64,000 nt of DNA from Phycisphaerales bacterium (GTDB taxonomy: Bacteria > Planctomycetota > Phycisphaerae > Phycisphaerales > UBA1924): NCBI GenBank assembly GCA_035627955.1, contig DASPKU010000019.1, positions 1 to 64,000 on the forward strand, read 5' to 3'. Position numbers and translations under genes: made by a program. Below are positions 1 to 64,000 of this stretch, piece by piece (position 1 is the first letter of the stretch; each line of letters begins with the position of its first letter). Under the pieces are notes generated by a model. The model searched no databases and was not told the origin of the DNA. It saw only the letters and a program-made list of their open reading frames with translations.

Positions 1-849
1 CATGGAGTCCTTCACCCACGCGAGGGTCTGCCGCCAGACCTTGAGCTCTTCGAGCACGCTGGCGAACACGGCGAACTGCGGCCCCGCAGGCGCGGCCACG
101 TACCAGACCGCCCCGGGTCGGGAGTTTGCCGCCGCAAGGCCAAGCGCGGGCCGTAGGAGCCCCTGTAGGCCCTCTACGCCGTCGTTGGCGATCTCCAGCG
201 CCTGCTCAGTCTTGCCGACATAGGAGACGCCGTAGGGCGGGTCGGTGAGGATGAGATCGGCGCGGGAGCCGGCGAGCACGCGGGCAACGTCGGCCTCCTT
301 CGTGCTGTCGCCGCAGAGAAGGCGGTGCTCGCCCAAGACCCAGAGGTCGCCGGGCTTTGAGATCGCGGTGGTGGGGGGCTCGGGGACCTCGTCCTCCTGC
401 ACCTCCGTGGGCCGTAGCTCCTCGATGAGGTCGTCGAGCTCGGCCTGGTTGAAGCCGGTCACCTCCAGCATCTCCAAGGGCAGAGACTCCAGCAGGCGCG
501 TCAGCGTCTCGTCGTCCCATTCAGCCAGCTCGCTGGTGCGGTTGTCGGAGATCGCAAAAGCGGTCGCCTCCACCTCGCTCTCGTCCACGACCACGCAGGC
601 CAGGTGGGACCAGCCGAGCTGCTTCGCGGCCAGGAGTCGGCCGTTGCCGGCGCGGACCACCATGCCCTGGCGCTGCACGACGATGGGGAACCGCTGGCCG
701 AAGCGCTTGAGAGACCCCGCGATCGCGGCGAGGTTGCGCTCGTTGTGCTTGCGGGCGTTGGAGGGGTCGAGGGTGAGCTCGGTAAGAGGTACAGCGAGGT
801 GCCTCAACGGCTCGGCGATGTACGTGAGGTGTGCGCGTGCGTCCTGCAC
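1..849 (-). CDS. ParB-like / DPPY-type DNA methyltransferase (3' end cut off by the window)
   Basis: The gene runs leftward off the window edge, leaving about 283 visible residues. An N-terminal ParB/sulfiredoxin-like part carries LDPSNARKHNERNLAAI (about residue 24) and VVRAGNGRLLAAKQLGW. It is followed by PGDLWVLGEHRLLCGDST (about residue 170) and DPPYGVSYVG (about residue 203), the catalytic motif of amino-methyltransferases that make N6-methyladenine or N4-methylcytosine. This ParB-plus-methylase architecture is common in phages and integrated elements, where it modifies DNA without a cognate nuclease. The start is uncertain: GTG at 849 and TTG at 852 follow a GGGAG, but the frame stays open upstream to an ATG at 1080. 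I chose 849 because the recognisable family sequence begins there. It lies in the integrated element, with nuclease genes 1.6 kb to the right. The rest of the catalytic domain lies outside the window. Confidence 0.85.
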   Translation of the reverse strand, partial: MQDARAHLTYIAEPLRHLAVPLTELTLDPSNARKHNERNLAAIAGSLKRFGQRFPIVVQRQGMVVRAGNGRLLAAKQLGWSHLACVVVDESEVEATAFAISDNRTSELAEWDDETLTRLLESLPLEMLEVTGFNQAELDDLIEELRPTEVQEDEVPEPPTTAISKPGDLWVLGEHRLLCGDSTKEADVARVLAGSRADLILTDPPYGVSYVGKTEQALEIANDGVEGLQGLLRPALGLAAANSRPGAVWYVAAPAGPQFAVFASVLEELKVWRQTLAWVKDSM

Positions 850-1262
850 CAATGTTGAGCTCCCATTGCTCCTCCAGATGTGTTTTACGCGCACTCGGCG
901 CTGCCGAGCAAGACCCACGTTGATCAAAGACAACTGCTTGGCGTCAAGAGGCACGACATGGCTTGTCGGGGCCCACCCCGGCAACGAAGAAAAAAACACA
1001 AATCCGAGCGTGTCCACCGAGAGTTCGCTCGGTTCTAAGTTGATCTGAGGAGTGTGGCAATGTCGCGTCTGTTCCCGCATTGACCGCACCAACCCCCGCT
1101 GGGTAGCTTCAGGTGAGAGCGCTTCTGGTCGGCTCCGCTGGAGGTAAGACCGAAAGCATTGCGCTGGGGGGCCATGCCAAGGCGGTCACAACTGGATCAT
1201 CGTCGCGGCCTGGGCCGTAGCGCTCCCGTTCACCCTGTACTACTTCTGAAAGGCGAATCCCC
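850..1262. other. 413-bp gap, no gene recognised
   Basis: This gap separates the divergently oriented methyltransferase and lipoprotein genes. The minus-strand methylase frame stays open through most of it, so part could be an N-terminal extension of that gene. A plus-strand stretch at about 1193-1249 would encode a short hydrophobic peptide ending in LPFTLYYF, but it has no start codon after its upstream stop. No RNA gene or terminator was recognised. Confidence 0.5.
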
Positions 1263-2411
1263 ATGCTCGCAAGAACCCTGATGCTCGCTGGCGCTGCAAC
1301 CCTCATTTTCGCTGGGGGCGGGTGCAGCTCCAAGTTCAAAACCGAACTCATTTCTCAGATGCCGTCGGACGTTTCCGGAGGGATCTACTACTACCTGCCA
1401 AAGACCGTGGTTCGTCTCCAAGTCGAGTACGAGTTGGCGAAGACGACCGAGTGGTTCGCGGGTAAGGACGGAAAGCCGGACAAGACAAGAGGTGAGGTCA
1501 AGACGAAGCACTCGGTCGATGTGAAGAGCGTGGCTGCCACCCCGATCTTGGTCCCTGACACCGCATACTTGTGCCGAGTGGACCTAAGCGAGCTCAACTC
1601 GGCCACGGTTGCGATCACCGACGGAATCATAAACCTCACGGACTCCGGCCTGCTCTCGTCCGTGAACGTTCCGTTCGCAGACAAAACCGCGGACATCGCA
1701 GTGTCGGTCGTGAAGACCGGGATCAGTATCGCGGCGGCAGTGACCGTCCTGGACGTAGATCCGGAGCCGAAGGTCTCCGAGCGGGAGGTGGTCCGCACCC
1801 AGATTGCTACCGTGGTGCTTACGGAGTCGAACTTCAGAGAGGGCGTGTACAGCGACCTCGAGCGCGCCAAGTCGCTGTTCTCTGGGATCACGAACGAGAT
1901 CAAAGAGGTGAAGGTGGTTCTCAGAGAGGTGTCCAGTCGGCCGCCGGCAAATGCTGGCGCGCTGCAACCCAGCGATCAGACGCCAATCCTTGAGCCCACC
2001 AACGCGGAGGAGTTGACGAGTTTCGATGGTGCTGTGGTGCGCATCCCGAAGCCATACATCATGGAGACCTCCATAGGCGGTGCGTTGGTGGACTCGCAGG
2101 TGGTGAGTTTGCCCCAACACGGGCCGATCGCTTACGTCCCCATCTCGTCGAAACGATTCACCAACAACTCTGTAATGGTGAAGCTGTCAGCAACGAGCGG
2201 TGCAGTCACTGAGGTGAAGCTGACGACCGGAAGTTCTGGGCAAGGTGCCGCGAAGGCCGCCGAAGATGTTGCAGCGCAACTCGCAGGTGCGAAGAACGCT
2301 CTTCTCGACGCACAAAAGACGGCGGCAGAGAAGGAGGCCGAGCTGCTCAAGAAAGAGAAGGAGCTGGAGGAAGCGAAGCGCGCGCTTGAGGAAGCGAGGA
2401 AGAAGCCCTGA
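1263..2411 (+). CDS. Predicted lipoprotein with C-terminal coiled coil
   Basis: This 382-aa protein starts with a signal peptide ending in a lipobox-like IFAGGGCSS (about residues 15-23), so it should be lipidated on Cys21 and held at a membrane facing away from the cytoplasm. Next comes YYYLPKTVVRLQVEYEL, which resembles the start of DUF4831-type proteins, though I could not confirm this. The middle is Ser/Thr/Val-rich and beta-like. The last 60 residues, rich in Lys, Glu and Ala (EKEAELLKKEKELEEAKRA), should form a coiled coil. GAAAGGCG upstream of the ATG is a fair ribosome site. The gene stands alone between the methyltransferase and the nuclease operon. Its role is unknown: a surface or exclusion function would suit an integrated element, but nothing in the sequence shows it. 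Confidence 0.75.
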   Translation: MLARTLMLAGAATLIFAGGGCSSKFKTELISQMPSDVSGGIYYYLPKTVVRLQVEYELAKTTEWFAGKDGKPDKTRGEVKTKHSVDVKSVAATPILVPDTAYLCRVDLSELNSATVAITDGIINLTDSGLLSSVNVPFADKTADIAVSVVKTGISIAAAVTVLDVDPEPKVSEREVVRTQIATVVLTESNFREGVYSDLERAKSLFSGITNEIKEVKVVLREVSSRPPANAGALQPSDQTPILEPTNAEELTSFDGAVVRIPKPYIMETSIGGALVDSQVVSLPQHGPIAYVPISSKRFTNNSVMVKLSATSGAVTEVKLTTGSSGQGAAKAAEDVAAQLAGAKNALLDAQKTAAEKEAELLKKEKELEEAKRALEEARKKP

Positions 2412-2427
2412 ATCCAAGTTGGCTGCG

Positions 2428-3789
2428 TCATTGCCGCCCGGAAAGCAGATCCCGTAGTTCGTCCACCTTCATTGCGGGCGTCTTCAGGTGAATGATCGCG
2501 TGGCAGTTCGGGCACACGGGGCGTAGGTCCTTCACCGGATCCAGTGTGTACTCCCTCCCGATCGACGCCACCGGGTTGAGATGGTGGGCATGGATGAAGC
2601 CCTCCGCGATCTCGCCGTACCGGTCCTCCATTTTCAACCCGCAGCAGTAGCAGCCCGTGCCCCAGTGCTTTACGCATGCCGCCTTCGCTTTGCGGCTGCG
2701 CTCATAGGCGTTGACGGTTATCTGCCTCACCGCGCCCTCTCTAACGAGGGTTGCAGGGACTTCGTCGGGGCTCGTTAGGTCGTCTGTCACGGCCTGCACT
2801 CCCCAGTGCACCTTTACCGGCGTTTCGTCAAACGTCTGAGTTGCCCGCGCGAGCCCGTGATAGGTGAACATGGCCCTGTCGTGCTCGCGGGTGAACAGGT
2901 GGACAGGCGTGCGGCCGCTCACCATTGCCTGAATGCGCGGTTGCCACACCGTCGTGCCGTTCTTCCCATACCACGCGAACTCGCTGTCGCTGAGCCAGCG
3001 ATTCCCGTAGTTGTGACCAGTCCTGGCCTCACCCAGCGTTGAGAAGATGATGAACTCCCCCCCGAGCTCTGTGTAGCCCGTGTCGAAGTCGCCGCCCTTC
3101 CCGGGAAGCCCTGCTAGTTCCCGCAACATGGCACGGGAGTACTGCTGACCAACTGCGAGTCGGTTCCCAGGAAGCTTCGGTGCGCGAGGGACGAGGAGCG
3201 AACGGACCAGCGCGGCTTCGTCGGGGTGGTCCTCCAAACGTTGCTTCAGGATCTCACGAAGGTGCTTCTGGCCGGGTCGATCTTTCGGATCGGCCGCGAT
3301 GAGGAAGGGGAAACCCAGATCCCGCAAGGCTGCGCTGACGTTTCGGATCGCGAATGTGCTGGAATTGGTGCGGCCAAGCTCCCGGTCTAGCGCCTCGGCT
3401 TCGCTCGAGACTGACGGAGCCTTGCCTGCGATGTGCGCACGCACCATGCCCATGTACACAGTGATCACACGTTGGATCTCATCATCGCTCCATCTCTCCC
3501 CCGCTGGACCCAGGCGCTCGATCCGAAAACCGAGGTTTCGGAGATAATGGTTCGCTTGCCCCGGCGCTTCGCCGCCGCTGAAATCAGCGGGCCCGAGTGG
3601 CTGTCCAAAGGCGTGCCCGGCAGCAACCCCCACGAGGGCCTTGGGCGCGTACGCCTTGTTGTTCACGATGGCTTCGTATCCGGTATGTGGCCCGAACTCT
3701 CGTCCCAAGCCCGCGTCGATGTCCGAAGCGGCGAGCAGGACGTGGTCGCGAGTGATACCTGGCGGGATGGATTTGGGCATACGGGTCAC
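2428..3789 (-). CDS. HNH endonuclease, McrA-like type IV restriction enzyme (probable)
   Basis: This 453-aa protein ends in a clear zinc-bound HNH nuclease domain: CYCCGLKMEDRYG, then FIHAHHLNPV, then LRPVCPNCHAIIH (residues about 385-440). The N-terminal 90 residues (KAYAPKALVGVAAGHAFG ... ADFSGGE ... YLRNLGFRI) resemble the head domain of the Streptomyces McrA-type enzyme (ScoMcrA). The middle (NRWLSDSEFAWYGKNGTTVW ... PVHLFTRE) resembles DUF3427-type modules. Together these suggest a modification-dependent nuclease that reads altered DNA bases and cuts, although I see no proven SRA domain. Translation starts at GTG 3789, or at ATG 3780 three codons on. It is the downstream gene of a two-gene operon, 28 bp after the NucS-like nuclease gene. 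Product class is certain; specificity is inferred. Confidence 0.85.
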   Translation of the reverse strand: MTRMPKSIPPGITRDHVLLAASDIDAGLGREFGPHTGYEAIVNNKAYAPKALVGVAAGHAFGQPLGPADFSGGEAPGQANHYLRNLGFRIERLGPAGERWSDDEIQRVITVYMGMVRAHIAGKAPSVSSEAEALDRELGRTNSSTFAIRNVSAALRDLGFPFLIAADPKDRPGQKHLREILKQRLEDHPDEAALVRSLLVPRAPKLPGNRLAVGQQYSRAMLRELAGLPGKGGDFDTGYTELGGEFIIFSTLGEARTGHNYGNRWLSDSEFAWYGKNGTTVWQPRIQAMVSGRTPVHLFTREHDRAMFTYHGLARATQTFDETPVKVHWGVQAVTDDLTSPDEVPATLVREGAVRQITVNAYERSRKAKAACVKHWGTGCYCCGLKMEDRYGEIAEGFIHAHHLNPVASIGREYTLDPVKDLRPVCPNCHAIIHLKTPAMKVDELRDLLSGRQ

Positions 3790-3817
3790 TACCTGCTCGG
3801 GTCAGGAGTCGTGGGTG

Positions 3818-4753
3818 TTATGCTTTCTGGAGCCTAAAGCTGACCTGGTACTTGTAGAACTCGATGGCCGGCGTGACTGAGAGCGCTCGCCGCAGCTTGG
3901 GGTCTTCCTCCGATGCGATGATCACGCCTCGCACGTCCTGGCCTTCCTCGGCAAGCTCGTCCTGGACGAAGCCCATGTACCGGAGGATCTGCCCTACGGC
4001 CACGTCGCTCGCGCGCCCCCTTTTGAGCTCGACCACCAGGAGCCTCTTCTTGCTCTTGCTGATGGCCAGAATGTCGATCGGGCCGGTGTCGGTGGGGTAC
4101 TGCTTGCCCACCCGTTCTCCGTCCTCGGAATAGACCTCGTACTCGCGGCCGAGCTCCGTCTGAGCCCAGTTCTCGACGAGGAAGTCCTCTAGGTGCTTCT
4201 CCATCACGAACTCGGCTGTGTCCTCTATGCCGGCTTCGCCTGCGCCAGGGATAGGAGGCTGCACCGGCCCCGCGCCCCCTAAGAGGAGTTCGATCTCCGC
4301 ACGGTGCTTGTTCAGATCGACCACGGTCCCCTGCGTGAAGGTGGAAGCCCGCAGCTCGGCCGACATTTCCGACTTCTGGATGGTGCGGTCCAACCAGCGC
4401 ACTGGCCGGCGGTGCTGGAGAATCGCACCCCCCCGGTAGAAGTAGTCGCCGGTTACTTCGCACACTCGGCAAGAGCCGCGTCCGTCCGGACAAAGCACGA
4501 TGTCGCCAACCAGAATCCCCCGCGACACGGTCCACAGCGCTGCCATGGCGAGCCCCGCACCGATCTTGGTCTTCTGCGGGTGGACCTTCTGGAATTTTGG
4601 GATGAACTCCCGGTTGAAGTCCTGCCAGCGGTCGTGGAACTGGCCGCTCAGGTCCTCATCGATCTCGTAGTCGGTTCCGATGAAACCCTCACCGAAGCAC
4701 GCTTCGGCGTGGGCGCTTCCCTTTCCCAACATCACCCGGTAGTAGTTCCTCAT
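3818..4753 (-). CDS. NucS-like (DUF91) PD-(D/E)XK endonuclease with N-terminal reader-like domain
   Basis: This 311-aa protein has two parts. Residues 1-155 (MRNYYRVMLGKGSAHAEACF, GFIGTDYEI, GDIVLCPDGRGSCRV, RRPVRWLDRT) form a domain seen at the N-terminus of Mrr-type restriction proteins, possibly PUA-like. Residues about 190-311 carry a PD-(D/E)XK nuclease of the NucS/DUF91 kind: FLVENW, GPIDILA, LLVVELKRG and GQILRYMGFV supply the usual E, D, ExK and Q. The start is ATG 4753, preceded by GGAGG. An upstream ATG at 4879 would add 42 residues unlike the family and would run into the TGGCAC sites. It heads an operon with the HNH gene. The likely role is DNA cleavage in defence against phages or plasmids, inferred from the fold and the neighbours. 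Confidence 0.85.
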   Translation of the reverse strand: MRNYYRVMLGKGSAHAEACFGEGFIGTDYEIDEDLSGQFHDRWQDFNREFIPKFQKVHPQKTKIGAGLAMAALWTVSRGILVGDIVLCPDGRGSCRVCEVTGDYFYRGGAILQHRRPVRWLDRTIQKSEMSAELRASTFTQGTVVDLNKHRAEIELLLGGAGPVQPPIPGAGEAGIEDTAEFVMEKHLEDFLVENWAQTELGREYEVYSEDGERVGKQYPTDTGPIDILAISKSKKRLLVVELKRGRASDVAVGQILRYMGFVQDELAEEGQDVRGVIIASEEDPKLRRALSVTPAIEFYKYQVSFRLQKA

Positions 4754-4839
4754 CGGGCCTCCACACGGGAGTCTACAAGGCTTTGGGGATGGGTCTAAGT
4801 GCCTTTGTTCGAGCGACCTGAGGCACGCAGCGGCACCCT

Positions 4840-4879
4840 TGGCACGGTGTGTGCCAGAAACTTGGCACGTATATGGCAC
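4840..4879. repeat. Four helically phased TGGCAC sites
   Basis: TGGCAC occurs at 4840, 4863 and 4874, and its reverse complement GTGCCA at 4851. The start-to-start spacing is 11, 12 and 11 bp, close to one helical turn. They lie 28 bp from the tRNA-Tyr fragment and about 90 bp upstream of the nuclease operon start. Arm-type integrase sites next to an att core would look like this; so would operators for the nuclease operon. Confidence 0.65.
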
Positions 4880-4906
4880 AGAGGTTTTGCGGAACGCGAG
4901 CTGGTG

Positions 4907-4963
4907 CTGTAAAACAAGGGGTTCCGGATAGGTGCCCCGGTAGGTTCAAATCCTAGTACCCCA
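4907..4963 (+). pseudogene. Displaced 3' half of tRNA-Tyr(GTA), probable element attachment site
   Basis: CTGTAAA (4907-4913) matches the tRNA-Tyr anticodon loop with anticodon GTA. It is followed by a 3' anticodon strand, a long class II variable arm (GGGG...CCCC), a T arm with loop TTCAAAT (4945-4951) and an acceptor strand TACCCCA. No D arm or 5' acceptor strand precedes it, so this is not a working tRNA. The outermost T-stem pair is G-G, as expected for a copy no longer under selection. Elements that integrate into the 3' half of a tRNA leave this kind of fragment at their far end. The intact tRNA-Tyr should lie left of the window. Confidence 0.7.
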
Positions 4964-4971
4964 GTTTCTTC

Positions 4972-5000
4972 GAGCCGCCGCTCTGTGGCGGCTCTTTTCT
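4972..5000 (+). terminator. Intrinsic terminator after the tRNA-Tyr fragment
   Basis: GAGCCGCC pairs with GGCGGCTC around a 7-nt loop and is followed by TTTTCT. It lies 8 bp after the tRNA 3' end, so it is probably the original chromosomal tRNA-Tyr terminator. This places the element boundary just to its left. Confidence 0.85.
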
Positions 5001-5043
5001 GTTAACCAGATCGCAGGTGGCCCGCCCTCCGCCATCGTGCTTC

Positions 5044-6321
5044 TCAGCACCCGCCGCCACCCAGCACGCGGAAGAACGCCTCGATGTCCTGATCGGTCCC
5101 CGTGTCGCCATCGCCATTGAAGTCCGAGCCCTTGGCCCAGCAGAGCGGGCAGCAGTGGCCCCCCAGGCACGCGAAGAAGGCCTCAATGTCGGCGTCGGTT
5201 CCGGATTGACCGTCGTTATCGAAGTCCGCGCTGCCGCAGATGGGGATGGTGGCGACCCACACGCCGGTGTAAGAGAGGGTGTCCGACGCCCGCAGTTCGC
5301 CCTGGCCCATCAGCGTGCGACCGTCGGCGCTGATATCGACAGTCCAGCGGAGCTGGCCGACGGCATCGGGGGGCAGCTGAACGCCGTGCCGACGAAGGAA
5401 GTTCTCAGTGGTCGATGCGCCGGCCGTGGGGCTCCAGACCATCGCGGTCGCGCCCGTCGAGGAGGAGACCTGACCGACGAAGAGACTGCCGTCGGGCGTC
5501 ACGTTACCGAAGTACGCGCCGGTGGGGCCTGAGTGTCCCTCGAGCGATTGGAAACCTCGCGCCGCGGTCCAGAACTGCCAGCTAAGGTCCGGACGCTGCG
5601 CGTGCATGGCCGTGCCGTCGGCGTTGATGCAGCTCACCCACACGTCGGGCAGCAGCACCGTGCGCCCGCCCGAGAGCGTCCACCGCACCGCGGCGTAGGA
5701 GTTCTGCCCGACACGCTCATGGCCGAGCACGGCCGATCCGTTGTAGGTCAGCTTGCGCGGGATCGCCCACTGCGGGATGTTGAACAACTGCGATCCGCCC
5801 TCGGCGGTCCAGGTGAAAGCGAAGGGGGCTGGGCTTGCCGACGAGTTGAGCGATCCCAGGACCACGCGCCCGTCGCCGCTCACCAGGCCGCTGCCCGCCG
5901 CGGTGTTCAGCGGCACTCCCGGCGGGAGCGGCAGGGCCGACATGCCCGTTTCGGCGGTCCAGCGGAACGTGCGGATGGTGCCCATGCTGCCGGCGGACTC
6001 GCCGACGATGACGCTGCCGTCATCGCTCACGTCGTACGCGGCCGACCCAATGAAGGAGGACTCGCCTCCGGGCAGCACGCCAAGCGACTGCAGGCCACCG
6101 TCAGCCGACCATCGGAAGGCACGACGCTGGTTGTTCGCAAGGCTCCGTGCGTGACCCACGATCACGCGCCCATCGGCACTCATCGCTTGTGCCGTCAAGA
6201 CCTCGTACCCGGGCAGGACGCCGATCCAGCGGAACGACTGTCCCGCGGCCGTTTGTTGCAGGCAGGCCGCGCAGAGAGCGCCGGCGAGAACGCTCACCCG
6301 AGAGATGGTGCTGGTCCGCAT
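5044..6321 (-). CDS. Exported HAF-repeat protein with dockerin-like C-terminal tail
   Basis: This 425-aa protein has a signal peptide (residues 1-27, ending AAGQS) and then several HAF-type repeats. Each reads roughly FRW-(S/T)-x-GG-x-x-x-LG-x-LPGG followed by A-x-D-V-S-x-DG-x-V-I-VG, as in GSVIVGES and GRVIVGHA, suggesting a beta-propeller-like extracellular domain. The last 65 residues hold two Asp-rich calcium-loop motifs (DFDNDGQSGTDADIE and DFNGDGDTGTDQDIE) with FFACLGG, a CC-x-x-C and a terminal Cys. This tail recurs on two other exported proteins in the window. A GGGAGG lies just upstream of the ATG. It should act outside the cytoplasm; substrate and partner are unknown. Confidence 0.85.
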   Translation of the reverse strand: MRTSTISRVSVLAGALCAACLQQTAAGQSFRWIGVLPGYEVLTAQAMSADGRVIVGHARSLANNQRRAFRWSADGGLQSLGVLPGGESSFIGSAAYDVSDDGSVIVGESAGSMGTIRTFRWTAETGMSALPLPPGVPLNTAAGSGLVSGDGRVVLGSLNSSASPAPFAFTWTAEGGSQLFNIPQWAIPRKLTYNGSAVLGHERVGQNSYAAVRWTLSGGRTVLLPDVWVSCINADGTAMHAQRPDLSWQFWTAARGFQSLEGHSGPTGAYFGNVTPDGSLFVGQVSSSTGATAMVWSPTAGASTTENFLRRHGVQLPPDAVGQLRWTVDISADGRTLMGQGELRASDTLSYTGVWVATIPICGSADFDNDGQSGTDADIEAFFACLGGHCCPLCWAKGSDFNGDGDTGTDQDIEAFFRVLGGGGC

Positions 6322-6426
6322 TGTGGTCCTCCCGACTCGTGGAGGGTTGAACCGGACCGCGTTAGCTGCGGTTGCACGACTGGTGCGGGTTTTGATTCTG
6401 TGTGGGGCCTGTTGCGAACGAGGCCC

Positions 6427-7602
6427 TTACGCACGCGTCCAACGCTCCAGCCGCTCGGCCCGCCGGGTCAGACGCTCACTGCCGACCGCGTCACCCACGC
6501 GCTTGAGGGCGCTCGCCGCCGCTCTGATGCGCAGCAGCTCGTACTCCGCGGCCAGGCGGGCGACCTCCCGGGCGGCCCGCACCACCCGCACGCCGCGCTC
6601 GCCGGAGCTGAAGCCCGCGAGCATCTCGCGCACGCGTTCCGCGGCCGCGGCGTGGCGCTCAAGTCGGTGCTGGCGGTAGTAGGCCTGCACCTCGTCCACG
6701 ACCTGGCGGTACTCGTCCACACGCGTCCGCACGCGGTCAACGCGGCTGTGGTCGATCGGCTCGCTGAGCGCGGCGGTGAGGCGCTCCTCCTCGCGACGCG
6801 CGGCGAGCTCCTGCTCCACACGCAGCATGAGCTGCGACCGCCGATCCCAGTACGCATCCATCGCAGCCTCGAGCATGCGTGCGTCCACACCTAAACCCTC
6901 GGCGCAAGACTGCACGGCCACTCGACCGGTCACGTCCACCATCGTCGATTCAGTCAGGTGCCCCGGCCCGACCTCCGCGTGCGGGCGGCCGTCCTGGAAC
7001 GCGGGGTAGCCGAGCTCCTCCAGCACCTTGCACACGATCTCGGAGCAGAAGCGGCCCTCGTCGTGCCGCCGGCGTGACGATCCCGAAGGCCGGTGCAGCG
7101 CCTGGTGGAAGTCCATCGCTTCGAGCACAACCGACGCGACCCCTTCCAGCGGCCCCGCGGCCTTGCTCAGCCTGCCGAGGCGAGAGTACGGCTGCACCTT
7201 GCGATCAACGATCGCGCCGAGCATGAGCGACAGGTCGGCTTCTGCAATCGAACCAGGCTCCAGGCCGGCAAGCCCGGGGTGCCGCAGCACGCGGGCATCG
7301 ACGACCTGCGGCAGCACGACCAGCGGGCCGTGACGAGGAGCCTCGATCACCGCGGGCGCGGCGGCCCCGACGCCGTGGTCGTCGGCCTCGAACAGGTGGC
7401 TCCGGTCGACGAACATCGCCGCGTGCGAGAAGCGGCTGGGGTGCGACAGCGACACGCCCACGGCCTCAAGGCCGGTGGCCCGCACCAGCAGCACATCGCC
7501 CGGCCGCAGCAGGTCCTGCCGCAGGCACACCAACATCTCTCCGGCGTCAGGTGACCCGTGCACTTGCATGCGCCACATCATAAACCCACGGCCAACAAGC
7601 AC
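6427..7602 (-). CDS. YiiX/YebB-like NlpC/P60-type cysteine hydrolase
   Basis: The N-terminal half contains RPGDVLLVRATG and SRFSHAAMFVD, with the catalytic-type His, and later GRFCSEIVCKVLEELG, with the catalytic-type Cys. This His-before-Cys order is that of permuted papain-like amidases of the YiiX/YebB (DUF830) family, which cut or transfer amide bonds in peptidoglycan or lipids. The C-terminal 170 residues are Arg/Glu/Ala-rich and probably helical, with no recognisable domain. No signal peptide is obvious, so it may be cytoplasmic. The start is GTG 7602; ATGs at 7581, 7578 and 7569 are alternatives, and none has a strong ribosome site. It is divergent from ohr. Confidence 0.75.
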   Translation of the reverse strand: MLVGRGFMMWRMQVHGSPDAGEMLVCLRQDLLRPGDVLLVRATGLEAVGVSLSHPSRFSHAAMFVDRSHLFEADDHGVGAAAPAVIEAPRHGPLVVLPQVVDARVLRHPGLAGLEPGSIAEADLSLMLGAIVDRKVQPYSRLGRLSKAAGPLEGVASVVLEAMDFHQALHRPSGSSRRRHDEGRFCSEIVCKVLEELGYPAFQDGRPHAEVGPGHLTESTMVDVTGRVAVQSCAEGLGVDARMLEAAMDAYWDRRSQLMLRVEQELAARREEERLTAALSEPIDHSRVDRVRTRVDEYRQVVDEVQAYYRQHRLERHAAAAERVREMLAGFSSGERGVRVVRAAREVARLAAEYELLRIRAAASALKRVGDAVGSERLTRRAERLERWTRA

Positions 7603-7635
7603 GTTGTCGGTTGCCCCCCAGCACCGTCAGTCGCC

Positions 7636-7662
7636 GTTTTCACTTTTCGTTTTTCACTTTTC
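7636..7662. repeat. Tandem 13-bp direct repeat upstream of ohr
   Basis: GTTTTCACTTTTC is followed directly by GTTTTTCACTTTT. It lies between the divergent hydrolase and ohr genes, upstream of a possible ohr -10 (TACAGT, 7678-7683). It could be a regulator site (ohr is often under OhrR), but it is not palindromic and may be simple T-rich sequence. Confidence 0.4.
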
Positions 7663-7707
7663 CGTTTCTCCGCCCGGTACAGTTCCGCCCATTCAGAGGA
7701 GCCGCCC

Positions 7708-8148
7708 ATGCCGCACGAACTCAAGATCCTCCACACCGCCCGCGCCACCGCCACCGGCGGCCGCAACGGCCACACCCAGAACTCCGACGGCCTGATCTCC
7801 GCCGACCTCTCCGTTCCCAAGGGCATGGGCGGCCCCGGCAAGCCGAATACCACCACGCCCGAGGACCTCTTCGCGGCGGGTTACGCCGCGTGCTTCGGCG
7901 GGGCGGTGGAGTTCGTTGCCAAGCAGAAGAAGGTGAACGTCTCCGAGGTGAAGGTCGACGCGGCCGTGGGCATCGGCACCACGCCCGCGGGCCAGTTCGG
8001 GCTGAAGGTGGACATGACGGTGAACGTGAAGGGCGCCACCCAGCAGCAGGCGGAGGAGCTCGTCCGCGAAGCGCACGAGAAGGTCTGCCCCTACTCGCAC
8101 GCGACGCGGGGGAATGTGGACGTCGGGTTCACGGTGACTGCTGGGTGA
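7708..8148 (+). CDS. ohr: Organic hydroperoxide resistance protein Ohr
   Basis: This 146-aa protein is an OsmC/Ohr-family peroxidase that reduces organic hydroperoxides in the cytoplasm. Both redox cysteines are present: AGYAACFGGAVEF (about residue 60) and KVCPYSHATRGNVDV (about residue 126). The opening LHTARATATGGRNG and VPKGMGGPG are Ohr landmarks. The length is normal for the family. ATG 7708 was chosen because AGAGGAG lies 5 nt upstream; the frame is open further upstream but encodes nothing Ohr-like. It stands alone, divergent from the YiiX-like gene. An octamer array starts directly after its stop codon. Confidence 0.95.
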   Translation: MPHELKILHTARATATGGRNGHTQNSDGLISADLSVPKGMGGPGKPNTTTPEDLFAAGYAACFGGAVEFVAKQKKVNVSEVKVDAAVGIGTTPAGQFGLKVDMTVNVKGATQQQAEELVREAHEKVCPYSHATRGNVDVGFTVTAG

Positions 8149-8190
8149 AGTGACGAAGTGACGAAGTGACGGAGTGACGGAGTGATGGAG
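8149..8190. repeat. Octamer array (GTGACGAA/GTGACGGA)n
   Basis: About five consecutive copies of an 8-bp unit GTGACGRA start directly after the ohr stop codon. An inverted array of the same unit lies at 8574-8617, so the two frame the four-helix-bundle gene. Related arrays occur at 27388-27420 and, with unit GTGGAGGA, at 25677-25726. Confidence 0.9.
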
Positions 8191-8195
8191 AACGG

Positions 8196-8576
8196 CTACT
8201 CGTTCTCGCGAGCGGTTGGGTTTCGCTCCAAACTCCTGATCAGGCCTTGCAGAACTCGATCGCACTCTCTGACGAGCTCAATCAGTTCAGGATCGACTTC
8301 GGCCAGCCCAAGATCGCCGATTTCCTCCAAGGCGGCGTCAGCTTCGAAGAGAGACCCTCTGGCAATCCGGAGGTGTCGGAGGAAGCCGGGGCGTGTGCCT
8401 GTCCCGAAACCCTCGGCGATGTTCAAGCGGACCGACGACGCTGCACGCCGGAGCTGACTGGCGATCTCATACTGGCAGTCGCGAGGAAGCCGACGCGTAA
8501 AACGATGAACGCTGTTGGACAACGTGCGCGCCCGCTGGTACGCCACAAGGTCCCGGAACGTGGAAACCTTCCCCAC
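8196..8576 (-). CDS. Four-helix-bundle protein (23S rRNA intervening-sequence protein family)
   Basis: This 126-aa protein carries the family landmarks FRDLVAYQRARTLSNSVHRF, YEIASQLRRAASSVRLNIAEG and FLRHLRIARGSLFEADAALE. The family (TIGR02436/S23) forms four-helix bundles. Members are found inside 23S rRNA intervening sequences and near diversity-generating retroelements, but their biochemical role is poorly known. The likely start is GTG 8576, which lies inside the octamer array, with GGAG just upstream supplied by the repeat itself. No reverse transcriptase or rRNA lies nearby. The gene sits alone between two arrays of the same octamer in inverted orientation, which suggests a small mobile or repeat-associated unit. 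Confidence 0.9.
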   Translation of the reverse strand: MGKVSTFRDLVAYQRARTLSNSVHRFTRRLPRDCQYEIASQLRRAASSVRLNIAEGFGTGTRPGFLRHLRIARGSLFEADAALEEIGDLGLAEVDPELIELVRECDRVLQGLIRSLERNPTARENE

Positions 8577-8617
8577 TCCGTCACTCCGTCACTCCGTCAC
8601 TCCGTCACTTCTTCACT
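8574..8617. repeat. Octamer array (CACTCCGT)n, inverted relative to 8149-8190
   Basis: Four copies of CACTCCGT are followed by CACTTCTTCACTTC. This is the reverse complement of the GTGACGGA unit. The array covers the start codon of the four-helix-bundle gene and abuts the stop codon of the prepilin gene at 8618. Confidence 0.9.
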
Positions 8618-9667
8618 TCAGTGCAGCTTGACCTCGCCACCGCTGAAGTCCACGCCCTTCAACCCCATCCGCGTGAAACGGAAGTAGCCGTTGACCGGAT
8701 CGCTCGCGGCCCCGCTCAGTGTCTTGGGGTTGTCGCGCACAGGCCAGTAGAGGTACGTGACCGGGTTCGGGCTCGTCTGATTGCCCGGGTCCCAGCCCTT
8801 GTTGCCGTCTCCGGTCTTGCGGATAGCGACCGACGTATCGAACATCAGCAGCGGCTGCGCGGCCACCGGGTACGCGTGCCAGATCGGCCGCTTGTAGCAG
8901 TGGCGGTCGTAGATGTCGAACAGCACCACCTTCTGCGACGGGAACGTGACCTCGTCCAGCCGCCGCTTGCCGAAGCCGTTCGCCGACGCCGCCGCGTCGT
9001 TGTAAATCATGTGGTTGCCGGCCGCGTTGCTCGCGGGACGGATGACGTTGGGGCCCTTGTCGGGCGTCCACGCGGTGGGCACCATCTGGTACGAGTTCCA
9101 GAATGGGTAGAGCTTCTTGAAGTCCTGCTCGGAGTTCACGTCCGGATCGGTCACGGTCGCGAGCGCGGCCAGAGGGTCATTGGCGAACTTCTGGAGGTCG
9201 ATGGTGGTCCGATCCTCGGGGCACGCGGAGGCCCCCTCCGGCAACGTGGCACTCAGGTATCCCCCATCCACCAGCGGCAGGTGGTGGAAGTTACGGTTGA
9301 CGATGCGGCCCGTCACCGTCCCAAAGAACGTGTCGGTCCGCCCCATCTTCCGCCGCACGATGTCGACTGCCTGATTCGCGTGGGCCTGCTGGTATCCCGC
9401 CACCGGGCCCAGATCAGGGAAGCGGCTGTACCGCACGTTCTTGTCCCACGAGTACGAGCTCAGGAACGCCTTGAAGTCCGACGAGTAGCTCGCGTACGAC
9501 ACGCCGTGCTGGCGCATGTTGCTCATGCACTTGGTAGTGCGGCCAGCCTTCTTGCCCTTGCCCAGCGCGGGCAGCAGCAGACCAATGAGCAGCGCGATGA
9601 TCGCGATGACTACCAGCAGCTCGATCAGCGTAAACCCGTCACGGCGGCGAGCGTTCCAGACCTTCAC
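8618..9667 (-). CDS. Prepilin-type N-terminal cleavage/methylation domain protein
   Basis: This 349-aa protein begins with a short basic leader and the type IV prepilin/pseudopilin motif [20 protein letters not shown], where the prepilin peptidase cuts before Phe and methylates it. The rest is a globular domain of the large planctomycete pseudopilin-like family, with a near-C-terminal MGLKGVDFSGGEV. The start is GTG 9667: GGAGGG lies 4 nt upstream and gives an 11-residue leader of normal length. An upstream ATG at 9724 would give an overlong leader. A closely similar protein is encoded at 23358-24413. It probably forms part of a type II secretion or pilus-like fibre; the sequence does not show which. 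Confidence 0.9.
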   Translation of the reverse strand: MKVWNARRRDGFTLIELLVVIAIIALLIGLLLPALGKGKKAGRTTKCMSNMRQHGVSYASYSSDFKAFLSSYSWDKNVRYSRFPDLGPVAGYQQAHANQAVDIVRRKMGRTDTFFGTVTGRIVNRNFHHLPLVDGGYLSATLPEGASACPEDRTTIDLQKFANDPLAALATVTDPDVNSEQDFKKLYPFWNSYQMVPTAWTPDKGPNVIRPASNAAGNHMIYNDAAASANGFGKRRLDEVTFPSQKVVLFDIYDRHCYKRPIWHAYPVAAQPLLMFDTSVAIRKTGDGNKGWDPGNQTSPNPVTYLYWPVRDNPKTLSGAASDPVNGYFRFTRMGLKGVDFSGGEVKLH

Positions 9668-9843
9668 GCGCCCTCCAATGCTCGACTGGCGTCTTTGATA
9701 CACAGGCCCATCTTCATGCGGCAAGCCCGGAACCGGACCGCCGCGACCCTACCCGCCGCCCCTCAATAGATGTCTCAAGATACCGCTCCCGTCCGCAAAT
9801 TGATAGCCTGACCCGAACGATCCCCCGCCCCCGCGGGTCCGGT

Positions 9844-10824
9844 ATGGCCGAAACCACCTGCCAAACTCCCGAATGCCCCCGCTGCGGCTATGACCTGACC
9901 GGCCTCGCCGCCGCCGGCGCGGTCACCCCCGCCACCCACGACGCGGCGCCGGGCCGTTGCAGCGAGTGCGGCCTGGACTTCATCTGGGGCGACATCTTCC
10001 ACCCCGACCGCACCCGCGTCCGTGGCTTCATCGAGCAGTCACCCGCCGGTTTCGTGTCCCACATCGGCGCGTCGCTTACGACCCTCCGCCTTGCCCTCCG
10101 GCCATGGACGTTCTGGAGCCGCGTGCGCCTCGAGATGACCCCCCGTGTGGACCGGATGGGGCTGTGGCTCGCCTCGTGGGCGGTGCTGTGGGTGTTCGCC
10201 GTCGCGGTCTGCATGGGCCTTTTCTGGATCGCGGGCCGCATCGCGGCGCGGCCACTTCCAAGGACGGTGACAGCAAACTCATTCACCCTCGGGTTCTATT
10301 TCGGTCCCGGGCGCAGCAAGCACCTGTTCGACCCGCTGAGCAACGCCGGCATCGTGTCATTGGCCTGCCTCACGGCAAGCCTGGCCGCACCGCTGATGAT
10401 CCTTCTGCTGCCGCACACCCGTGCGCGTGCCAAGCTTCGTGGCGAGCACGTTCTCAGGGCGGCGACGTTTGGTACGTCCTGGTTCGCGATCCTCCTCTTG
10501 CTGCGGGCGCCGTGGAGCATCGCTCACTTCGCGTTATTCATTGTGATCGTCAGGATGTTCGCGAGGAGCAAGCAGGGGGGGCCTACTGGGGAAGGGTGGC
10601 CGCTCACCGCATCACGCCTTCTGTACCGTGCAAGCGAGGTCCTGTCGGAGGGCTGGTGGCTCGCCATGATCACCTGGATATCCCTGTGGTGGCTCTTCGC
10701 CATCAAGTGGGGCTGGCGCATCGAGCAGCCCGGGCGCGTGTGGCTGGCGACCATTGTCCCTGCGTGGCTGGCGTTCTTCATTGTGCTGATGAACAGCCAT
10801 CTGGGGCAGGGCCTGTTCCATTGA
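9844..10824 (+). CDS. Zinc-ribbon multi-pass membrane protein (paralogue 1)
   Basis: This 326-aa protein starts with a rubredoxin-like zinc ribbon, [10 protein letters not shown] (residues 11-20) and CSECGLDF (about residues 39-46). At least five hydrophobic segments follow, for example ASWAVLWVFAVAVCMGLFWI and FATSWFAILLLLR-type stretches, ending in a helix near VPAWLAFFIVLMNSHLG. It is an inner-membrane protein of unknown function. The next gene, 24 bp downstream, is a paralogue with the same layout, so the pair arose by tandem duplication and is probably one operon. No strong ribosome site precedes the ATG. I do not recognise a named family beyond the zinc ribbon, which in planctomycetes is often joined to membrane domains. 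Confidence 0.75.
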   Translation: MAETTCQTPECPRCGYDLTGLAAAGAVTPATHDAAPGRCSECGLDFIWGDIFHPDRTRVRGFIEQSPAGFVSHIGASLTTLRLALRPWTFWSRVRLEMTPRVDRMGLWLASWAVLWVFAVAVCMGLFWIAGRIAARPLPRTVTANSFTLGFYFGPGRSKHLFDPLSNAGIVSLACLTASLAAPLMILLLPHTRARAKLRGEHVLRAATFGTSWFAILLLLRAPWSIAHFALFIVIVRMFARSKQGGPTGEGWPLTASRLLYRASEVLSEGWWLAMITWISLWWLFAIKWGWRIEQPGRVWLATIVPAWLAFFIVLMNSHLGQGLFH

Positions 10825-10848
10825 GAGTGTTCGGAAAAGACGAGAGCC

Positions 10849-11793
10849 ATGACCGCTGCGTCAACCGCTAGTCCCGAATGCCCCCGCTGCGGCTATGACC
10901 TGACGGGTCAGGTGCAGACCTGGGAAACCGCCTGCCCGCTCCACGGCGTCTGCAGCGAGTGCGGCCTTGCGCTCGACTTCGCCTCCATCCTCGACGAGGC
11001 CCACGCCCGCAAGTGGCGGTTCTTCGAGATCGCCGAGCGGCGGCTGTTCAACGCCTGGGTGGTGACGACGCGCCGGGCGCTGCGGCCCTGGGTCTTCTGG
11101 TCCTGGGTGCGGATGGAGCACCAGATCAAAGCCAGGCGCGCGTGGTACGGCGCGATCGTGGGTGCTCTGAGCCTCTACATGGGTCTTGGCGTGCTCATTG
11201 CCGCCGTTCTCACCCTCGCCAACTACCTGCCCGCGCGGCTCGGGTGGATGCGTGGCTTCTGGTGGCGGCAGTGGGTCTTGGATCAGCTCGGGTCGGAGCT
11301 CAAGCAGGCGCTGAACCCTTGGAGCGAGTACAGCTACTACCGCCATTGGATGGGCTCGGTCATCGCCCATTCGATCATCGCGCTGCTCGTTCTGCTGATC
11401 ACGCCGTTCACGTTCGTGCTGCTTCCAAACACGCTGCGGGCTGCAAAGGTTCGCAAGCGGCACCTGGTCCGCATCACCGCGTGGTCCATCATCGTCCCGC
11501 CGCTACTGCTCTCCCTTGTGAGCGGCGCGATCTCGCTCGCGAAGACGATCGAGACCTGGTCCGCCGGCGATTGGGCTGGGCGGGTCACCCACTTCGAGAG
11601 CCGGTTCGAGGGGCGGCTGATCTGCGTGGTGGCGATCGCCTGGGTGGCTCTCTGGTGGTTCTACGCCTGTCGCGACTATCTCAAGCTGCCGCGGGCCCTT
11701 GCTATCGCTGGCGCGATGATCACGATCGCCACCCTGCTTGCGGTGCTGATCACCATGTTGATCCCCGGCGCGGACGTGCCGCTGACGACCTGA
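10849..11793 (+). CDS. Zinc-ribbon multi-pass membrane protein (paralogue 2)
   Basis: This 314-aa protein begins [11 protein letters not shown] (residues 11-21), with a second [10 protein letters not shown] at about residue 36. It continues with [17 protein letters not shown], matching LRLALRPWTFWSRVRLE of the upstream gene, which establishes paralogy. Five or more membrane segments follow ([89 protein letters not shown]). The function is unknown. It lies 24 bp after the first copy and 77 bp before glyA, which has its own promoter-like sequence. The two proteins could form a heteromeric membrane complex, but this is only inferred from the pairing. Confidence 0.75.
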
Positions 11794-11856
11794 CCTGCAT
11801 GCAGGAAGGCGGTGATCGACTCCGCTCACCGCCTTCCCGCTTCCCCCCTCGCCCCG

Positions 11857-11862
11857 TACCAT
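11857..11862 (+). promoter_or_regulatory. -10 box of a probable leaderless glyA transcript
   Basis: TACCAT ends 8 nt before the glyA ATG and no ribosome site lies between, so transcription would start at or next to the start codon. No good -35 is visible. Confidence 0.45.
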
Positions 11863-11870
11863 CCACCCCT

Positions 11871-13172
11871 ATGGCCACCGACCCCATCGCCGCATCCATC
11901 CTGTCGCTCCTCAAGCAGCACGACCCCGCCATCAGCGACCTCATCGCCAAGGAGGCCGACCGCCAGGCCACCACGATCGAGCTCATCGCCAGCGAGAACC
12001 ACGTCTCCGCACCCGTCATGCACGCGATGGGCACGTGCCTCACGAACAAGTACGCCGAGGGGTACCCGGGGGCCCGCTACTACGGCGGCTGCGTGTTCCA
12101 CGACCAGATCGAGACCCTCGCCCGCGACCGCGCCAAGCTCATGTTCGGCTGCGCCTTCGCCAACGTGCAGCCCCACAGCGGCGCCCAGGCCAACCAGGCC
12201 GCGATGATGGCCCTCATGGAGCCCGGAGACACCTTCGCCTCCCTCGTGCTCAAGGACGGCGGCCACCTCTCCCACGGCATGAAGATCAACTTCTCCGGCC
12301 GCTTCTTCAAGCCCGTGCACTACCCGCTGCACTACGGGAAGGACCACGCCCAGTACGAGCGCATCGACTACGACGCCGTGCGGCGCGTAGCCCTCGAGAC
12401 CCGCCCCAAGGTCATCATGTGCGGCTACTCCGCCTACCCCCGCACCATCGACTTCGCCGCGTTCCGCAAGGTCGCCGATGAAGTCGGCGCCATCCTCGTC
12501 GCCGACGTGGCGCACATCGCGGGCCTCATCGTCGGCGGCGCCCACCCCTCGCCCTTCCCGCACGCCCACGTCGTCACCACCACCACCCACAAGACCCTCC
12601 GCGGCCCCCGCGGCGGCCTCATCCTCACCAACGACGAGGAGCTCGCCAAGAAGATCGACAAGGCCGTGTTCCCCGGCGCTCAGGGCGGCCCGCTCATGCA
12701 CATCATCGCCGCCAAGGCCGTGGCCTTCGGCGAGTGCCTCAAGCCCGAGTGGAAGGCCTACGCCGCGCAGGTCGTCGCCAACGCCAAGGCCCTTGCCGCG
12801 GCCCTCATCAAGCTCAACTACCGCTGCACCACCGGCGGCACCGACAACCACCTGATGCTCGTCGACCTCCGCGCCCGCAACGAGAACCTCACCGGCGCCG
12901 ACGCCGAGAAGTGGCTCGAGCTCGCGGGCATCGTCTGCAACAAGAACGGCATCCCTGATGACCCCCGCCCGCCGCGCGTCACCAGCGGCATCCGCCTGGG
13001 CGCCCCCGCGGCGACCACCCGCGGCCTGCGCGAGCCGCAGATGCAGCAGGTCGCCGCGTGGATCGACCAGGTGCTGGCGGCAGGGCTCCAGGGCGAGCAG
13101 GCCCTCAACACCGCCGCGGCCAACGTCCGCGAGCAGGTGCGGGCGATGTGCGCCCAGTTCCCGCTGCCCTGA
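11871..13172 (+). CDS. glyA: Serine hydroxymethyltransferase
   Basis: This 433-aa PLP enzyme interconverts serine and glycine with tetrahydrofolate, feeding one-carbon metabolism in the cytoplasm. Landmarks include [15 protein letters not shown] (about residue 35), [43 protein letters not shown] and [14 protein letters not shown] (about residue 235), whose Lys binds PLP. The C-terminal [13 protein letters not shown] is typical, and the length is normal. The frame is open for about 900 bp upstream over the preceding membrane-protein gene. ATG 11871 is where SHMT homology begins, and a -10-like TACCAT sits 8 nt before it. A CGTGCCAC hairpin begins directly after the TGA stop. Confidence 0.97.
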
Positions 13173-13203
13173 CGTGCCACCGAGATGTCTTCATCTCGGT
13201 GGC
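13173..13203. repeat. CGTGCCAC hairpin repeat, copy 1
   Basis: GCCACCGAGATG and CATCTCGGTGGC form a perfect 12-bp stem with loop TCTT, starting on the base after the glyA TGA stop. There is no T-run. It may still act as a 3' stabiliser or terminator. Near-identical copies lie at 16554 and 17851. Confidence 0.9.
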
Positions 13204-13382
13204 TCCGCGCACGGAGACTCAACCTTCCACAAGACCCTCGCCTCTACGCCCCAACGGGGCGCCTGAGTGTTGCCACCAGTGGAGCGAGCGGCCGCCGCGA
13301 GCGCAACTGGTGGTCGCGAGCACAGGTGCGGTCCGCCCCAACGGGGGCGGCGGACCCACTCCACCATCGCTCGCTCACCCAC

Positions 13383-13694
13383 TCACCACGTCTTGTTCTT
13401 CTGAATGATCTTCCCCTCAACCACGGTGACGGTGATCGCCTTCGTCCCGTGCTCCCACTTGTAAGTGTTCGAGGTCTTCACCTCGGTGGAGCTGATGCCG
13501 CCCGCGGAGATGCCCCCGCTCATGACCGTCTCGTACTCGCCCTTGCCCATGAACCCCTCGGCCTCCGCGAGCGTCATACCCACCGTGATCTTGTCGTAGT
13601 TCTCCTGCGACACCTTCTCCTCGCAGCCGGTCATGACGACCGTCGCGAGAACCAGGGCGATCACGGCCACGGCGCGGGAAATGAACTTCAGCAT
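13383..13694 (-). CDS. Small BamE/DUF3862-like lipoprotein
   Basis: This 103-aa protein begins with a signal peptide and lipobox ending ATVVMTGCEEK (Cys at about residue 24), so it is a predicted lipoprotein. The mature part opens YDKITVGMTLAEAEGFMGKG, the helix-turn pattern of small BamE/SmpA-like and DUF3862 proteins. TYKWEHGTKAITVTVVEGK then forms a beta strand pair. ATG 13694 is preferred because AAAGGAG lies 9 nt upstream; an ATG 7 codons earlier lacks one. It stands alone between glyA and a LamG-like gene. BamE-like folds often assist outer-membrane or envelope assembly, but this protein's target is not known. Confidence 0.85.
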   Translation of the reverse strand: MLKFISRAVAVIALVLATVVMTGCEEKVSQENYDKITVGMTLAEAEGFMGKGEYETVMSGGISAGGISSTEVKTSNTYKWEHGTKAITVTVVEGKIIQKNKTW

Positions 13695-13733
13695 GGGCGG
13701 GGCTCCTTTGGTCACAGCCTAGCAGATTCCAAA

Positions 13734-13757
13734 AGAGCCGATCGCGCAAGCGATCGG
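13734..13757. repeat. GATCGCGC palindrome repeat, copy 1
   Basis: AGAGCCGATCGCGCAAGCG is followed by ATCGG, giving a short stem of CCGATCGC with GCGATCGG. The same sequence recurs at 17803, and inverted at 13780. Confidence 0.85.
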
Positions 13758-13779
13758 ATTCAATCCGCGGGCCGTCCTA

Positions 13780-13804
13780 CCGATCGCTCGCGCGATCGGC
13801 TCTT
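13780..13804. repeat. GATCGCGC palindrome repeat, copy 2 (inverted)
   Basis: This is the reverse complement of copy 1 with one loop change (GCGCGAGC instead of GCGCAAGC). It ends directly next to the stop codon of the minus-strand gene at 13805. Copies 1 and 2 could pair with each other across 46 bp. Confidence 0.85.
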
Positions 13805-15499
13805 TCAGCACGCCGCCCCGCCCAGCACCCTGAAGAAGCTCTCAATATCCTGGTCCGTTCCGGCGTCGCCGTCCCCGTTGAAGTCGCTCCCGCCCGCGAA
13901 GCACGTCGTGCAGCACGTCCCGCCCAGGCACGCGAAGAACGCCTCGATGTCCTGGTCGGTGCCGTAGTCGCCGTCACCGTTGAAGTCGCTATCGCCGCAC
14001 ACCGGCCCGCTGGGACGCAGGAACTCGACGCCCCGCCCGTTCGCCCCGCCCAGCGCGGCCACCTGCACATCGGTCAACGCCTCGTCCGCGAAGAACAGGT
14101 TGGCGATGTACACGCTCTCGCCCCGCTGCTGCAGGTCCGCGAACAGGCAGATGGTCGACGCGGTCGTGGTCACGTTCGACGTGCCCGGCGACTGCGCCCA
14201 CGGCGAGGGGAACTGCCCCCAACTGTTCCACGCTGCGCCCGGGATGGGCGTTCCATTCGGGTTCGCGGTGGACACATCGCCGTACGTGGGGGCGGTGCTC
14301 TTGACGTGGTTGTACACCCAATCGCCGTTGGTGGTCCCGACGAGCGTGCCGTCGACGAAAATCCGCCCCTGCCCGGTGCGGTACCCGTCGCTCACGAACG
14401 CCAGCCGCATCCACCGGCCCGGCTGGATGGCGGGTGCGCTCACGTAGTTGGCCGCGAGCGTGTCATAGCCGATGCTCGCCTGCCCGCCCACCTGCCGGAT
14501 CAGCAGGTCCGCCGCCGAGTCATTGTTGAAGTTGTCCTCGATCAGCGCCACCGGCCACTCGCTCGCCCACGCCGCGCCCGGAATGTACAGGTCCCACACC
14601 ATGGTCCAGTGGCCGATCTTCGCATCCGGCCAGAAGTCGTGGGTGTTGGGCCACAGCGCGAGGCCAAGGCCGCGCGACTTGGCCTGGTTGGTCGGGTCGC
14701 CCGCGTTGCGCGGCGGGCTCGTGCGGTACACCGTGTCATCGACGCCGCCGATCAGCGGCAGCCCGAAGCTGCTGCACGTGCCAAAGGCGCTCTGCGCCTG
14801 CGTCACGCCCGTGGGCGTGGTGGGCTGCGGAACGGTCTCACTGCCCGGCCCACCGAGGATGGTGCCGAACGCCGGGTCATCCAGGTACCGCAGCTTCGAG
14901 GGTCCGCTGGTGGGGGCCAGGCCGTTCTCGCGCACGGAGAGCAGGTTGCCCTCGAAGTGCCACTCGCTGTGCACCGGCGGTGGCGGCGTGAACGTGGTCA
15001 CCGTGGCGTTGCCGCTGGTGACATTGAGGCCCACGAGCACGGGCTTCGTGATGTTGCGGATCGCCGCGCGTGCGGTGCGGTCGGCCTGCACATCGAGCAC
15101 GAGTTTCAGGCTGATCGTCAGCCCGCTGAACGTGCCGGCGACCGTCTGCTGGAACACGCCCGTGGGCGCGACGCCCGCCGGGTTGCGCACCGCCCCGAAT
15201 ACCGTGCGGTACTGCCCCGGGCTGAATGTGTTGAGCACGTCGCCCAGCGGCGTTGGATTCGGGATGATCGGCGACCCCAGGATGCCCGTGCCCTGCACCG
15301 TCGGGTTGAAGGTGTACAGGTAGCCTGTCGAGTTGTTCACCGTGCTCGGCGTGCTCGTGCGCACCACGTCCGGCGGGTTGCTGCTGAACTGCGAGATCGA
15401 AATCCCGCCGAGGTTCACCGCGGCGGTCTCCTGCCCACACGCCACGTGAGCCGTGCCCGCAACCGCCGCCAGCACCCCCGCCACACGCACAACCTTCAT
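13805..15499 (-). CDS. Exported LamG-like protein with dockerin-like C-terminal tail
   Basis: This 564-aa protein has a signal peptide ([20 protein letters not shown], cleaved near CGQ). A long beta-rich region follows. Its second half ([55 protein letters not shown]) has the pattern of a concanavalin/LamG jelly roll. The last 65 residues are the two-loop tail ([20 protein letters not shown] and [20 protein letters not shown]) with CC-x-x-C and a terminal Cys, as in the proteins at 5044 and 17894. ATG 15499 was chosen because GGGGAGAG precedes it and the signal peptide starts there. It is probably secreted; a carbohydrate or surface ligand is likely for the fold but not shown. Confidence 0.85.
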
Positions 15500-15526
15500 G
15501 ATCTCTCTCCCCGGATGGCCAGTCTC

Positions 15527-15551
15527 TGGGTACCCCGCCGCTCCGCGGCGG
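15527..15551. repeat. GGGTACC palindromic element, copy 1 (intergenic)
   Basis: The core CCCCGCCGCTCCGCGGCGG is preceded by TGGGTA. It forms a stem of CCGCCG with CGGCGG. The same 25 bp occur inside two coding regions, at 22518 and 48638. Confidence 0.9.
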
Positions 15552-15610
15552 CTCTTCTCTTGTGCCCATGCTATCCGAACCGACCCGGACCGCCAGCCAA
15601 TCCCTCGTGG

Positions 15611-15616
15611 TATGCT
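15611..15616 (+). promoter_or_regulatory. -10 box before prepilin gene
   Basis: TATGCT ends 7 nt before ATG 15624, and no ribosome site is present. This favours ATG 15624 over ATG 15612, which lies inside the box, and a leaderless transcript. Confidence 0.45.
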
Positions 15617-15623
15617 TTCGCCG

Positions 15624-16553
15624 ATGACCGGGGTCCAGCCTCCAATTCCGACGTCCGACATCGGACATCCGACATCCGCGCGGGCCTTCACCCTCATCGA
15701 GCTCCTCGTCGTCATCGCCGTGATCGCCCTGCTCATCGGCCTGCTGCTCCCCGCGCTGGGCGCCGCCCGCGAGACCTCCAAGCGCGTCAAGTGCTGCTCC
15801 AACATCCGCCAGCTCGCCCTCGCCGCCGCGGCCTACTCCACCGATGTCAGGTCCGGCGCCTTCGCCCCCTGCCTCTTCGACTTCGAGGACAACATCGGCT
15901 GGTTCTTCCCCGATTACATCTCCGACTACACCGTCTCGATCTGCCCCTCCACCCGCAACAAGATCCGCCTCGACCTCAAGCTCTCCGACGACCAGCCCGA
16001 CGTGCTCGTCGCCTACGGGCGCGACTTCCTCCGCGACACCTACTGGGCCGCGCGTGACCGCAACGATGACAGCGGAGGCCACTCGTACGAGGTCCGCGCC
16101 TGGTTCTCCGCGGGCAGGTACCTCGACGGCAAGCTCATCTGGGGCCGCAACAGCGGCACCGTCGGCTCGCAGGTCGGCTGGGACTACAACCGCTTCCCCG
16201 ACCTCTTCCAGATGCCCACCGACAATCTCTTCAAGACCGCGGCCAACACCCACTTCCCCAGCCGCGCCATGCTCTTCATCGACAACGACAACGACCAGTC
16301 AATCTCACCGGTGATCGGCCGCCCCGACGGCATCAATAACTGGCCCGACGCGTGGAACAACCACGGCACGCAGGGCTACAACGCCGCGTTCGCCGACGGG
16401 CACGCCGCCTGGTACGGCGCCGACCACAAGCTCATCCGCATGTACCTCGACAGCTACGACGAGCCGCCGACGAACTTCCGCGAGGTCTCGCCCTACCGCT
16501 CGCGTGCGTTCAGCGTCCCCGGTGGGTCGGTGAATGAGTACTACGAGCCCTGA
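15624..16553 (+). CDS. Prepilin-type N-terminal cleavage/methylation domain protein
   Basis: This 309-aa protein has a leader of about 23 residues and then the pseudopilin helix [20 protein letters not shown], a prepilin peptidase site. The globular part ends with [19 protein letters not shown], the H-x-DGH-like signature near the C-terminus of planctomycete pseudopilins (DUF1559-like). The leader contains [11 protein letters not shown], encoded by a GACATCCGACATCGG-type repeat also found in the gene at 21913. Divergent from the LamG-like gene, it is a likely subunit of a type II secretion or pilus-like system. ATG 15624 fits the -10 box at 15611. A CGTGCCAC hairpin follows its TGA directly. 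Confidence 0.88.
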
Positions 16554-16583
16554 CGTGCCACCGAGATGTCTTCATCTCGGTGC
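16554..16583. repeat. CGTGCCAC hairpin repeat, copy 2
   Basis: It begins on the base after the prepilin TGA stop. The stem CACCGAGATG pairs with CATCTCGGTG around TCTT, and the sequence is nearly identical to copy 1 at 13173. Confidence 0.9.
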
Positions 16584-16710
16584 TTGAGCCGGGGTAGGTC
16601 CTCAGCATTCCAGCTGACCACGCAACCCCGCCTGCCGGTCACCCGCACTTCACCGCCGCCTCAGCAGCCGCGTCAACCCTCAGTGGTGAACCCACCTCGG
16701 AGGGACACCC

Positions 16711-17115
16711 ATGACCACGCGCACCCTGCTGGCGTCGCTGCTCACCATCCCACTCGCCCTCGCGGCCTGCGAGCGGGCCGGCGACAACACCCGCCCGGCT
16801 CCCGCCCGCCCCGACAACACCGCCAACAACGCGCCCGACCGCGACATGGACGCGACCAAGACGCCCGTGGACGCCTCCAACGACCGCGAGGACGTCGAGC
16901 TCGCGGCCGCCATCCGGCGCGCCATCGTGCAGGACGATGCGCTCTCCATGAACGCCAAGAACTGCAAGATCATCGCCGAGAAGGGCGGCGTGGTCACGCT
17001 GCGCGGCGTCGTTGACACGCAGGCCGAGAAGGACGCCGTCGAGCAGAAGGCGAGGCAGGTCACCGGCGTCAGGAGCGTCACCAACAACCTCGAGGTCAAG
17101 CCCAGCCTCGACTGA
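16711..17115 (+). CDS. BON-domain lipoprotein
   Basis: This 134-aa protein has a lipoprotein signal ending LALAACERAG (Cys20). A Pro/Asn/Asp-rich linker leads to a single BON domain (residues about 55-132): LAAAIRRAIVQDDALSM, GGVVTLRGVVDTQAEKDAVE and GVRSVTNNLEVK. BON domains bind phospholipid surfaces and occur in envelope stress proteins such as OsmY. GGAGGG sits upstream of the ATG. The glycine-zipper protein gene follows after 54 bp and may be co-transcribed; both kinds of protein are linked to stress and the envelope. Confidence 0.9.
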   Translation: MTTRTLLASLLTIPLALAACERAGDNTRPAPARPDNTANNAPDRDMDATKTPVDASNDREDVELAAAIRRAIVQDDALSMNAKNCKIIAEKGGVVTLRGVVDTQAEKDAVEQKARQVTGVRSVTNNLEVKPSLD

Positions 17116-17169
17116 TCACTCGACACGACGACACACGAACACCCGCACTCAATCCAGGAGCAACCCGCC

Positions 17170-17802
17170 ATGGCCACCAACGTCTTCTGCCTCGCCGATT
17201 CCGAATCCCAAGCCGTCACCATCGTGAGCCAGCTCAAGAGCGCCGGCTTCGCCGACAACGACATCAGCGTGCTCTTCCCCGACAAGACCGGCACCCGCGA
17301 CTTCGCCCACGAGCAGCACACCAAGGCTCCCGAGGGCGCGGTGACCGGCGCCACCACCGGCGGCGTGCTCGGCGGCGTCGTGGGCCTGCTCGCGGGCATC
17401 GGCGCCCTGGCCATCCCCGGCGTTGGTCCGCTGATCGCCGCTGGGCCGATCATGGCCACGCTCAGCGGCATCGGCGTGGGCGCGGCCACCGGCGGCCTGG
17501 TCGGCGCGCTGGTGGGCATGGGCATTCCCGAGCTCGAGGCCAAGCGCTACGAGGGCAAGGTCAAGGGCGGCAACATCCTGATCTCCACCCACTGCGACGA
17601 CCAGGACGACGTCCGCGCCGCCCGCGACATCTTCAACCAGTGCGGCGCCAAGGACATCGTCACCGGCGGCGACGCCTCGCTCCCCAAGGCCGACCGCGCC
17701 GACCGCCCACGCGGCGCGGATGCGTCGGTCCCTGGCGGCACGCTCAAGAAGCCGACCAACGTCTACAACGTCGACAAGGACCACCCGTACCCGGGCGTCT
17801 AA
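17170..17802 (+). CDS. Glycine-zipper membrane protein with YflT/17M-like N-terminal domain
   Basis: The first 45 residues of this 210-aa protein (NVFCLADSESQAVTIVSQLK, then NDISVLFPDK) resemble the general-stress YflT/GSP17M fold. The central 70 residues are a Gly/Ala-rich double helix (GATTGGVLGGVVGLLAGIGA, GVGAATGGLVGALVGMGIP) typical of glycine-zipper membrane insertion. GGNILISTHCDDQDDVRAA then completes an alpha/beta domain, and the tail is charged and disordered. CAGGAG lies upstream of the ATG. It follows the BON lipoprotein gene in the same direction, so a joint role in envelope stress is a reasonable inference. A GATCGCGC palindrome follows the TAA directly. Confidence 0.8.
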   Translation: MATNVFCLADSESQAVTIVSQLKSAGFADNDISVLFPDKTGTRDFAHEQHTKAPEGAVTGATTGGVLGGVVGLLAGIGALAIPGVGPLIAAGPIMATLSGIGVGAATGGLVGALVGMGIPELEAKRYEGKVKGGNILISTHCDDQDDVRAARDIFNQCGAKDIVTGGDASLPKADRADRPRGADASVPGGTLKKPTNVYNVDKDHPYPGV

Positions 17803-17825
17803 AGAGCCGATCGCGCAAGCGATCG
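17803..17825. repeat. GATCGCGC palindrome repeat, copy 3
   Basis: AGAGCCGATCGCGCAAGCG is followed by ATCG, starting on the base after the TAA stop of the glycine-zipper gene. It matches copy 1 at 13734. Confidence 0.9.
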
Positions 17826-17850
17826 AGTCCTGCCCTCTGTTGTCAACCAC

Positions 17851-17881
17851 CGTGCCACCGAGATGTCCTCATCTCGGTGGC
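17851..17881. repeat. CGTGCCAC hairpin repeat, copy 3
   Basis: The stem is the same as in copy 1 with loop TCCT, lying between two convergent genes. It could serve as a shared 3' hairpin. Confidence 0.9.
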
Positions 17882-17893
17882 TTTGCTTTACCT

Positions 17894-20095
17894 TCAGCAC
17901 GCCCCCCCGCCCAGCACCCGGAAGAAGCTCTCGATGTCCTGGTCGGTGCCGATGTCGCCGTCACCGTTGAAGTCGGCGGACTGAGGGCAGGTGGCGCAGC
18001 AGTGCCCCCCGAGGCAGGCAAAGAACGCCTCGATGTCCTGGTCGGTTCCCGTGTCGCCGTCGCGGTTGTAGTCGGCGCTGCACGCGGGGCGGAGGTCGAA
18101 GGGGCGCGACACGTTGAAGAACACGCGTCCCTCGCCCTCGATCCTCAGACGCGCGGCCACCGGCTGCGGCACGTCCGGCAGCGTGACCACCGCGGACCCA
18201 CTGTTGGGGAATGAACCCACGACGGTCGGGAACGTCGCGCCGCCGTCGGTTGACAGCCGCAGGACCACCGTCGGGCAGGAAATCGGGGTGACGTTCGTCA
18301 TCGCCACGCTCCACGTGACGGTGGTGGGGGTCGCGCCGCGCACGATTGCGTTCTGCGCCGGCGCGGTGAACGCGAAGTTGCCCGGCCCGCGGATGGTCAG
18401 CAGCACCTGCGTAGAGACCGCCGTGCCGCCCGTGCCCGCCCGGTTGTCCCGCACGACGACGCGGAATCGCCGCTGCACGCCCGCCCACGTAGGCAGCCGC
18501 TCGCCCGGCGTCGCGATGCCCGCGAGCACATCCGCCATCCGCGGGAACGTGCGCCAGGCATCCGCCACCGGCGGGAAGATACGGAACAGCGAGCCGCTGC
18601 CGTTGTCGGTCCCTCCAATCAGCGGGCGTGCCACCCCCGCGTCGAACTGCTCCCACGAGTACGTGAGCGGGTCGTTGTCCTCATCGGCGGCCGTCGCGGT
18701 GAGCACAAAGGGCGTGCCCAGCGGGATCGCCTGATTCGGCGGCAGGGACGTGATCACGGGGACGTTGTTGTCCGAGGTGGTGATGGAGGCGCAGGTGAAG
18801 TTCTGGCCGTCGACGAACGCGCGCATCTGCTGGATGCTGCCCGAGTGGAACCAGGGGTCGGCGAAGATCGCTACGTTATCACTTGGCGCGGCGTCGCCAA
18901 CCGGGCAGCCGCCCGCGTACGCCATCGGGCTGCTCCCGGACCCCGCCTCCCACGCCGTGCCGGTCGAGACGTTGCCCTGGCAGCGCCCCTGCACGCCGCT
19001 GAAGGTGTGGGCGGCGCCGAACTGATGCCCCAGCTCGTGGATGGGCACCAGCGCGGAGAACGGGTCGATGTCGCCGCCGCGGGGAATGCCCGAGATCCCG
19101 CGTGCCTTGGAACCGCCGCACACCGAGTTGAGGCTCGCAACACCGCCGAACACGCGCGTGAGCAGGTGCCCCACGTCGTAGTTGGCGGTCCCGATCACCG
19201 AGTCAATCGTCGACTGGTTCGGGTTGAGCAGGTCGTAGGAGCAGTCCGCCCCGGCCTCACCCGCGCACGTCAGCGTGTAAGGGTCCGTTGCCGGATCGAT
19301 GAACACGAGCTGGTCGTTGTTGGCCACCAGCACGAACCGCACGGCGAGATCGTTCTCGAACACCACGTTCGTGCGGCCTACCACCGTGACGATGGCGGCG
19401 AGCGGGTCGGCGACATTGGGTGCATGCCCCTGAAGGCCCGAGTGGTGCACGCCGTACTCGCCCGTGCATGCAACCGCCAGCCGCAGGGTCTTCAGTGAGC
19501 GCAGCACCCGCGGCGAGTACGCCCCGGGCTCCTCCACCGCCGGCGCGGGGTCCGCGGCGGTGTGGCACTCCCAGTCGATGCTGTTCGGCAGGTCGCGCAT
19601 CCAGTACGCGATGACGTGGGTCGGGTCGGCCGACTGCCACAGGTCGATCATCCAAGCGCCGCCGCTGCCGTCGGCGCGGGTGGCGCGGAGCATGCCCGTG
19701 AGTCCGCGGGGTGTCACCTCAAGACGACCGCCGGCGGTCTCGTCGACGGACTGCACGATGTAGGTCTTGAATGCGGGGAACTTGGCAGAGAGACCGGGCT
19801 CCATGATCGGCGACTCGGCGACGAAGCACGCGGTCATCCCGCCGTCGGGGTGCGGCAACTCGACCATGAGGCCGTACGCCGTGAGGTCCTCGCCGACGCG
19901 CTCCATCGGCGCACCGGCGAGATCGCGCGAGAGCGCGCCCGGCTCCACCCGCGCCAGGTTCCCGCGCGTCGGGCGCGGCCCCGGCACGTGCACGCGCTCG
20001 TCCACCGATGGCGGCTGGTGCATCACCGTGAACGCAGGCTGCCCAACTGCCACGCCCGTCAGAGCACTGACCAACGCAAGGGCGAAGAGCTTCAT
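17894..20095 (-). CDS. Secreted reprolysin-like zinc metallopeptidase with dockerin-like tail
   Basis: This 733-aa protein has a signal peptide (MKLFALALVSALTGVAVGQP) and a propeptide-like region to about residue 200. The metalloprotease domain contains the zinc motif HELGHQFGAAHTF (about residue 358), HExxHxxGxxH with the catalytic Glu. After the peptidase come Ig/fibronectin-like beta domains (NQAIPLGTPFVLTATAADED; GNFAFTAPAQNAIVRGATPT). The C-terminus is the two-loop tail [20 protein letters not shown] and [20 protein letters not shown], with the terminal Cys. AAAGGGG precedes the ATG. It degrades proteins outside the cell or at the surface, and the shared tail suggests common attachment with the proteins at 5044 and 13805. 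Confidence 0.92.
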   Translation of the reverse strand: MKLFALALVSALTGVAVGQPAFTVMHQPPSVDERVHVPGPRPTRGNLARVEPGALSRDLAGAPMERVGEDLTAYGLMVELPHPDGGMTACFVAESPIMEPGLSAKFPAFKTYIVQSVDETAGGRLEVTPRGLTGMLRATRADGSGGAWMIDLWQSADPTHVIAYWMRDLPNSIDWECHTAADPAPAVEEPGAYSPRVLRSLKTLRLAVACTGEYGVHHSGLQGHAPNVADPLAAIVTVVGRTNVVFENDLAVRFVLVANNDQLVFIDPATDPYTLTCAGEAGADCSYDLLNPNQSTIDSVIGTANYDVGHLLTRVFGGVASLNSVCGGSKARGISGIPRGGDIDPFSALVPIHELGHQFGAAHTFSGVQGRCQGNVSTGTAWEAGSGSSPMAYAGGCPVGDAAPSDNVAIFADPWFHSGSIQQMRAFVDGQNFTCASITTSDNNVPVITSLPPNQAIPLGTPFVLTATAADEDNDPLTYSWEQFDAGVARPLIGGTDNGSGSLFRIFPPVADAWRTFPRMADVLAGIATPGERLPTWAGVQRRFRVVVRDNRAGTGGTAVSTQVLLTIRGPGNFAFTAPAQNAIVRGATPTTVTWSVAMTNVTPISCPTVVLRLSTDGGATFPTVVGSFPNSGSAVVTLPDVPQPVAARLRIEGEGRVFFNVSRPFDLRPACSADYNRDGDTGTDQDIEAFFACLGGHCCATCPQSADFNGDGDIGTDQDIESFFRVLGGGAC

Positions 20096-20203
20096 GACAC
20101 CCCTTTCGCGGGGGCTACGCCCGCTGCTTCACGATACACGGGAAGGCGCCTTTTCAACAGCCGATTTCGGGCCTCCGACGACGCTCACGGGGTGTGCCGC
20201 GGA

Positions 20204-21781
20204 CTACTTTTTCCGCTTCTTGAACTTGTCCTTGATGCTCGGGGTCGCGGTGCTGCCGCGGTTGCGGATGCTGGGGAGGCCCTGCATGCCCGGCAGCTGC
20301 GAGAGGCCGTCCTTGCCCATCCCCTTCACCGCCTTCACGCGGTCGGCGGCCGACATGCTGGCCATGCTCTTGGTGAGCTTGCTGACCATGTCGAACTGCT
20401 TGACCATCGCCCCGACCTCTTCCTGCTGCGTGCCGCTGCCGGTGGCGATGCGGCGACGGCGCGGGTTGTTGATCAGGCTGGGGGTCGCCCGCTCCTTCTT
20501 CGTCATCGACGAGATCATCGCCTCGACCTTGTCGAGCTGCTTGTCCTCGACGTGGACGTCCTTCATCATCTGGCCCACGCCCGGCAGCAGGCCCAGCAGC
20601 TGCTTCATGGGCCCCATCCGCCGCAGCGTCTTGAGCTGCGACAGAAAGTCGTCCATGGTCATCTCGCCCTTGGCCATCTTCTCCTGGAGGGCCTCGGCCT
20701 CTTCCTGGCTGACCTGCTCCTGCGCCTTCTCCACCAGCGAGACGACGTCGCCCATGCCCAGGATGCGGCCCGCCACGCGCTCGGCGTGGAACTCCTCGAG
20801 CGCGTCGAGCTTCTCGCCCACGCCCACGAACTTGATGGGCGCGCCGGTGACCTGCTTGACGGAGAGGGCCGCGCCGCCGCGGGTGTCGCTGTCGAACTTG
20901 GTCAGCACGATGCCGTCTACGTGCAGTCGCGTGTTGAAGGCCTTGGCCGAGTTGACCGCGTCCTGGCCGGTCATCGCGTCGACGACGAGGAAGATGTGGT
21001 GCGGCTGGAGCAGGTTCTTGATCTGCGTCAGCTCGCCCATCAGCTCGTCATTGACGTGGAGGCGCCCGGCGGTGTCGAGCACGAGCACGTCCACGCCCTG
21101 CTTGCGGGCCGCCTCGAGCGCCCGCTGGCACACCTGCACCGCCACGCCCACGGCCTTGCCGTAGGCCGCGACCTTGTCGGGCTCGCTGTAGAACGTGACG
21201 CGGGCGCCGCCGCCCATCTCGCTCTGGACCTGGTTGGCGATGGTCTGCAGCTGGTCGACGGCCGCGGGGCGCTGGAGGTCGGCCGCGGCGAGCATGACGC
21301 TGCGCCCGCGCTTCTTGAGGTACCCCGCGAGCTTGCCGCAGGTGGTGGTCTTTCCCGAGCCCTGCAGGCCGCACATCATGACGATGGTCGGCCCGGGGCT
21401 GACCTTCATGATCGCGGGCTCGACGGCGAGCTGGATGGGCTTGGGCGGCGTGCCCTTCTGCGCCGCCTCGGCCGCGCCCTGGAGCAGCTCGGCAAGCTTG
21501 GCGGAGTCCTCGGGCGAGCCGCCCAGCAGCTCCACGAGCTTGTCGTGGACGATGCCGATCATCTCCTGGCCGGGCTTGAGGCTCTTGGTCACCTCGCGCC
21601 CGACGGACTCGCGCAGCACCTCGTCGATGAAGGTGTTGACCACCTCGAGGTGGACGTCGGCCTCGAGCAGCGCGGTGCGGACGTCGGCGAGCGCGTCCTT
21701 GACGTTGGACTCGGAGATGTTGGCCTGGCCCGAGAGCTTGCGGAACAGGCCGTTGAAGGTGTCGGTGAGGCGGTCGAACAT
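20204..21781 (-). CDS. ffh: Signal recognition particle protein Ffh (SRP54)
   Basis: This 525-aa cytoplasmic GTPase binds signal peptides and SRP RNA and targets membrane proteins to FtsY/SecYEG. The order is an N domain (FDRLTDTFNGLFRKLSG), then a G domain with GLQGSGKTTTCGKLAGYL, DTAGRLHVND and TKFDSDTRGGAALS, then an M domain rich in Met with RRIATGSGTQQEEVGAMVKQ, the SRP RNA-binding motif. ATG 21781 is where homology starts; the frame runs 12 codons further up. The length is slightly above the usual 450-480 because of an insert of about 25 residues (GGSPEDSAKLAELLQGAAEA) before the G domain and a Lys-rich tail. No SRP RNA gene was recognised in the window. Confidence 0.97.
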   Translation of the reverse strand: MFDRLTDTFNGLFRKLSGQANISESNVKDALADVRTALLEADVHLEVVNTFIDEVLRESVGREVTKSLKPGQEMIGIVHDKLVELLGGSPEDSAKLAELLQGAAEAAQKGTPPKPIQLAVEPAIMKVSPGPTIVMMCGLQGSGKTTTCGKLAGYLKKRGRSVMLAAADLQRPAAVDQLQTIANQVQSEMGGGARVTFYSEPDKVAAYGKAVGVAVQVCQRALEAARKQGVDVLVLDTAGRLHVNDELMGELTQIKNLLQPHHIFLVVDAMTGQDAVNSAKAFNTRLHVDGIVLTKFDSDTRGGAALSVKQVTGAPIKFVGVGEKLDALEEFHAERVAGRILGMGDVVSLVEKAQEQVSQEEAEALQEKMAKGEMTMDDFLSQLKTLRRMGPMKQLLGLLPGVGQMMKDVHVEDKQLDKVEAMISSMTKKERATPSLINNPRRRRIATGSGTQQEEVGAMVKQFDMVSKLTKSMASMSAADRVKAVKGMGKDGLSQLPGMQGLPSIRNRGSTATPSIKDKFKKRKK

Positions 21782-21816
21782 GCGGGACCTCGCGTAGCGG
21801 GAGGGTGGAAGTGCCA

Positions 21817-21857
21817 ACCCCTCCCTTGCCCTCCCGATGGGGGAAGGGACAGGAAGT
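21817..21857. repeat. CCCTCCC...GGGGAAGGG imperfect inverted repeat, copy 1
   Basis: CCTCCCTTGCCCTCCCGATG is followed by GGGGAAGGGACAGG, just upstream of ffh. A related copy (CTCTCCCCACGGGAGAGGG) lies at 23029-23062 inside the neighbouring coding region, where it encodes PLSRGERAGERL. Confidence 0.6.
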
Positions 21858-21912
21858 CAGTGCTGTGACCGCAGCGGGCGAGTGTATGCATTCCTCGCGC
21901 CTTGCAAGGCCG

Positions 21913-23106
21913 CTAGCTGGAGTTGTTGATTTCGGTGGAGATGTCGGTGATGCGCCATGGGGCGTGCTCGTCGTCGCGTTTGAGGGTGACGTGGGCGCGG
22001 ACCTGGAGCTGGCGGTAGCGGATGAGGTACATCCGCTCGATGTGGGAGAGCTTGTCGGTGTGGGTGGTGCGGCGCTGGACCTGCACGATCTCGGCGATGA
22101 GGTGCGAGTCGGAGATGGGGTCGAGGTACTGGGCGAACTCGACGGGGTCGGTGGGGACCTCGGTGGTGTTGATGGTGGCGCCGGGGGCGAGGTAGCGGTG
22201 GAGGGAGAGGGCCGCGGCGAGGCGGCCTTTTTTGTTGGTGGGGCGCTGGCGGATGAAGTTGCGCTCGAGGTGGAGGAGGAGGGACTGGGGGTTGGGGAAG
22301 TGGGGGAGGGGGTCGGGGATGGGGGCTGAAGTGGAGGAGTGGAGGAGAGGGGGAGTGGAGGAGGTGGGATTTTGGATGTGGGATGTGGGGGTGGGTGTGG
22401 AGCCGGGGACGGGGGCGGGTACTTGGGAGTCGAGCGAACCGACACCACGTGCTTCGGCGGGGAGGAGGTTCGAGGATGGGCCGACGCGGGGGGCGGGCTC
22501 AAGGGGTTTCAAGGCAGCCGCCGCGGAGCGGCGGGGTACCCAGGTAGGAGGGAGTGGGGTGGAGTAGCGGAGGATGAGGTTGCAGGCGCGGCGTTGCTCG
22601 ATGGGGTTGGTGCTGGACTTGTTGAGCTCCTCGAGTTGCTTGATGGCGTTGATGCGGGAGTCGGCGGTGGTGGCGAGGATGCGGGTGTTGACCTGCGCGA
22701 GCTGGAACTGCTGGTAGGTGGCGAGGCGGCGCTGGGACTGCTCGGTGGCGAGGAGGTCGAGGACCTGGTGGAGGGGGACCTGGGCCTGGGCGGCCGTGGC
22801 TTCGACGTTGAGGTGGTTGGTGAGGAGGAGGGTGAAGAGGTGGTCGGGGGAGATGTCGGATGTCGGAGGTGCGATGTCGGATGTGGGGGAGGGAGGCGAG
22901 GAGATCTGGGATGTTGGATTTGGGATTTCGGATGTGGAGGAGTTCGGAGTGGCTGCGAGGAGTGCAGAGGTGGGAAGAGGAGCGTCTAATGCGGCGGGTG
23001 CTTCAGGAGCGCGCGTGTCGCTCGCCAACCTCTCCCCAGCCCTCTCCCCACGGGAGAGGGGGTCGGAGGGGGATTCGGGCGGGGTTGTGGGCGCGTCGGC
23101 GACCAT
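21913..23106 (-). CDS. Unknown Pro/Ser/Thr-rich protein carrying several embedded repeats
   Basis: I do not recognise this 397-aa protein. Three parts look like folded, conserved protein: DHLFTLLLTNHLNVEATAAQ onward with helical ATEQSQRRLATYQQFQLAQV (residues about 90-180), LLHLERNFIRQRPTNKKGRL (about 290), and a C-terminal alpha/beta stretch ending APWRITDISTEINN, which resembles a small NTF2-like end. Between and before them are low-complexity segments encoded by repeats found elsewhere: [36 protein letters not shown] (the GGGTACC palindrome) and TSSTPPLLHSSTSAP (an octamer array). TAGGCT ends 6 nt before the ATG, suggesting a leaderless transcript. It lies 131 bp upstream of ffh in the same direction. 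Confidence 0.65.
   Translation of the reverse strand: MVADAPTTPPESPSDPLSRGERAGERLASDTRAPEAPAALDAPLPTSALLAATPNSSTSEIPNPTSQISSPPSPTSDIAPPTSDISPDHLFTLLLTNHLNVEATAAQAQVPLHQVLDLLATEQSQRRLATYQQFQLAQVNTRILATTADSRINAIKQLEELNKSSTNPIEQRRACNLILRYSTPLPPTWVPRRSAAAALKPLEPAPRVGPSSNLLPAEARGVGSLDSQVPAPVPGSTPTPTSHIQNPTSSTPPLLHSSTSAPIPDPLPHFPNPQSLLLHLERNFIRQRPTNKKGRLAAALSLHRYLAPGATINTTEVPTDPVEFAQYLDPISDSHLIAEIVQVQRRTTHTDKLSHIERMYLIRYRQLQVRAHVTLKRDDEHAPWRITDISTEINNSS
22518..22542. repeat. GGGTACC palindromic element, copy 2 (inside a gene)
   Basis: This is the reverse complement of copy 1 at 15527 over 25 bp. On the minus strand it is read as [10 protein letters not shown] within the protein at 21913, in a low-complexity stretch. 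Confidence 0.9.
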
Positions 23107-23112
23107 GACAGG

Positions 23113-23118
23113 AGCCTA
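23113..23118 (-). promoter_or_regulatory. -10 box before the gene at 21913-23106
   Basis: On the minus strand TAGGCT is followed by 6 nt (CCTGTC) and then ATG, with no ribosome site. This is consistent with leaderless transcription. Confidence 0.4.
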
Positions 23119-23320
23119 ACGCGGCCGTGATGGGTGTCGAGGGGGGAAGTGGGTATGACCACGATTTTGCGCACAGACGTCGCCGATGGGTGCGCAAGTG
23201 GTTGGGGGAGTGGGAGATGGTTTTTGATGGCCGGTTTGATGGGGCCCATGCAGCACTGATTGCTGCGGGGGTGGGCTGAGGGGTGGTCACTGTGGGCGGC
23301 CATCAGTGGCACCCGGCGGG

Positions 23321-23347
23321 CACGATCATGAAGCATGATCGTGGCAC
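23321..23347. repeat. GTGCCAC-type hairpin with a different stem
   Basis: CACGATCATG and CATGATCGTG form a perfect 10-bp stem with a 3-nt loop, followed by GCAC. Read on the minus strand it starts GTGCCAC, like copies 1-3, but the stem sequence is different. It lies 11 bp beyond the 3' end of the prepilin gene at 23358. Confidence 0.8.
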
Positions 23348-23357
23348 GGTGGGGGGG

Positions 23358-24413
23358 TCAGGGCTGGCCGGTGTTGATTTCGCGGCCGCCGAAGTCCACG
23401 CCGCGGAGGCCGCCGCGGGTGTAGCGGTAGAAGCCGAAGACGGGCTCGGTGGCGGCGCCGGTGACGGTCCTGGGCTCCCAGGCGTCGGGGCGGTAGGAGT
23501 ACTGGTAGCCGTTGGGGCTGGCGGGGGCCCAGGGGTCCCAGCCGCGGTTGGCGTCCTTGTTGTTGCGGTAGGAGACGGAGCCGTCGAAGAAGAGGAGGTT
23601 GGCTTTGGCGCCCGCGGTGGCGTAGTAGGTGTGGCGCTTCTCGTGGCGGGCGTGGCCCTCGTGGAGGAAGACCTTCATGGAGGGGAAGACGACGCTGGTG
23701 AGCTTCTGCTGGCGGAGGCGCCAGGTGTCGAGTGAGTGGAAGAAGAAGTGATTGTCGGCCATGTTGCGCATGCGGTGCTGCACGTCGGGGCCGGTCTGCA
23801 TCGGTGAGGACTGGAGGCCGTCGTAGGCCGAGATGGTGACCTCGTATGAGGAGGAGAAGGCCCAGCGCATGTCGCGGTCGTTGTCGGGCATGGGGGTGCC
23901 CACGGCCGAGGGGTAGGGACGGGCGAGGCCGGCTTTGAAGGCTTGGAGGTCTTTGGCCCAGTTCAGGCGGACAGTGTCTTCGGGGCAGGTGTAGATAGGC
24001 TCGGGGAGGCGGAGCGCGAGGTAGTCGAAGAGGACGAAGTGGGAGTAGAGGATCTGCGGGATGAGCCCTGCATTGGTCGCAGTCTCGCGGTTCATGGGGA
24101 AGCCGGTGAGGCGGCGGAAGGCATCCACCCACTGGTTGCGCTGGGCGTCGATGTCGTTGCCCGCCGTCTGCAGGTCGGCGAAGCGTGACTGGCGGGTGTC
24201 GCCCACCTTCCACGACCAGTTCCAGATGAAGTCCTTGTGCTCGTGGGCGTAGGAGTTGGTAGAGACGCCCAGCTGCTTGAGCTGCGTCGCGCACTTGAGG
24301 TTGCGGCCGGACTTGCGGGCGTGGGCGAGCGCGGGCAGCAGGATGGAAATCAGCAGCGCGATGATCGCGATGACGACGAGGAGCTCGATGAGTGTGAAGG
24401 CACGCCGGGGCAT
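23358..24413 (-). CDS. Prepilin-type N-terminal cleavage/methylation domain protein
   Basis: This 351-aa protein starts [20 protein letters not shown], a minimal prepilin leader directly before the cleavage and methylation site. The rest parallels the protein at 8618-9667: an [19 protein letters not shown] stretch after the helix, a Cys pair ([15 protein letters not shown]), [14 protein letters not shown], and the ending [20 protein letters not shown], which matches MGLKGVDFSGGEV of the paralogue. It stands alone. It is likely to be exported by a type II secretion/pilus machine as a fibre or surface subunit; no machine genes adjoin it. Confidence 0.9.
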
Positions 24414-24546
24414 GGAGGAGTCTCCACAACTAGCTTACCGCGCGGCGGGTCGCCGGGAAGGTCGAACTGGGATGAACCGACGCCTCCACGACGGCGGGAC
24501 TGAGCTCGGGACTTCGGCGAGGCGCCTCAGTCCCGGCTTCGTGCGC

Positions 24547-25665
24547 TCAGGCGGCGCGGGCGGTGGGGGGCTTGGAGGTCCGCGCGGCAGCCGCACGCCC
24601 CCCGGTGGCCTTCCCCACCAGCAGCCCAATCTCCACCACGCACCACCCCGCCAGCAGCGGGATCACCCACCAGGCGCTGAGGTCCAGGCGCTCGAGGGCG
24701 CGGAGGAGGAGCTTCTCGCCCTTGCCCTTGTAGAGTGCTTTGGCGAGGCCCAGGAGGGGGTGGGGGCGGAGCAGGGCCTTGGCGCTGGGGGAGCGCAGGA
24801 ATGAGAGGCCCGCCGGCCCTTTCCGCGCGGCCTTCATGAGGGCCTGCTGCGTCGCGGCTGAATCCGCGGCTTTCAGCAGGTCGGGGGCTTGGCGGTTTGC
24901 GATGTGGAGCGCGGCCGCGCCCTGGCGGCCGGTGTTGTCGAGGAAGCGGGCGGTGCGGGCGATGTCGTCGGGGCCGTCGGCATGGCGGAGCAGCCGCATC
25001 GCACCGCCGGGGGAGGCGTTGTCGGCGATGGAGCGGATGTCGGTGAAGACGCGCTTGAGCTCGTCCACGCGCTTGGCCTTGATGGCGCTGGTGAGGTAGG
25101 TGGCGAATGGGCGGGCGAGGTGGCCACCCTTGGCCGCGGCTTTGAGGAGCGAGGGCACCCAGTCGATCTCGGGCGCGAGCGTGGTGATGACGCCCAGGAC
25201 CGACAGCGTGAGGATGACGCCGTCGGAATCCCCGTCGATCACCTGCTTGCCGCCCTGGATGACCAGGTCGCGGATATCGCCGACGATGAAGAAGTCGGCG
25301 GTGACGGCGCCGACGAGGGACTCGAGGGAATCGCCTTCGCCGGAGAGGGCGCCGAGGCCCGCGGCCTTGGCTTTCGTGAGCAGGCTGTCGCGCTGCTGGA
25401 TGATCTGGGTGCGCTGCGTGGTGAGCCGCTCGCGCGTTTCGGCGGTGAGGTCGTCGCCTTCGAGGCCTGCGTCCGCGAGGTTGAGGGCCTCGCCGTAGCG
25501 GCCCTGGATGCGGAGGGCCTCGACTTCCTGAGCGAAGTCGAAGGTTGGGAGCGCGGAGAGCTGGACGCGGGCGAGGCGCGCGCCGGTGTCCGCGGCGACT
25601 GCGAAGAGCAGGAACGCCGCGACGGCGAGGCGGAGGAGGTTGAACTTGGCGCGCCAGAGGAACAT
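24547..25665 (-). CDS. Unknown membrane-anchored helical protein
   Basis: This 372-aa protein has an N-terminal membrane helix (LLRLAVAAFLLFAVAADTG) and a C-terminal one (WWVIPLLAGWCVVEIGLLVG). Between them is a mostly alpha-helical region with TPR-like VEALRIQGRYGEALNLADAG (about residues 47-66) and many Ala/Leu/Arg helices. The layout suggests a periplasmic domain held at both ends by the membrane. I do not recognise the family. It is the downstream gene of a pair: the gene at 25727 ends 61 bp upstream, with an octamer array filling the gap, so the two are probably co-transcribed. The ATG has no clear ribosome site. Confidence 0.7.
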   Translation of the reverse strand: MFLWRAKFNLLRLAVAAFLLFAVAADTGARLARVQLSALPTFDFAQEVEALRIQGRYGEALNLADAGLEGDDLTAETRERLTTQRTQIIQQRDSLLTKAKAAGLGALSGEGDSLESLVGAVTADFFIVGDIRDLVIQGGKQVIDGDSDGVILTLSVLGVITTLAPEIDWVPSLLKAAAKGGHLARPFATYLTSAIKAKRVDELKRVFTDIRSIADNASPGGAMRLLRHADGPDDIARTARFLDNTGRQGAAALHIANRQAPDLLKAADSAATQQALMKAARKGPAGLSFLRSPSAKALLRPHPLLGLAKALYKGKGEKLLLRALERLDLSAWWVIPLLAGWCVVEIGLLVGKATGGRAAAARTSKPPTARAA

Positions 25666-25676
25666 GGTGGGGGAGG

Positions 25677-25726
25677 AACGGAGTGGAGGAGTGGAGGAGT
25701 GGAGGAGTGGAGGGGTGGAGGAGTGG
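25677..25726. repeat. Octamer array (GTGGAGGA)n
   Basis: About six copies of GTGGAGGA, slightly degenerate, fill the gap between two minus-strand genes, starting directly after the upstream gene's TAA. The 8-bp period matches the GTGACGGA arrays at 8149, 8574 and 27388. Confidence 0.9.
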
Positions 25727-26404
25727 TTAGTTGGGGAGGTAGGTGACTTGGACGTGGGTGTCGGGGCCGGTGAGGGACTTGATGAGGGTGGTGACTTGTT
25801 CTTTCGTGACCTGCTCTACCTTGGCCGCGTCCTGGGGGAGGAGGACGAGCTCGCGGGCTTCGTCGCTGGCCCCGGCGCGGGCCTGGCTGAGGTAGTACTC
25901 GCCGGCCATCGACCGCAGCCGCAACCAGCCGGTGGAAACGAGCGGGGCCTCGCGCTCGCTGAAAACCTCGGTGGCGATGCGCGTTGGGCGGGGGATCTGC
26001 ACGATGTAGCCGCCCCTGGCGCCCAGCAGCGCCGACCACGCGGCCCGGTCCACGGTCATTTGGCTGAGGTCGGTGCCGTAGTGCAGGCGGACGGGCACTT
26101 CGATGGAGGCGCGGACATCGCCGCGCCAGCTGGATTCGGAGCGCTCGACTTTCACCGTGGTGTCGATCTCGACGGTGACGAGCTTCATCGCGCGCACCGC
26201 TTGGGCCACGTCGGCGATGGGGCGCGGCGGGCGGGCGGTGTCGAGGGCCGCCTGGGCTCTGGCCTCGGAGATGAGTGAGGTCTGGAGGTTGCGGAGGTAG
26301 GCAGCCAGGGCCAGCGAGAGCGCGGCCGCGAGGAGGAAGATGAAGAGCTTGGCCTTCAGGCCGAAGCGTGCGCGCGGAGTGGGCGTCGGGGGCGCGGGGG
26401 CCAT
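25727..26404 (-). CDS. Membrane-anchored DUF4230-like protein
   Basis: This 225-aa protein has a Pro-rich cytoplasmic start and one membrane helix (KLFIFLLAAALSLALAAYL, about residues 18-36). The exported domain runs IADVAQAVRAMKLVTVEIDT, VPVRLHYGTDLSQM and RIATEVFSEREAPLV. The order (an arginine/methionine helix, a beta strand with VTVEI, then a Y-G-x-DLS motif) resembles DUF4230 proteins; this match is by eye. ATG 26404 is preferred because the frame above it runs through a palindromic repeat at 26456, although no ribosome site is visible. The function is unknown. It is upstream of the unknown membrane protein gene at 24547. Confidence 0.7.
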   Translation of the reverse strand: MAPAPPTPTPRARFGLKAKLFIFLLAAALSLALAAYLRNLQTSLISEARAQAALDTARPPRPIADVAQAVRAMKLVTVEIDTTVKVERSESSWRGDVRASIEVPVRLHYGTDLSQMTVDRAAWSALLGARGGYIVQIPRPTRIATEVFSEREAPLVSTGWLRLRSMAGEYYLSQARAGASDEARELVLLPQDAAKVEQVTKEQVTTLIKSLTGPDTHVQVTYLPN

Positions 26405-26455
26405 GGGGGAGGTATCGGCGATGGGCGGAGGCGGTCGTGAGTTCGGGGCGGCTTC

Positions 26456-26482
26456 ATAGCGACGAAGACGTCGCCATGGCAC
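26456..26482. repeat. GTGCCA-type hairpin with a third stem sequence
   Basis: On the minus strand it reads GTGCCATGGCGACG TCTT CGTCGCTAT, with an 8-bp stem that includes a G-T pair and the same TCTT loop as copies 1 and 2. It lies between the divergent genes at 25727 and 26543. Confidence 0.65.
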
Positions 26483-26531
26483 GCGGGGGTCGGTGGTCCG
26501 CGGGGTCGCCATGGCGCGCGGGGCTGCTCCA

Positions 26532-26537
26532 TATGGT
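26532..26537 (+). promoter_or_regulatory. -10 box before gmhB
   Basis: TATGGT ends 5 nt before the ATG, and there is no ribosome site between them. Confidence 0.35.
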
Positions 26538-26542
26538 TTGGC

Positions 26543-27103
26543 ATGCGGCCGGCGGTTTTCCTGGATCGCGACGACACGCTGATTGCCTGCCGGGAGCTGC
26601 CCGCGGCCCCGCCGCCCTGCGCGCCCGGCGACCTCATCGACCCGGGGCTGGTGCGGCTGCTGCCGGGGGTGCTGGAGGGCTGCCGTTCACTGCGGCGGAC
26701 CGGGTTCGCGCTGGTGGTGGTCAGCAACCAGGGCGTCGTCGCCCGCGGCGGGGCGACTTGTGCGGTGGTGGATCGCGTGAATGCGCGGGTGGGCGAGCTG
26801 CTCATCGATGGAGCGGGGCGTCCGCTGGTCGAGCGGTTCTACTACTGCCCATTCCACCCCAAGGGCCGTGTTCCGGAGTTCACGCGCGAGCACCCGTGGC
26901 GGAAGCCGGCGCCAGGCATGATTCTCGGCGCGGCGGAAGAGCTTGGGCTCGACGTGTCGAGGTCGTGGCTGATCGGGGACGCGGAGCGGGACATTGCGGC
27001 GGGCATTGGTGCTGGGCTGACACCCGAGCGGTGCGTGCGCGTTGGGGAGGGGGTCTCTTTCGCAGACGCGGTGCAAGCCGTTCTGGCCGGGAGGCGCGCG
27101 TGA
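26543..27103 (+). CDS. gmhB: D-glycero-D-manno-heptose-1,7-bisphosphate 7-phosphatase (HAD family)
   Basis: This 186-aa HAD phosphatase carries VFLDRDDTLI (residues 5-14; DxD nucleophile and acid), LVVVSNQGVV (threonine/serine motif), RKPAPGMI (motif III Lys) and WLIGDAERDIAAG (motif IV). The YYCPFHPKG loop is that of GmhB, which dephosphorylates heptose bisphosphate in ADP-heptose synthesis for lipopolysaccharide. Two of the four usual zinc ligands are changed: the C-x-C before RKP reads HPW. A histidinol-phosphatase role is possible, but the heptosyltransferase gene downstream supports heptose metabolism. Its stop overlaps the next gene's start (GTGA), so the two are translationally coupled. 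Confidence 0.85.
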   Translation: MRPAVFLDRDDTLIACRELPAAPPPCAPGDLIDPGLVRLLPGVLEGCRSLRRTGFALVVVSNQGVVARGGATCAVVDRVNARVGELLIDGAGRPLVERFYYCPFHPKGRVPEFTREHPWRKPAPGMILGAAEELGLDVSRSWLIGDAERDIAAGIGAGLTPERCVRVGEGVSFADAVQAVLAGRRA

Positions 27104-27384
27104 GCGACGAGACCACGACGGTCGTGCTGCACACCGAGGACGGTGTGGCGCTCGCCGAGGAGCGCGTGTACGAGACTGTCAAGGCCGCGGCGGAGGGGCT
27201 GGCGGAGCGGTATGGGCTTGAGGTTCTGGATGTGGAGGCTGACGCGGAGGCCATCACGATCACGCTGGGGGCGGATGAAGTGACGGCGGTGGGCTTCGCA
27301 GCGGAGTTGCGTCGGACCACCAATGCGTGGTACGAGGGGAAGTACGCGTCAGGCCCGCTGTGGCGGACGCCACGCGAGTGGTGA
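27100..27384 (+). CDS. Small protein of unknown function, coupled to gmhB
   Basis: This 94-aa acidic protein (MSDETTTVVLHTEDGVALAE at the N-terminus) is predicted to be alpha/beta: YETVKAAAEGLAERYGLEVL, then ITITLGADEVTAVGFAAELR. It is soluble and without cysteines. I know no family for it. GTG 27100 overlaps the gmhB stop and has GGGAGG 5 nt upstream, so translation is well supported. The waaF-like gene follows at once, so it belongs to the heptose operon. A role as a small partner or regulator is only a guess. Confidence 0.8.
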   Translation: MSDETTTVVLHTEDGVALAEERVYETVKAAAEGLAERYGLEVLDVEADAEAITITLGADEVTAVGFAAELRRTTNAWYEGKYASGPLWRTPREW

Positions 27385-27387
27385 GGG

Positions 27388-27420
27388 TAGTGACGAAGCG
27401 ACGGAGTGACGGAGTGACGG
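27388..27420. repeat. Octamer array (GTGACGAA/GTGACGGA)n overlapping a gene start
   Basis: GTGACGAAGCGACGGAGTGA is followed by CGGAGTGACGGA, starting 3 bp after the stop of the small gene. It supplies the GTG start and first codons (TKRRSDGVTE) of the heptosyltransferase gene. Confidence 0.85.
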
Positions 27421-28496
27421 AGCGAGTGCCACTGCGGTTGCTGGTTGTGATGCCGAGCTGGGTTGGCGATGTGGTCATGGCGACGCCCACGCTGCGCCGG
27501 CTGCGCGACCGCTTCAAGGGCTCATTCATCGGCGGCCTCGTTCGCCCGGGGATGGACCAGCTGCTCGCGGGCACCGCGTTCTTCGACGAGCTGCACGTGG
27601 AACGGGCGAGCGGGGTGATGGGGCCGAAGTTCGTGGCGGCGAAGGTGCGGCCGCGGCGGTACGACACGGCCCTGCTGCTGACGAACTCTTTCTCGACGGC
27701 GCTGGTGGTGCGGCTGGCGGGCATTCCCCGCCGCATCGGCTACGACCGCGACGCCCGCGGGCTGCTGCTGACGGACCGCTTGGAAGCGCCCCGCCGGGAG
27801 CGCGGCGGGTGGGCGCCAGTGCCGGCGGTGGAGTACTACCTGAGGCTGGCGGAGCGATTCCTGCTGTCGCCCGGGAGCGAGGGCGCGGCATCGCCCGCGG
27901 GGCGCGTTCCCCCGATGGAACTTGCGACAACCGAGTCGGAGGAGCGGAGTGCGGACGACCTGCTCGCCCGCGCGGGCATCGCGCCCGGCGCCCGGATGGC
28001 GCTCCTTAACCCGGGCGGTAATAACCCGGCGAAGCGCTGGCCTGTTGAGCGATTTGCCGCGCTCGCGGACTACCTGGCGGAGCGGCACGCGATGACCGTC
28101 CTGCTCAACGGCTCACCTGCGGAGGCCGAGCTCGTCGGGGCGATCGCCAGCGCGTGCCGCATCGCCCGCCCGGTGCAGCTCCCCGGCCTCGGGATCAACC
28201 TGGGCTCGCTCAAGGCCGTGATCCGCCGCTGTCGCCTGATGGTCACCAACGACACCGGTCCGCGCCACATCGCGGGCGCGTTCGGCGTGCCCTTGGTCTC
28301 GCTCTTTGGCCCCACCGACCCCCGCTGGACCATCATTCCGGCACCGGAGGTCGTACTGAAGGCAGACCCCACGCTGCCCGAATCCGAGGTTGCCGAGGAC
28401 CACCCGGAAAGGTGCCGCATCGAAAGGATCAGCCTGGAAGCGGTGGTGGAGGGGGTGGAAACCGCATTGCAAGGCGTGCCGACCTACAGGGCTTGA
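27390..28496 (+). CDS. waaF: Glycosyltransferase family 9 heptosyltransferase (WaaF-like)
   Basis: This protein of about 368 aa adds heptose from ADP-heptose to the inner core of lipopolysaccharide at the cytoplasmic face. Landmarks are LLVVMPSWVGDVVMATPTLR (N-terminal Rossmann entry), LLLTNSFSTALVVRLAGIPR, ALLNPGGNNPAKRWP (about residue 208) and VTNDTGPRHIAGAFGVPLVS followed by LFGPTDPRWT, the ADP-heptose-binding D-T-G-x-x-H motif of family 9. The start is uncertain: GTGs at 27390, 27414 and 27426 are all in frame, the first two inside the octamer array. It is the third gene of the gmhB operon. The tRNA-Ala promoter overlaps its stop codon. Confidence 0.9.
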   Translation: MTKRRSDGVTERVPLRLLVVMPSWVGDVVMATPTLRRLRDRFKGSFIGGLVRPGMDQLLAGTAFFDELHVERASGVMGPKFVAAKVRPRRYDTALLLTNSFSTALVVRLAGIPRRIGYDRDARGLLLTDRLEAPRRERGGWAPVPAVEYYLRLAERFLLSPGSEGAASPAGRVPPMELATTESEERSADDLLARAGIAPGARMALLNPGGNNPAKRWPVERFAALADYLAERHAMTVLLNGSPAEAELVGAIASACRIARPVQLPGLGINLGSLKAVIRRCRLMVTNDTGPRHIAGAFGVPLVSLFGPTDPRWTIIPAPEVVLKADPTLPESEVAEDHPERCRIERISLEAVVEGVETALQGVPTYRA

Positions 28497-28520
28497 AAAC
28501 CCCGCGACTGCCCCTACCAT
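28493..28520 (+). promoter_or_regulatory. Sigma-70-type promoter for tRNA-Ala
   Basis: TTGAAA (28493-28498), a 16-bp spacer and TACCAT (28515-28520). The -35 overlaps the waaF stop codon. The tRNA begins 72 bp after the -10. Confidence 0.7.
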
Positions 28521-28592
28521 CCCCCCTGCGGACTCGCCACCCGCCCGTTTCCTGGCCGAAAGGCCCGGAGCGGAGACAGATTGGACCCGGAA

Positions 28593-28665
28593 GGGGGCGT
28601 AGCTCAATTGGTAGAGCGCTTCCATGGCATGGAAGAGGTCGTGAGTTCGAGTCTCATCGCCTCCA
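28593..28665 (+). tRNA. tRNA-Ala(GGC)
   Basis: A full cloverleaf: acceptor GGGGGCG with CGCCTCC, including the G3-U70 pair that identifies alanine tRNAs; anticodon stem CTTCC/GGAAG with loop ATGGCAT (anticodon GGC); T loop TTCGAGT; discriminator A. CCA is not encoded. It has its own promoter and terminator. Confidence 0.97.
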
Positions 28666-28679
28666 CTTGAATGGGAAAG

Positions 28680-28706
28680 CGCCGCGGTTCAGGCCGCGGC
28701 GTTTTC
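28680..28706 (+). terminator. Intrinsic terminator after tRNA-Ala
   Basis: CGCCGCGG pairs with CCGCGGCG and is followed by TTTTCC. It also lies at the 3' end of the convergent vWA gene, whose stop is at 28727. Confidence 0.85.
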
Positions 28707-28726
28707 CGTTTTGGCAGGGGTGAGGC

Positions 28727-30040
28727 TTATGGGTTGAGATGGTCTGACCAGGAGGACTTGGACGAGGGGCGGTGGTCGCGCCTTGCGCGCATGAACCTGC
28801 CGACGGATGACGAGATCTCCTTGGCGGTGAGGCGGTCGAAGTGGGCGTTGAGCATGGGCTGGAGCCGCTCGAGCTGGATGACGAGTTGGTTGCCCTCGGG
28901 GAGTGCTTCGCAGTAGCGGCGGAGGTACCGCAGCTCGCGCTCGACGAAGTCGTAAGCGGCTTTCAGGGCGCCGTCCTGGTTGAGGCGCATGGCGGAGCGC
29001 ACGGCCCAGGCCTGCCATGTCTGCGCGACACGGGAAGCGAGGCGCAGGTCGCGGTCTGCAAGGTGGCAGCGGTCGACGTAGCGGAGGCTGGAGCGGCTGG
29101 CCCGCGTGGTGTTCGGCGAGGTCGCGCCAGGGCGGGTCCATCGTGCGCGAACATCGAAGTGGATCGTTGAGCCGAGCGAGCCGTCGGAGCAGGTAACTTT
29201 GAAAATGGCGGCGCGCTGTGCGCCGCTCACCAGCGGGCCGAGCGTGCACACGAGGCGGCTGGCTTCGGTGCGGCAGGCGTAGTCGCCCATGACCTCCACG
29301 CGGACGCCCTCGGGGAGTTCGAGCACGAAATCACAGGACTCGACGGCGGTCTCGCGCAGTTGATCCAGCTCTCCCAGGACGACGTTGGCGATCTGGCCGG
29401 GGGTATCGGCGTGGTGGAGGTTGCCGCCGCCGTGTTCGGCGATGGACGCAATCTGCACCTCGGAGTAACCGGCGCCGATCCCGACGCAGGAGGTAATGAT
29501 GCCGCGCCGGTACAGCTCGGCCGCGTGGGTGGCGAGCTGGGCGGGGTCCATGATGCCGTGGTTGGCGTGCCCGTCGGAGAAGAGCACGACGCGGTTGCGC
29601 AGGCCGGCGCGGGCCTGCATCTCGGTGGCGACCTGCTCGCAGCCCTTGAGCCAGCCGTCGGAGAGGTTGGTGCTTTCGCGGGGCTGGAGGGCCGCGATCG
29701 CCCGGGCGGTGCGCGCCTTCGCGGCGGAGTCCTGGCGGGTGGGGGGCAGGTGGACGATGGATTCGGTATCGAAAGAGATGATGGAGAGGGCATCGCTCTC
29801 TGAGAGGGCCTCGGCGACACTTGCCGCGGCCTGCTTGGCGGCCTCGAGCGGCGGTCCGGTCATGGAGCCCGACGCGTCGATGACGAGCGAGAGGTTGAGC
29901 GGCGGCTTCTCGCTCCGCACGGTGGGGAGAGTGGGGGCGGTAGCGTCGACGACGAGGTAGCGCACGGAGGTGCCGCGCACATCGATGTTGTCGCGGTCGA
30001 AGGCCGCGGTGAGGGTCAGTTGGTCAGCGGCTGCGGTCAT
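28727..30040 (-). CDS. von Willebrand factor A domain protein
   Basis: This 437-aa protein has a vWA domain from about residue 40: NLSLVIDASGSMTGPPLEAA contains the MIDAS D-x-S-x-S, followed by STNLSDGW (MIDAS Thr) and VVLFSDGHANHGI (MIDAS Asp). Beta-rich DFVLELPEGVRVEVMG and a helical C-terminal 130 residues follow. There is no signal peptide, so it is cytoplasmic. AAAGGA lies 8 nt before ATG 30040. Its start overlaps the 3' end of the MerR regulator gene by 17 bp, so the two form one operon. Cytoplasmic vWA proteins often work with AAA+ ATPases, and a Ycf46-like AAA+ gene is divergent here. Substrate is unknown. Confidence 0.92.
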   Translation of the reverse strand: MTAAADQLTLTAAFDRDNIDVRGTSVRYLVVDATAPTLPTVRSEKPPLNLSLVIDASGSMTGPPLEAAKQAAASVAEALSESDALSIISFDTESIVHLPPTRQDSAAKARTARAIAALQPRESTNLSDGWLKGCEQVATEMQARAGLRNRVVLFSDGHANHGIMDPAQLATHAAELYRRGIITSCVGIGAGYSEVQIASIAEHGGGNLHHADTPGQIANVVLGELDQLRETAVESCDFVLELPEGVRVEVMGDYACRTEASRLVCTLGPLVSGAQRAAIFKVTCSDGSLGSTIHFDVRARWTRPGATSPNTTRASRSSLRYVDRCHLADRDLRLASRVAQTWQAWAVRSAMRLNQDGALKAAYDFVERELRYLRRYCEALPEGNQLVIQLERLQPMLNAHFDRLTAKEISSSVGRFMRARRDHRPSSKSSWSDHLNP

Positions 30041-30680
30041 GTGAGGGTCCTTTCGTGAGGAGTTGCCGGAGCTGATCGCCGAGGCGGTGGACCGTGGCGA
30101 GCTGCTCTTCGGACAAGGGGCCGCGGATCGAGAGCTCAATGTCGGGTGTGATCTGCACGCGGTGCCACACCTCGCCTTTGACGGGGCGGGTCGGCTGCGA
30201 GCCTGAGAGGGCGCGGAGGGTGTCTACCAGCCGATCGAGCGGCGGGAGCGAGGTGGGTTCAGGCGGCGGCGCCCGCATCGCTCGGGCCAGGTGAGTGGGA
30301 GCGGATGGGGGGCTGCGGATCGTCTTGAGGTAGTCCAGGGCGGAGGTCGAGGGCGACTTGAGGCTCTGGGGGTCGATGACCGCGCCGATCCGCACCTCGC
30401 CGGCGGCGATGGCGCGGATCTGCTGCTGGCTCAGGTGTGCGAGCAACGCACGGATCTGTTCGAGGCTGATGTCACGGTGGGCATCCCGCAGCAGGGTGAT
30501 GACGCTGAGACGGTCGAGGTGGTCCTGGCTGTAGGAAGCAGACCGGCCCAGACTGGTGGGGCCCGGCAGAAGCCCCTTTTCGATGTAGGAGCGGATCGTG
30601 CGCGGCTCAATTCCAGCGAGTTCGGACAGGGCGGTGAGGCTAAAGGTTTGTTCCCCCACGCCACCAGTGTATCTCGCCAT
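30024..30680 (-). CDS. MerR-family regulator
   Basis: This 218-aa protein has an N-terminal MerR winged-helix domain: FSLTALSELAGIEPRTIRSY, IEKGLLPGPTSLGRSASYSQ, then HLDRLSVITLLRDAHRDISL and EQIRALLAHL. The remaining 120 residues are Pro-rich and end in an alpha/beta segment (VQITPDIELSIRGPLSEEQL) with no cysteine cluster, so it is not a metal sensor of the classic type. It is the first gene of an operon with the vWA gene and is divergent from the AAA+ gene across 66 bp, where it probably binds. No clear ribosome site precedes ATG 30680. Confidence 0.92.
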   Translation of the reverse strand: MARYTGGVGEQTFSLTALSELAGIEPRTIRSYIEKGLLPGPTSLGRSASYSQDHLDRLSVITLLRDAHRDISLEQIRALLAHLSQQQIRAIAAGEVRIGAVIDPQSLKSPSTSALDYLKTIRSPPSAPTHLARAMRAPPPEPTSLPPLDRLVDTLRALSGSQPTRPVKGEVWHRVQITPDIELSIRGPLSEEQLATVHRLGDQLRQLLTKGPSHDRSR

Positions 30681-30733
30681 GGGAAAATGGCAAGATCATT
30701 CTGGGTGGATTCAAGGGGCAGCTTCGAACGTGC

Positions 30734-30739
30734 TAGCGT
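30734..30739 (+). promoter_or_regulatory. -10 box before the AAA+ ATPase gene
   Basis: TAGCGT ends 7 nt before ATG 30747 with no ribosome site, in the MerR/AAA+ divergent gap. Confidence 0.4.
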
Positions 30740-30746
30740 GCCGCAC

Positions 30747-32240
30747 ATGAACACCGACCTGATCACCACCCCCATACGCCTGGGCCACACCTGCCTCCGC
30801 GTGGTCACATGGGAGGAGGCGGAGGCACGGCAGGCGGCGTTCGGTGCGGCGGGGGAGCTAGGCCTGGAGCTGTGGACATGGTCGGCCACAAGCGGGCTGG
30901 TGCGGGGGCCGCTGTCTGGTAACCCGATCAAAGACACCGCCAACCCCGGCGCGGCCCTGGTGTTTCTGCGCACCAACCTGGTCAGCTCGAGCTTGGTCGT
31001 GATGCTCGACCTCGCCGACCACCTTGGCGACCCGCACGTGCTGCGGGCGCTGCGCGAGTTCGCGGAGCAGCTCCGCGCCGGGACGCCGCACGGCAGCGCG
31101 ATCCTCATGATCGACTACAAGGACGAGGTGCCCGGGGTGGTGGAGCGGATGTCGCACACGGTCACTCCGCCGCTGCCCACCGACGAGCAGATCGAGGGGC
31201 TGGTCCGCCGGTGCGTGCGGAACATCAATGTTGGCACGCCGCTCAGGGTGTCGCTGAGCAAGGGGGAGCTGGGGGCAATGGTGCAGCACCTTCGGGGTCT
31301 GGACCGCCGGCACGTCGAGGAGCTCATCCGCGGCGTGGTGCTGGATGACAAGGCCCTCAACGCCGACGACCTCGCGCGGCTGGTGCGCGCCAAGCGCGAG
31401 CGGATCGGCTCCCGCGGCGTCCTCGAGTTCGTCGACGCTCCCGCGGCCCTGGACGAGATCGGCGGCCTCGACCGCCTCAAGACCTGGCTCAAGCGCCGCG
31501 AGCTGAGCTTCACGAAGGAGGCAAAGGAGTTCGGCATTGCACCGCCGCGGGGCGTGCTGCTGCTGGGGGTGCAGGGCGCGGGCAAGAGCCTGGCGGCCAA
31601 GGCGATAGCGACAGCGTGGAAGCGGCCGCTGCTGCGGCTGGACCCCGGGACGCTGTACGACCGCTACATCGGCGAGAGCGAGAAGCGGCTGCGCGATGCG
31701 TTGGCGCAGGCCGAGGCGATGTCGCCGGCGGTGCTGTGGATCGACGAGATCGAGAAGGGCTTCGCGTCGGCCGCGAGCCGCAGCACCGATGGCGGGCTGA
31801 GCCAGCGGATGTTCGGCACGCTGCTGACGTGGATGCAGGAGCACACGAGCCCGCTGTTCCTGGTGGCGACCGCCAATGACATCGAGGCCCTGCCGCCCGA
31901 GCTGCTGCGGAAGGGGAGGTTCGACGAAATCTTCTTTGTGGACCTTCCTGGAGACGATGCGCGACGGCGCATCTTTGAGGTGCACCTGGCCAGGCGCAAG
32001 GTGAAGGCCGATGGGCTCGACCTTGCCGCGCTTGTGAATGCCAGCATGGGCTACAGCGGCTCGGAGATCGAGCAGGCGGTGATCGCGGCCTTGCACGAGG
32101 CGTTCTCTTCGGGGGGCACCATGACGACAGAGTCTCTGATGAAGTGCATCCGCGAGAGCCCGCCGCTCTCGGTGACCATGGGCGAGCGGATCGCCGCTTT
32201 GCGGGCGTGGTCGCAGGGGCGGTGTGTGCCCGCGGATTGA
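30747..32240 (+). CDS. Ycf46-like AAA+ ATPase
   Basis: This 497-aa protein has an N-terminal non-ATPase half of the Ycf46 kind (VFLRTNLVSSSLVVMLDLAD, VLRALREFAEQLRAGTPHGS, TPPLPTDEQI). An AAA+ module follows: GVLLLGVQGAGKSLAAKAI (Walker A, about residue 272), AVLWIDEIEKGFASA (Walker B), SPLFLVATANDIEALPPELL (sensor 1) and RKGRFDEIFFVDLP (arginine finger), with a lid ending SMGYSGSEIEQAVIAALHEA. The family is related to FtsH and proteasomal ATPases but lacks a protease, so a remodelling role is likely. The frame is open far upstream, but ATG 30747 follows a -10 box and starts the homology. It is divergent from merR-vWA. Confidence 0.93.
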   Translation: MNTDLITTPIRLGHTCLRVVTWEEAEARQAAFGAAGELGLELWTWSATSGLVRGPLSGNPIKDTANPGAALVFLRTNLVSSSLVVMLDLADHLGDPHVLRALREFAEQLRAGTPHGSAILMIDYKDEVPGVVERMSHTVTPPLPTDEQIEGLVRRCVRNINVGTPLRVSLSKGELGAMVQHLRGLDRRHVEELIRGVVLDDKALNADDLARLVRAKRERIGSRGVLEFVDAPAALDEIGGLDRLKTWLKRRELSFTKEAKEFGIAPPRGVLLLGVQGAGKSLAAKAIATAWKRPLLRLDPGTLYDRYIGESEKRLRDALAQAEAMSPAVLWIDEIEKGFASAASRSTDGGLSQRMFGTLLTWMQEHTSPLFLVATANDIEALPPELLRKGRFDEIFFVDLPGDDARRRIFEVHLARRKVKADGLDLAALVNASMGYSGSEIEQAVIAALHEAFSSGGTMTTESLMKCIRESPPLSVTMGERIAALRAWSQGRCVPAD

Positions 32241-32309
32241 GCCGGATGGGCCGTTCCCCCGTCCAGCGGAAGCAAAGCCGCCGAGGCGAAGAGACCGCGG
32301 TCGCACGTG

Positions 32310-32315
32310 TAGACT
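32310..32315 (+). promoter_or_regulatory. -10 box before the transglutaminase-like gene
   Basis: TAGACT ends 6 nt before ATG 32322, and no ribosome site is present. Confidence 0.45.
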
Positions 32316-32321
32316 GGTTGC

Positions 32322-34160
32322 ATGAAGGCTCTCGCGATCATGGCCCTGGCGTTGCTGGCGGGTACGACGGTGCAGGCGCAGGTGAAGCCGAAGCCGCCCG
32401 CCCCGGCCGCGCCAGCGGACCGCGTGCGGGACATCACCGATGCGGTGCTGGCTGAACTTGCCGAGACCGGCAACGCCGACGCGGCGAAGAAGCGGGCCGA
32501 GGCGCTGTTTGAGTCGCTGGTGGCCTACTCGCCGATCTCGCCGCAGTCCGATCTGACCGCGCTCCGGAGCGCTGGAACGCTCCGTCGTGTGACCGCCATG
32601 CTCGCCGAGGTCCCGGCGGCGCGACGCAAGGAAGCGGCGGCCCTGCTCCGCGGGAGCCCGCGGCTTCGCGAGGCGCTCGCCTGGAGCGTGACCGCCAAGG
32701 ACACACCCGAAAAAGTTGTTGCGGTGCTCCAGCGGCTTGCCGTGGACGGCCCTGAGCGCGCGGAGGAGTTCGCGAACCTCAGCGCGGCCATCTGCGTGGT
32801 GTTCGATGAGCCCGTCCGTCGCACCGTCTACAAGGGTGGGGGCGAAGTGGAGCGGCTCAAGCCGCCGCAGCCGCAGGCAGTGTTCGAGTACTTCACTGCC
32901 AACGAGCAGCGGATGCAGCTGGGGCTGAAAGGCTTGCCGGTTGAGCTGCTCGTGCACGTGGTGGACCTGGCAGAGCCGAAGGCCGACTGGGGCTGGGCCC
33001 TTGAGAAGTACGGAAAGCAGCGGATCTTCGGCCACCTGTACGATGACCCGCGGTACGACACCGATTGCCTCAGGCGCGGCACCCAGAAAAAGTGGGTGCC
33101 CGCGGGCTGGTCGCTCGAGAACGTGCTGAAGCACGGCGGTGTGTGCGAGGACCGCGCCCTGTTCGCCGCGGGGGTCGCGAAGGCTAACGGCGTGCCGGCC
33201 GCGTACTGCAGCGGCACTTCGAGCGAAATGGGGCATGCCTGGGTTGGCGTGCTCGAGGTCAACGGCCGCAATGCGAAGTGGAACTTCACCTACGGGCGCT
33301 TTGGCGACTATGACCACCTGCGCGGTGAGGTGACTGACCCGCAGAGCGGGGACAAGATTGCCGACGGCACGATGTCGCTGCTCGCCGAGTCGCTGGTGGG
33401 CGACACCACTGCGCGGCGTGACGCACAGGTGCTGACCGACGCGGCCGCGTACCTCGCGGGCTTGCGCGGCACGGTGTTCAAGCCCGAGAAGCCGGAGCAC
33501 GGCAAGCCCCTTGTGTCGGCGCGGAAGGCGGAGATGACGGCGGTGCTCGAACTGCTGGAGGCGGGCCTGCGCCGCTGTCCGTCGTATATCGAGGGTTGGC
33601 GGCTGCTGGCGAGCCTTGGCGAGGACGACCGGTTCGACATCACCGCCAAGAAGCGGTGGGGGACCGTGCTGATCAACCTGTGCGGGAGCCGCTACCCCGA
33701 CTTCTGCCTGGAGATCCTGACGCCGCTCGTGCGGAGCATGCCGGAGGAGAAGGAACGGCAGGCGATGTGGGAGTGGGGGGCGCGCCAGTTTCCCGGGCGT
33801 GCGGACCTGGTGGCGCAGGTGCGGTTCGCGCAGGCCGAGGACTGGGAGAACGCCGGCAACAAGGGGCGGGCGTGGGAGGCGTACCAGGACGTGATCGCGC
33901 GGTACCTCAACGCGGGGCCGTTCTCGGTGCGGGCGCTGGCCAGGTGCGAGGCGCTGCTCAAGGGTGACGGCAAGGAGGGGGAGGCCGTGCGGCTGTACGC
34001 CGACGCGTGGAAGCGGGTGGAGCGGCCCGGGGGCAGCGCGCCGGAGTTCCTGTGGCAGAGCAACTGGTTCCGGATCGGGATGGGCTATGCGCGGGTGCTG
34101 ACGGCGGGCGGGCGCGAGCGCGAGGCCGCGGACATCATGCGCACGCTGGGACTGGAGTAG
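32322..34160 (+). CDS. Exported transglutaminase-like protein with helical-repeat C-terminus
   Basis: This 612-aa protein has a signal peptide (MKALAIMALALLAGTTVQAQ). After 230 helical residues there is a transglutaminase/cysteine-protease core: VLKHGGVCEDRALFAAGVAK (Cys, about residue 275), SEMGHAWVGVLEVN (His, about residue 307) and WNFTYGRFGDYDH (Asp, about residue 325), the C-H-D triad in family order. The C-terminal 200 residues look like TPR-type helical repeats (GNKGRAWEAYQDVIARYLNA, GSAPEFLWQSNWFRIGMGYA). It should act in the periplasm or outside, as a peptidase or crosslinker. It is a single gene with its own -10 box. Confidence 0.85.
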   Translation: MKALAIMALALLAGTTVQAQVKPKPPAPAAPADRVRDITDAVLAELAETGNADAAKKRAEALFESLVAYSPISPQSDLTALRSAGTLRRVTAMLAEVPAARRKEAAALLRGSPRLREALAWSVTAKDTPEKVVAVLQRLAVDGPERAEEFANLSAAICVVFDEPVRRTVYKGGGEVERLKPPQPQAVFEYFTANEQRMQLGLKGLPVELLVHVVDLAEPKADWGWALEKYGKQRIFGHLYDDPRYDTDCLRRGTQKKWVPAGWSLENVLKHGGVCEDRALFAAGVAKANGVPAAYCSGTSSEMGHAWVGVLEVNGRNAKWNFTYGRFGDYDHLRGEVTDPQSGDKIADGTMSLLAESLVGDTTARRDAQVLTDAAAYLAGLRGTVFKPEKPEHGKPLVSARKAEMTAVLELLEAGLRRCPSYIEGWRLLASLGEDDRFDITAKKRWGTVLINLCGSRYPDFCLEILTPLVRSMPEEKERQAMWEWGARQFPGRADLVAQVRFAQAEDWENAGNKGRAWEAYQDVIARYLNAGPFSVRALARCEALLKGDGKEGEAVRLYADAWKRVERPGGSAPEFLWQSNWFRIGMGYARVLTAGGREREAADIMRTLGLE

Positions 34161-34238
34161 GGGCCCGCGGCGCTGTCCGGCAGCGCGCGGATGAACGGCC
34201 GCGGGTACACTGCGGGCTCAATCCAAGGAGCCGCGCCG

Positions 34239-35771
34239 ATGTTCCAGTCCGTGACGTTCAAAGCCAACCTGAGCCCCTCGACTGCCGAGTGCCTCGTGCT
34301 GCCGTACTTCGGCGAGAAGGGCAGGAACGCCGGGCTGGATGCGCGTACGAAGGCGTTCGCGGCGGGCCTGGGGCTGACAGATGCGGTCAACGGCGCGCTG
34401 TCGCGCACCGAAGCCACCGGCGACGCGAACTCGCTGGTCGAGGCCTTTGGGGTCGTAGCCAAGCGGCGCGGGCGGGGCCAGGACGGCGCGGCCGCGCCCC
34501 AGCGAGTGCTGCTGCTGGGGCTGGGCAACAAGGAGAAGTTCGACGGCACCAGCCTGCGCAACGCGGCCGCGGCGGTCGGCCGGCGGCTCGCCAGCGTCAA
34601 GGCCCGCTCGGTGTGGCTCGAGCTCGAGGGCGTGCTCGGCGAGCTGGATGCGGAGCAGGCCGGCAGCGCAGTGGGCGAGGGGCTTGGTTTGCTCGGCTGG
34701 GTGTGCGATGAGTTCCGCGGAAAGGCGACCACCGACCCCAAGCGCGTGCCGCTCGCGATCGGTGGTGATGGCGACTTCGGGGCCGGCATCCAGCGCGGCC
34801 TGGGCCTGGCTGAAAGCACGAACTACTGCCGCACGCTCAGCCAGACGCCGCCGAACATCGCAACGCCGGGCTGGATGGCCGAGCAGGCCCGCAGGCTGGG
34901 GCGCAAGCATGGCCTTGGCGTGCGCGTGTGGGAGGGCGACGAGCTCGAGAAGGAGCGGTTCGAGGGGCTGATCAACGTGGGCAAGGCCAGCGAGAACGGG
35001 CCGTGCATGATCCGCCTGGAGTGGAACCCGCGGGGCGCGACGGGCAAGCCGATCGTGCTCATCGGCAAGACGATGACCTACGACACCGGCGGCTTGTCGC
35101 TCAAGATCAACAACGGCATGGTCGGTATGAAGCGCGACAAGGACGGCGGGTGCGCCGTGCTGGGCGCGATGCACGCGATCGCGACGGTGATCAAGCCCCG
35201 CCGGCGCGTGGTGGCCCTGCTCGCGGCCGCGGAGAACTCCATCAGCGACGAGGCCTACCGCCCTGACGATGTGCTCCGGTACCGCAACGGCGTGACGGTG
35301 GAGGTGACGAACACCGATGCCGAGGGACGCCTGGTGCTGGCCGATGCGCTGTGCTGGGCGTGCGAGAAGGAGAACCCGGCGTACATCGTGGACCTCGCGA
35401 CCCTCACTGGCGGCGTGATCACCGCCCTGGGCAGCACTTACTGCGGGATGTTCTGCGAGGACGAGCGGCTGCGCGGGCGGATCGAGGAAGCGGCGAAGGC
35501 GGCGGGGGAGCGGGTGTGGCGCCTGCCCATGCACCAGGAATACCGGGACATGATGAAGAGCCCGGTGGCCGACATCGTCAACAGCAACCCCAACCGGAAG
35601 GCCCACCCGATTCAGGGCGCGGCGTTCCTGAGCTACTTCGTTGAGGAGCGAGTGCCGTGGTGCCACCTCGACATCGCGGGCGTGCACGTGGCGGACAAGA
35701 ACGCGGGGCCGTACATCGACGGGCCGACGGGGTGGGGCGTGAGGCTGCTGGCGAACCTGGTGGGGCAGTAA
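34239..35771 (+). CDS. pepA: Leucyl aminopeptidase, M17 family
   Basis: This 510-aa cytosolic dizinc aminopeptidase removes N-terminal residues from peptides. The signature NTDAEGRLVLADAL (about residue 357) is intact, with the metal-binding and catalytic residues in GKTMTYDTGGLSLKINNGMV (Lys and Asp ligands) and KRDKDGGCAVLGAMHAIA. The N-terminal domain is variable, as usual in M17. One oddity is YDTGGLSLK, where the family usually has FDTGGISLK. AAGGAG lies 8 nt before ATG 34239. An upstream in-frame ATG at 34191 precedes a TACACT that could be the -10. It is a single gene. Confidence 0.95.
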   Translation: MFQSVTFKANLSPSTAECLVLPYFGEKGRNAGLDARTKAFAAGLGLTDAVNGALSRTEATGDANSLVEAFGVVAKRRGRGQDGAAAPQRVLLLGLGNKEKFDGTSLRNAAAAVGRRLASVKARSVWLELEGVLGELDAEQAGSAVGEGLGLLGWVCDEFRGKATTDPKRVPLAIGGDGDFGAGIQRGLGLAESTNYCRTLSQTPPNIATPGWMAEQARRLGRKHGLGVRVWEGDELEKERFEGLINVGKASENGPCMIRLEWNPRGATGKPIVLIGKTMTYDTGGLSLKINNGMVGMKRDKDGGCAVLGAMHAIATVIKPRRRVVALLAAAENSISDEAYRPDDVLRYRNGVTVEVTNTDAEGRLVLADALCWACEKENPAYIVDLATLTGGVITALGSTYCGMFCEDERLRGRIEEAAKAAGERVWRLPMHQEYRDMMKSPVADIVNSNPNRKAHPIQGAAFLSYFVEERVPWCHLDIAGVHVADKNAGPYIDGPTGWGVRLLANLVGQ

Positions 35772-35780
35772 GCCTGCGCT

Positions 35781-36050
35781 TTACAGTTGATCAATCAGCT
35801 GGTCGTACTCGGCGTGCGAGCCGATGAAGAACCAGACAACCGTGTCGCTGCGCCAGCGACCGATGGCGCGGTAATCGCGGTCGATTCGAACTGACCAGAT
35901 GTCCTCGTGCGGGGGCAGCTTCTTGAAGAAGAGGCCGGGGTGCTGCGGGTTGGAGATGAACTGCCTGTACGCTGCCTTGGCCTTAGCGCGCACCTCCCGG
36001 GGCAGCTGCCCGTAGCGCTTCCGGAATGCGGCCGTGGTCCGGGACTCCAA
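35781..36050 (-). CDS. RelE/ParE-type toxin
   Basis: This 89-aa basic protein has the RelE/ParE fold pattern: FRKRYGQLPREVRAKAKAAY, PGLFFKKLPPHEDIWSVRI, DRDYRAIGRW and VVWFFIGSHAEYDQL, with the Tyr-Arg and His positions common in mRNA-cutting members. Translation would start at TTG 36050. It lies 8 bp after the antitoxin gene, so the order is antitoxin then toxin. Such pairs stabilise the DNA they sit on or slow growth under stress. The toxin probably cleaves mRNA or poisons gyrase; the sequence does not settle which. Confidence 0.88.
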   Translation of the reverse strand: MESRTTAAFRKRYGQLPREVRAKAKAAYRQFISNPQHPGLFFKKLPPHEDIWSVRIDRDYRAIGRWRSDTVVWFFIGSHAEYDQLIDQL

Positions 36051-36058
36051 GGGTCAAC

Positions 36059-36277
36059 TCACAACTTCTCAGGGTCGAGCGGTTCAGACTTCCCGGCCTC
36101 GTGCTCGGCCCACGCCTCATCGGCGAGGCGGCCGAGCTTGTCGGGGGATCGCGCGATAGCAGCGTTCCATTGCCGGTCGGCCTCGATCTCAGCCAGGATG
36201 AGGCGGGCCAGGGCGTCCTGCTCGGCATCAGGCATCTGGCTGACGCGCCCAACGACCTGCTGGAAGAGCTTGGTCAT
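36059..36277 (-). CDS. Antitoxin partner of the RelE/ParE-type toxin
   Basis: This 72-aa acidic helical protein has an N-terminal helix (LFQQVVGRVSQMPDAEQDAL ARLILAEIE) and ends HEAGKSEPLDPEKL, a flexible tail suited to wrapping round the toxin. Gene order and size fit a type II antitoxin. No helix-turn-helix was recognised. TATCAT ends 6 nt before ATG 36277, suggesting a leaderless transcript. Confidence 0.82.
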   Translation of the reverse strand: MTKLFQQVVGRVSQMPDAEQDALARLILAEIEADRQWNAAIARSPDKLGRLADEAWAEHEAGKSEPLDPEKL

Positions 36278-36283
36278 GAGTGG

Positions 36284-36289
36284 ATGATA
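36284..36289 (-). promoter_or_regulatory. -10 box before the antitoxin gene
   Basis: On the minus strand TATCAT is followed by CCACTC and then ATG, leaving no room for a ribosome site. Confidence 0.45.
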
Positions 36290-36343
36290 CCGGGTGCCCC
36301 GACGGCCTCACCGGGGGGATGTCGCCGGGTGCAGCTCCCCCGA

Positions 36344-36371
36344 TTGACCCCCCGTGCCTCCCCGCTACTAT
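36344..36371 (+). promoter_or_regulatory. Strong sigma-70-type promoter for the tRNA-Thr/tuf cluster
   Basis: TTGACC (36344-36349), a 16-bp spacer and TACTAT (36366-36371). It would drive tRNA-Thr, tuf and perhaps the genes to nusG. The 16-bp spacer matches those of the tRNA-Ala and rRNA promoters here. Confidence 0.8.
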
Positions 36372-36375
36372 CCCT

Positions 36376-36400
36376 CCCCGCGCGGTCAGTCTGCGCGGGG
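36376..36400 (+). promoter_or_regulatory. 5' hairpin of the tRNA-Thr/tuf transcript
   Basis: CCCCGCGC pairs with GCGCGGGG around a 9-nt loop, beginning 4 bp after the -10. It would form at the very 5' end of the transcript and may protect it. It has no T-run, so it is not a terminator. Confidence 0.5.
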
Positions 36401-36473
36401 GCTGTCTTCTAGGGACCCGGCGGTTTCCACCCCGGCCACCCCGTGGGGGCAGTGCCCTAAGTCCTTGTGACAG

Positions 36474-36545
<72 letters not shown>

Positions 36546-36727
36546 CTTTCAGTAACCGGCCCAAAGGGGCCTGAGTCCAGATGGAGGCGGGCGGTTTTGG
36601 CAGCCGCCGGCGGGGCTCAGGATCCTCGGGTCGCACCGGTGCTGGCTTGGTGGAGGCGCGATCGGGAGCCCCGCCCCAAGGCCTTCTAGTACGGGATCCC
36701 TCGAAGCATCTGTCGGAGAAGCGATTC

Positions 36728-37930
<1,203 letters not shown>

Positions 37931-37992
37931 CCCCCGATCCACCGGCTCAGGCGGGGCGTAAGCCCTGCCGGGGACGGAGCCTAAAGTTCAAT

Positions 37993-38025
37993 CCCGTCCG
38001 GGCCTGAAGGTCTGGACGGGTTTTC
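37993..38025 (+). terminator. Intrinsic terminator after tuf
   Basis: CCCGTCC pairs with GGACGGG and is followed by TTTTCT. Some read-through may feed rpmG, since no promoter is obvious between it and rpmG. Confidence 0.85.
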
Positions 38026-38086
38026 TCAGACGGACCAGCAGTTTCAAGGGCCGGTGCATGCCGGCCTGGAAAGAGGTGGGTGTTTC

Positions 38087-38269
38087 ATGGCGAAGAAGAA
38101 GTCAATGGCCCGCGAGTACGTGTGGCTTCAGTGCACCGAGACGGGCGACCTGAACTACCGCACCTCCCTCAACACCAAGGGCGGCATGCCCGAGGGCGTG
38201 AAGGAAGGCCTCAGCAAGTACTGCCCGCGCCTGCGCCGCCACACGCTGCACAAGATCAAGCGCAAGTGA
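38087..38269 (+). CDS. rpmG: 50S ribosomal protein L33
   Basis: This 60-aa L33 has the family's order VWLQCTETGDLNYRTSLNTK and LSKYCPRLRRHTLHKIKRK. Zinc-binding L33 has two CxxC pairs. Here the first Cys of each pair is kept (QCTE, YCPR) and the second is lost, so zinc binding is doubtful. AAGAGG lies 8 nt before ATG 38087. It sits between tuf and tRNA-Trp, as in many bacterial tuf-rpmG-trnW-secE-nusG clusters. Confidence 0.95.
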   Translation: MAKKKSMAREYVWLQCTETGDLNYRTSLNTKGGMPEGVKEGLSKYCPRLRRHTLHKIKRK

Positions 38270-38426
38270 TCTGAGAGCAGCGTGGCAAGGCTCCCGGGGC
38301 CGAAGGGCCGCGGGTGAAACGGAAGGCAGCGTACGGAAGGCGGCGGCAGTGGCCGGTCAGGTCGACAGCAATCGTGGAAACCCGGGCGGCAGCGCCGATG
38401 GTGCGCCCGGTCAGAACGGTCAACGG

Positions 38427-38499
38427 ACGGCGGTAGCTCAATTGGTAGAGCAGCGGATTCCAAATCCGCAGGTTGCGGGTTCAAGTCCCTCCCGCCGTG
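38427..38499 (+). tRNA. tRNA-Trp(CCA)
   Basis: Acceptor ACGGCGG with CCGCCGT, anticodon stem GCGGA/TCCGC with loop TTCCAAA (anticodon CCA), T loop TTCAAGT, discriminator G as in bacterial tRNA-Trp. The secE start codon lies only 5 bp after its 3' end. Confidence 0.97.
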
Positions 38500-38504
38500 T
38501 TTCG

Positions 38505-39206
38505 ATGGAGCCCAAGAGCCACTACTCCTTCGGCATCTACAAGTACGGCCAGGGCTACTGGGTCCGGATGCTCACGGCCATCATGCTGGGCGTCCTGTTC
38601 CTCTCGGCCGCGGCCTGGGCGTGGGGCCAGCTCACCAAGCTCTCCATCCCCATGCCGACATGGGCGTTCACGGTCAACCAGATCGACGGCAGCCCTGCGG
38701 TCGGTCAGTCGGTCACCCTCCTGCGGGCGGGCAACACCGCAGAGAAGGTTGGCACCGCCGTCATCCAGTCGGCCGAGCCCTCGGGCAGCGACTACCGCCT
38801 CGTTGTCGGGGACATCGTTCTCGAGCCCAACAGCCACATGCTGGACGCCAAGCAGATGGAGGCTCTGGGCGCTCAGGGGGCACGCTCGTTCTACGGCGCC
38901 GTCAATGCCGCGGCCGGCATCCGCGTGTTCGACCTGGTGTACATCCAGATCGCCGTCGCGGGCCTGATCGTGCTCGTGGGCGCGTGGATGATCTACTACT
39001 ACGTCGGCCGCAAGGCCGAGAGCGTGGACTTCCTGATCGCAACCGACGCTGAGATGCGGAAGGTCAACTGGGGCACCCGCAAGGTAATCCTGGACTCCAC
39101 GTGGGTGGTGATCGGTGCGACGTTCCTGATCGCGTTCGTGATCTTCCTGTCCGACACCATCCTGTTCAAGCTGGCGCAGGTCATTGGGCTGATGGGGACG
39201 AAGTAA
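38505..39206 (+). CDS. secE: Preprotein translocase subunit SecE with inserted domain
   Basis: This 233-aa protein is much longer than ordinary SecE (60-130 aa). The SecE core is at the C-terminus: LIATDAEMRKVNWGTRKVIL (conserved amphipathic helix) and then the membrane helix TWVVIGATFLIAFVIFLSDT. Two further helices lie at about residues 23-46 (MLTAIMLGVLFLSAAAWAWG) and 145-168 (YIQIAVAGLIVLVGAWMIYY). The roughly 100 residues between them (FTVNQIDGSPAVGQSVTLLR ... SFYGAVNAAAG) should form a small domain outside the cytoplasm. SecE holds SecY in the translocon. It starts directly after tRNA-Trp, so RNase processing of the tRNA would leave an almost leaderless mRNA. nusG follows. Confidence 0.95.
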   Translation: MEPKSHYSFGIYKYGQGYWVRMLTAIMLGVLFLSAAAWAWGQLTKLSIPMPTWAFTVNQIDGSPAVGQSVTLLRAGNTAEKVGTAVIQSAEPSGSDYRLVVGDIVLEPNSHMLDAKQMEALGAQGARSFYGAVNAAAGIRVFDLVYIQIAVAGLIVLVGAWMIYYYVGRKAESVDFLIATDAEMRKVNWGTRKVILDSTWVVIGATFLIAFVIFLSDTILFKLAQVIGLMGTK

Positions 39207-39385
39207 GCCCGCGCGGGGTGGCGTGGGCCCCGGGGCTGAAGGCCTCGGGTTGGGGTGGGTCAGACTGCCGCTGAGTTTTCGCGGCCAGCCTCGACCAGTT
39301 TCGATTGTGGCGTCCGCCGGAGATGAAACCGGCGAACGCTCCGGGTGCAAGCGTTGGAGCCATCGAGGGATTCTGCGAGGAAACC

Positions 39386-40030
39386 ATGGAAAAGACCGGT
39401 ACCAGCACGGCATTCGACGGGCGCCCCAACGAGCGCGGCGACCTCCTCCGGCCCGACGAGCTCGTGCGGCAGGAGGGCATGAACTGGTTCGTCCTCCGCG
39501 TGGCCTCCAACAAGGAGAGCTCCGTCCGTGAGACGCTGCTCCGCAAGGTGCAGATCGAGGGCATGACCCATCTCGTCGGCCGCATCCTCGTCCCCACCGA
39601 GAAGACCAAGACCATCAAGGCCGGCAAGCAGAAGGTGACCGAGACCAAGCTCTACCCCGGCTACGTGTTCGTCGAGATGCGCCTGGAGCCCGACGGCCGC
39701 ATCCCCCAGGACGTCTTCTTCCTCATCAAGGAGACGACCGGCGTGGGCGACTTCGTGGGCACGGCCGGCCGGCCTACCCCGATGAAGGACCACGAGATCG
39801 AGAAGATGCTCAAGGACAGCCGCAAGCCCGAGGACGAGCCCAGCGTCAAGCTGGTCTTCGGCAAGGGCGAGCACGTGGTCATCAAGGAAGGCCCCTTCCA
39901 GAGCTACGAGGGCACCGTCGACGAGGTCTTCCCGGAGAAGGGCATCGTCCGCGTGCTCGTCACCATCTTCGGCCGCCAGGCCCCGATCGACCTCGAAGAG
40001 TGGCAGATCGGCAAGGCCGAGAACACCTGA
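39386..40030 (+). CDS. nusG: Transcription termination/antitermination protein NusG
   Basis: This 214-aa protein couples RNA polymerase to Rho or the ribosome. It has an NGN domain (NWFVLRVASNKESSVRETLL, KLYPGYVFVEMRL, VGDFVGTAGRPTPM) and a C-terminal KOW domain (GEHVVIKEGPFQSYEGTVDE, IFGRQAPIDLEEWQI). The first 30 residues are an extra charged stretch before the NGN domain. GCGAGGA lies upstream of ATG 39386. It follows secE after 179 bp. A CGTGCCAC-type hairpin starts directly after its TGA and a strong terminator follows, so the cluster ends here; rplK does not follow. Confidence 0.97.
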   Translation: MEKTGTSTAFDGRPNERGDLLRPDELVRQEGMNWFVLRVASNKESSVRETLLRKVQIEGMTHLVGRILVPTEKTKTIKAGKQKVTETKLYPGYVFVEMRLEPDGRIPQDVFFLIKETTGVGDFVGTAGRPTPMKDHEIEKMLKDSRKPEDEPSVKLVFGKGEHVVIKEGPFQSYEGTVDEVFPEKGIVRVLVTIFGRQAPIDLEEWQIGKAENT

Positions 40031-40064
40031 CGTGCCACGACCGTGCTCTGACGGTCGTGCTTCC
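40031..40064. repeat. CGTGCCAC-type hairpin with a fourth stem sequence
   Basis: It begins on the base after the nusG TGA. CACGACCGT pairs with ACGGTCGTG around GCTCTG. The foot CGTGCCAC matches the copies at 13173 and 16554, but the upper stem differs with both arms changed together. Confidence 0.85.
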
Positions 40065-40085
40065 GACGTTCATCAAAAGACACAG

Positions 40086-40113
40086 GCCCGGGCACCGCCG
40101 CCCGGGCTTTTTC
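40086..40113 (+). terminator. Intrinsic terminator after nusG
   Basis: GCCCGGGC pairs with GCCCGGGC around a 6-nt loop (ACCGCC), followed by TTTTTC. Confidence 0.92.
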
Positions 40114-40158
40114 GTTGCCATGGCCGCTCGGCTGAACCGCCATTCATCATCTCACCGC

Positions 40159-40186
40159 CTGAAAGTGGGGAGGCCGCACCTATCGT
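40159..40186 (+). promoter_or_regulatory. Promoter of the AsmA-like gene
   Basis: CTGAAA (40159-40164), a 16-bp spacer and TATCGT (40181-40186), ending 6 nt before ATG 40193. It implies a leaderless transcript. Confidence 0.55.
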
Positions 40187-40192
40187 TTTCAC

Positions 40193-43100
40193 ATGGCCAC
40201 TCATGAGGACGGCGACTTCTGGGGCAAGGGGGGCAAGAAGAAGGGCGACAAGCCGCCCGCGGGCGGTGAGGGCTTCTGGGAACGCCCCGGCGGCCGCCCC
40301 GCGCCCGAGCCCGCGCGCAGCGAGCCCGTCCCGGCTGAACCCGCGCCCGACGCGGCGTTCTGGAACAAGGCCGAGCAGCGCAAGGAGATCGACCGCAAGC
40401 TCGCCGCCATGACCGAGGACGACAAAGCGCGACTCAAGAAGCGGCGTCGCCGCCGCCGCTGGCTCATCGGCAGCGGCGTGTTCGTGCTCATCCTGCTGCT
40501 GCTGGTGGCACTAACGCCCGCCATCGTGGGCTGGATTGCGCCCGGCATCGTCGAGAGCCGTGCGGGCAAGCAGATCGCGGGCTCAGTCAAGATCGACAAG
40601 ACCAGCTTCGGCTGGTTCGGTTCGCAGCGCATCCAGAACGCGCGACTGCTGGACAAGGACGGCAAGACCGTCGCGACCTTCGGCGTTGAGATCGGCAAGG
40701 GCCTCTCCGCCTTCGTGTTCGGGAACCTGGATGTTGGCACGGTCACGCTGCGCAACGTGAAGGCGGACATCATCAAGTACCCCGACGGCACGACGAACCT
40801 ACAGCGTGCCATCGAGCCGCGCCAGGCCGCCAAGCCGCAGCCGACGCAGCAGCCGGGCGGCAAGAGCGAGCCGCCCAGCATCCCCGATTCGCTGAACGTC
40901 AAGGTGATCGCGCGCGACATGCAGGTCACCTTCACCGACCTCTCGCGCCCCGGCGCGTCGGCCGGGACGCCCACCGTCGTGCTCGACAAGGCGGACCTCG
41001 AGGCCCAGCTCGGCGCCGGCAAGCCGGTGGTTCTCGCGTTCAGCGGCAACGCCGCGGGCGCGCAGGGCGATGCCGGCCGCATCAAGCTCGACGTCAAGGC
41101 CGAGAAGCTGATCCGCAGCGACGGTGTCATCCAGGCCGACAAGGCCACGATCGACGCGGCGATCGCCCTCACGTCCATGCCTACCGCCCTCGCGGATGCG
41201 TTCGTCACGCTCCCCGAGAACGCCTCGGTGCGGCAAGCCCTGGGTGAGACGCTCAACGCCAACATCACGGCCAAGGGGAACATGGAGCAGGCGTCGGTGC
41301 AGCTCGCGGCGAACGCGGGCGAGGAGCTCCGGCTCAAGGGCGATCTCGCGGTCGCGGGCGGGGTGCTGACCACGCCCAGCCCGCTCGAGGTCTTCGTGAG
41401 CGGGCGGGCGGTGCGGACGCTTGCGCCGCAGGTGGACGCCGCGCTGCGCGAGCAGGGCACGGCCACCATCGAGGTCTTCCCCAGCGTGAGCCTCGCGGTC
41501 TCGAACCTCAAGCTCCCGATTCCCAAGGACGGCGCACCGCTGAACCTGCGCGGCGCGGGCATGCAGCTGGCCGCGGAAGTGGGGCAGACCAGCGGCTCGG
41601 TCAAGCTCGCGGCTGATCGTGGCGCGGAGCCGTTCGTGATCGCGCCGCTCAAGGCCACGGTGAACGCGCCCGACCTCGCTCAGGGCGCGAAGGTGACCGC
41701 CGCCACCACGGCCACCCTCGGCGGACAGCCCGCGGGCGACGTGGGCGTGGACCTGAACATCGCGGGGCTGCTCGACAACAAGGGCGAGCCCGTGAAAGGC
41801 CCGCCCAGCTCGCTCGAGGGGACGGTCGCGATTCGCCGCATCGCCACCGCGGTGGCCCAGCCGTTCCTCGCGGCGACGCCGATCAACCTGCCGGAGGACA
41901 TCGGCCCCACGCTCGATGTGGAGCTGAAGGCCGCGACGCAGACCGGGGGCGTGCAGCCCGGGCAGACGCCGCCCACCGACGTGACGATCGCGGTCACCAG
42001 CGAGGGGCTGCGCGTCAACGGCGGCATGCAGCTGGCGCAGACGCACATCCGCACCGTGGGCGAGGGGCTGACCGTGCAGGTCCGCAACCCAGTCGGCCTG
42101 GCTGACGGGTACGTAAAGCCCGAGACCGGCTTCCAGCTGCTGGCCAGCGCCAAGCAGGGGCGGCGGCAGAGCGTGGTCGTGACGGTTAGGGGGCTTGATG
42201 TGCCCCGCAACGCGGCCGATGGCGCCATGCTGCTGGACAAGGCCGCGGCCCAGGTGCAGGTGGCGATGGTGGGGCTGGTCGTTGCCCCTGCTGGCCTCGA
42301 CGCGGCCCAGGCGCAGACGGCGGCGCTCGCGCTCAACAACGGCATCATCGGCGCGGAGCTTGCGCCGGGCGGGAATGCCAAGGCGTCGGTGAACCTCGCG
42401 ATGGCGTACGGCGGCGCGGGCTTCACCGCGCAGGGCGGCTTCGACGTGCCCGGGGCGGTGGTGGTCACCAACGGGCAGGCGGGGCTCGCGCCCGTGGAGC
42501 GGCTGCGTCCGGTGGGGCAGCTCGACATCAAGAACGTGCCTTCCAAGCTCGCAGGGCTGTTCATGCGTGCCGAGCCTGCGGCAGGCACGGAAAAGCCGCT
42601 GGACATCGCGCAGCTCCTGGCGGACACGCTGGGGGACAAGGTCACGGTGTCGGTCGCGACCAGCGCTGCCGCGGAGAACGCGGAGGCGCTCAACGCCGCG
42701 GTGACCATGCGTTCGCCCACGACGACGGCGGACGTGAACGCGAGCGTCAGCCGCACGGTCCTGGCGGTGCAGAAGGTCGCGCTGGTGGCGAACGTCACAC
42801 CGCAGACGGTGAGCGGGCTCATGCGGCAGTTCGCCCCCGATGTGCAGGGCGTGCCGCGCCTGGCGGGGCCTGCGAAGATCAACGTGAACGTGGACCCGAT
42901 CACGGTACCGCTGGCGGACTACCAGCCGCGCCTGGAGCGGGCGGGCGTCGTCAACGCGAAGGTGACGATCCCCGGGCGCACGCTGGTCGAGGGCCTGCAG
43001 GTCGCCAACGAGGACGGCAGCAAGCGCGACCTCGGGCGCGTGGGCGTGGACTCGCTCGCGATCACGGCACGGGTGCCCGCCCCGGCACTGGCCAAGGGCA

Positions 43101-44887
43101 CGCTCCCGGATCAGCGCCGCGTCACCGCCACGCTCGCGGGGCTTGTCATCGCTCAGGACGACACGCTGCTGGAGCTCTCGGGCAACCTCGCCACCGAGAT
43201 GGCCGATGGGCAGCTCGCGGGCGGGCTGAGGTCGGACTTCAGTCTCAAGGGCATCAACACGCGCCTGCTCGAGTCGATCGCGGGCAAGCCGGGGGTGATC
43301 TCGGGCGCCATCGGCAACACGCTCACCGTGGGCCTGACGGCACGCCTCACGCCGCCCGCGGGGGCCAAGGGCCAGGCCTTCGACGCCAAGAACGCGACCA
43401 CCAATGTCGAGCTGACCCTCGACGCTCCCAAGCTGCGCAGCGACGGCCCGCTCGCGGCCACCATCGCCCCCGCCGGCATCACGCTAGACAAACCGGTCAA
43501 GATGGTGATGGACGTGGAGCCCGCGTGGCTCAACCAGTTCTTTGTGAAACCCCCGCCCCCGGGCACGATCGGGGGCAAGGGGCCGCCGCCGGATATCGCG
43601 CTCACACAGCCTACCAGCCTCACGATCACCATCGGCAAGCTGCGTTATCCCATGCCGGGCGGGCCCGGCGGGGCGAGCGCCATCGCCACCGAGGCGGGCG
43701 TGAGCGCGACGATCCCGCAGCTGCAGTTCAAGACCAGCGACGGGCAGGACATCCGCATGAAGGAGCTGGTCGTGCAGGTGGACGCCACGCCCGTGACCCC
43801 CCAGGGCGCGGCCCAGCCCATGAGCATCGTGCCGATCGCCCTCAAGCTCGACGTCGCGGAGGCGACGGTGGGCGACCAGCCCGCGGCCAAGGCGATGACC
43901 CTGCGGGGCGCGGTGAACAACCTGCTGAACATCGACGGGCGCGTGCAGATGAACGCGGCGACGGTGACGCTCAACGGCGACCTGCCCGCGATCCCGACGG
44001 CGCTCATCGACGCCCTCGCCAAGCAGGATGGCCTGCTGGTGGATGCGCTGGGCCCGGTCGCCACCGTGCGCGTGCAGGTGGAGGAGTACCCGCTCAGCCA
44101 GGACGCGGGTCCTGCGGGGGAGAAGCCGCCCGTTCTCGTGCTCGACGCCAAGTCGCAGCGTGCCCAGGCCGAGCTGCGCGGCACCATCAGGAACAACGTG
44201 TTCTACAGCGACATGCCCATGCGGGTCACCATCACCGAGCTGACCGAGGACCTGGCCAAGCGGCTGGTCAAGGGCCTGCCGCTGATGGGCACAATGTCCA
44301 AGAGCCCCAAGGACGCGCCGGCGCTGATCACCGGGCGCGACCTCACCGCGCCGCTCTCCAACGACATGAGCAAGCTCAACGGCGAGTTCGTGATCGACCC
44401 GGGTGAGGCCCGCTTCGTCACCAGCACCGGCTTCGCCAAGCTGCTCAAGATGGGCAACCAGCGCGAGAGCGGGCTGGTGGGCCAGAAGCTGCGGCCGCTC
44501 AACGTGCACGTCAAGAACGGCGTCGCCACCTACGACCGCTGGAGCCTGCCGCTGGGCGAGTTCGAGGTGGAGACCGAGGGCACGGTGGACCTCGTCAAGC
44601 GCACCATCGACGTGGTGACGTACGTGCCCTTCGCGTCCCTGAGCGAGAACGCGGCGGGCTCGCTCAACACCAGCCTCTCGCAGGTGCTGGGCGCAGCCGG
44701 CGGCCGGCTCGTGAGCGCGGCGACGATGGTGCCCATCCGCACCAGCGGCCCGCTGGACAACCCCTCGACGGGCATCGACACCAAGGCCTTCGCCGAGAAC
44801 CTCCGCAAGAACCTCAAGCCCGAGGACCTCATCAAAGATGGGCTGGGCGATCTGCTGAAGGACCAGCTGAAGCCGAAGAACCCGTAG
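40193..44887 (+). CDS. Very large AsmA-like membrane-anchored protein
   Basis: This 1564-aa protein has a charged, Pro-rich cytoplasmic N-terminus (residues 1-80) ending in KKRRRRRRWL, one membrane helix (IGSGVFVLILLLLVALTPAI) and a huge exported region. The region after the helix (SVKIDKTSFGWFGSQRIQNA and VTLRNVKADIIKYPDGTTNL) matches the start of AsmA/DUF748-type proteins, which bridge the envelope and move or shape lipids and outer-membrane content. The rest is a long run of beta repeats rich in Ala, Val and Pro. The C-terminus (LNTSLSQVLGAAGGRLVSAA, VPIRTSGPLDNPSTGIDTKA) is AsmA-like too. It is a single gene, convergent with topA, with its own promoter. Function is inferred from architecture only. 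Confidence 0.8.
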   Translation: MATHEDGDFWGKGGKKKGDKPPAGGEGFWERPGGRPAPEPARSEPVPAEPAPDAAFWNKAEQRKEIDRKLAAMTEDDKARLKKRRRRRRWLIGSGVFVLILLLLVALTPAIVGWIAPGIVESRAGKQIAGSVKIDKTSFGWFGSQRIQNARLLDKDGKTVATFGVEIGKGLSAFVFGNLDVGTVTLRNVKADIIKYPDGTTNLQRAIEPRQAAKPQPTQQPGGKSEPPSIPDSLNVKVIARDMQVTFTDLSRPGASAGTPTVVLDKADLEAQLGAGKPVVLAFSGNAAGAQGDAGRIKLDVKAEKLIRSDGVIQADKATIDAAIALTSMPTALADAFVTLPENASVRQALGETLNANITAKGNMEQASVQLAANAGEELRLKGDLAVAGGVLTTPSPLEVFVSGRAVRTLAPQVDAALREQGTATIEVFPSVSLAVSNLKLPIPKDGAPLNLRGAGMQLAAEVGQTSGSVKLAADRGAEPFVIAPLKATVNAPDLAQGAKVTAATTATLGGQPAGDVGVDLNIAGLLDNKGEPVKGPPSSLEGTVAIRRIATAVAQPFLAATPINLPEDIGPTLDVELKAATQTGGVQPGQTPPTDVTIAVTSEGLRVNGGMQLAQTHIRTVGEGLTVQVRNPVGLADGYVKPETGFQLLASAKQGRRQSVVVTVRGLDVPRNAADGAMLLDKAAAQVQVAMVGLVVAPAGLDAAQAQTAALALNNGIIGAELAPGGNAKASVNLAMAYGGAGFTAQGGFDVPGAVVVTNGQAGLAPVERLRPVGQLDIKNVPSKLAGLFMRAEPAAGTEKPLDIAQLLADTLGDKVTVSVATSAAAENAEALNAAVTMRSPTTTADVNASVSRTVLAVQKVALVANVTPQTVSGLMRQFAPDVQGVPRLAGPAKINVNVDPITVPLADYQPRLERAGVVNAKVTIPGRTLVEGLQVANEDGSKRDLGRVGVDSLAITARVPAPALAKGTLPDQRRVTATLAGLVIAQDDTLLELSGNLATEMADGQLAGGLRSDFSLKGINTRLLESIAGKPGVISGAIGNTLTVGLTARLTPPAGAKGQAFDAKNATTNVELTLDAPKLRSDGPLAATIAPAGITLDKPVKMVMDVEPAWLNQFFVKPPPPGTIGGKGPPPDIALTQPTSLTITIGKLRYPMPGGPGGASAIATEAGVSATIPQLQFKTSDGQDIRMKELVVQVDATPVTPQGAAQPMSIVPIALKLDVAEATVGDQPAAKAMTLRGAVNNLLNIDGRVQMNAATVTLNGDLPAIPTALIDALAKQDGLLVDALGPVATVRVQVEEYPLSQDAGPAGEKPPVLVLDAKSQRAQAELRGTIRNNVFYSDMPMRVTITELTEDLAKRLVKGLPLMGTMSKSPKDAPALITGRDLTAPLSNDMSKLNGEFVIDPGEARFVTSTGFAKLLKMGNQRESGLVGQKLRPLNVHVKNGVATYDRWSLPLGEFEVETEGTVDLVKRTIDVVTYVPFASLSENAAGSLNTSLSQVLGAAGGRLVSAATMVPIRTSGPLDNPSTGIDTKAFAENLRKNLKPEDLIKDGLGDLLKDQLKPKNP

Positions 44888-44917
44888 GTCGTATAGGTCT
44901 GATGAGTCCTCTACGTC

Positions 44918-47728
44918 CTATTCGAGCGCATCCGCGACCGACTCGAACGTCTCGGGCCCCTCTGTCTGCCCAACCGGGAGCGCATCGGCCAGCGGCTTGC
45001 CCATCGCGTCGGTGAGCGCCTTGCCGGACATCGTCTTGATGATGGGGATGGGGTGCGCGGCCTCGTGGCTCTTGAGGGCCTGCTCCAAGCTGAAACGGAC
45101 GTCCTCGGCGAGGTCGTTCCACTTGCCGCGCCCGCGGCACTTGGGGAAGCGCGAGCAGGAGAGCCAGGGGCCGCGGACGCCGTTGCGCAGGACCAGGGGG
45201 GCCTGGCACTTCTCGCAGGGCACCTCGGTCTGCATGGCGGGCATGCTGGGGGCGGTGACCTTGCCCTTCTTGTCGAGGTTGAGGATGCCGTCGCAGGGGT
45301 TCTGCTTGTTGTTGTAGTTGGAGCAGCCCAGGAAGGGGCCGAAGCGGCCGACGCGCTTGGTCATCGCCCCGCCGCACTTGGGGCAGGCGACGTCGACGGT
45401 CTCGGCGGCGGGGCGGGGGTTGCCCTCGCGGTCGACGGGGCTGGCGTAGCTGCACTCGGGGTAGGTGGAGCAGGAGAGGAAGCGGCCGTTCTTGCCGAAG
45501 CGGTACACGAGCGGGCTGCCGCAGGTGGGGCACTTGAACTGCTCGGGCGCGGGCACGGTCTCGGCCTTGGCGTGGACGAGGTTGCTCTCGGCGTTCTTGA
45601 GGCTCTTCTTGAAGGGGCCGTAGAACTTGCGGAGCATCTCGATCCAGTCGGTGTGCTCCTCCTCGATCTGGTCGAGCTCCTTCTCCATGTCGCGGGTGTA
45701 GCCCACGTCCATGATCTCGGGGAAGGCCTCGATGAGCTTGTCGGTGACGACCTCGCCCAGGTCGGTGGCGTAGAAGCGGCGCTCCAGCTGCTCCACGTAC
45801 TTGCGGTCCTGGATGACGCCGATGATGGAGGCGTAGGTGGAAGGGCGGCCGATGCCCTCGCTCTCCAGGACCTTGATGAGCGAGGCCTCGGTGTAGCGCG
45901 GCGGGGGCTGGGTGAACTTCTGGTCGACGTCGAGGGCGAAGGGCGCGACAGGGGTGTTCTCCGCGAGGCGCGGGAGGTTCTGCTCGTCCCCGCCCATAGG
46001 CACGCCGGTCACCTTGTAGAAGCCGTCGAACACCAGGGCGCGGCCGGTGGCCCGGAACGTGACGGGGCGGGAGGCGTCGCGCCCGCCCCTGATGAGCGCG
46101 GTGGTCGAGTCCCACTGCGCGGGCACCATCTGGCACGCGATGAACCGCTCCCAGATGAGCGAGTAGAGCTTGAACTGGTCGGGGCTGAGCGCGGAACGCA
46201 CGCGGCTGGGCGTGTAGTCAGCGGAGGTCGGGCGGATCGCCTCGTGGGCCTCCTGGGCCGCCTTGTTGGACGAGGTGAAGAAGTTGGGCTTCTCGGGCAG
46301 GTACTTGTCGCCGATGCGGCCCGCGATGTAGCGGCGGGCCATCTCGATGGCGTCGCCCGAGAGGTGCGTCGAGTCGGTACGCATGTAGGTGATGAGGCCG
46401 ACGGGACCCTCGCCGGGGATCTCGACGCCCTCGTACAGCTGCTGGGCCGTGCGCATGGTGCGCTGGGCGTTGAAGCCGAGCCTGCTGCTCGCGGCCTGCT
46501 GCAGCGTGGAGGTGATGTACGGCGCGCCAGGCCGGCTGCTGGTGCGCTTGGTCTCCACCGAGACGATCTTGTAAGGAGTCTTGGGGTCCAGCGTGCCGGA
46601 GATGGTGCGAACCCACCGCGCCGGGCCCTTGCCCTTGCTGTCCTCGCGCACGTCGGTCGCGACGTCGGTGAGGCCGGCGTACATGGCGACCTCCATGACG
46701 CGGTCGTTGCCGTCGTCGGGCGGGGCGTCGAAGTTGGCGGTGGTGCCGATGGTGCGGACGTCGAACTTCTGGCCGTCGAACTCGACGAGCTCGGCGTGGA
46801 AGCCGCCGTGCTCGGCCAGCCACGCGCCCTGCACGCGCTGCGTGGGCGGGTTGCCCTTCTCGTCGCGCTTGCTGAGCAGCTTGGTCCACTCCGCGGCCAG
46901 GCCCGAGGCCTTAGCGAGGTCGGCGGTGAAGTTGGCGGTGATGGCCCAGTACTCGTCGGGCACGAAGGCGCGGATCTCCCGCTCGCGTTCAACAACGAGC
47001 CGCACGGCCACCGACTGCACGCGCCCCGCCGACAGCCCCCGCGCCACCTTCTTCCACAGGAGCGGCGAGACCTGGTAACCCACGATGCGGTCCAGAATGC
47101 GGCGCGCCTGCTGCGCGTTCACGCGGTCCACGTCGATGGGGTGGGGGTTCTTAAAAGCCTTCTCGATCTCGGTCTTGGTGATGGCGGGGAAGATCACCCG
47201 CTTGGCCTGCTTGGGCTCGACGCCCAGCTCCTGCGCGAGGTGCCACGCGATCGCCTCCCCTTCGCGGTCCAAGTCGGTTGCGAACCAGACCTCGTGGCCG
47301 GTGCTCGTCGCTTCCTTGGCGGCCCGCTTGAGGTCGCTGATCACCCGCTCCTTGCCCTCGCTCACCTCGTAGGTGGGGGCGAAGTCGTGCTCGAGGTCCA
47401 CGCCGGGCACCGGGTTTTTGACGCCCTTGGGGTTGCGGCTGGGCAGGTCTCGCACGTGCCCCACGCTTGCGAGCACGAGGTAGTCCTTGCCCAGGTACTT
47501 GTTGATCGTCTTGGCCTTGCTGGGCGACTCGACGATCACCAGGTGCCGGTTCTTGCCGGCCCCGGAGACGTAGGCGGTGGTGGCCATCCGCCGATTGCCG
47601 CGCCCGCCCCGGCCCGCACCGCGCCCCTTGGCCGCCGGCGCTTCCTTTACGGCTGTTGAAGATTCAGCCTCGGGTGCGGGCTTCGCGGCCTTGGACTTGG
47701 CGGCCTTGCTGGCGGTTTTCTTGGCCAT
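44918..47728 (-). CDS. topA: DNA topoisomerase I
   Basis: This 936-aa type IA enzyme relaxes negative supercoils. After a Lys/Ala-rich tail of about 65 residues come the Toprim domain (HLVIVESPSKAKTINKYLG; WFATDLDREGEAIAWHLA), the active-site region GLITYMRTDSTHLS with catalytic Tyr, and GRPSTYASIIGVIQDRKYVE. Three C-terminal zinc fingers follow: CPTCGSPLVYRFGKNGRFLS, CPKCGGAMTKRVGRFGPFLG and CEKCQAPLVLRNGVRGPWLS, each closed by a second Cys pair. ATG 47728 has only a weak GAGA site; an upstream ATG at 47773 is less likely. A -10 (TATAGT) with TTGTCC lies 18 bp upstream. It is convergent with the AsmA-like gene. Confidence 0.97.
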   Translation of the reverse strand: MAKKTASKAAKSKAAKPAPEAESSTAVKEAPAAKGRGAGRGGRGNRRMATTAYVSGAGKNRHLVIVESPSKAKTINKYLGKDYLVLASVGHVRDLPSRNPKGVKNPVPGVDLEHDFAPTYEVSEGKERVISDLKRAAKEATSTGHEVWFATDLDREGEAIAWHLAQELGVEPKQAKRVIFPAITKTEIEKAFKNPHPIDVDRVNAQQARRILDRIVGYQVSPLLWKKVARGLSAGRVQSVAVRLVVEREREIRAFVPDEYWAITANFTADLAKASGLAAEWTKLLSKRDEKGNPPTQRVQGAWLAEHGGFHAELVEFDGQKFDVRTIGTTANFDAPPDDGNDRVMEVAMYAGLTDVATDVREDSKGKGPARWVRTISGTLDPKTPYKIVSVETKRTSSRPGAPYITSTLQQAASSRLGFNAQRTMRTAQQLYEGVEIPGEGPVGLITYMRTDSTHLSGDAIEMARRYIAGRIGDKYLPEKPNFFTSSNKAAQEAHEAIRPTSADYTPSRVRSALSPDQFKLYSLIWERFIACQMVPAQWDSTTALIRGGRDASRPVTFRATGRALVFDGFYKVTGVPMGGDEQNLPRLAENTPVAPFALDVDQKFTQPPPRYTEASLIKVLESEGIGRPSTYASIIGVIQDRKYVEQLERRFYATDLGEVVTDKLIEAFPEIMDVGYTRDMEKELDQIEEEHTDWIEMLRKFYGPFKKSLKNAESNLVHAKAETVPAPEQFKCPTCGSPLVYRFGKNGRFLSCSTYPECSYASPVDREGNPRPAAETVDVACPKCGGAMTKRVGRFGPFLGCSNYNNKQNPCDGILNLDKKGKVTAPSMPAMQTEVPCEKCQAPLVLRNGVRGPWLSCSRFPKCRGRGKWNDLAEDVRFSLEQALKSHEAAHPIPIIKTMSGKALTDAMGKPLADALPVGQTEGPETFESVADALE

Positions 47729-47746
47729 GAGGGTCTCGGAATCCAA

Positions 47747-47773
47747 ACTATACCCAAACAAAATCCCGGACAA
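47747..47773 (-). promoter_or_regulatory. topA promoter
   Basis: On the minus strand: TTGTCC, a 15-bp spacer, then TATAGT, giving a short leader of about 12 nt before ATG 47728. Confidence 0.6.
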
Positions 47774-48036
47774 GGCCGGGATCGAGTCACAGGAAAGGGG
47801 GGCTTGTGCCTCGTGTCAAGTAGATAGATCGGCTCCGAAGGTGGCCAGTCGCCCAAATCGTGCGTCCGGGGGGCTGGTTCAGCAGGGTCCGAACTATCCA
47901 TTTCACGAGTGGTTGCGCCGGTCGCGGCGTGCGCGTCCGGGTGAAGCCACCTCGGGGAGCCGGTCGTATAAACTGGTGCAGTCGCCCACTCCGGTGGAAC
48001 CGGCGTCGGGCGAATCGGGCCTGGGGAGGCCTGCCA

Positions 48037-48255
48037 ATGCTGAAGCTTGTCGGAGACACCTTCGTTCGTGTGACCTGCCCGCAATGCAACGGACGCGGCA
48101 CCGAGCCGTGCGGGCGGCACATGGGCGTGCGCACGCTCAACGGCGGACGCCCGATCGACACACCGGGCGAGGGGCGGCCGATGCCGTGCTCGGTGTGCAA
48201 GGGGGCGAAGACGGTGGCGGAAGTTCCTGCCGGCGACCAGTACGCGCAGCACTGA
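48037..48255 (+). CDS. Small CxxC zinc-binding protein
   Basis: This 72-aa protein contains TCPQCNGRGTEPCGRH and MPCSVCKGAKTVAEVP, two CxxC-x-G knuckles like those of the DnaJ zinc domain, so it probably binds one zinc ion. Nothing else is recognisable. GGGGAGG lies 7 nt before ATG 48037. It ends 18 bp from the convergent miaA gene. A role in RNA or protein binding would suit the knuckles but is not shown. Confidence 0.75.
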   Translation: MLKLVGDTFVRVTCPQCNGRGTEPCGRHMGVRTLNGGRPIDTPGEGRPMPCSVCKGAKTVAEVPAGDQYAQH

Positions 48256-48273
48256 GCCTTCCGGAGCGCGCAT

Positions 48274-49233
48274 CTACGCGCACGCCTGCAACACCAGGGT
48301 TGCCCATGTCTCCGTTGGGGTAGCCGCAGCGTCGATCCACACGGAACCAGGCGTCGTGCGGAGCCGCCGCAGCCAGGTGCGCTGGTTTTTCGCGAAGCGG
48401 CGGGTTTCAATCTTGATCTCTTCCACCGCGTCCTCGAGCGAGCAGCGGCCCTCGAAGTGCTCGATGAGCTGCTTGTAGCCCAGCCCCTCGCGGGCCTGGG
48501 GGCCCAGGCGGCCCTGCTGCCACAGCTCACGGGCCTCCTCGAGCAGGCCGTCTTCCATCATCTTCTTCACGCGCGCGCTGATGCGCGGGTTGAGCAGCTC
48601 GCTGGGCCAGGAGAGGCCGATGAGCACCGACGGCAGACCGCCGCGGAGCGGCGGGGTACCCAAGCCCCACTGCGTCTGGTGCTCGCTGATGGTCTTCCCC
48701 GTGAGCTCGAACACCTCCAGCGCGCGGATGGTGCGGCGCAGGTCGTTGGGGTGCAGGCGCGCGGCCGCGGCGGGGTCCACCTGCTCGAGCCTCTGGCGGA
48801 GCTCCCCCGGCGGCAACGCCCGCAGCCGTTCCCGCAACGCCGCGTCCTCGCCCGGGCCTTCGAAAAGCCCCTCGAGCAGCGCCTTGATGTACAGGTGCGT
48901 GCCCCCGACCACGATCGGCAGGCTCCCGCGGGCGATGATCTCGGCGATGGTGCGGTTCGCGAGCGTCAGCCAGTCGTGCACCGTGAAGCGGTCGGTGGGC
49001 TCGGCGACGTCGATGAGGTGGTGGGGGATCCCTCGGCGTTCCTCGGTCGTCGGCTTCGCGGCCCCGATGTCCAGCCCCCGGTAGATGAGCATGGAGTCGG
49101 CGGATACGACTTCCGTGGCCGCGCGTCCAGCGCGCTCATTCACCCGCAGCGCCACCTCGACCGCGAGCGCGGTCTTGCCGCCGGCGGTGGGGCCGGCGAT
49201 CACCGGGTACCTGGTCAGGCCGAGGGGCAGCAC
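48274..49233 (-). CDS. miaA: tRNA dimethylallyltransferase
   Basis: This 319-aa enzyme adds a dimethylallyl group to A37 of tRNAs that read UNN codons. It carries VIAGPTAGGKTALAVEVAL (P-loop), VVSADSMLIYRGLDIGAAKP, GIPHHLIDVAEPTDRFTV, PIVVGGTHLYIKALLEGLFE and the C-terminal GLGYKQLIEHFEG. GTG 49233 is 6 nt after a TACACT -10 and starts the homology; the frame upstream covers the divergent gene. A 25-bp GGGTACC palindrome, also found intergenically at 15527, is built into the gene as [11 protein letters not shown] (about residues 190-200) in the variable loop before the VLIGLSWP strand, apparently without harm. Confidence 0.95.
   Translation of the reverse strand: MLPLGLTRYPVIAGPTAGGKTALAVEVALRVNERAGRAATEVVSADSMLIYRGLDIGAAKPTTEERRGIPHHLIDVAEPTDRFTVHDWLTLANRTIAEIIARGSLPIVVGGTHLYIKALLEGLFEGPGEDAALRERLRALPPGELRQRLEQVDPAAAARLHPNDLRRTIRALEVFELTGKTISEHQTQWGLGTPPLRGGLPSVLIGLSWPSELLNPRISARVKKMMEDGLLEEARELWQQGRLGPQAREGLGYKQLIEHFEGRCSLEDAVEEIKIETRRFAKNQRTWLRRLRTTPGSVWIDAAATPTETWATLVLQACA
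48638..48662. repeat. GGGTACC palindromic element, copy 3 (inside miaA)
   Basis: The same 25 bp as at 15527 (reverse orientation) and 22518, here read in frame on the minus strand as part of MiaA. Confidence 0.92.
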
Positions 49234-49238
49234 GTGGC

Positions 49239-49244
49239 GAGTGT
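49239..49244 (-). promoter_or_regulatory. -10 box of miaA
   Basis: On the minus strand TACACT ends 6 nt before GTG 49233. It lies 5 bp from the oppositely oriented -10 at 49250, so the two promoters overlap. Confidence 0.5.
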
Positions 49245-49249
49245 AGTGG

Positions 49250-49255
49250 TACGCT
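49250..49255 (+). promoter_or_regulatory. -10 box of the sigma-like gene
   Basis: TACGCT ends 6 nt before GTG 49262. It overlaps the miaA promoter region. Confidence 0.45.
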
Positions 49256-49261
49256 TGGCCC

Positions 49262-50944
49262 GTGCCGCCCCTGCCCTCCGTCAAAAGCCCGGTGTTGAAG
49301 CGCGTCGAGGAGCTGCTCCGCGCCCGCGGCCGCGCGGCGGTGCTGGTGGCGGTCGAACGTGCGGAGTCGCTGGCGCTGGAGGTCGACCCTGCACTCACCT
49401 ACCCCGAGGACTGGGTGGTCTTCCGCGTGTTGGGCGAGAACGCGCCCGGCGCGGGCGGGCTGAACGCCCAGATCACCGGGGAGCAGCTGCGGGCTGGCCT
49501 GGGACCTCTCGTCGAGCGTGCGTGCGCGGCCGTGCGCCTGAAGGTGGAAGAAGCGGGGGAGGGTTCGCTGACCGCAACCGCTGTTTGCGAGCGCTGGAAT
49601 GTGAGCCGCGCGACGCTCAATCGGCTTCGCAAACGCGGCCTGATCGGTCGGCGGGTGCAGACCGATGCGCTGCGGGCGAGTGTGGTGTTCCGCGCCGAGG
49701 TGGTGCAGCGGTTCGAAGAGCTGCGTGCCGACGAGCTCCAGCGCGCGGGCGAGTTCTCCCGCGTGAGCGACGCCGACGCCACGCGGTTTGTCGCCCAGGC
49801 CGAGCAATGGCGGCGCGAGCGAGGGTGGTCGCTCAATCAGGCTGCCGCGGCGCTGGCCAGGGAGACTGGGCGGAGCCACGAGGGGGTGCGGCAGGTGCTG
49901 CGGCGGGCCGCGGCCAAAGGTGCAGCGGCTCTGCGTGAGCCACCGCCGATCTCTGAAGATCGCAGGCGGGTGCTCTACCGCGCGTGGCGGCGCGGCGTTG
50001 ACCTCTCGCTGATGGCCCGCAAAGTGCGTCGCTCGCGCGGGGCCGTGCGGCGGGCGATCAATATGGAGCGTGCGGAGCGGCTGCGCGAGGTGCTGAGCAG
50101 CGGGGCGCTTGCGGTCGAGGTCGCTGCCGCCATGCCGAAGAAGCCCGCCGCCGATCCGCTCCAGCAGCTCCCCGCCCGCACGGGACTGGCGCAGCCGTCC
50201 GCATCCGGCGTGCTCGCCTTCCTCGCGAGCGCCCGCACGCAGGGGCCGCCCATTGGCGCCGAGGAGAAGGTGCGACTGAGCGCGTACCACCACCTGCGAA
50301 CCGAGGCCGCGCGGGTGATTGCCAAGCTCGACCGCCTGCAGCCCTCCGCCAGTGCCGTTGACCGCGCCGAGACGATGCTGCGCTGGGCCGCGCGACTCAA
50401 GGCCGAGCTCGTCCGCTCGCAGCTCCGCCTCATGGTGGACACGCTCACCTCACGGTTAGGCCGCCCGCTGGAAGAGCTCCCGCCCGCGGTGCTGGTGCGC
50501 ACCCTCGGCGGCGCCATCCGAGTCATCGGCGAAGTGATCGACACCCACGACGTGAGCAAGGGCGGGCGGCTGGCCGCGGCATCGGGGCTCGCCCTCGACC
50601 GGTTCGCGATGAGCGTGACCAAGGAGCTCGCGCCCTCCCCCGCACAGGCGCGCCGCGCCGTCGCGGTCATTCCCTCGACGCTTCCCATGCCTGACTGGGA
50701 GCGGCAGCTGTGCTCCTGGCAGAGCGTTCTCGAGCCCGACCGCCGCCTCCGCCCGGCCATCACCGCAGGACGCGTGCCCCCGCAGAGCGCCGGCGTGCTT
50801 GCCAAGCGCCACGGCTGGGACGGCGGTCCGCCGCGGACCCTCACCGAGCTCGCCGCCGAGCTCAAGGTCACACGCATCCGCGTGCTGGTGGTGGAACAGA
50901 AGGCCCTGGCCGAGGCGCTGAGAGCCGTGCGCGCCCTTCGTTGA
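49262..50944 (+). CDS. Degenerate sigma-70-like protein with extra N-terminal helix-turn-helix domains
   Basis: The C-terminal end of this 560-aa protein (GWDGGPPRTLTELAAELKVT, then RIRVLVVEQKALAEAL) follows sigma region 4.2, including the T-R-x-R-V ... E-x-K-A-L pattern. Residues about 375-440 (KAELVRSQLRLMVDTLTSRL, LVRTLGGAIRVIGEVIDTHD, VSKGGRLAAASGLALDRFA) align with region 2 (LVRSNLRLVVSIA ... DLIQEGNIGL), but the aromatic promoter-melting residues of FSTYATWWI are gone. Three HTH-like segments precede it: LTATAVCERWNVSRATLNRL, WSLNQAAAALARETGRSHEG and LSLMARKVRRSRGAVRRAIN. It may be an unusual sigma factor, an anti-initiation factor or a DNA-binding regulator. It is divergent from miaA, with gatB directly downstream. 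No match was searched. Confidence 0.7.
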   Translation: MPPLPSVKSPVLKRVEELLRARGRAAVLVAVERAESLALEVDPALTYPEDWVVFRVLGENAPGAGGLNAQITGEQLRAGLGPLVERACAAVRLKVEEAGEGSLTATAVCERWNVSRATLNRLRKRGLIGRRVQTDALRASVVFRAEVVQRFEELRADELQRAGEFSRVSDADATRFVAQAEQWRRERGWSLNQAAAALARETGRSHEGVRQVLRRAAAKGAAALREPPPISEDRRRVLYRAWRRGVDLSLMARKVRRSRGAVRRAINMERAERLREVLSSGALAVEVAAAMPKKPAADPLQQLPARTGLAQPSASGVLAFLASARTQGPPIGAEEKVRLSAYHHLRTEAARVIAKLDRLQPSASAVDRAETMLRWAARLKAELVRSQLRLMVDTLTSRLGRPLEELPPAVLVRTLGGAIRVIGEVIDTHDVSKGGRLAAASGLALDRFAMSVTKELAPSPAQARRAVAVIPSTLPMPDWERQLCSWQSVLEPDRRLRPAITAGRVPPQSAGVLAKRHGWDGGPPRTLTELAAELKVTRIRVLVVEQKALAEALRAVRALR

Positions 50945-50967
50945 AGGCTCGCAGCATCCGTTACTAT
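50941..50967 (+). promoter_or_regulatory. gatB promoter
   Basis: TTGAAG (50941-50946), a 15-bp spacer and TACTAT (50962-50967), ending 6 nt before ATG 50974. The -35 overlaps the stop codon of the sigma-like gene. Confidence 0.55.
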
Positions 50968-50973
50968 CACCGC

Positions 50974-52539
50974 ATGCACGCTGCCGCCGAGATCGTCTCT
51001 GTCCAGCTGATCGTCGGCCTCGAGGTGCACGTCGAGCTCTCGACGCGCACCAAGATGTTCTCGCGCGTGCCCAGCCCCGCCTGCCGCGAGTTCGACGGAG
51101 CGGGGCCCAACAGCCTGATTGATCCCATCGTGCTCGGCCTCCCCGGGGCGCTACCTGTTCCGAATCGCGCGGCGGTGGAGATGGCCATGATGGTCGGGCT
51201 TGCGCTCAACTGCTCCATCGCCGACACGACCAAGTGGGACCGTAAGGGTTACTTCTACCCCGACCTGCCCAAGGGCTACCAGATCAGCCAGTACGACCTG
51301 CCGCTGTGCTTCGACGGCTCGGTTGAGCTGCCCGCTGTCGACGCGGCCGGCTTCCCGCGCATCGACGGCGAGGTCCGCCGCATCGGCATCGTGCGGGCCC
51401 ACCTTGAGGAGGACGCGGGCAAGCTGCTGCACGACGCGCCGGGTGGGCACGCCATCGACTTCTCGATCGTGGACCTCTCCCGCGCGGGCACCCCGCTGCT
51501 GGAAGTCGTCACGCAGCCCGACTTCCGGCACCCCGATGATGTCGTGCTCTTTGCCCGCACGCTGCGGAACATCTGCCGCTTCCTGGGCGTGACCGAGGGC
51601 GTGATGCAGAAGGGGCACATGCGGTTTGAGCCCAACATCAACTGCGAGCTGCGGCTGAGTGACGGGCACGTGGTGAAGACGCCGATCGTCGAGATCAAGA
51701 ACCTCAACTCCTTCCGCTCACTCAAGGGCGCGATCGAGTACGAGCTGGCCGAGCAGCCCCGCCGCTGGCAGCAGGACCGGCGCGTGCTGGGCAAGGGGAC
51801 CAAGGTGACGCGCGGGTGGGACGACGTGAAGAGCGTCACCTACGTGCAGCGTGAGAAGGAGGACGCTCACGACTACCGGTACTTCCCCGATCCGGACCTG
51901 CCGATGGTCCGCATCGACGCCGCGTGGAAGGACCGGGTGGCGGCGCTGGTGCCCGAGCTGCCGATGCCGCGCTTCCGCCGCTACGTCAGCAGCTACAGCG
52001 TGGGCGTGAAGGAGGCGTGGGCCCTGGTCGAGGAGCGTGAGGCGTGCCTCTTCTACGAGGCTTGCATCGAGGAGATGGTCACGCGCCACATCGAGCGCGA
52101 CCGCGCCGGCAAGGTCGCGGCCAACATCCTGCTGCAATCGGGTGCGCGGCGCGCCAACGAGCGGGGGGTCCGCATCGATGAGCTGGGGATCACGCCGGCG
52201 GAAGTGGGGGCCATCGGCGCCATGCGCGAGCAGGGGAAGCTCGGCAACCAGGCCGTGGATGACCTCTTCGGGGCCTTCTGCGACGACGGCGCCACGCTGA
52301 CGAGCGACGGGGAGGTCGAAGCCGCCGCGCGATCCCGCGGCCTGCTCATCGTCCGCGACGACGCCGCCCTGGAGCGGTGGATCGATCAGGTGATCGCGGC
52401 CAACCCGAAGGTGGCCGACGACGTCCGGGGCGGCAAGGTCGCGGCCGCGGGTCGGCTGGTCGGTGAGGTCATGAAGCTGGCCGGCGGCAGCGCCGACGCC
52501 AAGACCGTGCGTGAGGCGATCCTGAAGAAGCTGTCTTAG
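50974..52539 (+). CDS. gatB: Asp-tRNA(Asn)/Glu-tRNA(Gln) amidotransferase subunit B
   Basis: This 521-aa GatB binds and phosphorylates mischarged Glu-tRNA(Gln) or Asp-tRNA(Asn) in the GatCAB complex. The core has LIVGLEVHVELSTRTKMFSR, DRKGYFYPDLPKGYQISQYD, HLEEDAGKLLHD, VDLSRAGTPLLEVVTQPDF and GVMQKGHMRFEPNINC. KEDAHDYRYFPDPDLPMVRI and a C-terminal YqeY-like domain (KVADDVRGGKVAAAGRLVGE) follow. The length is slightly above average. gatA and gatC are not in the window. ATG 50974 follows a promoter by 6 nt, with no ribosome site. Confidence 0.97.
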   Translation: MHAAAEIVSVQLIVGLEVHVELSTRTKMFSRVPSPACREFDGAGPNSLIDPIVLGLPGALPVPNRAAVEMAMMVGLALNCSIADTTKWDRKGYFYPDLPKGYQISQYDLPLCFDGSVELPAVDAAGFPRIDGEVRRIGIVRAHLEEDAGKLLHDAPGGHAIDFSIVDLSRAGTPLLEVVTQPDFRHPDDVVLFARTLRNICRFLGVTEGVMQKGHMRFEPNINCELRLSDGHVVKTPIVEIKNLNSFRSLKGAIEYELAEQPRRWQQDRRVLGKGTKVTRGWDDVKSVTYVQREKEDAHDYRYFPDPDLPMVRIDAAWKDRVAALVPELPMPRFRRYVSSYSVGVKEAWALVEEREACLFYEACIEEMVTRHIERDRAGKVAANILLQSGARRANERGVRIDELGITPAEVGAIGAMREQGKLGNQAVDDLFGAFCDDGATLTSDGEVEAAARSRGLLIVRDDAALERWIDQVIAANPKVADDVRGGKVAAAGRLVGEVMKLAGGSADAKTVREAILKKLS

Positions 52540-52576
52540 GGCGGCCCGCTCTGCGGCCTTAGGGAGTAAGCAGGTA

Positions 52577-52939
52577 ATGGGCTGTTTCATCAGTCGAGGC
52601 GAGGACGGGCCTAAGCCCATCGGAGTATGGGTGAGCAATGCGGAACGGGACTCCCTTCTCGATTGGTTCGCGGAAAACCGGTGTGAACACCGCCCCGAGA
52701 AAAGGGAGTTCTGTCACTCCCCTGGCCAGCGGTGGATGGGCCGGTGCATCAGGCTTGAAGAGCTCTTGGATCCCGGAGAGCGTTTTGAGCTCACGGCAGC
52801 AGAGTGGAGCGAGCTTCGTGCGCGGCATCCACCGGGCCTTGTGCGGGCCTTCGAAATCGTTTCAGCGATGACAACGGGTGGGTGGCAGCACAGGTTGGGG
52901 GACATCGAAACCGAGCAGTGGCGTACACGGCTCGGATAG
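52577..52939 (+). CDS. Hypothetical protein
   Basis: This 120-aa acidic protein begins MGCFISRGEDGPKPIGVWVS and contains SLLDWFAENRCEHRPEKREF and LRARHPPGLVRAFEIVSAMT. It has no signal peptide or membrane helix; its four cysteines do not form a clear metal site. I do not recognise it. AGCAGG lies 3 nt before the ATG. It follows gatB by 37 bp, so read-through is possible. A shorter minus-strand frame over the same region looks less protein-like. Confidence 0.5.
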   Translation: MGCFISRGEDGPKPIGVWVSNAERDSLLDWFAENRCEHRPEKREFCHSPGQRWMGRCIRLEELLDPGERFELTAAEWSELRARHPPGLVRAFEIVSAMTTGGWQHRLGDIETEQWRTRLG

Positions 52940-53235
52940 AGCTTTGAAAGTGGGACCGCCGGGACTCAGTCCACAGCCTTGGCCGGAACTGCAGAACGCA
53001 CCGCCGCGGAGCTTCGGTCAACCCGTGCAAGCGGCTGTTACACACGTGTGACGCTCATTCGGCAACCAACCGGGTACCCGTCCCGTATTCTGGACCGGGT
53101 TGGCCACTGCCGGGCTTTGCGCCCGGTGAGGTGTGGGGCTGAAAGGCCCCACCCGGCCAGCTGACCGGAATCGTGTACTATCCCCACCCCGCCGAGCCGG
53201 TCACCCGGTCCACGGCGGCTGTACGAGGGTCACGC
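52940..53235. other. Leader region of the pilM operon
   Basis: This 296-bp gap holds a 10-bp palindrome CACACGTGTG (53041-53050), a possible -10 TATTCT (about 53088), and two GC-rich hairpins: GCCGGGC/GCCCGGT and GTGGGGC/GCCCCAC at about 53108-53153. The hairpins lack T-runs and would lie in the 5' leader of pilM. No RNA family was recognised. Confidence 0.45.
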
Positions 53236-55251
53236 ATGGCTTCATCTTCTGTCTGCTGGGGCATCGAGATCGGCGCGGCCGCGATCAAGGCCATCAAGCT
53301 CGAAGCGGTCGGGGACGGCAACGTCAAGGTGCTCGACTTCGCGGTGATTCAGCACCCCAAGGTGCTGTCGACCCCCGGCGTCGACGCCAATGACGTGCTC
53401 CGCGTCTCGCTGGGCGCCCTGACCAGCCAGTACGACCTCAGCAAGGCCGCGATCGCCGTGTCCGTCCCCGGGCACTCGGCCTTTGCCCGCTTCGCCAAGC
53501 TCCCGCCCGTGGAGCCCAAGAAGGTCCCGGACATCGTCAAGTTCGAGGCGATGCAGCAGATCCCGTTCCCGCTCGAGAATGTGGAGTGGGACTACCAGAC
53601 CTTTGTCAGCCCCGACTCCCCCGACGTGGAGGTGGGCATCTTCGCCATCACCAAGGAGAAGGTGAACGAGCGGCTGAACATGCTGGCGGACGTGGGCATC
53701 TACCCCAACTACGTGGTGCTCTCCCCCATCGCGGTGTACAACGCCCTCGCGTACGACCTCAACTTCGACAGCAAGACCCCCGGCACCATCATCGTGGACG
53801 TCGGCACGACCTCCACCGATCTGGTGATCGCCACCCCCGGCCGCATGTGGGTCCGCACCTTCCACACCGGCGGCCACCAGTTCACCGACGCCCTCGTCAA
53901 CCAGTTCCAACTGAGCTACCCGAAGGCCGAGAAGCTCAAGAAGGAGGCGGAGGACACCAAGCACGCCCGGCAGGTGTTCCAGGCCCTGCGGCCCGTCTTC
54001 ACCGACCTGACCCAGGAAATCCAGCGGTCGATCGGGTACTACCAGAGCATCAATAAGGATGCGCAGCTTAACCGCCTGATCGGGGTGGGCTCCACCTTCA
54101 TGCTCCCCGGCCTCCGCAAGTACCTCAAGCAGCAGCTCTCGATGGACGTCTACCGCGTGGACGCCCAAACGCCCTTCAAGCGGGCCACCATCGAGGGTGA
54201 CCGCGCCGCGCTGTTCAACGAGCTCTCGACCTCCATGGTCACGGCCTATGGCCTGGCCCTGCAAGGGCTTGGGCTCAACGCCGTGGGCGGCAACCTCATG
54301 CCCACCGCCGTGATCCGCAAGGCGATGTGGAAGGAGAAGGTGCCGTGGTTCGGCCTCGCTGCCGGCATCGCAGGCCTGGCCAGCGCCGTCATGTTCATCC
54401 GCCCCGTCCGCAACCACTTCGAGGCGACCGGGCGCGTTACTGACCCCATCGTGCAGTCCACCATCAGCAAGGGCGGCCAACTCAAGAGCGATGCCGACCA
54501 GGCGGGCGTCACCAACGCGGGCGAGCCCGATATGCGGGCCGCGAACATGGTCGCCCTCGTCGACCACCGCGGCGTGTTCGAGATGATCACCGCCGACGTC
54601 GCCTCCATGTTCGACTTCGCGAACTCAAAGATCGAGGCTCACCGTGCCGGCTTGGGCGTGGACGCCAAGGTCGTGCCGCCGCCGGCGTATTCGCTGGTCA
54701 CCATGAACACCACCTACATGCCGCCGACGGGCACGCCGCCCGATCCCGCGGCCCCGCCTCCTGATCCCGCCACTACGGCGGGCCAGGACCCGAACGCACC
54801 CTACCCGCGGATCAAGATCGACGCGGTGTTGTCCACCGCTCAGCCCGAGCCGCAGCGCTTCCGGGCCATCAACGACTGGTTCACCGCCAACAGCAAACGC
54901 CCTGGCAGCGGCATTGAGCTCGTTCTCGAGAAGGTCACGGTCAAGCTGGCCGATGCTCCCGCAGCCGGGAACCCCAACCAGCCCAGCCCCGTGAGCCCTT
55001 TCCAGGGCATGGACCCCGAGAGCCCGCGCGGCGGCCGCCTTTCGCCCATCGGCGACCGCGGCGCCCGCCCAATGACTCCCAGTTCTCCCATGAACCAGCC
55101 CAGCGGTGACGGCGATCAGCGCCTCAACGGCCTCGCCCCCATCGTGGCCCCCGCCGCAACCGGCCCCGCCGACACCGCAACGGTGAACGTCACCTGGTAC
55201 CTGGTCATCAAGCCCGAAGCCCCGAAGCTCGCCGAAGGGGGTGCGAATTGA
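53236..55251 (+). CDS. pilM: PilM-type ATPase of a type IV pilus/secretion system, with C-terminal extension
   Basis: This protein is 671 aa, against about 350 for ordinary PilM. Residues 1-350 are the actin-like PilM domain: CWGIEIGAAAIKAIKLEAVG, VPDIVKFEAMQQIPFPLENV, TIIVDVGTTSTDLVIATPGR, RTFHTGGHQFTDALVNQF and LIGVGSTFMLPGLRKYLKQQ. A membrane helix (WFGLAAGIAGLASAVMFI, about residue 380) and a periplasmic part resembling PilN/PilO follow, so it looks like a fusion of the cytoplasmic ring protein with its membrane partner. GAGGGT lies upstream of ATG 53236. The next gene overlaps its stop by 4 bp. It should organise pilus or type II secretion assembly with the two downstream proteins. Confidence 0.92.
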   Translation: MASSSVCWGIEIGAAAIKAIKLEAVGDGNVKVLDFAVIQHPKVLSTPGVDANDVLRVSLGALTSQYDLSKAAIAVSVPGHSAFARFAKLPPVEPKKVPDIVKFEAMQQIPFPLENVEWDYQTFVSPDSPDVEVGIFAITKEKVNERLNMLADVGIYPNYVVLSPIAVYNALAYDLNFDSKTPGTIIVDVGTTSTDLVIATPGRMWVRTFHTGGHQFTDALVNQFQLSYPKAEKLKKEAEDTKHARQVFQALRPVFTDLTQEIQRSIGYYQSINKDAQLNRLIGVGSTFMLPGLRKYLKQQLSMDVYRVDAQTPFKRATIEGDRAALFNELSTSMVTAYGLALQGLGLNAVGGNLMPTAVIRKAMWKEKVPWFGLAAGIAGLASAVMFIRPVRNHFEATGRVTDPIVQSTISKGGQLKSDADQAGVTNAGEPDMRAANMVALVDHRGVFEMITADVASMFDFANSKIEAHRAGLGVDAKVVPPPAYSLVTMNTTYMPPTGTPPDPAAPPPDPATTAGQDPNAPYPRIKIDAVLSTAQPEPQRFRAINDWFTANSKRPGSGIELVLEKVTVKLADAPAAGNPNQPSPVSPFQGMDPESPRGGRLSPIGDRGARPMTPSSPMNQPSGDGDQRLNGLAPIVAPAATGPADTATVNVTWYLVIKPEAPKLAEGGAN

Positions 55252-56642
55252 AGCCCGTACTTGCCTGGGTGAAGTCGAACCTGGTCATCGTCATCCTGAC
55301 GGCGGTGATCCTCATCATCCTGCCCACGTCCTGGTTCTTCAGCAACATGTGGGACAAGAAGATCCGTGAGACGCAGGAGAAGCAGGCCAAGGACGCGTTC
55401 GGCAAGCTCAACGCGCTCAAGGTCAACTACACGCTCCCGCAGCTGGACCCGAAAGCCACGGCCATCTCTCACAACGAGGTGCCCAACACCACGCTGATCA
55501 ACTGGTTCAAGGAGCAGCGCGACGCGCTCACCAGCCAGGCCAACGCCGTGGTCAAGAAGGCCGAGGACTTCAACAAGGGCATCGGTGGTGACGCGGCCAG
55601 CGTCGGGCGCACCGAGCACAAGCCCCTTGTCGACGGCCTCTTCCCCGACGGTGGTCAGGCCAAGATCGACGAGATGGAAGACGCGCTCCTGGGCAATCGC
55701 GGCAAGCCCAACCCGTACCGCGAGCTGCTTAAGGCAGCCCGCGCCGGCGAGCCGGCTGAGGCCGCGGCACTCGCCGAGACCCTCCAGGACTTCCGCACCC
55801 GCGAGATCGACAAGATCACCGCCGGCAAGCGCGACCTCACGCCCGAGGAGCAGGCCGAGCTGAGCAAGCAGCTGACCGACCGCCGGCTTGGCGAGTACCA
55901 GGCCCGCGCCGGAACGTTCTCGGTTTACGCCTCGATGAACTCGCTGCCCAAGGACAAGCGGGCCTCGTTCGTGCCCACGGGCTCGAACATGGATCAGGCG
56001 AACCTCAACCTCTCCGACCTCTTCGTCTTCCAATGGGACTATTGGATCCTGCGCGACCTGTTCGCCGCGGTGAAGCTCGCGAACACCGTCAACGGAACGC
56101 TCGCGAACGTCGACCGCGCGGTGGTGAAGCGCATCGAGAAGATCGACATCACCGTGCCCGCGGCCGTCACCCGTTCCGCCGGCGGCGACGCAGGCTACAA
56201 CCCCATGTACCCGGACCAGATGATGGACCCGGCCATGAGCGGCGGCGCCGCCCCGACGACCGCCGTCCCGGGCATGGCCGCCCTGGACTTCAGCCAGTCC
56301 ATCACCGGCCGACGCGCGAGCAACACGGTGTACGACACCCGCGTGGTCACTTTGACGGCCGTGGTCAGCTCCGCACGCCTCGCCGACTTCATCAGCGCCG
56401 TCGAGCGCACCAACTTCATGACCGTCACCGACATGGACCTCGCCGAGGTCAAGGTGTGGGAGGACCTCGCTCAGGGCTTCTACTACGGCCCCGAGCACGT
56501 AGTCCGCGTCACCATGACCATCGAAACGGTGTGGCTGCGCAGCTGGATGACCAAGTACATGCCGGCTCAGCTCAAGACCAACATGAAGATCGACGCTCCC
56601 GCCGCGGACCCCAACGCGGCTCCCCCGCCCGGCGCCGGCTGA
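55248..56642 (+). CDS. Membrane-anchored pilus-assembly protein (PilN/PilO-like)
   Basis: This 464-aa protein has one N-terminal membrane helix (LVIVILTAVILIILPTSWFF), a coiled-coil stretch (KIRETQEKQAKDAFGKLNAL) and a ferredoxin-like periplasmic end (SNTVYDTRVVTLTAVVSSAR, ADFISAVERTNFMTVTDMDL). That topology is typical of PilO/GspM-type platform proteins. TTG 55248 overlaps the pilM stop (TTGA), so the two genes are translationally coupled. A Pro/Ala tail ends the protein. Identity as a PilN/O equivalent is inferred from position and topology rather than strong sequence motifs. Confidence 0.8.
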   Translation: MKPVLAWVKSNLVIVILTAVILIILPTSWFFSNMWDKKIRETQEKQAKDAFGKLNALKVNYTLPQLDPKATAISHNEVPNTTLINWFKEQRDALTSQANAVVKKAEDFNKGIGGDAASVGRTEHKPLVDGLFPDGGQAKIDEMEDALLGNRGKPNPYRELLKAARAGEPAEAAALAETLQDFRTREIDKITAGKRDLTPEEQAELSKQLTDRRLGEYQARAGTFSVYASMNSLPKDKRASFVPTGSNMDQANLNLSDLFVFQWDYWILRDLFAAVKLANTVNGTLANVDRAVVKRIEKIDITVPAAVTRSAGGDAGYNPMYPDQMMDPAMSGGAAPTTAVPGMAALDFSQSITGRRASNTVYDTRVVTLTAVVSSARLADFISAVERTNFMTVTDMDLAEVKVWEDLAQGFYYGPEHVVRVTMTIETVWLRSWMTKYMPAQLKTNMKIDAPAADPNAAPPPGAG

Positions 56643-56713
56643 TCGAGCCGGCGACTGCCGCACCCGACACCACGCCAGACGACCGCCTCCGCAGACCAGG
56701 CAAGGAACCAGGT

Positions 56714-58903
56714 ATGAAACTCAAGGGCATTTCGCCGCTGGAACAGAACGTCGACCGCATTGTGCTCGGCGTCGTGGGCCTCGCCCTCGTCGGGGCCGTC
56801 GGCCTCCAGTTCCTCCCAGAGACGCCGGTGAAGGTCGGCAACCCCCCGAAGGACACCCGCGCCACCCAGGCGATGGGCGTGGTCGAGGAAGAGGCCAAGA
56901 AACTCGCCGGCCAGCTCGACAGCGTGTCCCTCGCGACCCCGACCATCCCCGCCTTCTCGCTCAACGACAAGCTCGCCCTCGGGGCCGCGGCCCCAACTTT
57001 CGCCGGCAAGGCTCCGCGCGTCGCCCTCGGCCGCCTGCCTGAAGTCGCGGGCAAGGCCATCCAGGCCGTCGCGTCCAATGAGACCTTCGGCCTCCCCGCG
57101 GTGCCCGCCCCCACCGGCGGCCTGGCCAACCTCGTGCAGGTGACCATCAGCCCCATCGAGAAGCTCCGCAACGCCGAGCTGGCCAAGCTGCTGCCCGAGG
57201 CCCAGCCCTTCGACAAGACCTGCGTCAGCGTCGAGTTCGGCTGGAACGGCGCGGCCCTGCGTGACGCCCTCCAGAGCGATCCCGACGGTGAAGGTCCCGC
57301 CTCGCCCATGCCGCTGAACTGGTGGCGCGACCAGGCCGGTGGCCGTAACAGCGACCTCGTCGAGGTCGTCGGCGTGCAGTACGAGCGCGAAACGATCACG
57401 AAGCCAGACGGCAACCCGCCCGCCGCGCCCGAGGTCCTCATTCTCGCCGCCCCGCCAGGGCGCGCCACCAAGCTTGCCGAGTGGCGTGATAGCGCGAAGG
57501 GCGCCGGCGACGTGGCTCAGGTGCTGCTGCCCGCCCTCAAGGAAGTCTCCGAGGACATCCAGCGCCCGCGCTTCTACGAGATCGTCGCCGGCCCCGAGTG
57601 GCAGCCGCCAGCAAAGGCCGTGAACCAGGGCGACGTTGCTGGCAAGGTCGTCCAGATCAACCGCCTCAAGCAGCGCCTGCAGTCGGTTGAAGACAAGATC
57701 AAGGACCTCGAGAAGCGGCTGCAGGAACTCGGTGGCACAACCGAAAAGGACCGCAACCCGCCCACGCAGCCCCAGCCCCCGCGCCCGAGCGGTGGCGGCA
57801 AGGGCTCGCAGCCCGCGGCTCCCACCAACCAGGACCGCCAGCAGCCCAAGGAGCCCCCCCGCGGCAATCGCGCCGCGATCGAGAGCACGCTCAAGCAGCA
57901 GCGCAGCGAACGCGACTCGATCCTGAAGCAGCTCGCCGACCTTGGCGAGGTCATGCCCGGCATGGAAGGCGCCGCCCAGCCAAACCAGCCCGACGGCACC
58001 CCTGTTGCCGCGTCGACCCTCGACAATCCCGACGTCCGCGTCTGGACCCACGACCTCACCGCCGAGCCCGGCGCCACCTACCGCTACCGCGCCCGCGTCG
58101 TCATCAACAACCCCTACTTCGGCCGCAACCTCCAGGACAGCCAGGCCGACCTCGCCCGCCAGCAGCTGATCGAGGGCCCCTGGTCGGAGTGGACGCAGCC
58201 CATCCATGTTGCCCGCGACAGCTACTACTTCATCACCTCCGCCAGCGAGCCCAACCCGCTGGTCTCGAGCGAGCCCCAGGCGCTGGCCGAGATGTACGTC
58301 TTCAAGTACGGCTACTACCGCAAGGCCCGCGTGCAGCTGACCCCGGGCGACACGCTCTGGGGCGAGGCCCGCATGCCCGAGATGCTCAAGTATGCCGACA
58401 TGGAGAAGCTCAAGGCCGCGGTTGACGCCGGGCAGCAGCCCGCCCCTGGCAACGCGCCCGCTCCGATCCCCGATGCTGGCAAAGGTCGTCGCGGCGTGCC
58501 GGAAGCCCCGCTGCCCAACCCCGGCCAGAATCCCGGCCAGCCTGGCGACCTGAACGGCACGATCTGGACCATCGACGTCCCGGATCGGCAGGGCATCTCG
58601 GTCGACGTCACCTTCCTCGACGCATGCCCGCTCCCAACCACGGTCCGGAATGAGCTGGGTTCCGAGCAGGTCCGCATGCAGGCCGTCCTGCGGGATGAGC
58701 TCGGCCGCGTCGTCACTCGCCAGCCCCAGCAGGACGCGGCGGGCGACATCTACAAGCGGGTTTCCGACTCTGCAAAGGCCGGCGAGAACCAGGGGGAAGT
58801 CATTGTGAAGGCCCCCGAGCCCGACCGCCCCCGTCCCAATCAGCCCGACCGTGCCCCGGATCGTGGGCCCACGCCCCCGCCCGCTGGCCCGGGCGGCGGT
58901 TGA
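56714..58903 (+). CDS. Third protein of the pilM operon (PilP-like position, unrecognised)
   Basis: This 729-aa protein has a membrane helix (VLGVVGLALVGAVGLQFLPE, about residues 16-35) and a periplasmic region. A coiled coil (INRLKQRLQSVEDKIKDLEK and LKQQRSERDSILKQLADLGE) is split by a Pro/Gly-rich stretch. Then comes a beta-rich part: TYRYRARVVINNPYFGRNLQ, IHVARDSYYFITSASEPNPL and MYVFKYGYYRKARVQLTPGD. It ends in a Pro-rich disordered tail. AAGGAACC lies upstream of ATG 56714, 71 bp after the previous stop. Its place suggests the periplasmic link between platform and outer membrane, as PilP does, but it has no clear PilP homology. Confidence 0.75.
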   Translation: MKLKGISPLEQNVDRIVLGVVGLALVGAVGLQFLPETPVKVGNPPKDTRATQAMGVVEEEAKKLAGQLDSVSLATPTIPAFSLNDKLALGAAAPTFAGKAPRVALGRLPEVAGKAIQAVASNETFGLPAVPAPTGGLANLVQVTISPIEKLRNAELAKLLPEAQPFDKTCVSVEFGWNGAALRDALQSDPDGEGPASPMPLNWWRDQAGGRNSDLVEVVGVQYERETITKPDGNPPAAPEVLILAAPPGRATKLAEWRDSAKGAGDVAQVLLPALKEVSEDIQRPRFYEIVAGPEWQPPAKAVNQGDVAGKVVQINRLKQRLQSVEDKIKDLEKRLQELGGTTEKDRNPPTQPQPPRPSGGGKGSQPAAPTNQDRQQPKEPPRGNRAAIESTLKQQRSERDSILKQLADLGEVMPGMEGAAQPNQPDGTPVAASTLDNPDVRVWTHDLTAEPGATYRYRARVVINNPYFGRNLQDSQADLARQQLIEGPWSEWTQPIHVARDSYYFITSASEPNPLVSSEPQALAEMYVFKYGYYRKARVQLTPGDTLWGEARMPEMLKYADMEKLKAAVDAGQQPAPGNAPAPIPDAGKGRRGVPEAPLPNPGQNPGQPGDLNGTIWTIDVPDRQGISVDVTFLDACPLPTTVRNELGSEQVRMQAVLRDELGRVVTRQPQQDAAGDIYKRVSDSAKAGENQGEVIVKAPEPDRPRPNQPDRAPDRGPTPPPAGPGGG

Positions 58904-58933
58904 AACAGGTCAGAAGTGCATCCGAGGACGCGG

Positions 58934-58954
58934 CGCCCCCGAAGACTGGGGGCG
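58934..58954 (+). terminator. Hairpin after the pilM operon
   Basis: CGCCCCC pairs with GGGGGCG around GAAGACT, 31 bp after the stop. It has only a weak downstream T tract (TCGGTCATTTC), so its terminator role is uncertain. Confidence 0.5.
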
Positions 58955-59058
58955 TCGGTCATTTCGGGGGGCCACAAGCCTCCCCTGGCCGACGGCGGCC
59001 GTAAGCACCTGGATGACAGGAACTTGCGGTCGGGAGACGAAAACGAAACCTTGGTCGC

Positions 59059-59086
59059 TTGACTGATCGAGGGTGCCGTCTAAAGT
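59059..59086 (+). promoter_or_regulatory. 23S-5S rRNA promoter
   Basis: TTGACT (59059-59064), a 16-bp spacer and TAAAGT (59081-59086), about 390 bp before the 23S start and 155 bp after the pilM operon. Confidence 0.75.
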
Positions 59087-59157
59087 ACTCCCCACCCAAC
59101 GCGACAGCGACGGGGAAAAACGACGAGAGACGCCGGGGCAACCCGAAGGATCGAGTC

Positions 59158-59170
59158 GGCTCTTTGACAA
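59158..59170 (+). promoter_or_regulatory. boxA-like antitermination site
   Basis: GGCTCTTTGACAA lies in the rRNA leader and matches the boxA pattern (TGCTCTTTA-ACA) recognised by NusB-NusE in rRNA antitermination. Confidence 0.7.
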
Positions 59171-59480
59171 CCGGATACGGATGAACATGCCCCCCAGTCG
59201 GTTCTGCGGAACTGGCCGAGGCTGAAGCCCTGTCGTCGCAAGACGGGAGGTTGGAGGTCGCGGTTGGGTTCACGCAGGGGTCGCCGAGTGGGGGTGCAGA
59301 AAGCTGCAAGCAAGTTCGAAAGTTGAATGCAGCGCGCAAGGCGAAAGTGCTGTCCCTCGTGCCCACCAATAGTTCCGGTGGTCGCGGGTGAGACGGGTGG
59401 CCCTCCCTTTAGGGCACCCACGGTGGACTGATCGGTCAAAGCGGTGAAGTCGGAAACGACGGAGCCGCGGCGTCCGGTTG

Positions 59481-62225
<2,745 letters not shown>

Positions 62226-62403
62226 ACCAGCCGTCGCGGTCCCCGCGATCGGTCTGGCGTGGCACTGACCTTGCACGCTGCACTTGATTGACGATTGGTT
62301 TGATACAAAGTCTCTGCAACATGTTCATCCGTCCGGTTTGCCCCTCGGTCGCTGTACCGCGGGGTCGACTGGACGCGGCGCCGAAAGGCGTCCCGTCCGG
62401 TTT

Positions 62404-62509
62404 GTCGGTGAACATGAGCGCTGGGAAACACCTGTTCCCATCCCGAACACAGCAGTTAAGCCAGCGCTGCCGATGATACTGCACTGCGGGAAAGTAGGTC
62501 ATCGCCGAC
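62404..62509 (+). rRNA. rrf: 5S ribosomal RNA
   Basis: GTCGGTGA at the 5' end pairs with TCGCCGAC at the 3' end. Between them are TCCCATCCCGAACACAGCAG and GCACTGCGGGAAAGTAGGTC, the conserved loop B/C and helix IV-V sequences. It is about 106 nt, and starts 178 bp after the 23S end. Confidence 0.93.
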
Positions 62510-62513
62510 TTTT

Positions 62514-62549
62514 GGGCTCCTTCGAGGTAAACCTCAAGGAGCCCTTTTT
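62514..62549 (+). terminator. rRNA operon terminator
   Basis: GGGCTCCTTCGAGGT pairs with ACCTCAAGGAGCCC (one bulge) and is followed by TTTTTC. Confidence 0.95.
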
Positions 62550-62579
62550 CGTTTTTGCACTCTTCGCCCGCGCGCGGCC

Positions 62580-63653
62580 ATGCAGCCCCACGACCTCACC
62601 AAGCTCGACGACCTGCTGCACGACTCGCGCCTCCGCCGGGTCCACTCCCCCCGTCCAGATCAGCTCGAGCTCACGTTCCACGCCCTCCGCGCCGCCGCGG
62701 GCGCTGTCATAGAGGCACCGGTGCTGATCCGCTTCGACCAGCTCCGGGCCGTGGGGCTCGGCTACGACACCAACCCAGCAGTCAGGCCATCCCAGCTGCG
62801 CCTGGCCACCCGCCCGCGCGCGGAGGACCTCGCCCGCTGGCCCGGCGTTGAGGCCGACTGCTTCGCTACAGGCAACGTGACCACCCACGGCCACAGCCTC
62901 ATCGATGACCTCCTGCTCGGCACTCCAGAGGACTTCACCACGGCACCAGTCCGGATCTCCTTCCTCTTCGAGCAGCCCTGGCGGGCCGGCGGCGAACATG
63001 TCGAGGTCGATCTGAACATCGCGGCCGGCGCGATAAGTGCCATCGCCGACGGGGCTGAGCTCCCGGTAGATACTTGGGAGCGCCAGTACGACGAGTGGTG
63101 GCGCCTCTGGTCATCTGAGTGGGAGAAGCCCGAGGGCCCCGACCACCCCGACCTCGCCGCCGCGATCCCCGGCGGCAAGCCCGATGCACGCCCACCCACG
63201 CCGCCTCCGGACCAGCCCGCCTTCGAGGTGAGCGCGGACGAACTCCCCGCGGAACTCGCGGCCCCGCTCCGCGACTGGTACGAGGGCTCAGTCACCCAAG
63301 ACTGGCACCGCGTGGCAGCGTCCTACCTGAACATCTGCATATCGGCCGAGTCCCGTGCCAATGACCTCGAGCAAACTGCGGTCTCGCTCCAGAGCTGGCC
63401 GTTCGCGCGGATGATCGATGACTGGTGGATCGAGGGCAAGGCCGCGTGCGTCGCCGTGCGCGGCATCGAGCACTCGGCGGGTGACGATGGCGGCGAGGCA
63501 CTCGAATCGGTGTGGACCTTCAGCCTGGTGCAGACCCACGGCGCTTGGAAGATCCGCACCCACATGCAGGGCTGGCCCGCCTACCGCTCCGCGAAGCGCA
63601 TCGCATGGTGGAGGAAGCCATGGAAGCGCCGCTGGCCGACGCGGGTGAAGTGA
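62580..63653 (+). CDS. Hypothetical protein
   Basis: This 357-aa protein has no signal peptide or membrane helix and is rich in Trp and Asp. It starts MQPHDLTKLDDLLHDSRLRR and contains VRISFLFEQPWRAGGEHVEV. A Pro-rich linker (RPPTPPPDQPAF) lies at about residue 205. It ends with an alpha/beta domain (ELAAPLRDWYEGSVTQDWHR, LESVWTFSLVQTHGAWKIRT) that resembles a small NTF2-like fold by eye. I do not recognise a family. Codon use is like that of the neighbours. It stands alone after the rRNA terminator, and no ribosome site is clear. Confidence 0.7.
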   Translation: MQPHDLTKLDDLLHDSRLRRVHSPRPDQLELTFHALRAAAGAVIEAPVLIRFDQLRAVGLGYDTNPAVRPSQLRLATRPRAEDLARWPGVEADCFATGNVTTHGHSLIDDLLLGTPEDFTTAPVRISFLFEQPWRAGGEHVEVDLNIAAGAISAIADGAELPVDTWERQYDEWWRLWSSEWEKPEGPDHPDLAAAIPGGKPDARPPTPPPDQPAFEVSADELPAELAAPLRDWYEGSVTQDWHRVAASYLNICISAESRANDLEQTAVSLQSWPFARMIDDWWIEGKAACVAVRGIEHSAGDDGGEALESVWTFSLVQTHGAWKIRTHMQGWPAYRSAKRIAWWRKPWKRRWPTRVK

Positions 63654-63705
63654 TCAAACCCGATGACCCGGTGTGGCGTGTCGAACCGGCGCGGGCGCCC
63701 CGCAG

Positions 63706-63711
63706 TATCAT
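63706..63711 (+). promoter_or_regulatory. -10 box before the nucleotidyltransferase gene
   Basis: TATCAT ends 6 nt before ATG 63718, and no ribosome site is present. Confidence 0.4.
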
Positions 63712-63717
63712 GCCAAT

Positions 63718-64000
63718 ATGAAGCTCGCCGCGGTTGAGGCGGTTGCCCGAGTGCTGAACGAGGCGGGGGTTCCGTTCCTGGTTGTGGGCGGGCTGGCCGT
63801 GATCGCTCACGGATACGTGCGAACCACCCAAGATATCGATCTGGTGATCCGCCTCGAGCCGAGTGCAATTAGGAGGGCTTTCGCGGCGTTGCTGACGATC
63901 GGCTACCGACCCACGGTTCCAGTCACAGGTGAGCAGTTCGCGGATGTTCGCCAACGTGAGGGTTGGGCGCGCGACAAGGGAATGACGGTGCTGAGCTTTT
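63718..64000 (+). CDS. Nucleotidyltransferase of the AbiEii/MNT-like kind (3' end outside the window)
   Basis: The first 94 residues are visible. VPFLVVGGLAVIAHGYVRTT is followed by QDIDLVIRLEPSAIRRAF: a glycine-serine-like GG helix and a D-x-D metal pair, the core of pol-beta-type nucleotidyltransferases. Small proteins that begin like this include AbiEii/MNT-type toxins or antitoxins and uncharacterised DUF6036-like proteins. Which one cannot be told without the C-terminus and the next gene. Confidence 0.8.
   Translation, partial: MKLAAVEAVARVLNEAGVPFLVVGGLAVIAHGYVRTTQDIDLVIRLEPSAIRRAFAALLTIGYRPTVPVTGEQFADVRQREGWARDKGMTVLSF

What the first reader, a model, noticed from the sequence alone, without database searches (positions are those of the whole stretch)
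2428..4753. Two-nuclease operon: NucS-like PD-(D/E)XK protein plus McrA-like HNH protein
Both proteins pair a nuclease (ExK core; HNH with zinc cysteines) with an N-terminal domain of the kind that reads modified bases (Mrr/PUA-like; ScoMcrA head-like). They are 28 bp apart in one operon at the end of an integrated element. One modification-dependent nuclease alone is ordinary; two different folds in one operon suggest a cooperating defence system, perhaps each cutting one strand or recognising different marks.
Basis: partly seen in the sequence, partly recalled or inferred. Interest (0 to 1): 0.65.

Follow-up and report, generated by a model that had tools for sequence, protein, structure and literature searches.

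The report
Two modified-DNA-cutting enzymes, side by side
Two neighbouring bacterial genes each join a predicted modified-base reader to a DNA-cutting domain, but relatives elsewhere show that they normally live apart, so this is most likely two known kinds of anti-phage enzyme packed together rather than one new joint machine.

Summary
Both genes are real and lie where stated. P2 (3818-4753, minus) has an EVE/YTH-type N-domain, by predicted fold, plus a NucS/EndoMS nuclease. P1 (2428-3780, minus) is ScoMcrA head + uncharacterised helical module + SRA domain (DUF3427, as in SauUSI) + HNH. The 'one cooperating system' idea is not supported. Of 54 well-flanked P2 loci, 39 lie by type I restriction genes, 33 with hsdM upstream and hsdR downstream. 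P2's nearest relatives sit in an intact and a decayed hsd operon. A P1-type HNH gene follows P2 in 1 of 80 loci, and lacks P1's other domains. A NucS-type neighbour was seen at 3 of 112 HNH loci: one reached through P2, one judged a different nuclease, and one, in another planctomycete, an independent EVE-PD-(D/E)XK plus HNH pair. So a loose pairing is not excluded. Best reading: two type IV (modification-dependent) enzymes, probably reading different marks, bundled as defence cargo beside a tRNA-like remnant. Everything biochemical is inferred.

The parts
3818..4753 (-). P2: EVE/YTH-like domain (residues ~1-160) + NucS/EndoMS-type PD-(D/E)XK nuclease (~176-306); 311 aa; PADLOC candidate family PDC-S02
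2428..3780 (-). P1: ScoMcrA-type head (1-92) + helical module (93-200) + SRA/DUF3427 (about 200-336) + HNH (about 360-448); 450 aa
2773..3183 (-). SRA-fold domain of P1 (residues 200-336), the likely modified-cytosine reader; Y236, F246, W270 align with SauUSI pocket residues Y831, F841, W868
4274..4753 (-). EVE/YTH-like domain of P2 (residues 1-160)
   Evidence: 2p5d Z 10.2 (2.6 A, 112 residues), 1wmm Z 10.2 (2.8 A, 113), VcaM4I 6yex Z 10.1 (2.9 A, 120), YTHDC2 9szp Z 9.8 (3.0 A, 118)
4920..4963 (+). tRNA 3'-end-like stretch upstream of P2, possible attachment-site remnant
   Evidence: sequence read by eye; not called as a tRNA; core found once in the assembly

Best explanation
The pair is two separate modification-dependent (type IV-like) restriction nucleases carried as defence cargo near a tRNA-like site. 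Proposed mechanism: P2, as a dimer, uses its EVE/YTH-like pocket to catch a modified base, and its NucS-type PD-(D/E)XK domain cuts both strands nearby. P1, as a dimer, flips a modified cytosine (5mC or 5hmC) into its SRA pocket, and its HNH domain cuts. Transcribed together they cover different marks, layered rather than interdependent. P2 probably came from the accessory slot between hsdS and hsdR of a type I restriction operon and here stands without it. Shown: predicted folds, conserved catalytic residues, genomic contexts. Inferred: which base each reads, dimers, cleavage, independence, co-transcription.
For: P2: EndoMS/NucS Z 14.5 (3.0 A, 115 residues) and EVE/YTH Z about 10 over residues 1-160; invariant D/ExK/QxxRY; PDC-S02 8e-139. 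P1: SauUSI SRA Z 11.7 (3.9 A, 117 residues), SUVH5 and SUVH6 SRA Z 10.2 (3.1 and 3.0 A), ScoMcrA SRA Z 9.5 (3.6 A, 119), TagI spanning 199-450 (Z 9.0); profile hits to McrA HNH (8.5e-5) and SauUSI SRA (0.0033); three pocket aromatics kept; PADLOC type IV model weak hit 0.0042. Separate lives: P2 beside hsd genes in 39 of 54 well-flanked loci; SRA-HNH proteins without a NucS-type neighbour in viral contigs and, on a Priestia plasmid, two genes away from a cytosine methyltransferase. Nearest P2 relatives L074 and L091 lie in a decayed and an intact hsd operon. No hsd-type gene in the 64 kb window by the same profiles. No C5-methyltransferase match in the host genome (95.67% complete; control 10 of 14), so a 5mC reader would spare it.
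Against: No sequence-level EVE match for P2 (Pfam at E<=1 lists none), and Foldseek's own list has no EVE or YTH chain at E<=0.001 (first YTH 0.0092); EVE/YTH rests on the predicted fold and the second-look aligner. Modification dependence is untested. SauUSI's base-contacting D858 is N260 in P1 and I842 is S247. The tree grouping of P2 with L074/L091 has support 90/93, short of the 95/80 star. G292 has an independent EVE-PD-(D/E)XK + HNH pair in the same order, and L091 has P2 followed by an HNH gene, which fits some functional pairing. The SRA-HNH relative near a C5-methyltransferase in Priestia could have a conventional, not modification-dependent, role. The host does have one N6_Mtase match that passes Pfam's cut-off (E 9.7e-4, 21.7 vs 20.4 bits, in a 1100-aa frame about 362 kb away); whether it belongs to a type I system was not followed.
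Confidence: 0.68

Rival explanations
1. P2 and P1 form one cooperating two-nuclease system: each reads a different mark or one strand, and both are needed for restriction.
For: Tight spacing of 28-37 bp, same strand. An independent EVE-PD-(D/E)XK gene followed, about 160 bp on, by a P1-type HNH gene in G292, same order. P2 followed about 85 bp on by an HNH gene in L091, whose P2 is in the window's sister group.
Against: P1-type HNH is the next gene in 1 of 80 P2 loci. NucS-type neighbours at 3 of 112 HNH-positive loci (113 scanned, mostly 1.5 kb flanks), of which L179 is the L091 place, reached through P2, and L188 (G560) is, by eye, a nuclease with another domain order beside an 88-aa HNH fragment. 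None in 62 viral-contig HNH loci on 45 contigs. The HNH partners in G292 and L091 show no SRA or head.
Confidence: 0.12
2. P2 is a component of a type I restriction complex (it sits between hsdS and hsdR) that widens it to modified DNA; here it is an orphan and P1 is an unrelated neighbour.
For: hsdM upstream and hsdR downstream in 33 of 54 well-flanked loci; all four of hsdM, hsdS, hsdR and a SprT-family protease in 28 of 54; hsdR within 300 bp of P2 in 37 of 80. Stand-alone EVE and PIN-GNAT-EVE proteins with type I systems are described (PMC7641849, passages).
Against: 0 of 30 HsdR relatives fetched from 349 Pseudomonadota genomes have P2 within 1.5 kb (12 are close relatives, the rest about 30-37% identical, and at least two lie too near a contig end to tell), so it is optional. 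15 of 54 P2 loci have no hsd hit nearby. P2 has its own complete nuclease.
Confidence: 0.15
3. P2 is a NucS/EndoMS-type mismatch-repair endonuclease rather than a defence nuclease.
For: C-domain matches EndoMS/NucS.
Against: N-domain matches EVE/YTH structures, and the EndoMS/NucS matches cover only 176-306; NCBIfam NucS equivalogs score 45.9 and 33.9 bits against cut-offs of 216 and 252; genomic context is mostly restriction operons.
Confidence: 0.03

Closest known systems
ScoMcrA (type IV, head-SBD-SRA-HNH)
   Same: Head domain matched by profile, SRA fold (5zmm Z 9.5), C-terminal HNH, same order head-x-SRA-HNH (architecture from PMC6224610 passages)
   Different: The second domain of P1 is a helical module shared with NOV_C-bearing proteins, and the profile did not reach the sulfur-binding domain; the SRA is closest to that of SauUSI
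SauUSI SRA domain (DUF3427)
   Same: Pfam DUF3427 3.4e-9; Z 11.7; three pocket aromatics kept
   Different: SauUSI has a PLD nuclease and an ATPase (PMC7913695 and PMC3874153 passages); P1 has HNH and no ATPase match
TagI / SRA-HNH endonucleases
   Same: SRA followed by HNH; TagI match spans P1 199-450 (Z 9.0, rmsd 14 over two domains)
   Different: P1 has an extra 200-residue head plus helical region
EVE-PD-(D/E)XK and EVE-HNH (VcaM4I) type IV enzymes
   Same: EVE-type reader fused to a nuclease, a class predicted in PMC7641849 (passages); VcaM4I EVE Z 10.1 over P2 2-160
   Different: Nuclease is NucS-like; 'NucS' and 'DUF91' do not occur in that paper's main text
PADLOC candidate PDC-S02
   Same: Full-length match 8e-139 and 9.3e-132
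   Different: A candidate family, function not given in the library; its hsdS-hsdR position is described here

Membership tests
SRA-HNH type IV restriction enzymes (TagI, ScoMcrA) for P1 | SRA-fold reader | tested here: met
SRA-HNH type IV restriction enzymes (TagI, ScoMcrA) for P1 | HNH nuclease with zinc cysteines and catalytic histidines | tested here: met
   Pfam HNH below cut-off
SRA-HNH type IV restriction enzymes (TagI, ScoMcrA) for P1 | Cleavage only of modified DNA | not testable with these tools
   needs biochemistry
ScoMcrA proper | Head domain | tested here: met
   5.7e-8
ScoMcrA proper | Sulfur-binding domain (SBD) | tested here: inconclusive
   profile hit to 5zmm covers only the head; model of 93-200 has low to middling confidence
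EVE-PD-(D/E)XK modification-dependent enzymes for P2 | EVE/YTH (PUA-like) fold | tested here: met
   Z about 10 over residues 1-160, on a predicted model; no Pfam EVE match and no EVE/YTH chain at Foldseek E<=0.001
EVE-PD-(D/E)XK modification-dependent enzymes for P2 | Intact PD-(D/E)XK nuclease | tested here: met
EVE-PD-(D/E)XK modification-dependent enzymes for P2 | Binding of a modified base | not testable with these tools
   needs binding assay
NucS/EndoMS mismatch endonuclease for P2 | NCBIfam NucS equivalog score | tested here: not met
   45.9 and 33.9 bits vs cut-offs 216 and 252
One conserved two-nuclease system (P2+P1) | Pair conserved in other genomes | tested here: not met
   one loose analogue in G292
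Type I restriction accessory gene (P2) | Lies among hsd genes | tested here: not met
   true of 39 of 54 relatives but not of the window: no HsdR, HsdS, HsdM or SprT profile hit in its 64 kb; DNA beyond the contig end is unseen

The most novel reading that the evidence does not exclude
An EVE/YTH-type PD-(D/E)XK nuclease followed by a reader-bearing or plain HNH nuclease is a recurring, loosely conserved two-gene module (window, G292, L091) in which two nucleases act together on modified DNA, partners being swapped over time.
Probability: 0.12. Interest if true: 0.6.

Novelty: new variant of a known kind. Interest (0 to 1): 0.3.

Why it matters
It places an uncharacterised defence candidate (PDC-S02) as an EVE/YTH-NucS enzyme that often occupies the slot between hsdS and hsdR of type I restriction operons in many phyla. 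That makes a simple, testable link between methylation-blocked restriction (type I) and restriction of modified DNA (type IV). It also shows a ScoMcrA-like enzyme in which the sulfur-reading part appears to be swapped for another module. Neither is a new class of system.

Tried and rejected
Rejected: P1's head as base reader (function unknown in ScoMcrA); one-strand-each cutting (no evidence, not needed); NucS mismatch repair; P2 as an obligate type I subunit. G560 looked like a further nuclease-HNH pair; on inspection by eye its nuclease domain is N-terminal in a 330-aa protein, the order is HNH first, and the HNH frame is 88 aa (no Pfam run), so it was dropped from the analogue list. G377 (contig C98) has a P1-like head and, 55 bp on, a P1-like HNH in separate frames; it may be a decayed P1 relative and was not followed further.

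Led nowhere: viral-contig scans with P1 and with the head-module protein; the head alignment was not conserved enough to scan with; P1 in phage records gives HNH only (7 records); P2 in phage records gives no match; Rfam near the pair gives chance-level hits. In plasmids P2 has 24 matching records, 7 at 80% coverage or more, and P1 has 1345 with partial matches, none at 80% (40 of the 1345 listed). Literature: searches for NucS + type I restriction + SprT, 'endonuclease NucS domain' + type I restriction and EVE domain + NucS found 0 papers in the held library; most subscription papers are not held. A looser search gave 1,371 papers, 15 listed, none opened.

Rows dropped and limits: L093 was left out of the tree because its P2 reading has a stop. 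26 of 80 P2 loci have under 4 kb of flank on a side and are outside the n = 54 counts. The hsd profiles were built from clusters of these same loci, named by one annotated plasmid; a few single hits (L069, L074, L096, L110, L126) may be remnants or other helicases. An earlier count undercounted neighbours through overlapping stop-to-stop frames and was replaced. Only 50 of the 80 P2 genomes were searched for P1 (14 of 50 have some P1-domain match). A2 holds 44 rows chosen from the P2 homologues. The HNH profile sees P1-type HNH domains, not every HNH family. The nuclease profile used was trained partly on the G292 protein, so its score there is inflated; Pfam supports it independently.

Full report
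What is there. On the minus strand P2 (3818-4753, 311 aa) is followed by P1 (2428-3780, 450 aa). The P1 start is most likely the ATG at 3780, because homologues L015 and L170 have a methionine at the same place; the gap is then 37 bp (28 bp from the GTG at 3789). The window starts at the first base of contig C19 of a 4.26 Mb, 23-contig genome, so whatever lies beyond is unseen.

P2. Above cut-off, Pfam finds only the NucS C-terminal nuclease (4.9e-9). PADLOC's candidate family PDC-S02 matches end to end (8e-139). With 44 sequences the AlphaFold model has mean pLDDT 86.6. Residues 176-306 match EndoMS/NucS (Z 14.5, 3.0 A over 115 residues; 14.2, 2.2 A over 108). Residues 1-160 match EVE proteins (2p5d Z 10.2, 2.6 A over 112; 1wmm Z 10.2, 2.8 A over 113), the EVE-HNH enzyme VcaM4I (Z 10.1, 2.9 A over 120) and YTH m6A readers (9szp, YTHDC2 with m6A DNA, Z 9.8, 3.0 A over 118). 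Foldseek's own ranking is weaker there: its matches at E<=0.001 are NucS/EndoMS, MspJI and AspBHI, and the first YTH chain has 0.0092. Nuclease residues are invariant. Pfam's EVE model does not reach E 1 on P2. So the EVE/YTH call rests on the predicted fold, and which base it reads is unknown.

P1. Four parts. Residues 4-91 of a head alignment match the ScoMcrA head (5.7e-8). Residues 94-194 match the N-part of PADLOC's PDC-S36; head plus helical module also precede a NOV_C domain in L015. Residues 206-331 are DUF3427; the C-terminal domain of SauUSI, which bears that Pfam name (PMC3874153, passages), has the SRA fold (PMC7913695, passages). The P1 model, good only in its C-terminal half (mean pLDDT 70.7), matches SauUSI's SRA (Z 11.7, 3.9 A over 117), SUVH5/6 SRA bound to methylated DNA (Z 10.2), ScoMcrA's SRA (Z 9.5), and TagI over 199-450 (Z 9.0). 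SauUSI's proposed pocket residues Y831, F841 and W868 align with Y236, F246 and W270; I842 and D858 become S247 and N260. The HNH domain matches McrA (8.5e-5 with a profile). P1 therefore looks like an SRA-HNH type IV enzyme with a ScoMcrA-type front.

Is the pair conserved? One scan of genome contigs gave 241 P2 relatives; the best 80 were kept. Neighbours were named from the RefSeq annotation of an Acinetobacter plasmid and counted with profiles built from these loci. Of 54 loci with at least 4 kb on both sides, 39 have a type I profile hit on the same strand within 6 kb; 33 have hsdM upstream and hsdR downstream; 28 have all four of hsdM, hsdS, hsdR and the SprT-family protease; 15 have no hsd hit. 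P1-type HNH signals within 6 kb: 3 of 80 (L091, L121, L138), only L091 being the next gene. Conversely, of 113 P1-type HNH loci scanned with mostly 1.5 kb flanks, 112 gave the HNH hit and 3 a NucS-type neighbour: G292, L179 (the L091 place, reached through P2) and G560, by eye a nuclease with another domain order beside an HNH fragment. In 62 viral-contig HNH loci (45 contigs) there was none. No second full-length P1 was found in searches of 61, 294, 50 and 349 genomes, partly shared and scoring only a few candidates per genome.

Results that favour a link. G292, another planctomycete, has a Pfam-recognised EVE domain fused to a YhcG/NucS-type nuclease, followed by a P1-type HNH gene in the same order. 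L091 has P2 then an HNH gene inside an hsd operon. In the P2 tree the window groups with L074 and L091 (support 90/93, not starred). L074's P2 lies between remnants of hsd genes (partly by eye), L091's in an hsd operon. This suggests that the window's P2 left such an operon; no HsdR, HsdS, HsdM or SprT profile hit is found in the 64 kb window. The HNH partners in G292 and L091 show neither SRA nor head, so they are not P1.

Is P2 part of type I systems? It is optional: 0 of 30 HsdR relatives fetched from 349 Pseudomonadota genomes (60 of which have a match) carry it within 1.5 kb; 12 of the 30 are close relatives, and at least two are too near a contig end to tell. EVE proteins alone or in PIN-GNAT-EVE fusions near type I systems, and EVE-PD-(D/E)XK type IV enzymes, are described (PMC7641849, passages). 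A NucS-type version in the hsdS-hsdR slot was not found in print in the held library.

Self-protection. The host genome (95.67% complete) has no C5-methyltransferase match. It has one N6_Mtase match, weak but over the curated cut-off (21.7 vs 20.4 bits), in a 1100-aa frame about 362 kb away, not followed up. A 5mC/5hmC reader would thus be harmless to this host as far as seen. This is consistent with, not proof of, P1 reading modified cytosine.

Verdict. Two modification-dependent nucleases of known kinds, in new domain variants, side by side. The cooperation hypothesis fails its own conservation test but is not excluded.

Noticed in passing
window 1-1092 (-): ORF cut by the contig end with a weak ParB_N match (E 6.1e-4, below cut-off) and, by eye, a DNA-methyltransferase-like DPPYG motif; a type common in phages and integrative elements (recalled).
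   Followed up: partly
window 1263-2411 (+): Gene converging on P1; weak DUF4831 match (3.8e-4, below cut-off), lipoprotein-like start and lysine/glutamate-rich tail (by eye).
   Followed up: no
window 4920-4963 (+): tRNA 3'-end-like stretch next to the pair, core single-copy in the assembly; no partner copy seen.
   Followed up: partly
L067-L145 loci (e.g. L068, L103, L116): P2 homologues often sit between hsdS and hsdR, a few bases from each, in type I operons ending with a SprT-family protease, across many phyla.
   Followed up: yes
L074 and L091: Very similar P2 proteins in a planctomycete and a verrucomicrobium (tree branches 0.05 and 0.07), one in a decayed, one in an intact hsd operon: likely recent transfer between phyla.
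   Followed up: partly
L146 8001-10137: A P2 homologue followed about 75 bp on by a second NucS_C protein (about 379 aa): tandem NucS-type nucleases.
   Followed up: no
L006 2781-6753: Priestia plasmid with a cytosine methyltransferase, a 575-aa protein without a significant Pfam match and an SRA(DUF3427)-HNH protein: possibly a restriction-modification set using an SRA-type reader.
   Followed up: no
G377:C98:22118-22730 (L171, L184): P1-like head and P1-like HNH in adjacent separate frames, perhaps a decayed P1 relative in a planctomycete that also carries a P2 homologue (L099).
   Followed up: no
G000:C19:366627-367064 (L215): The host's one N6_Mtase match, in a 1100-aa open frame, over the Pfam cut-off: a possible further restriction or BREX-like gene, not identified.
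   Followed up: no
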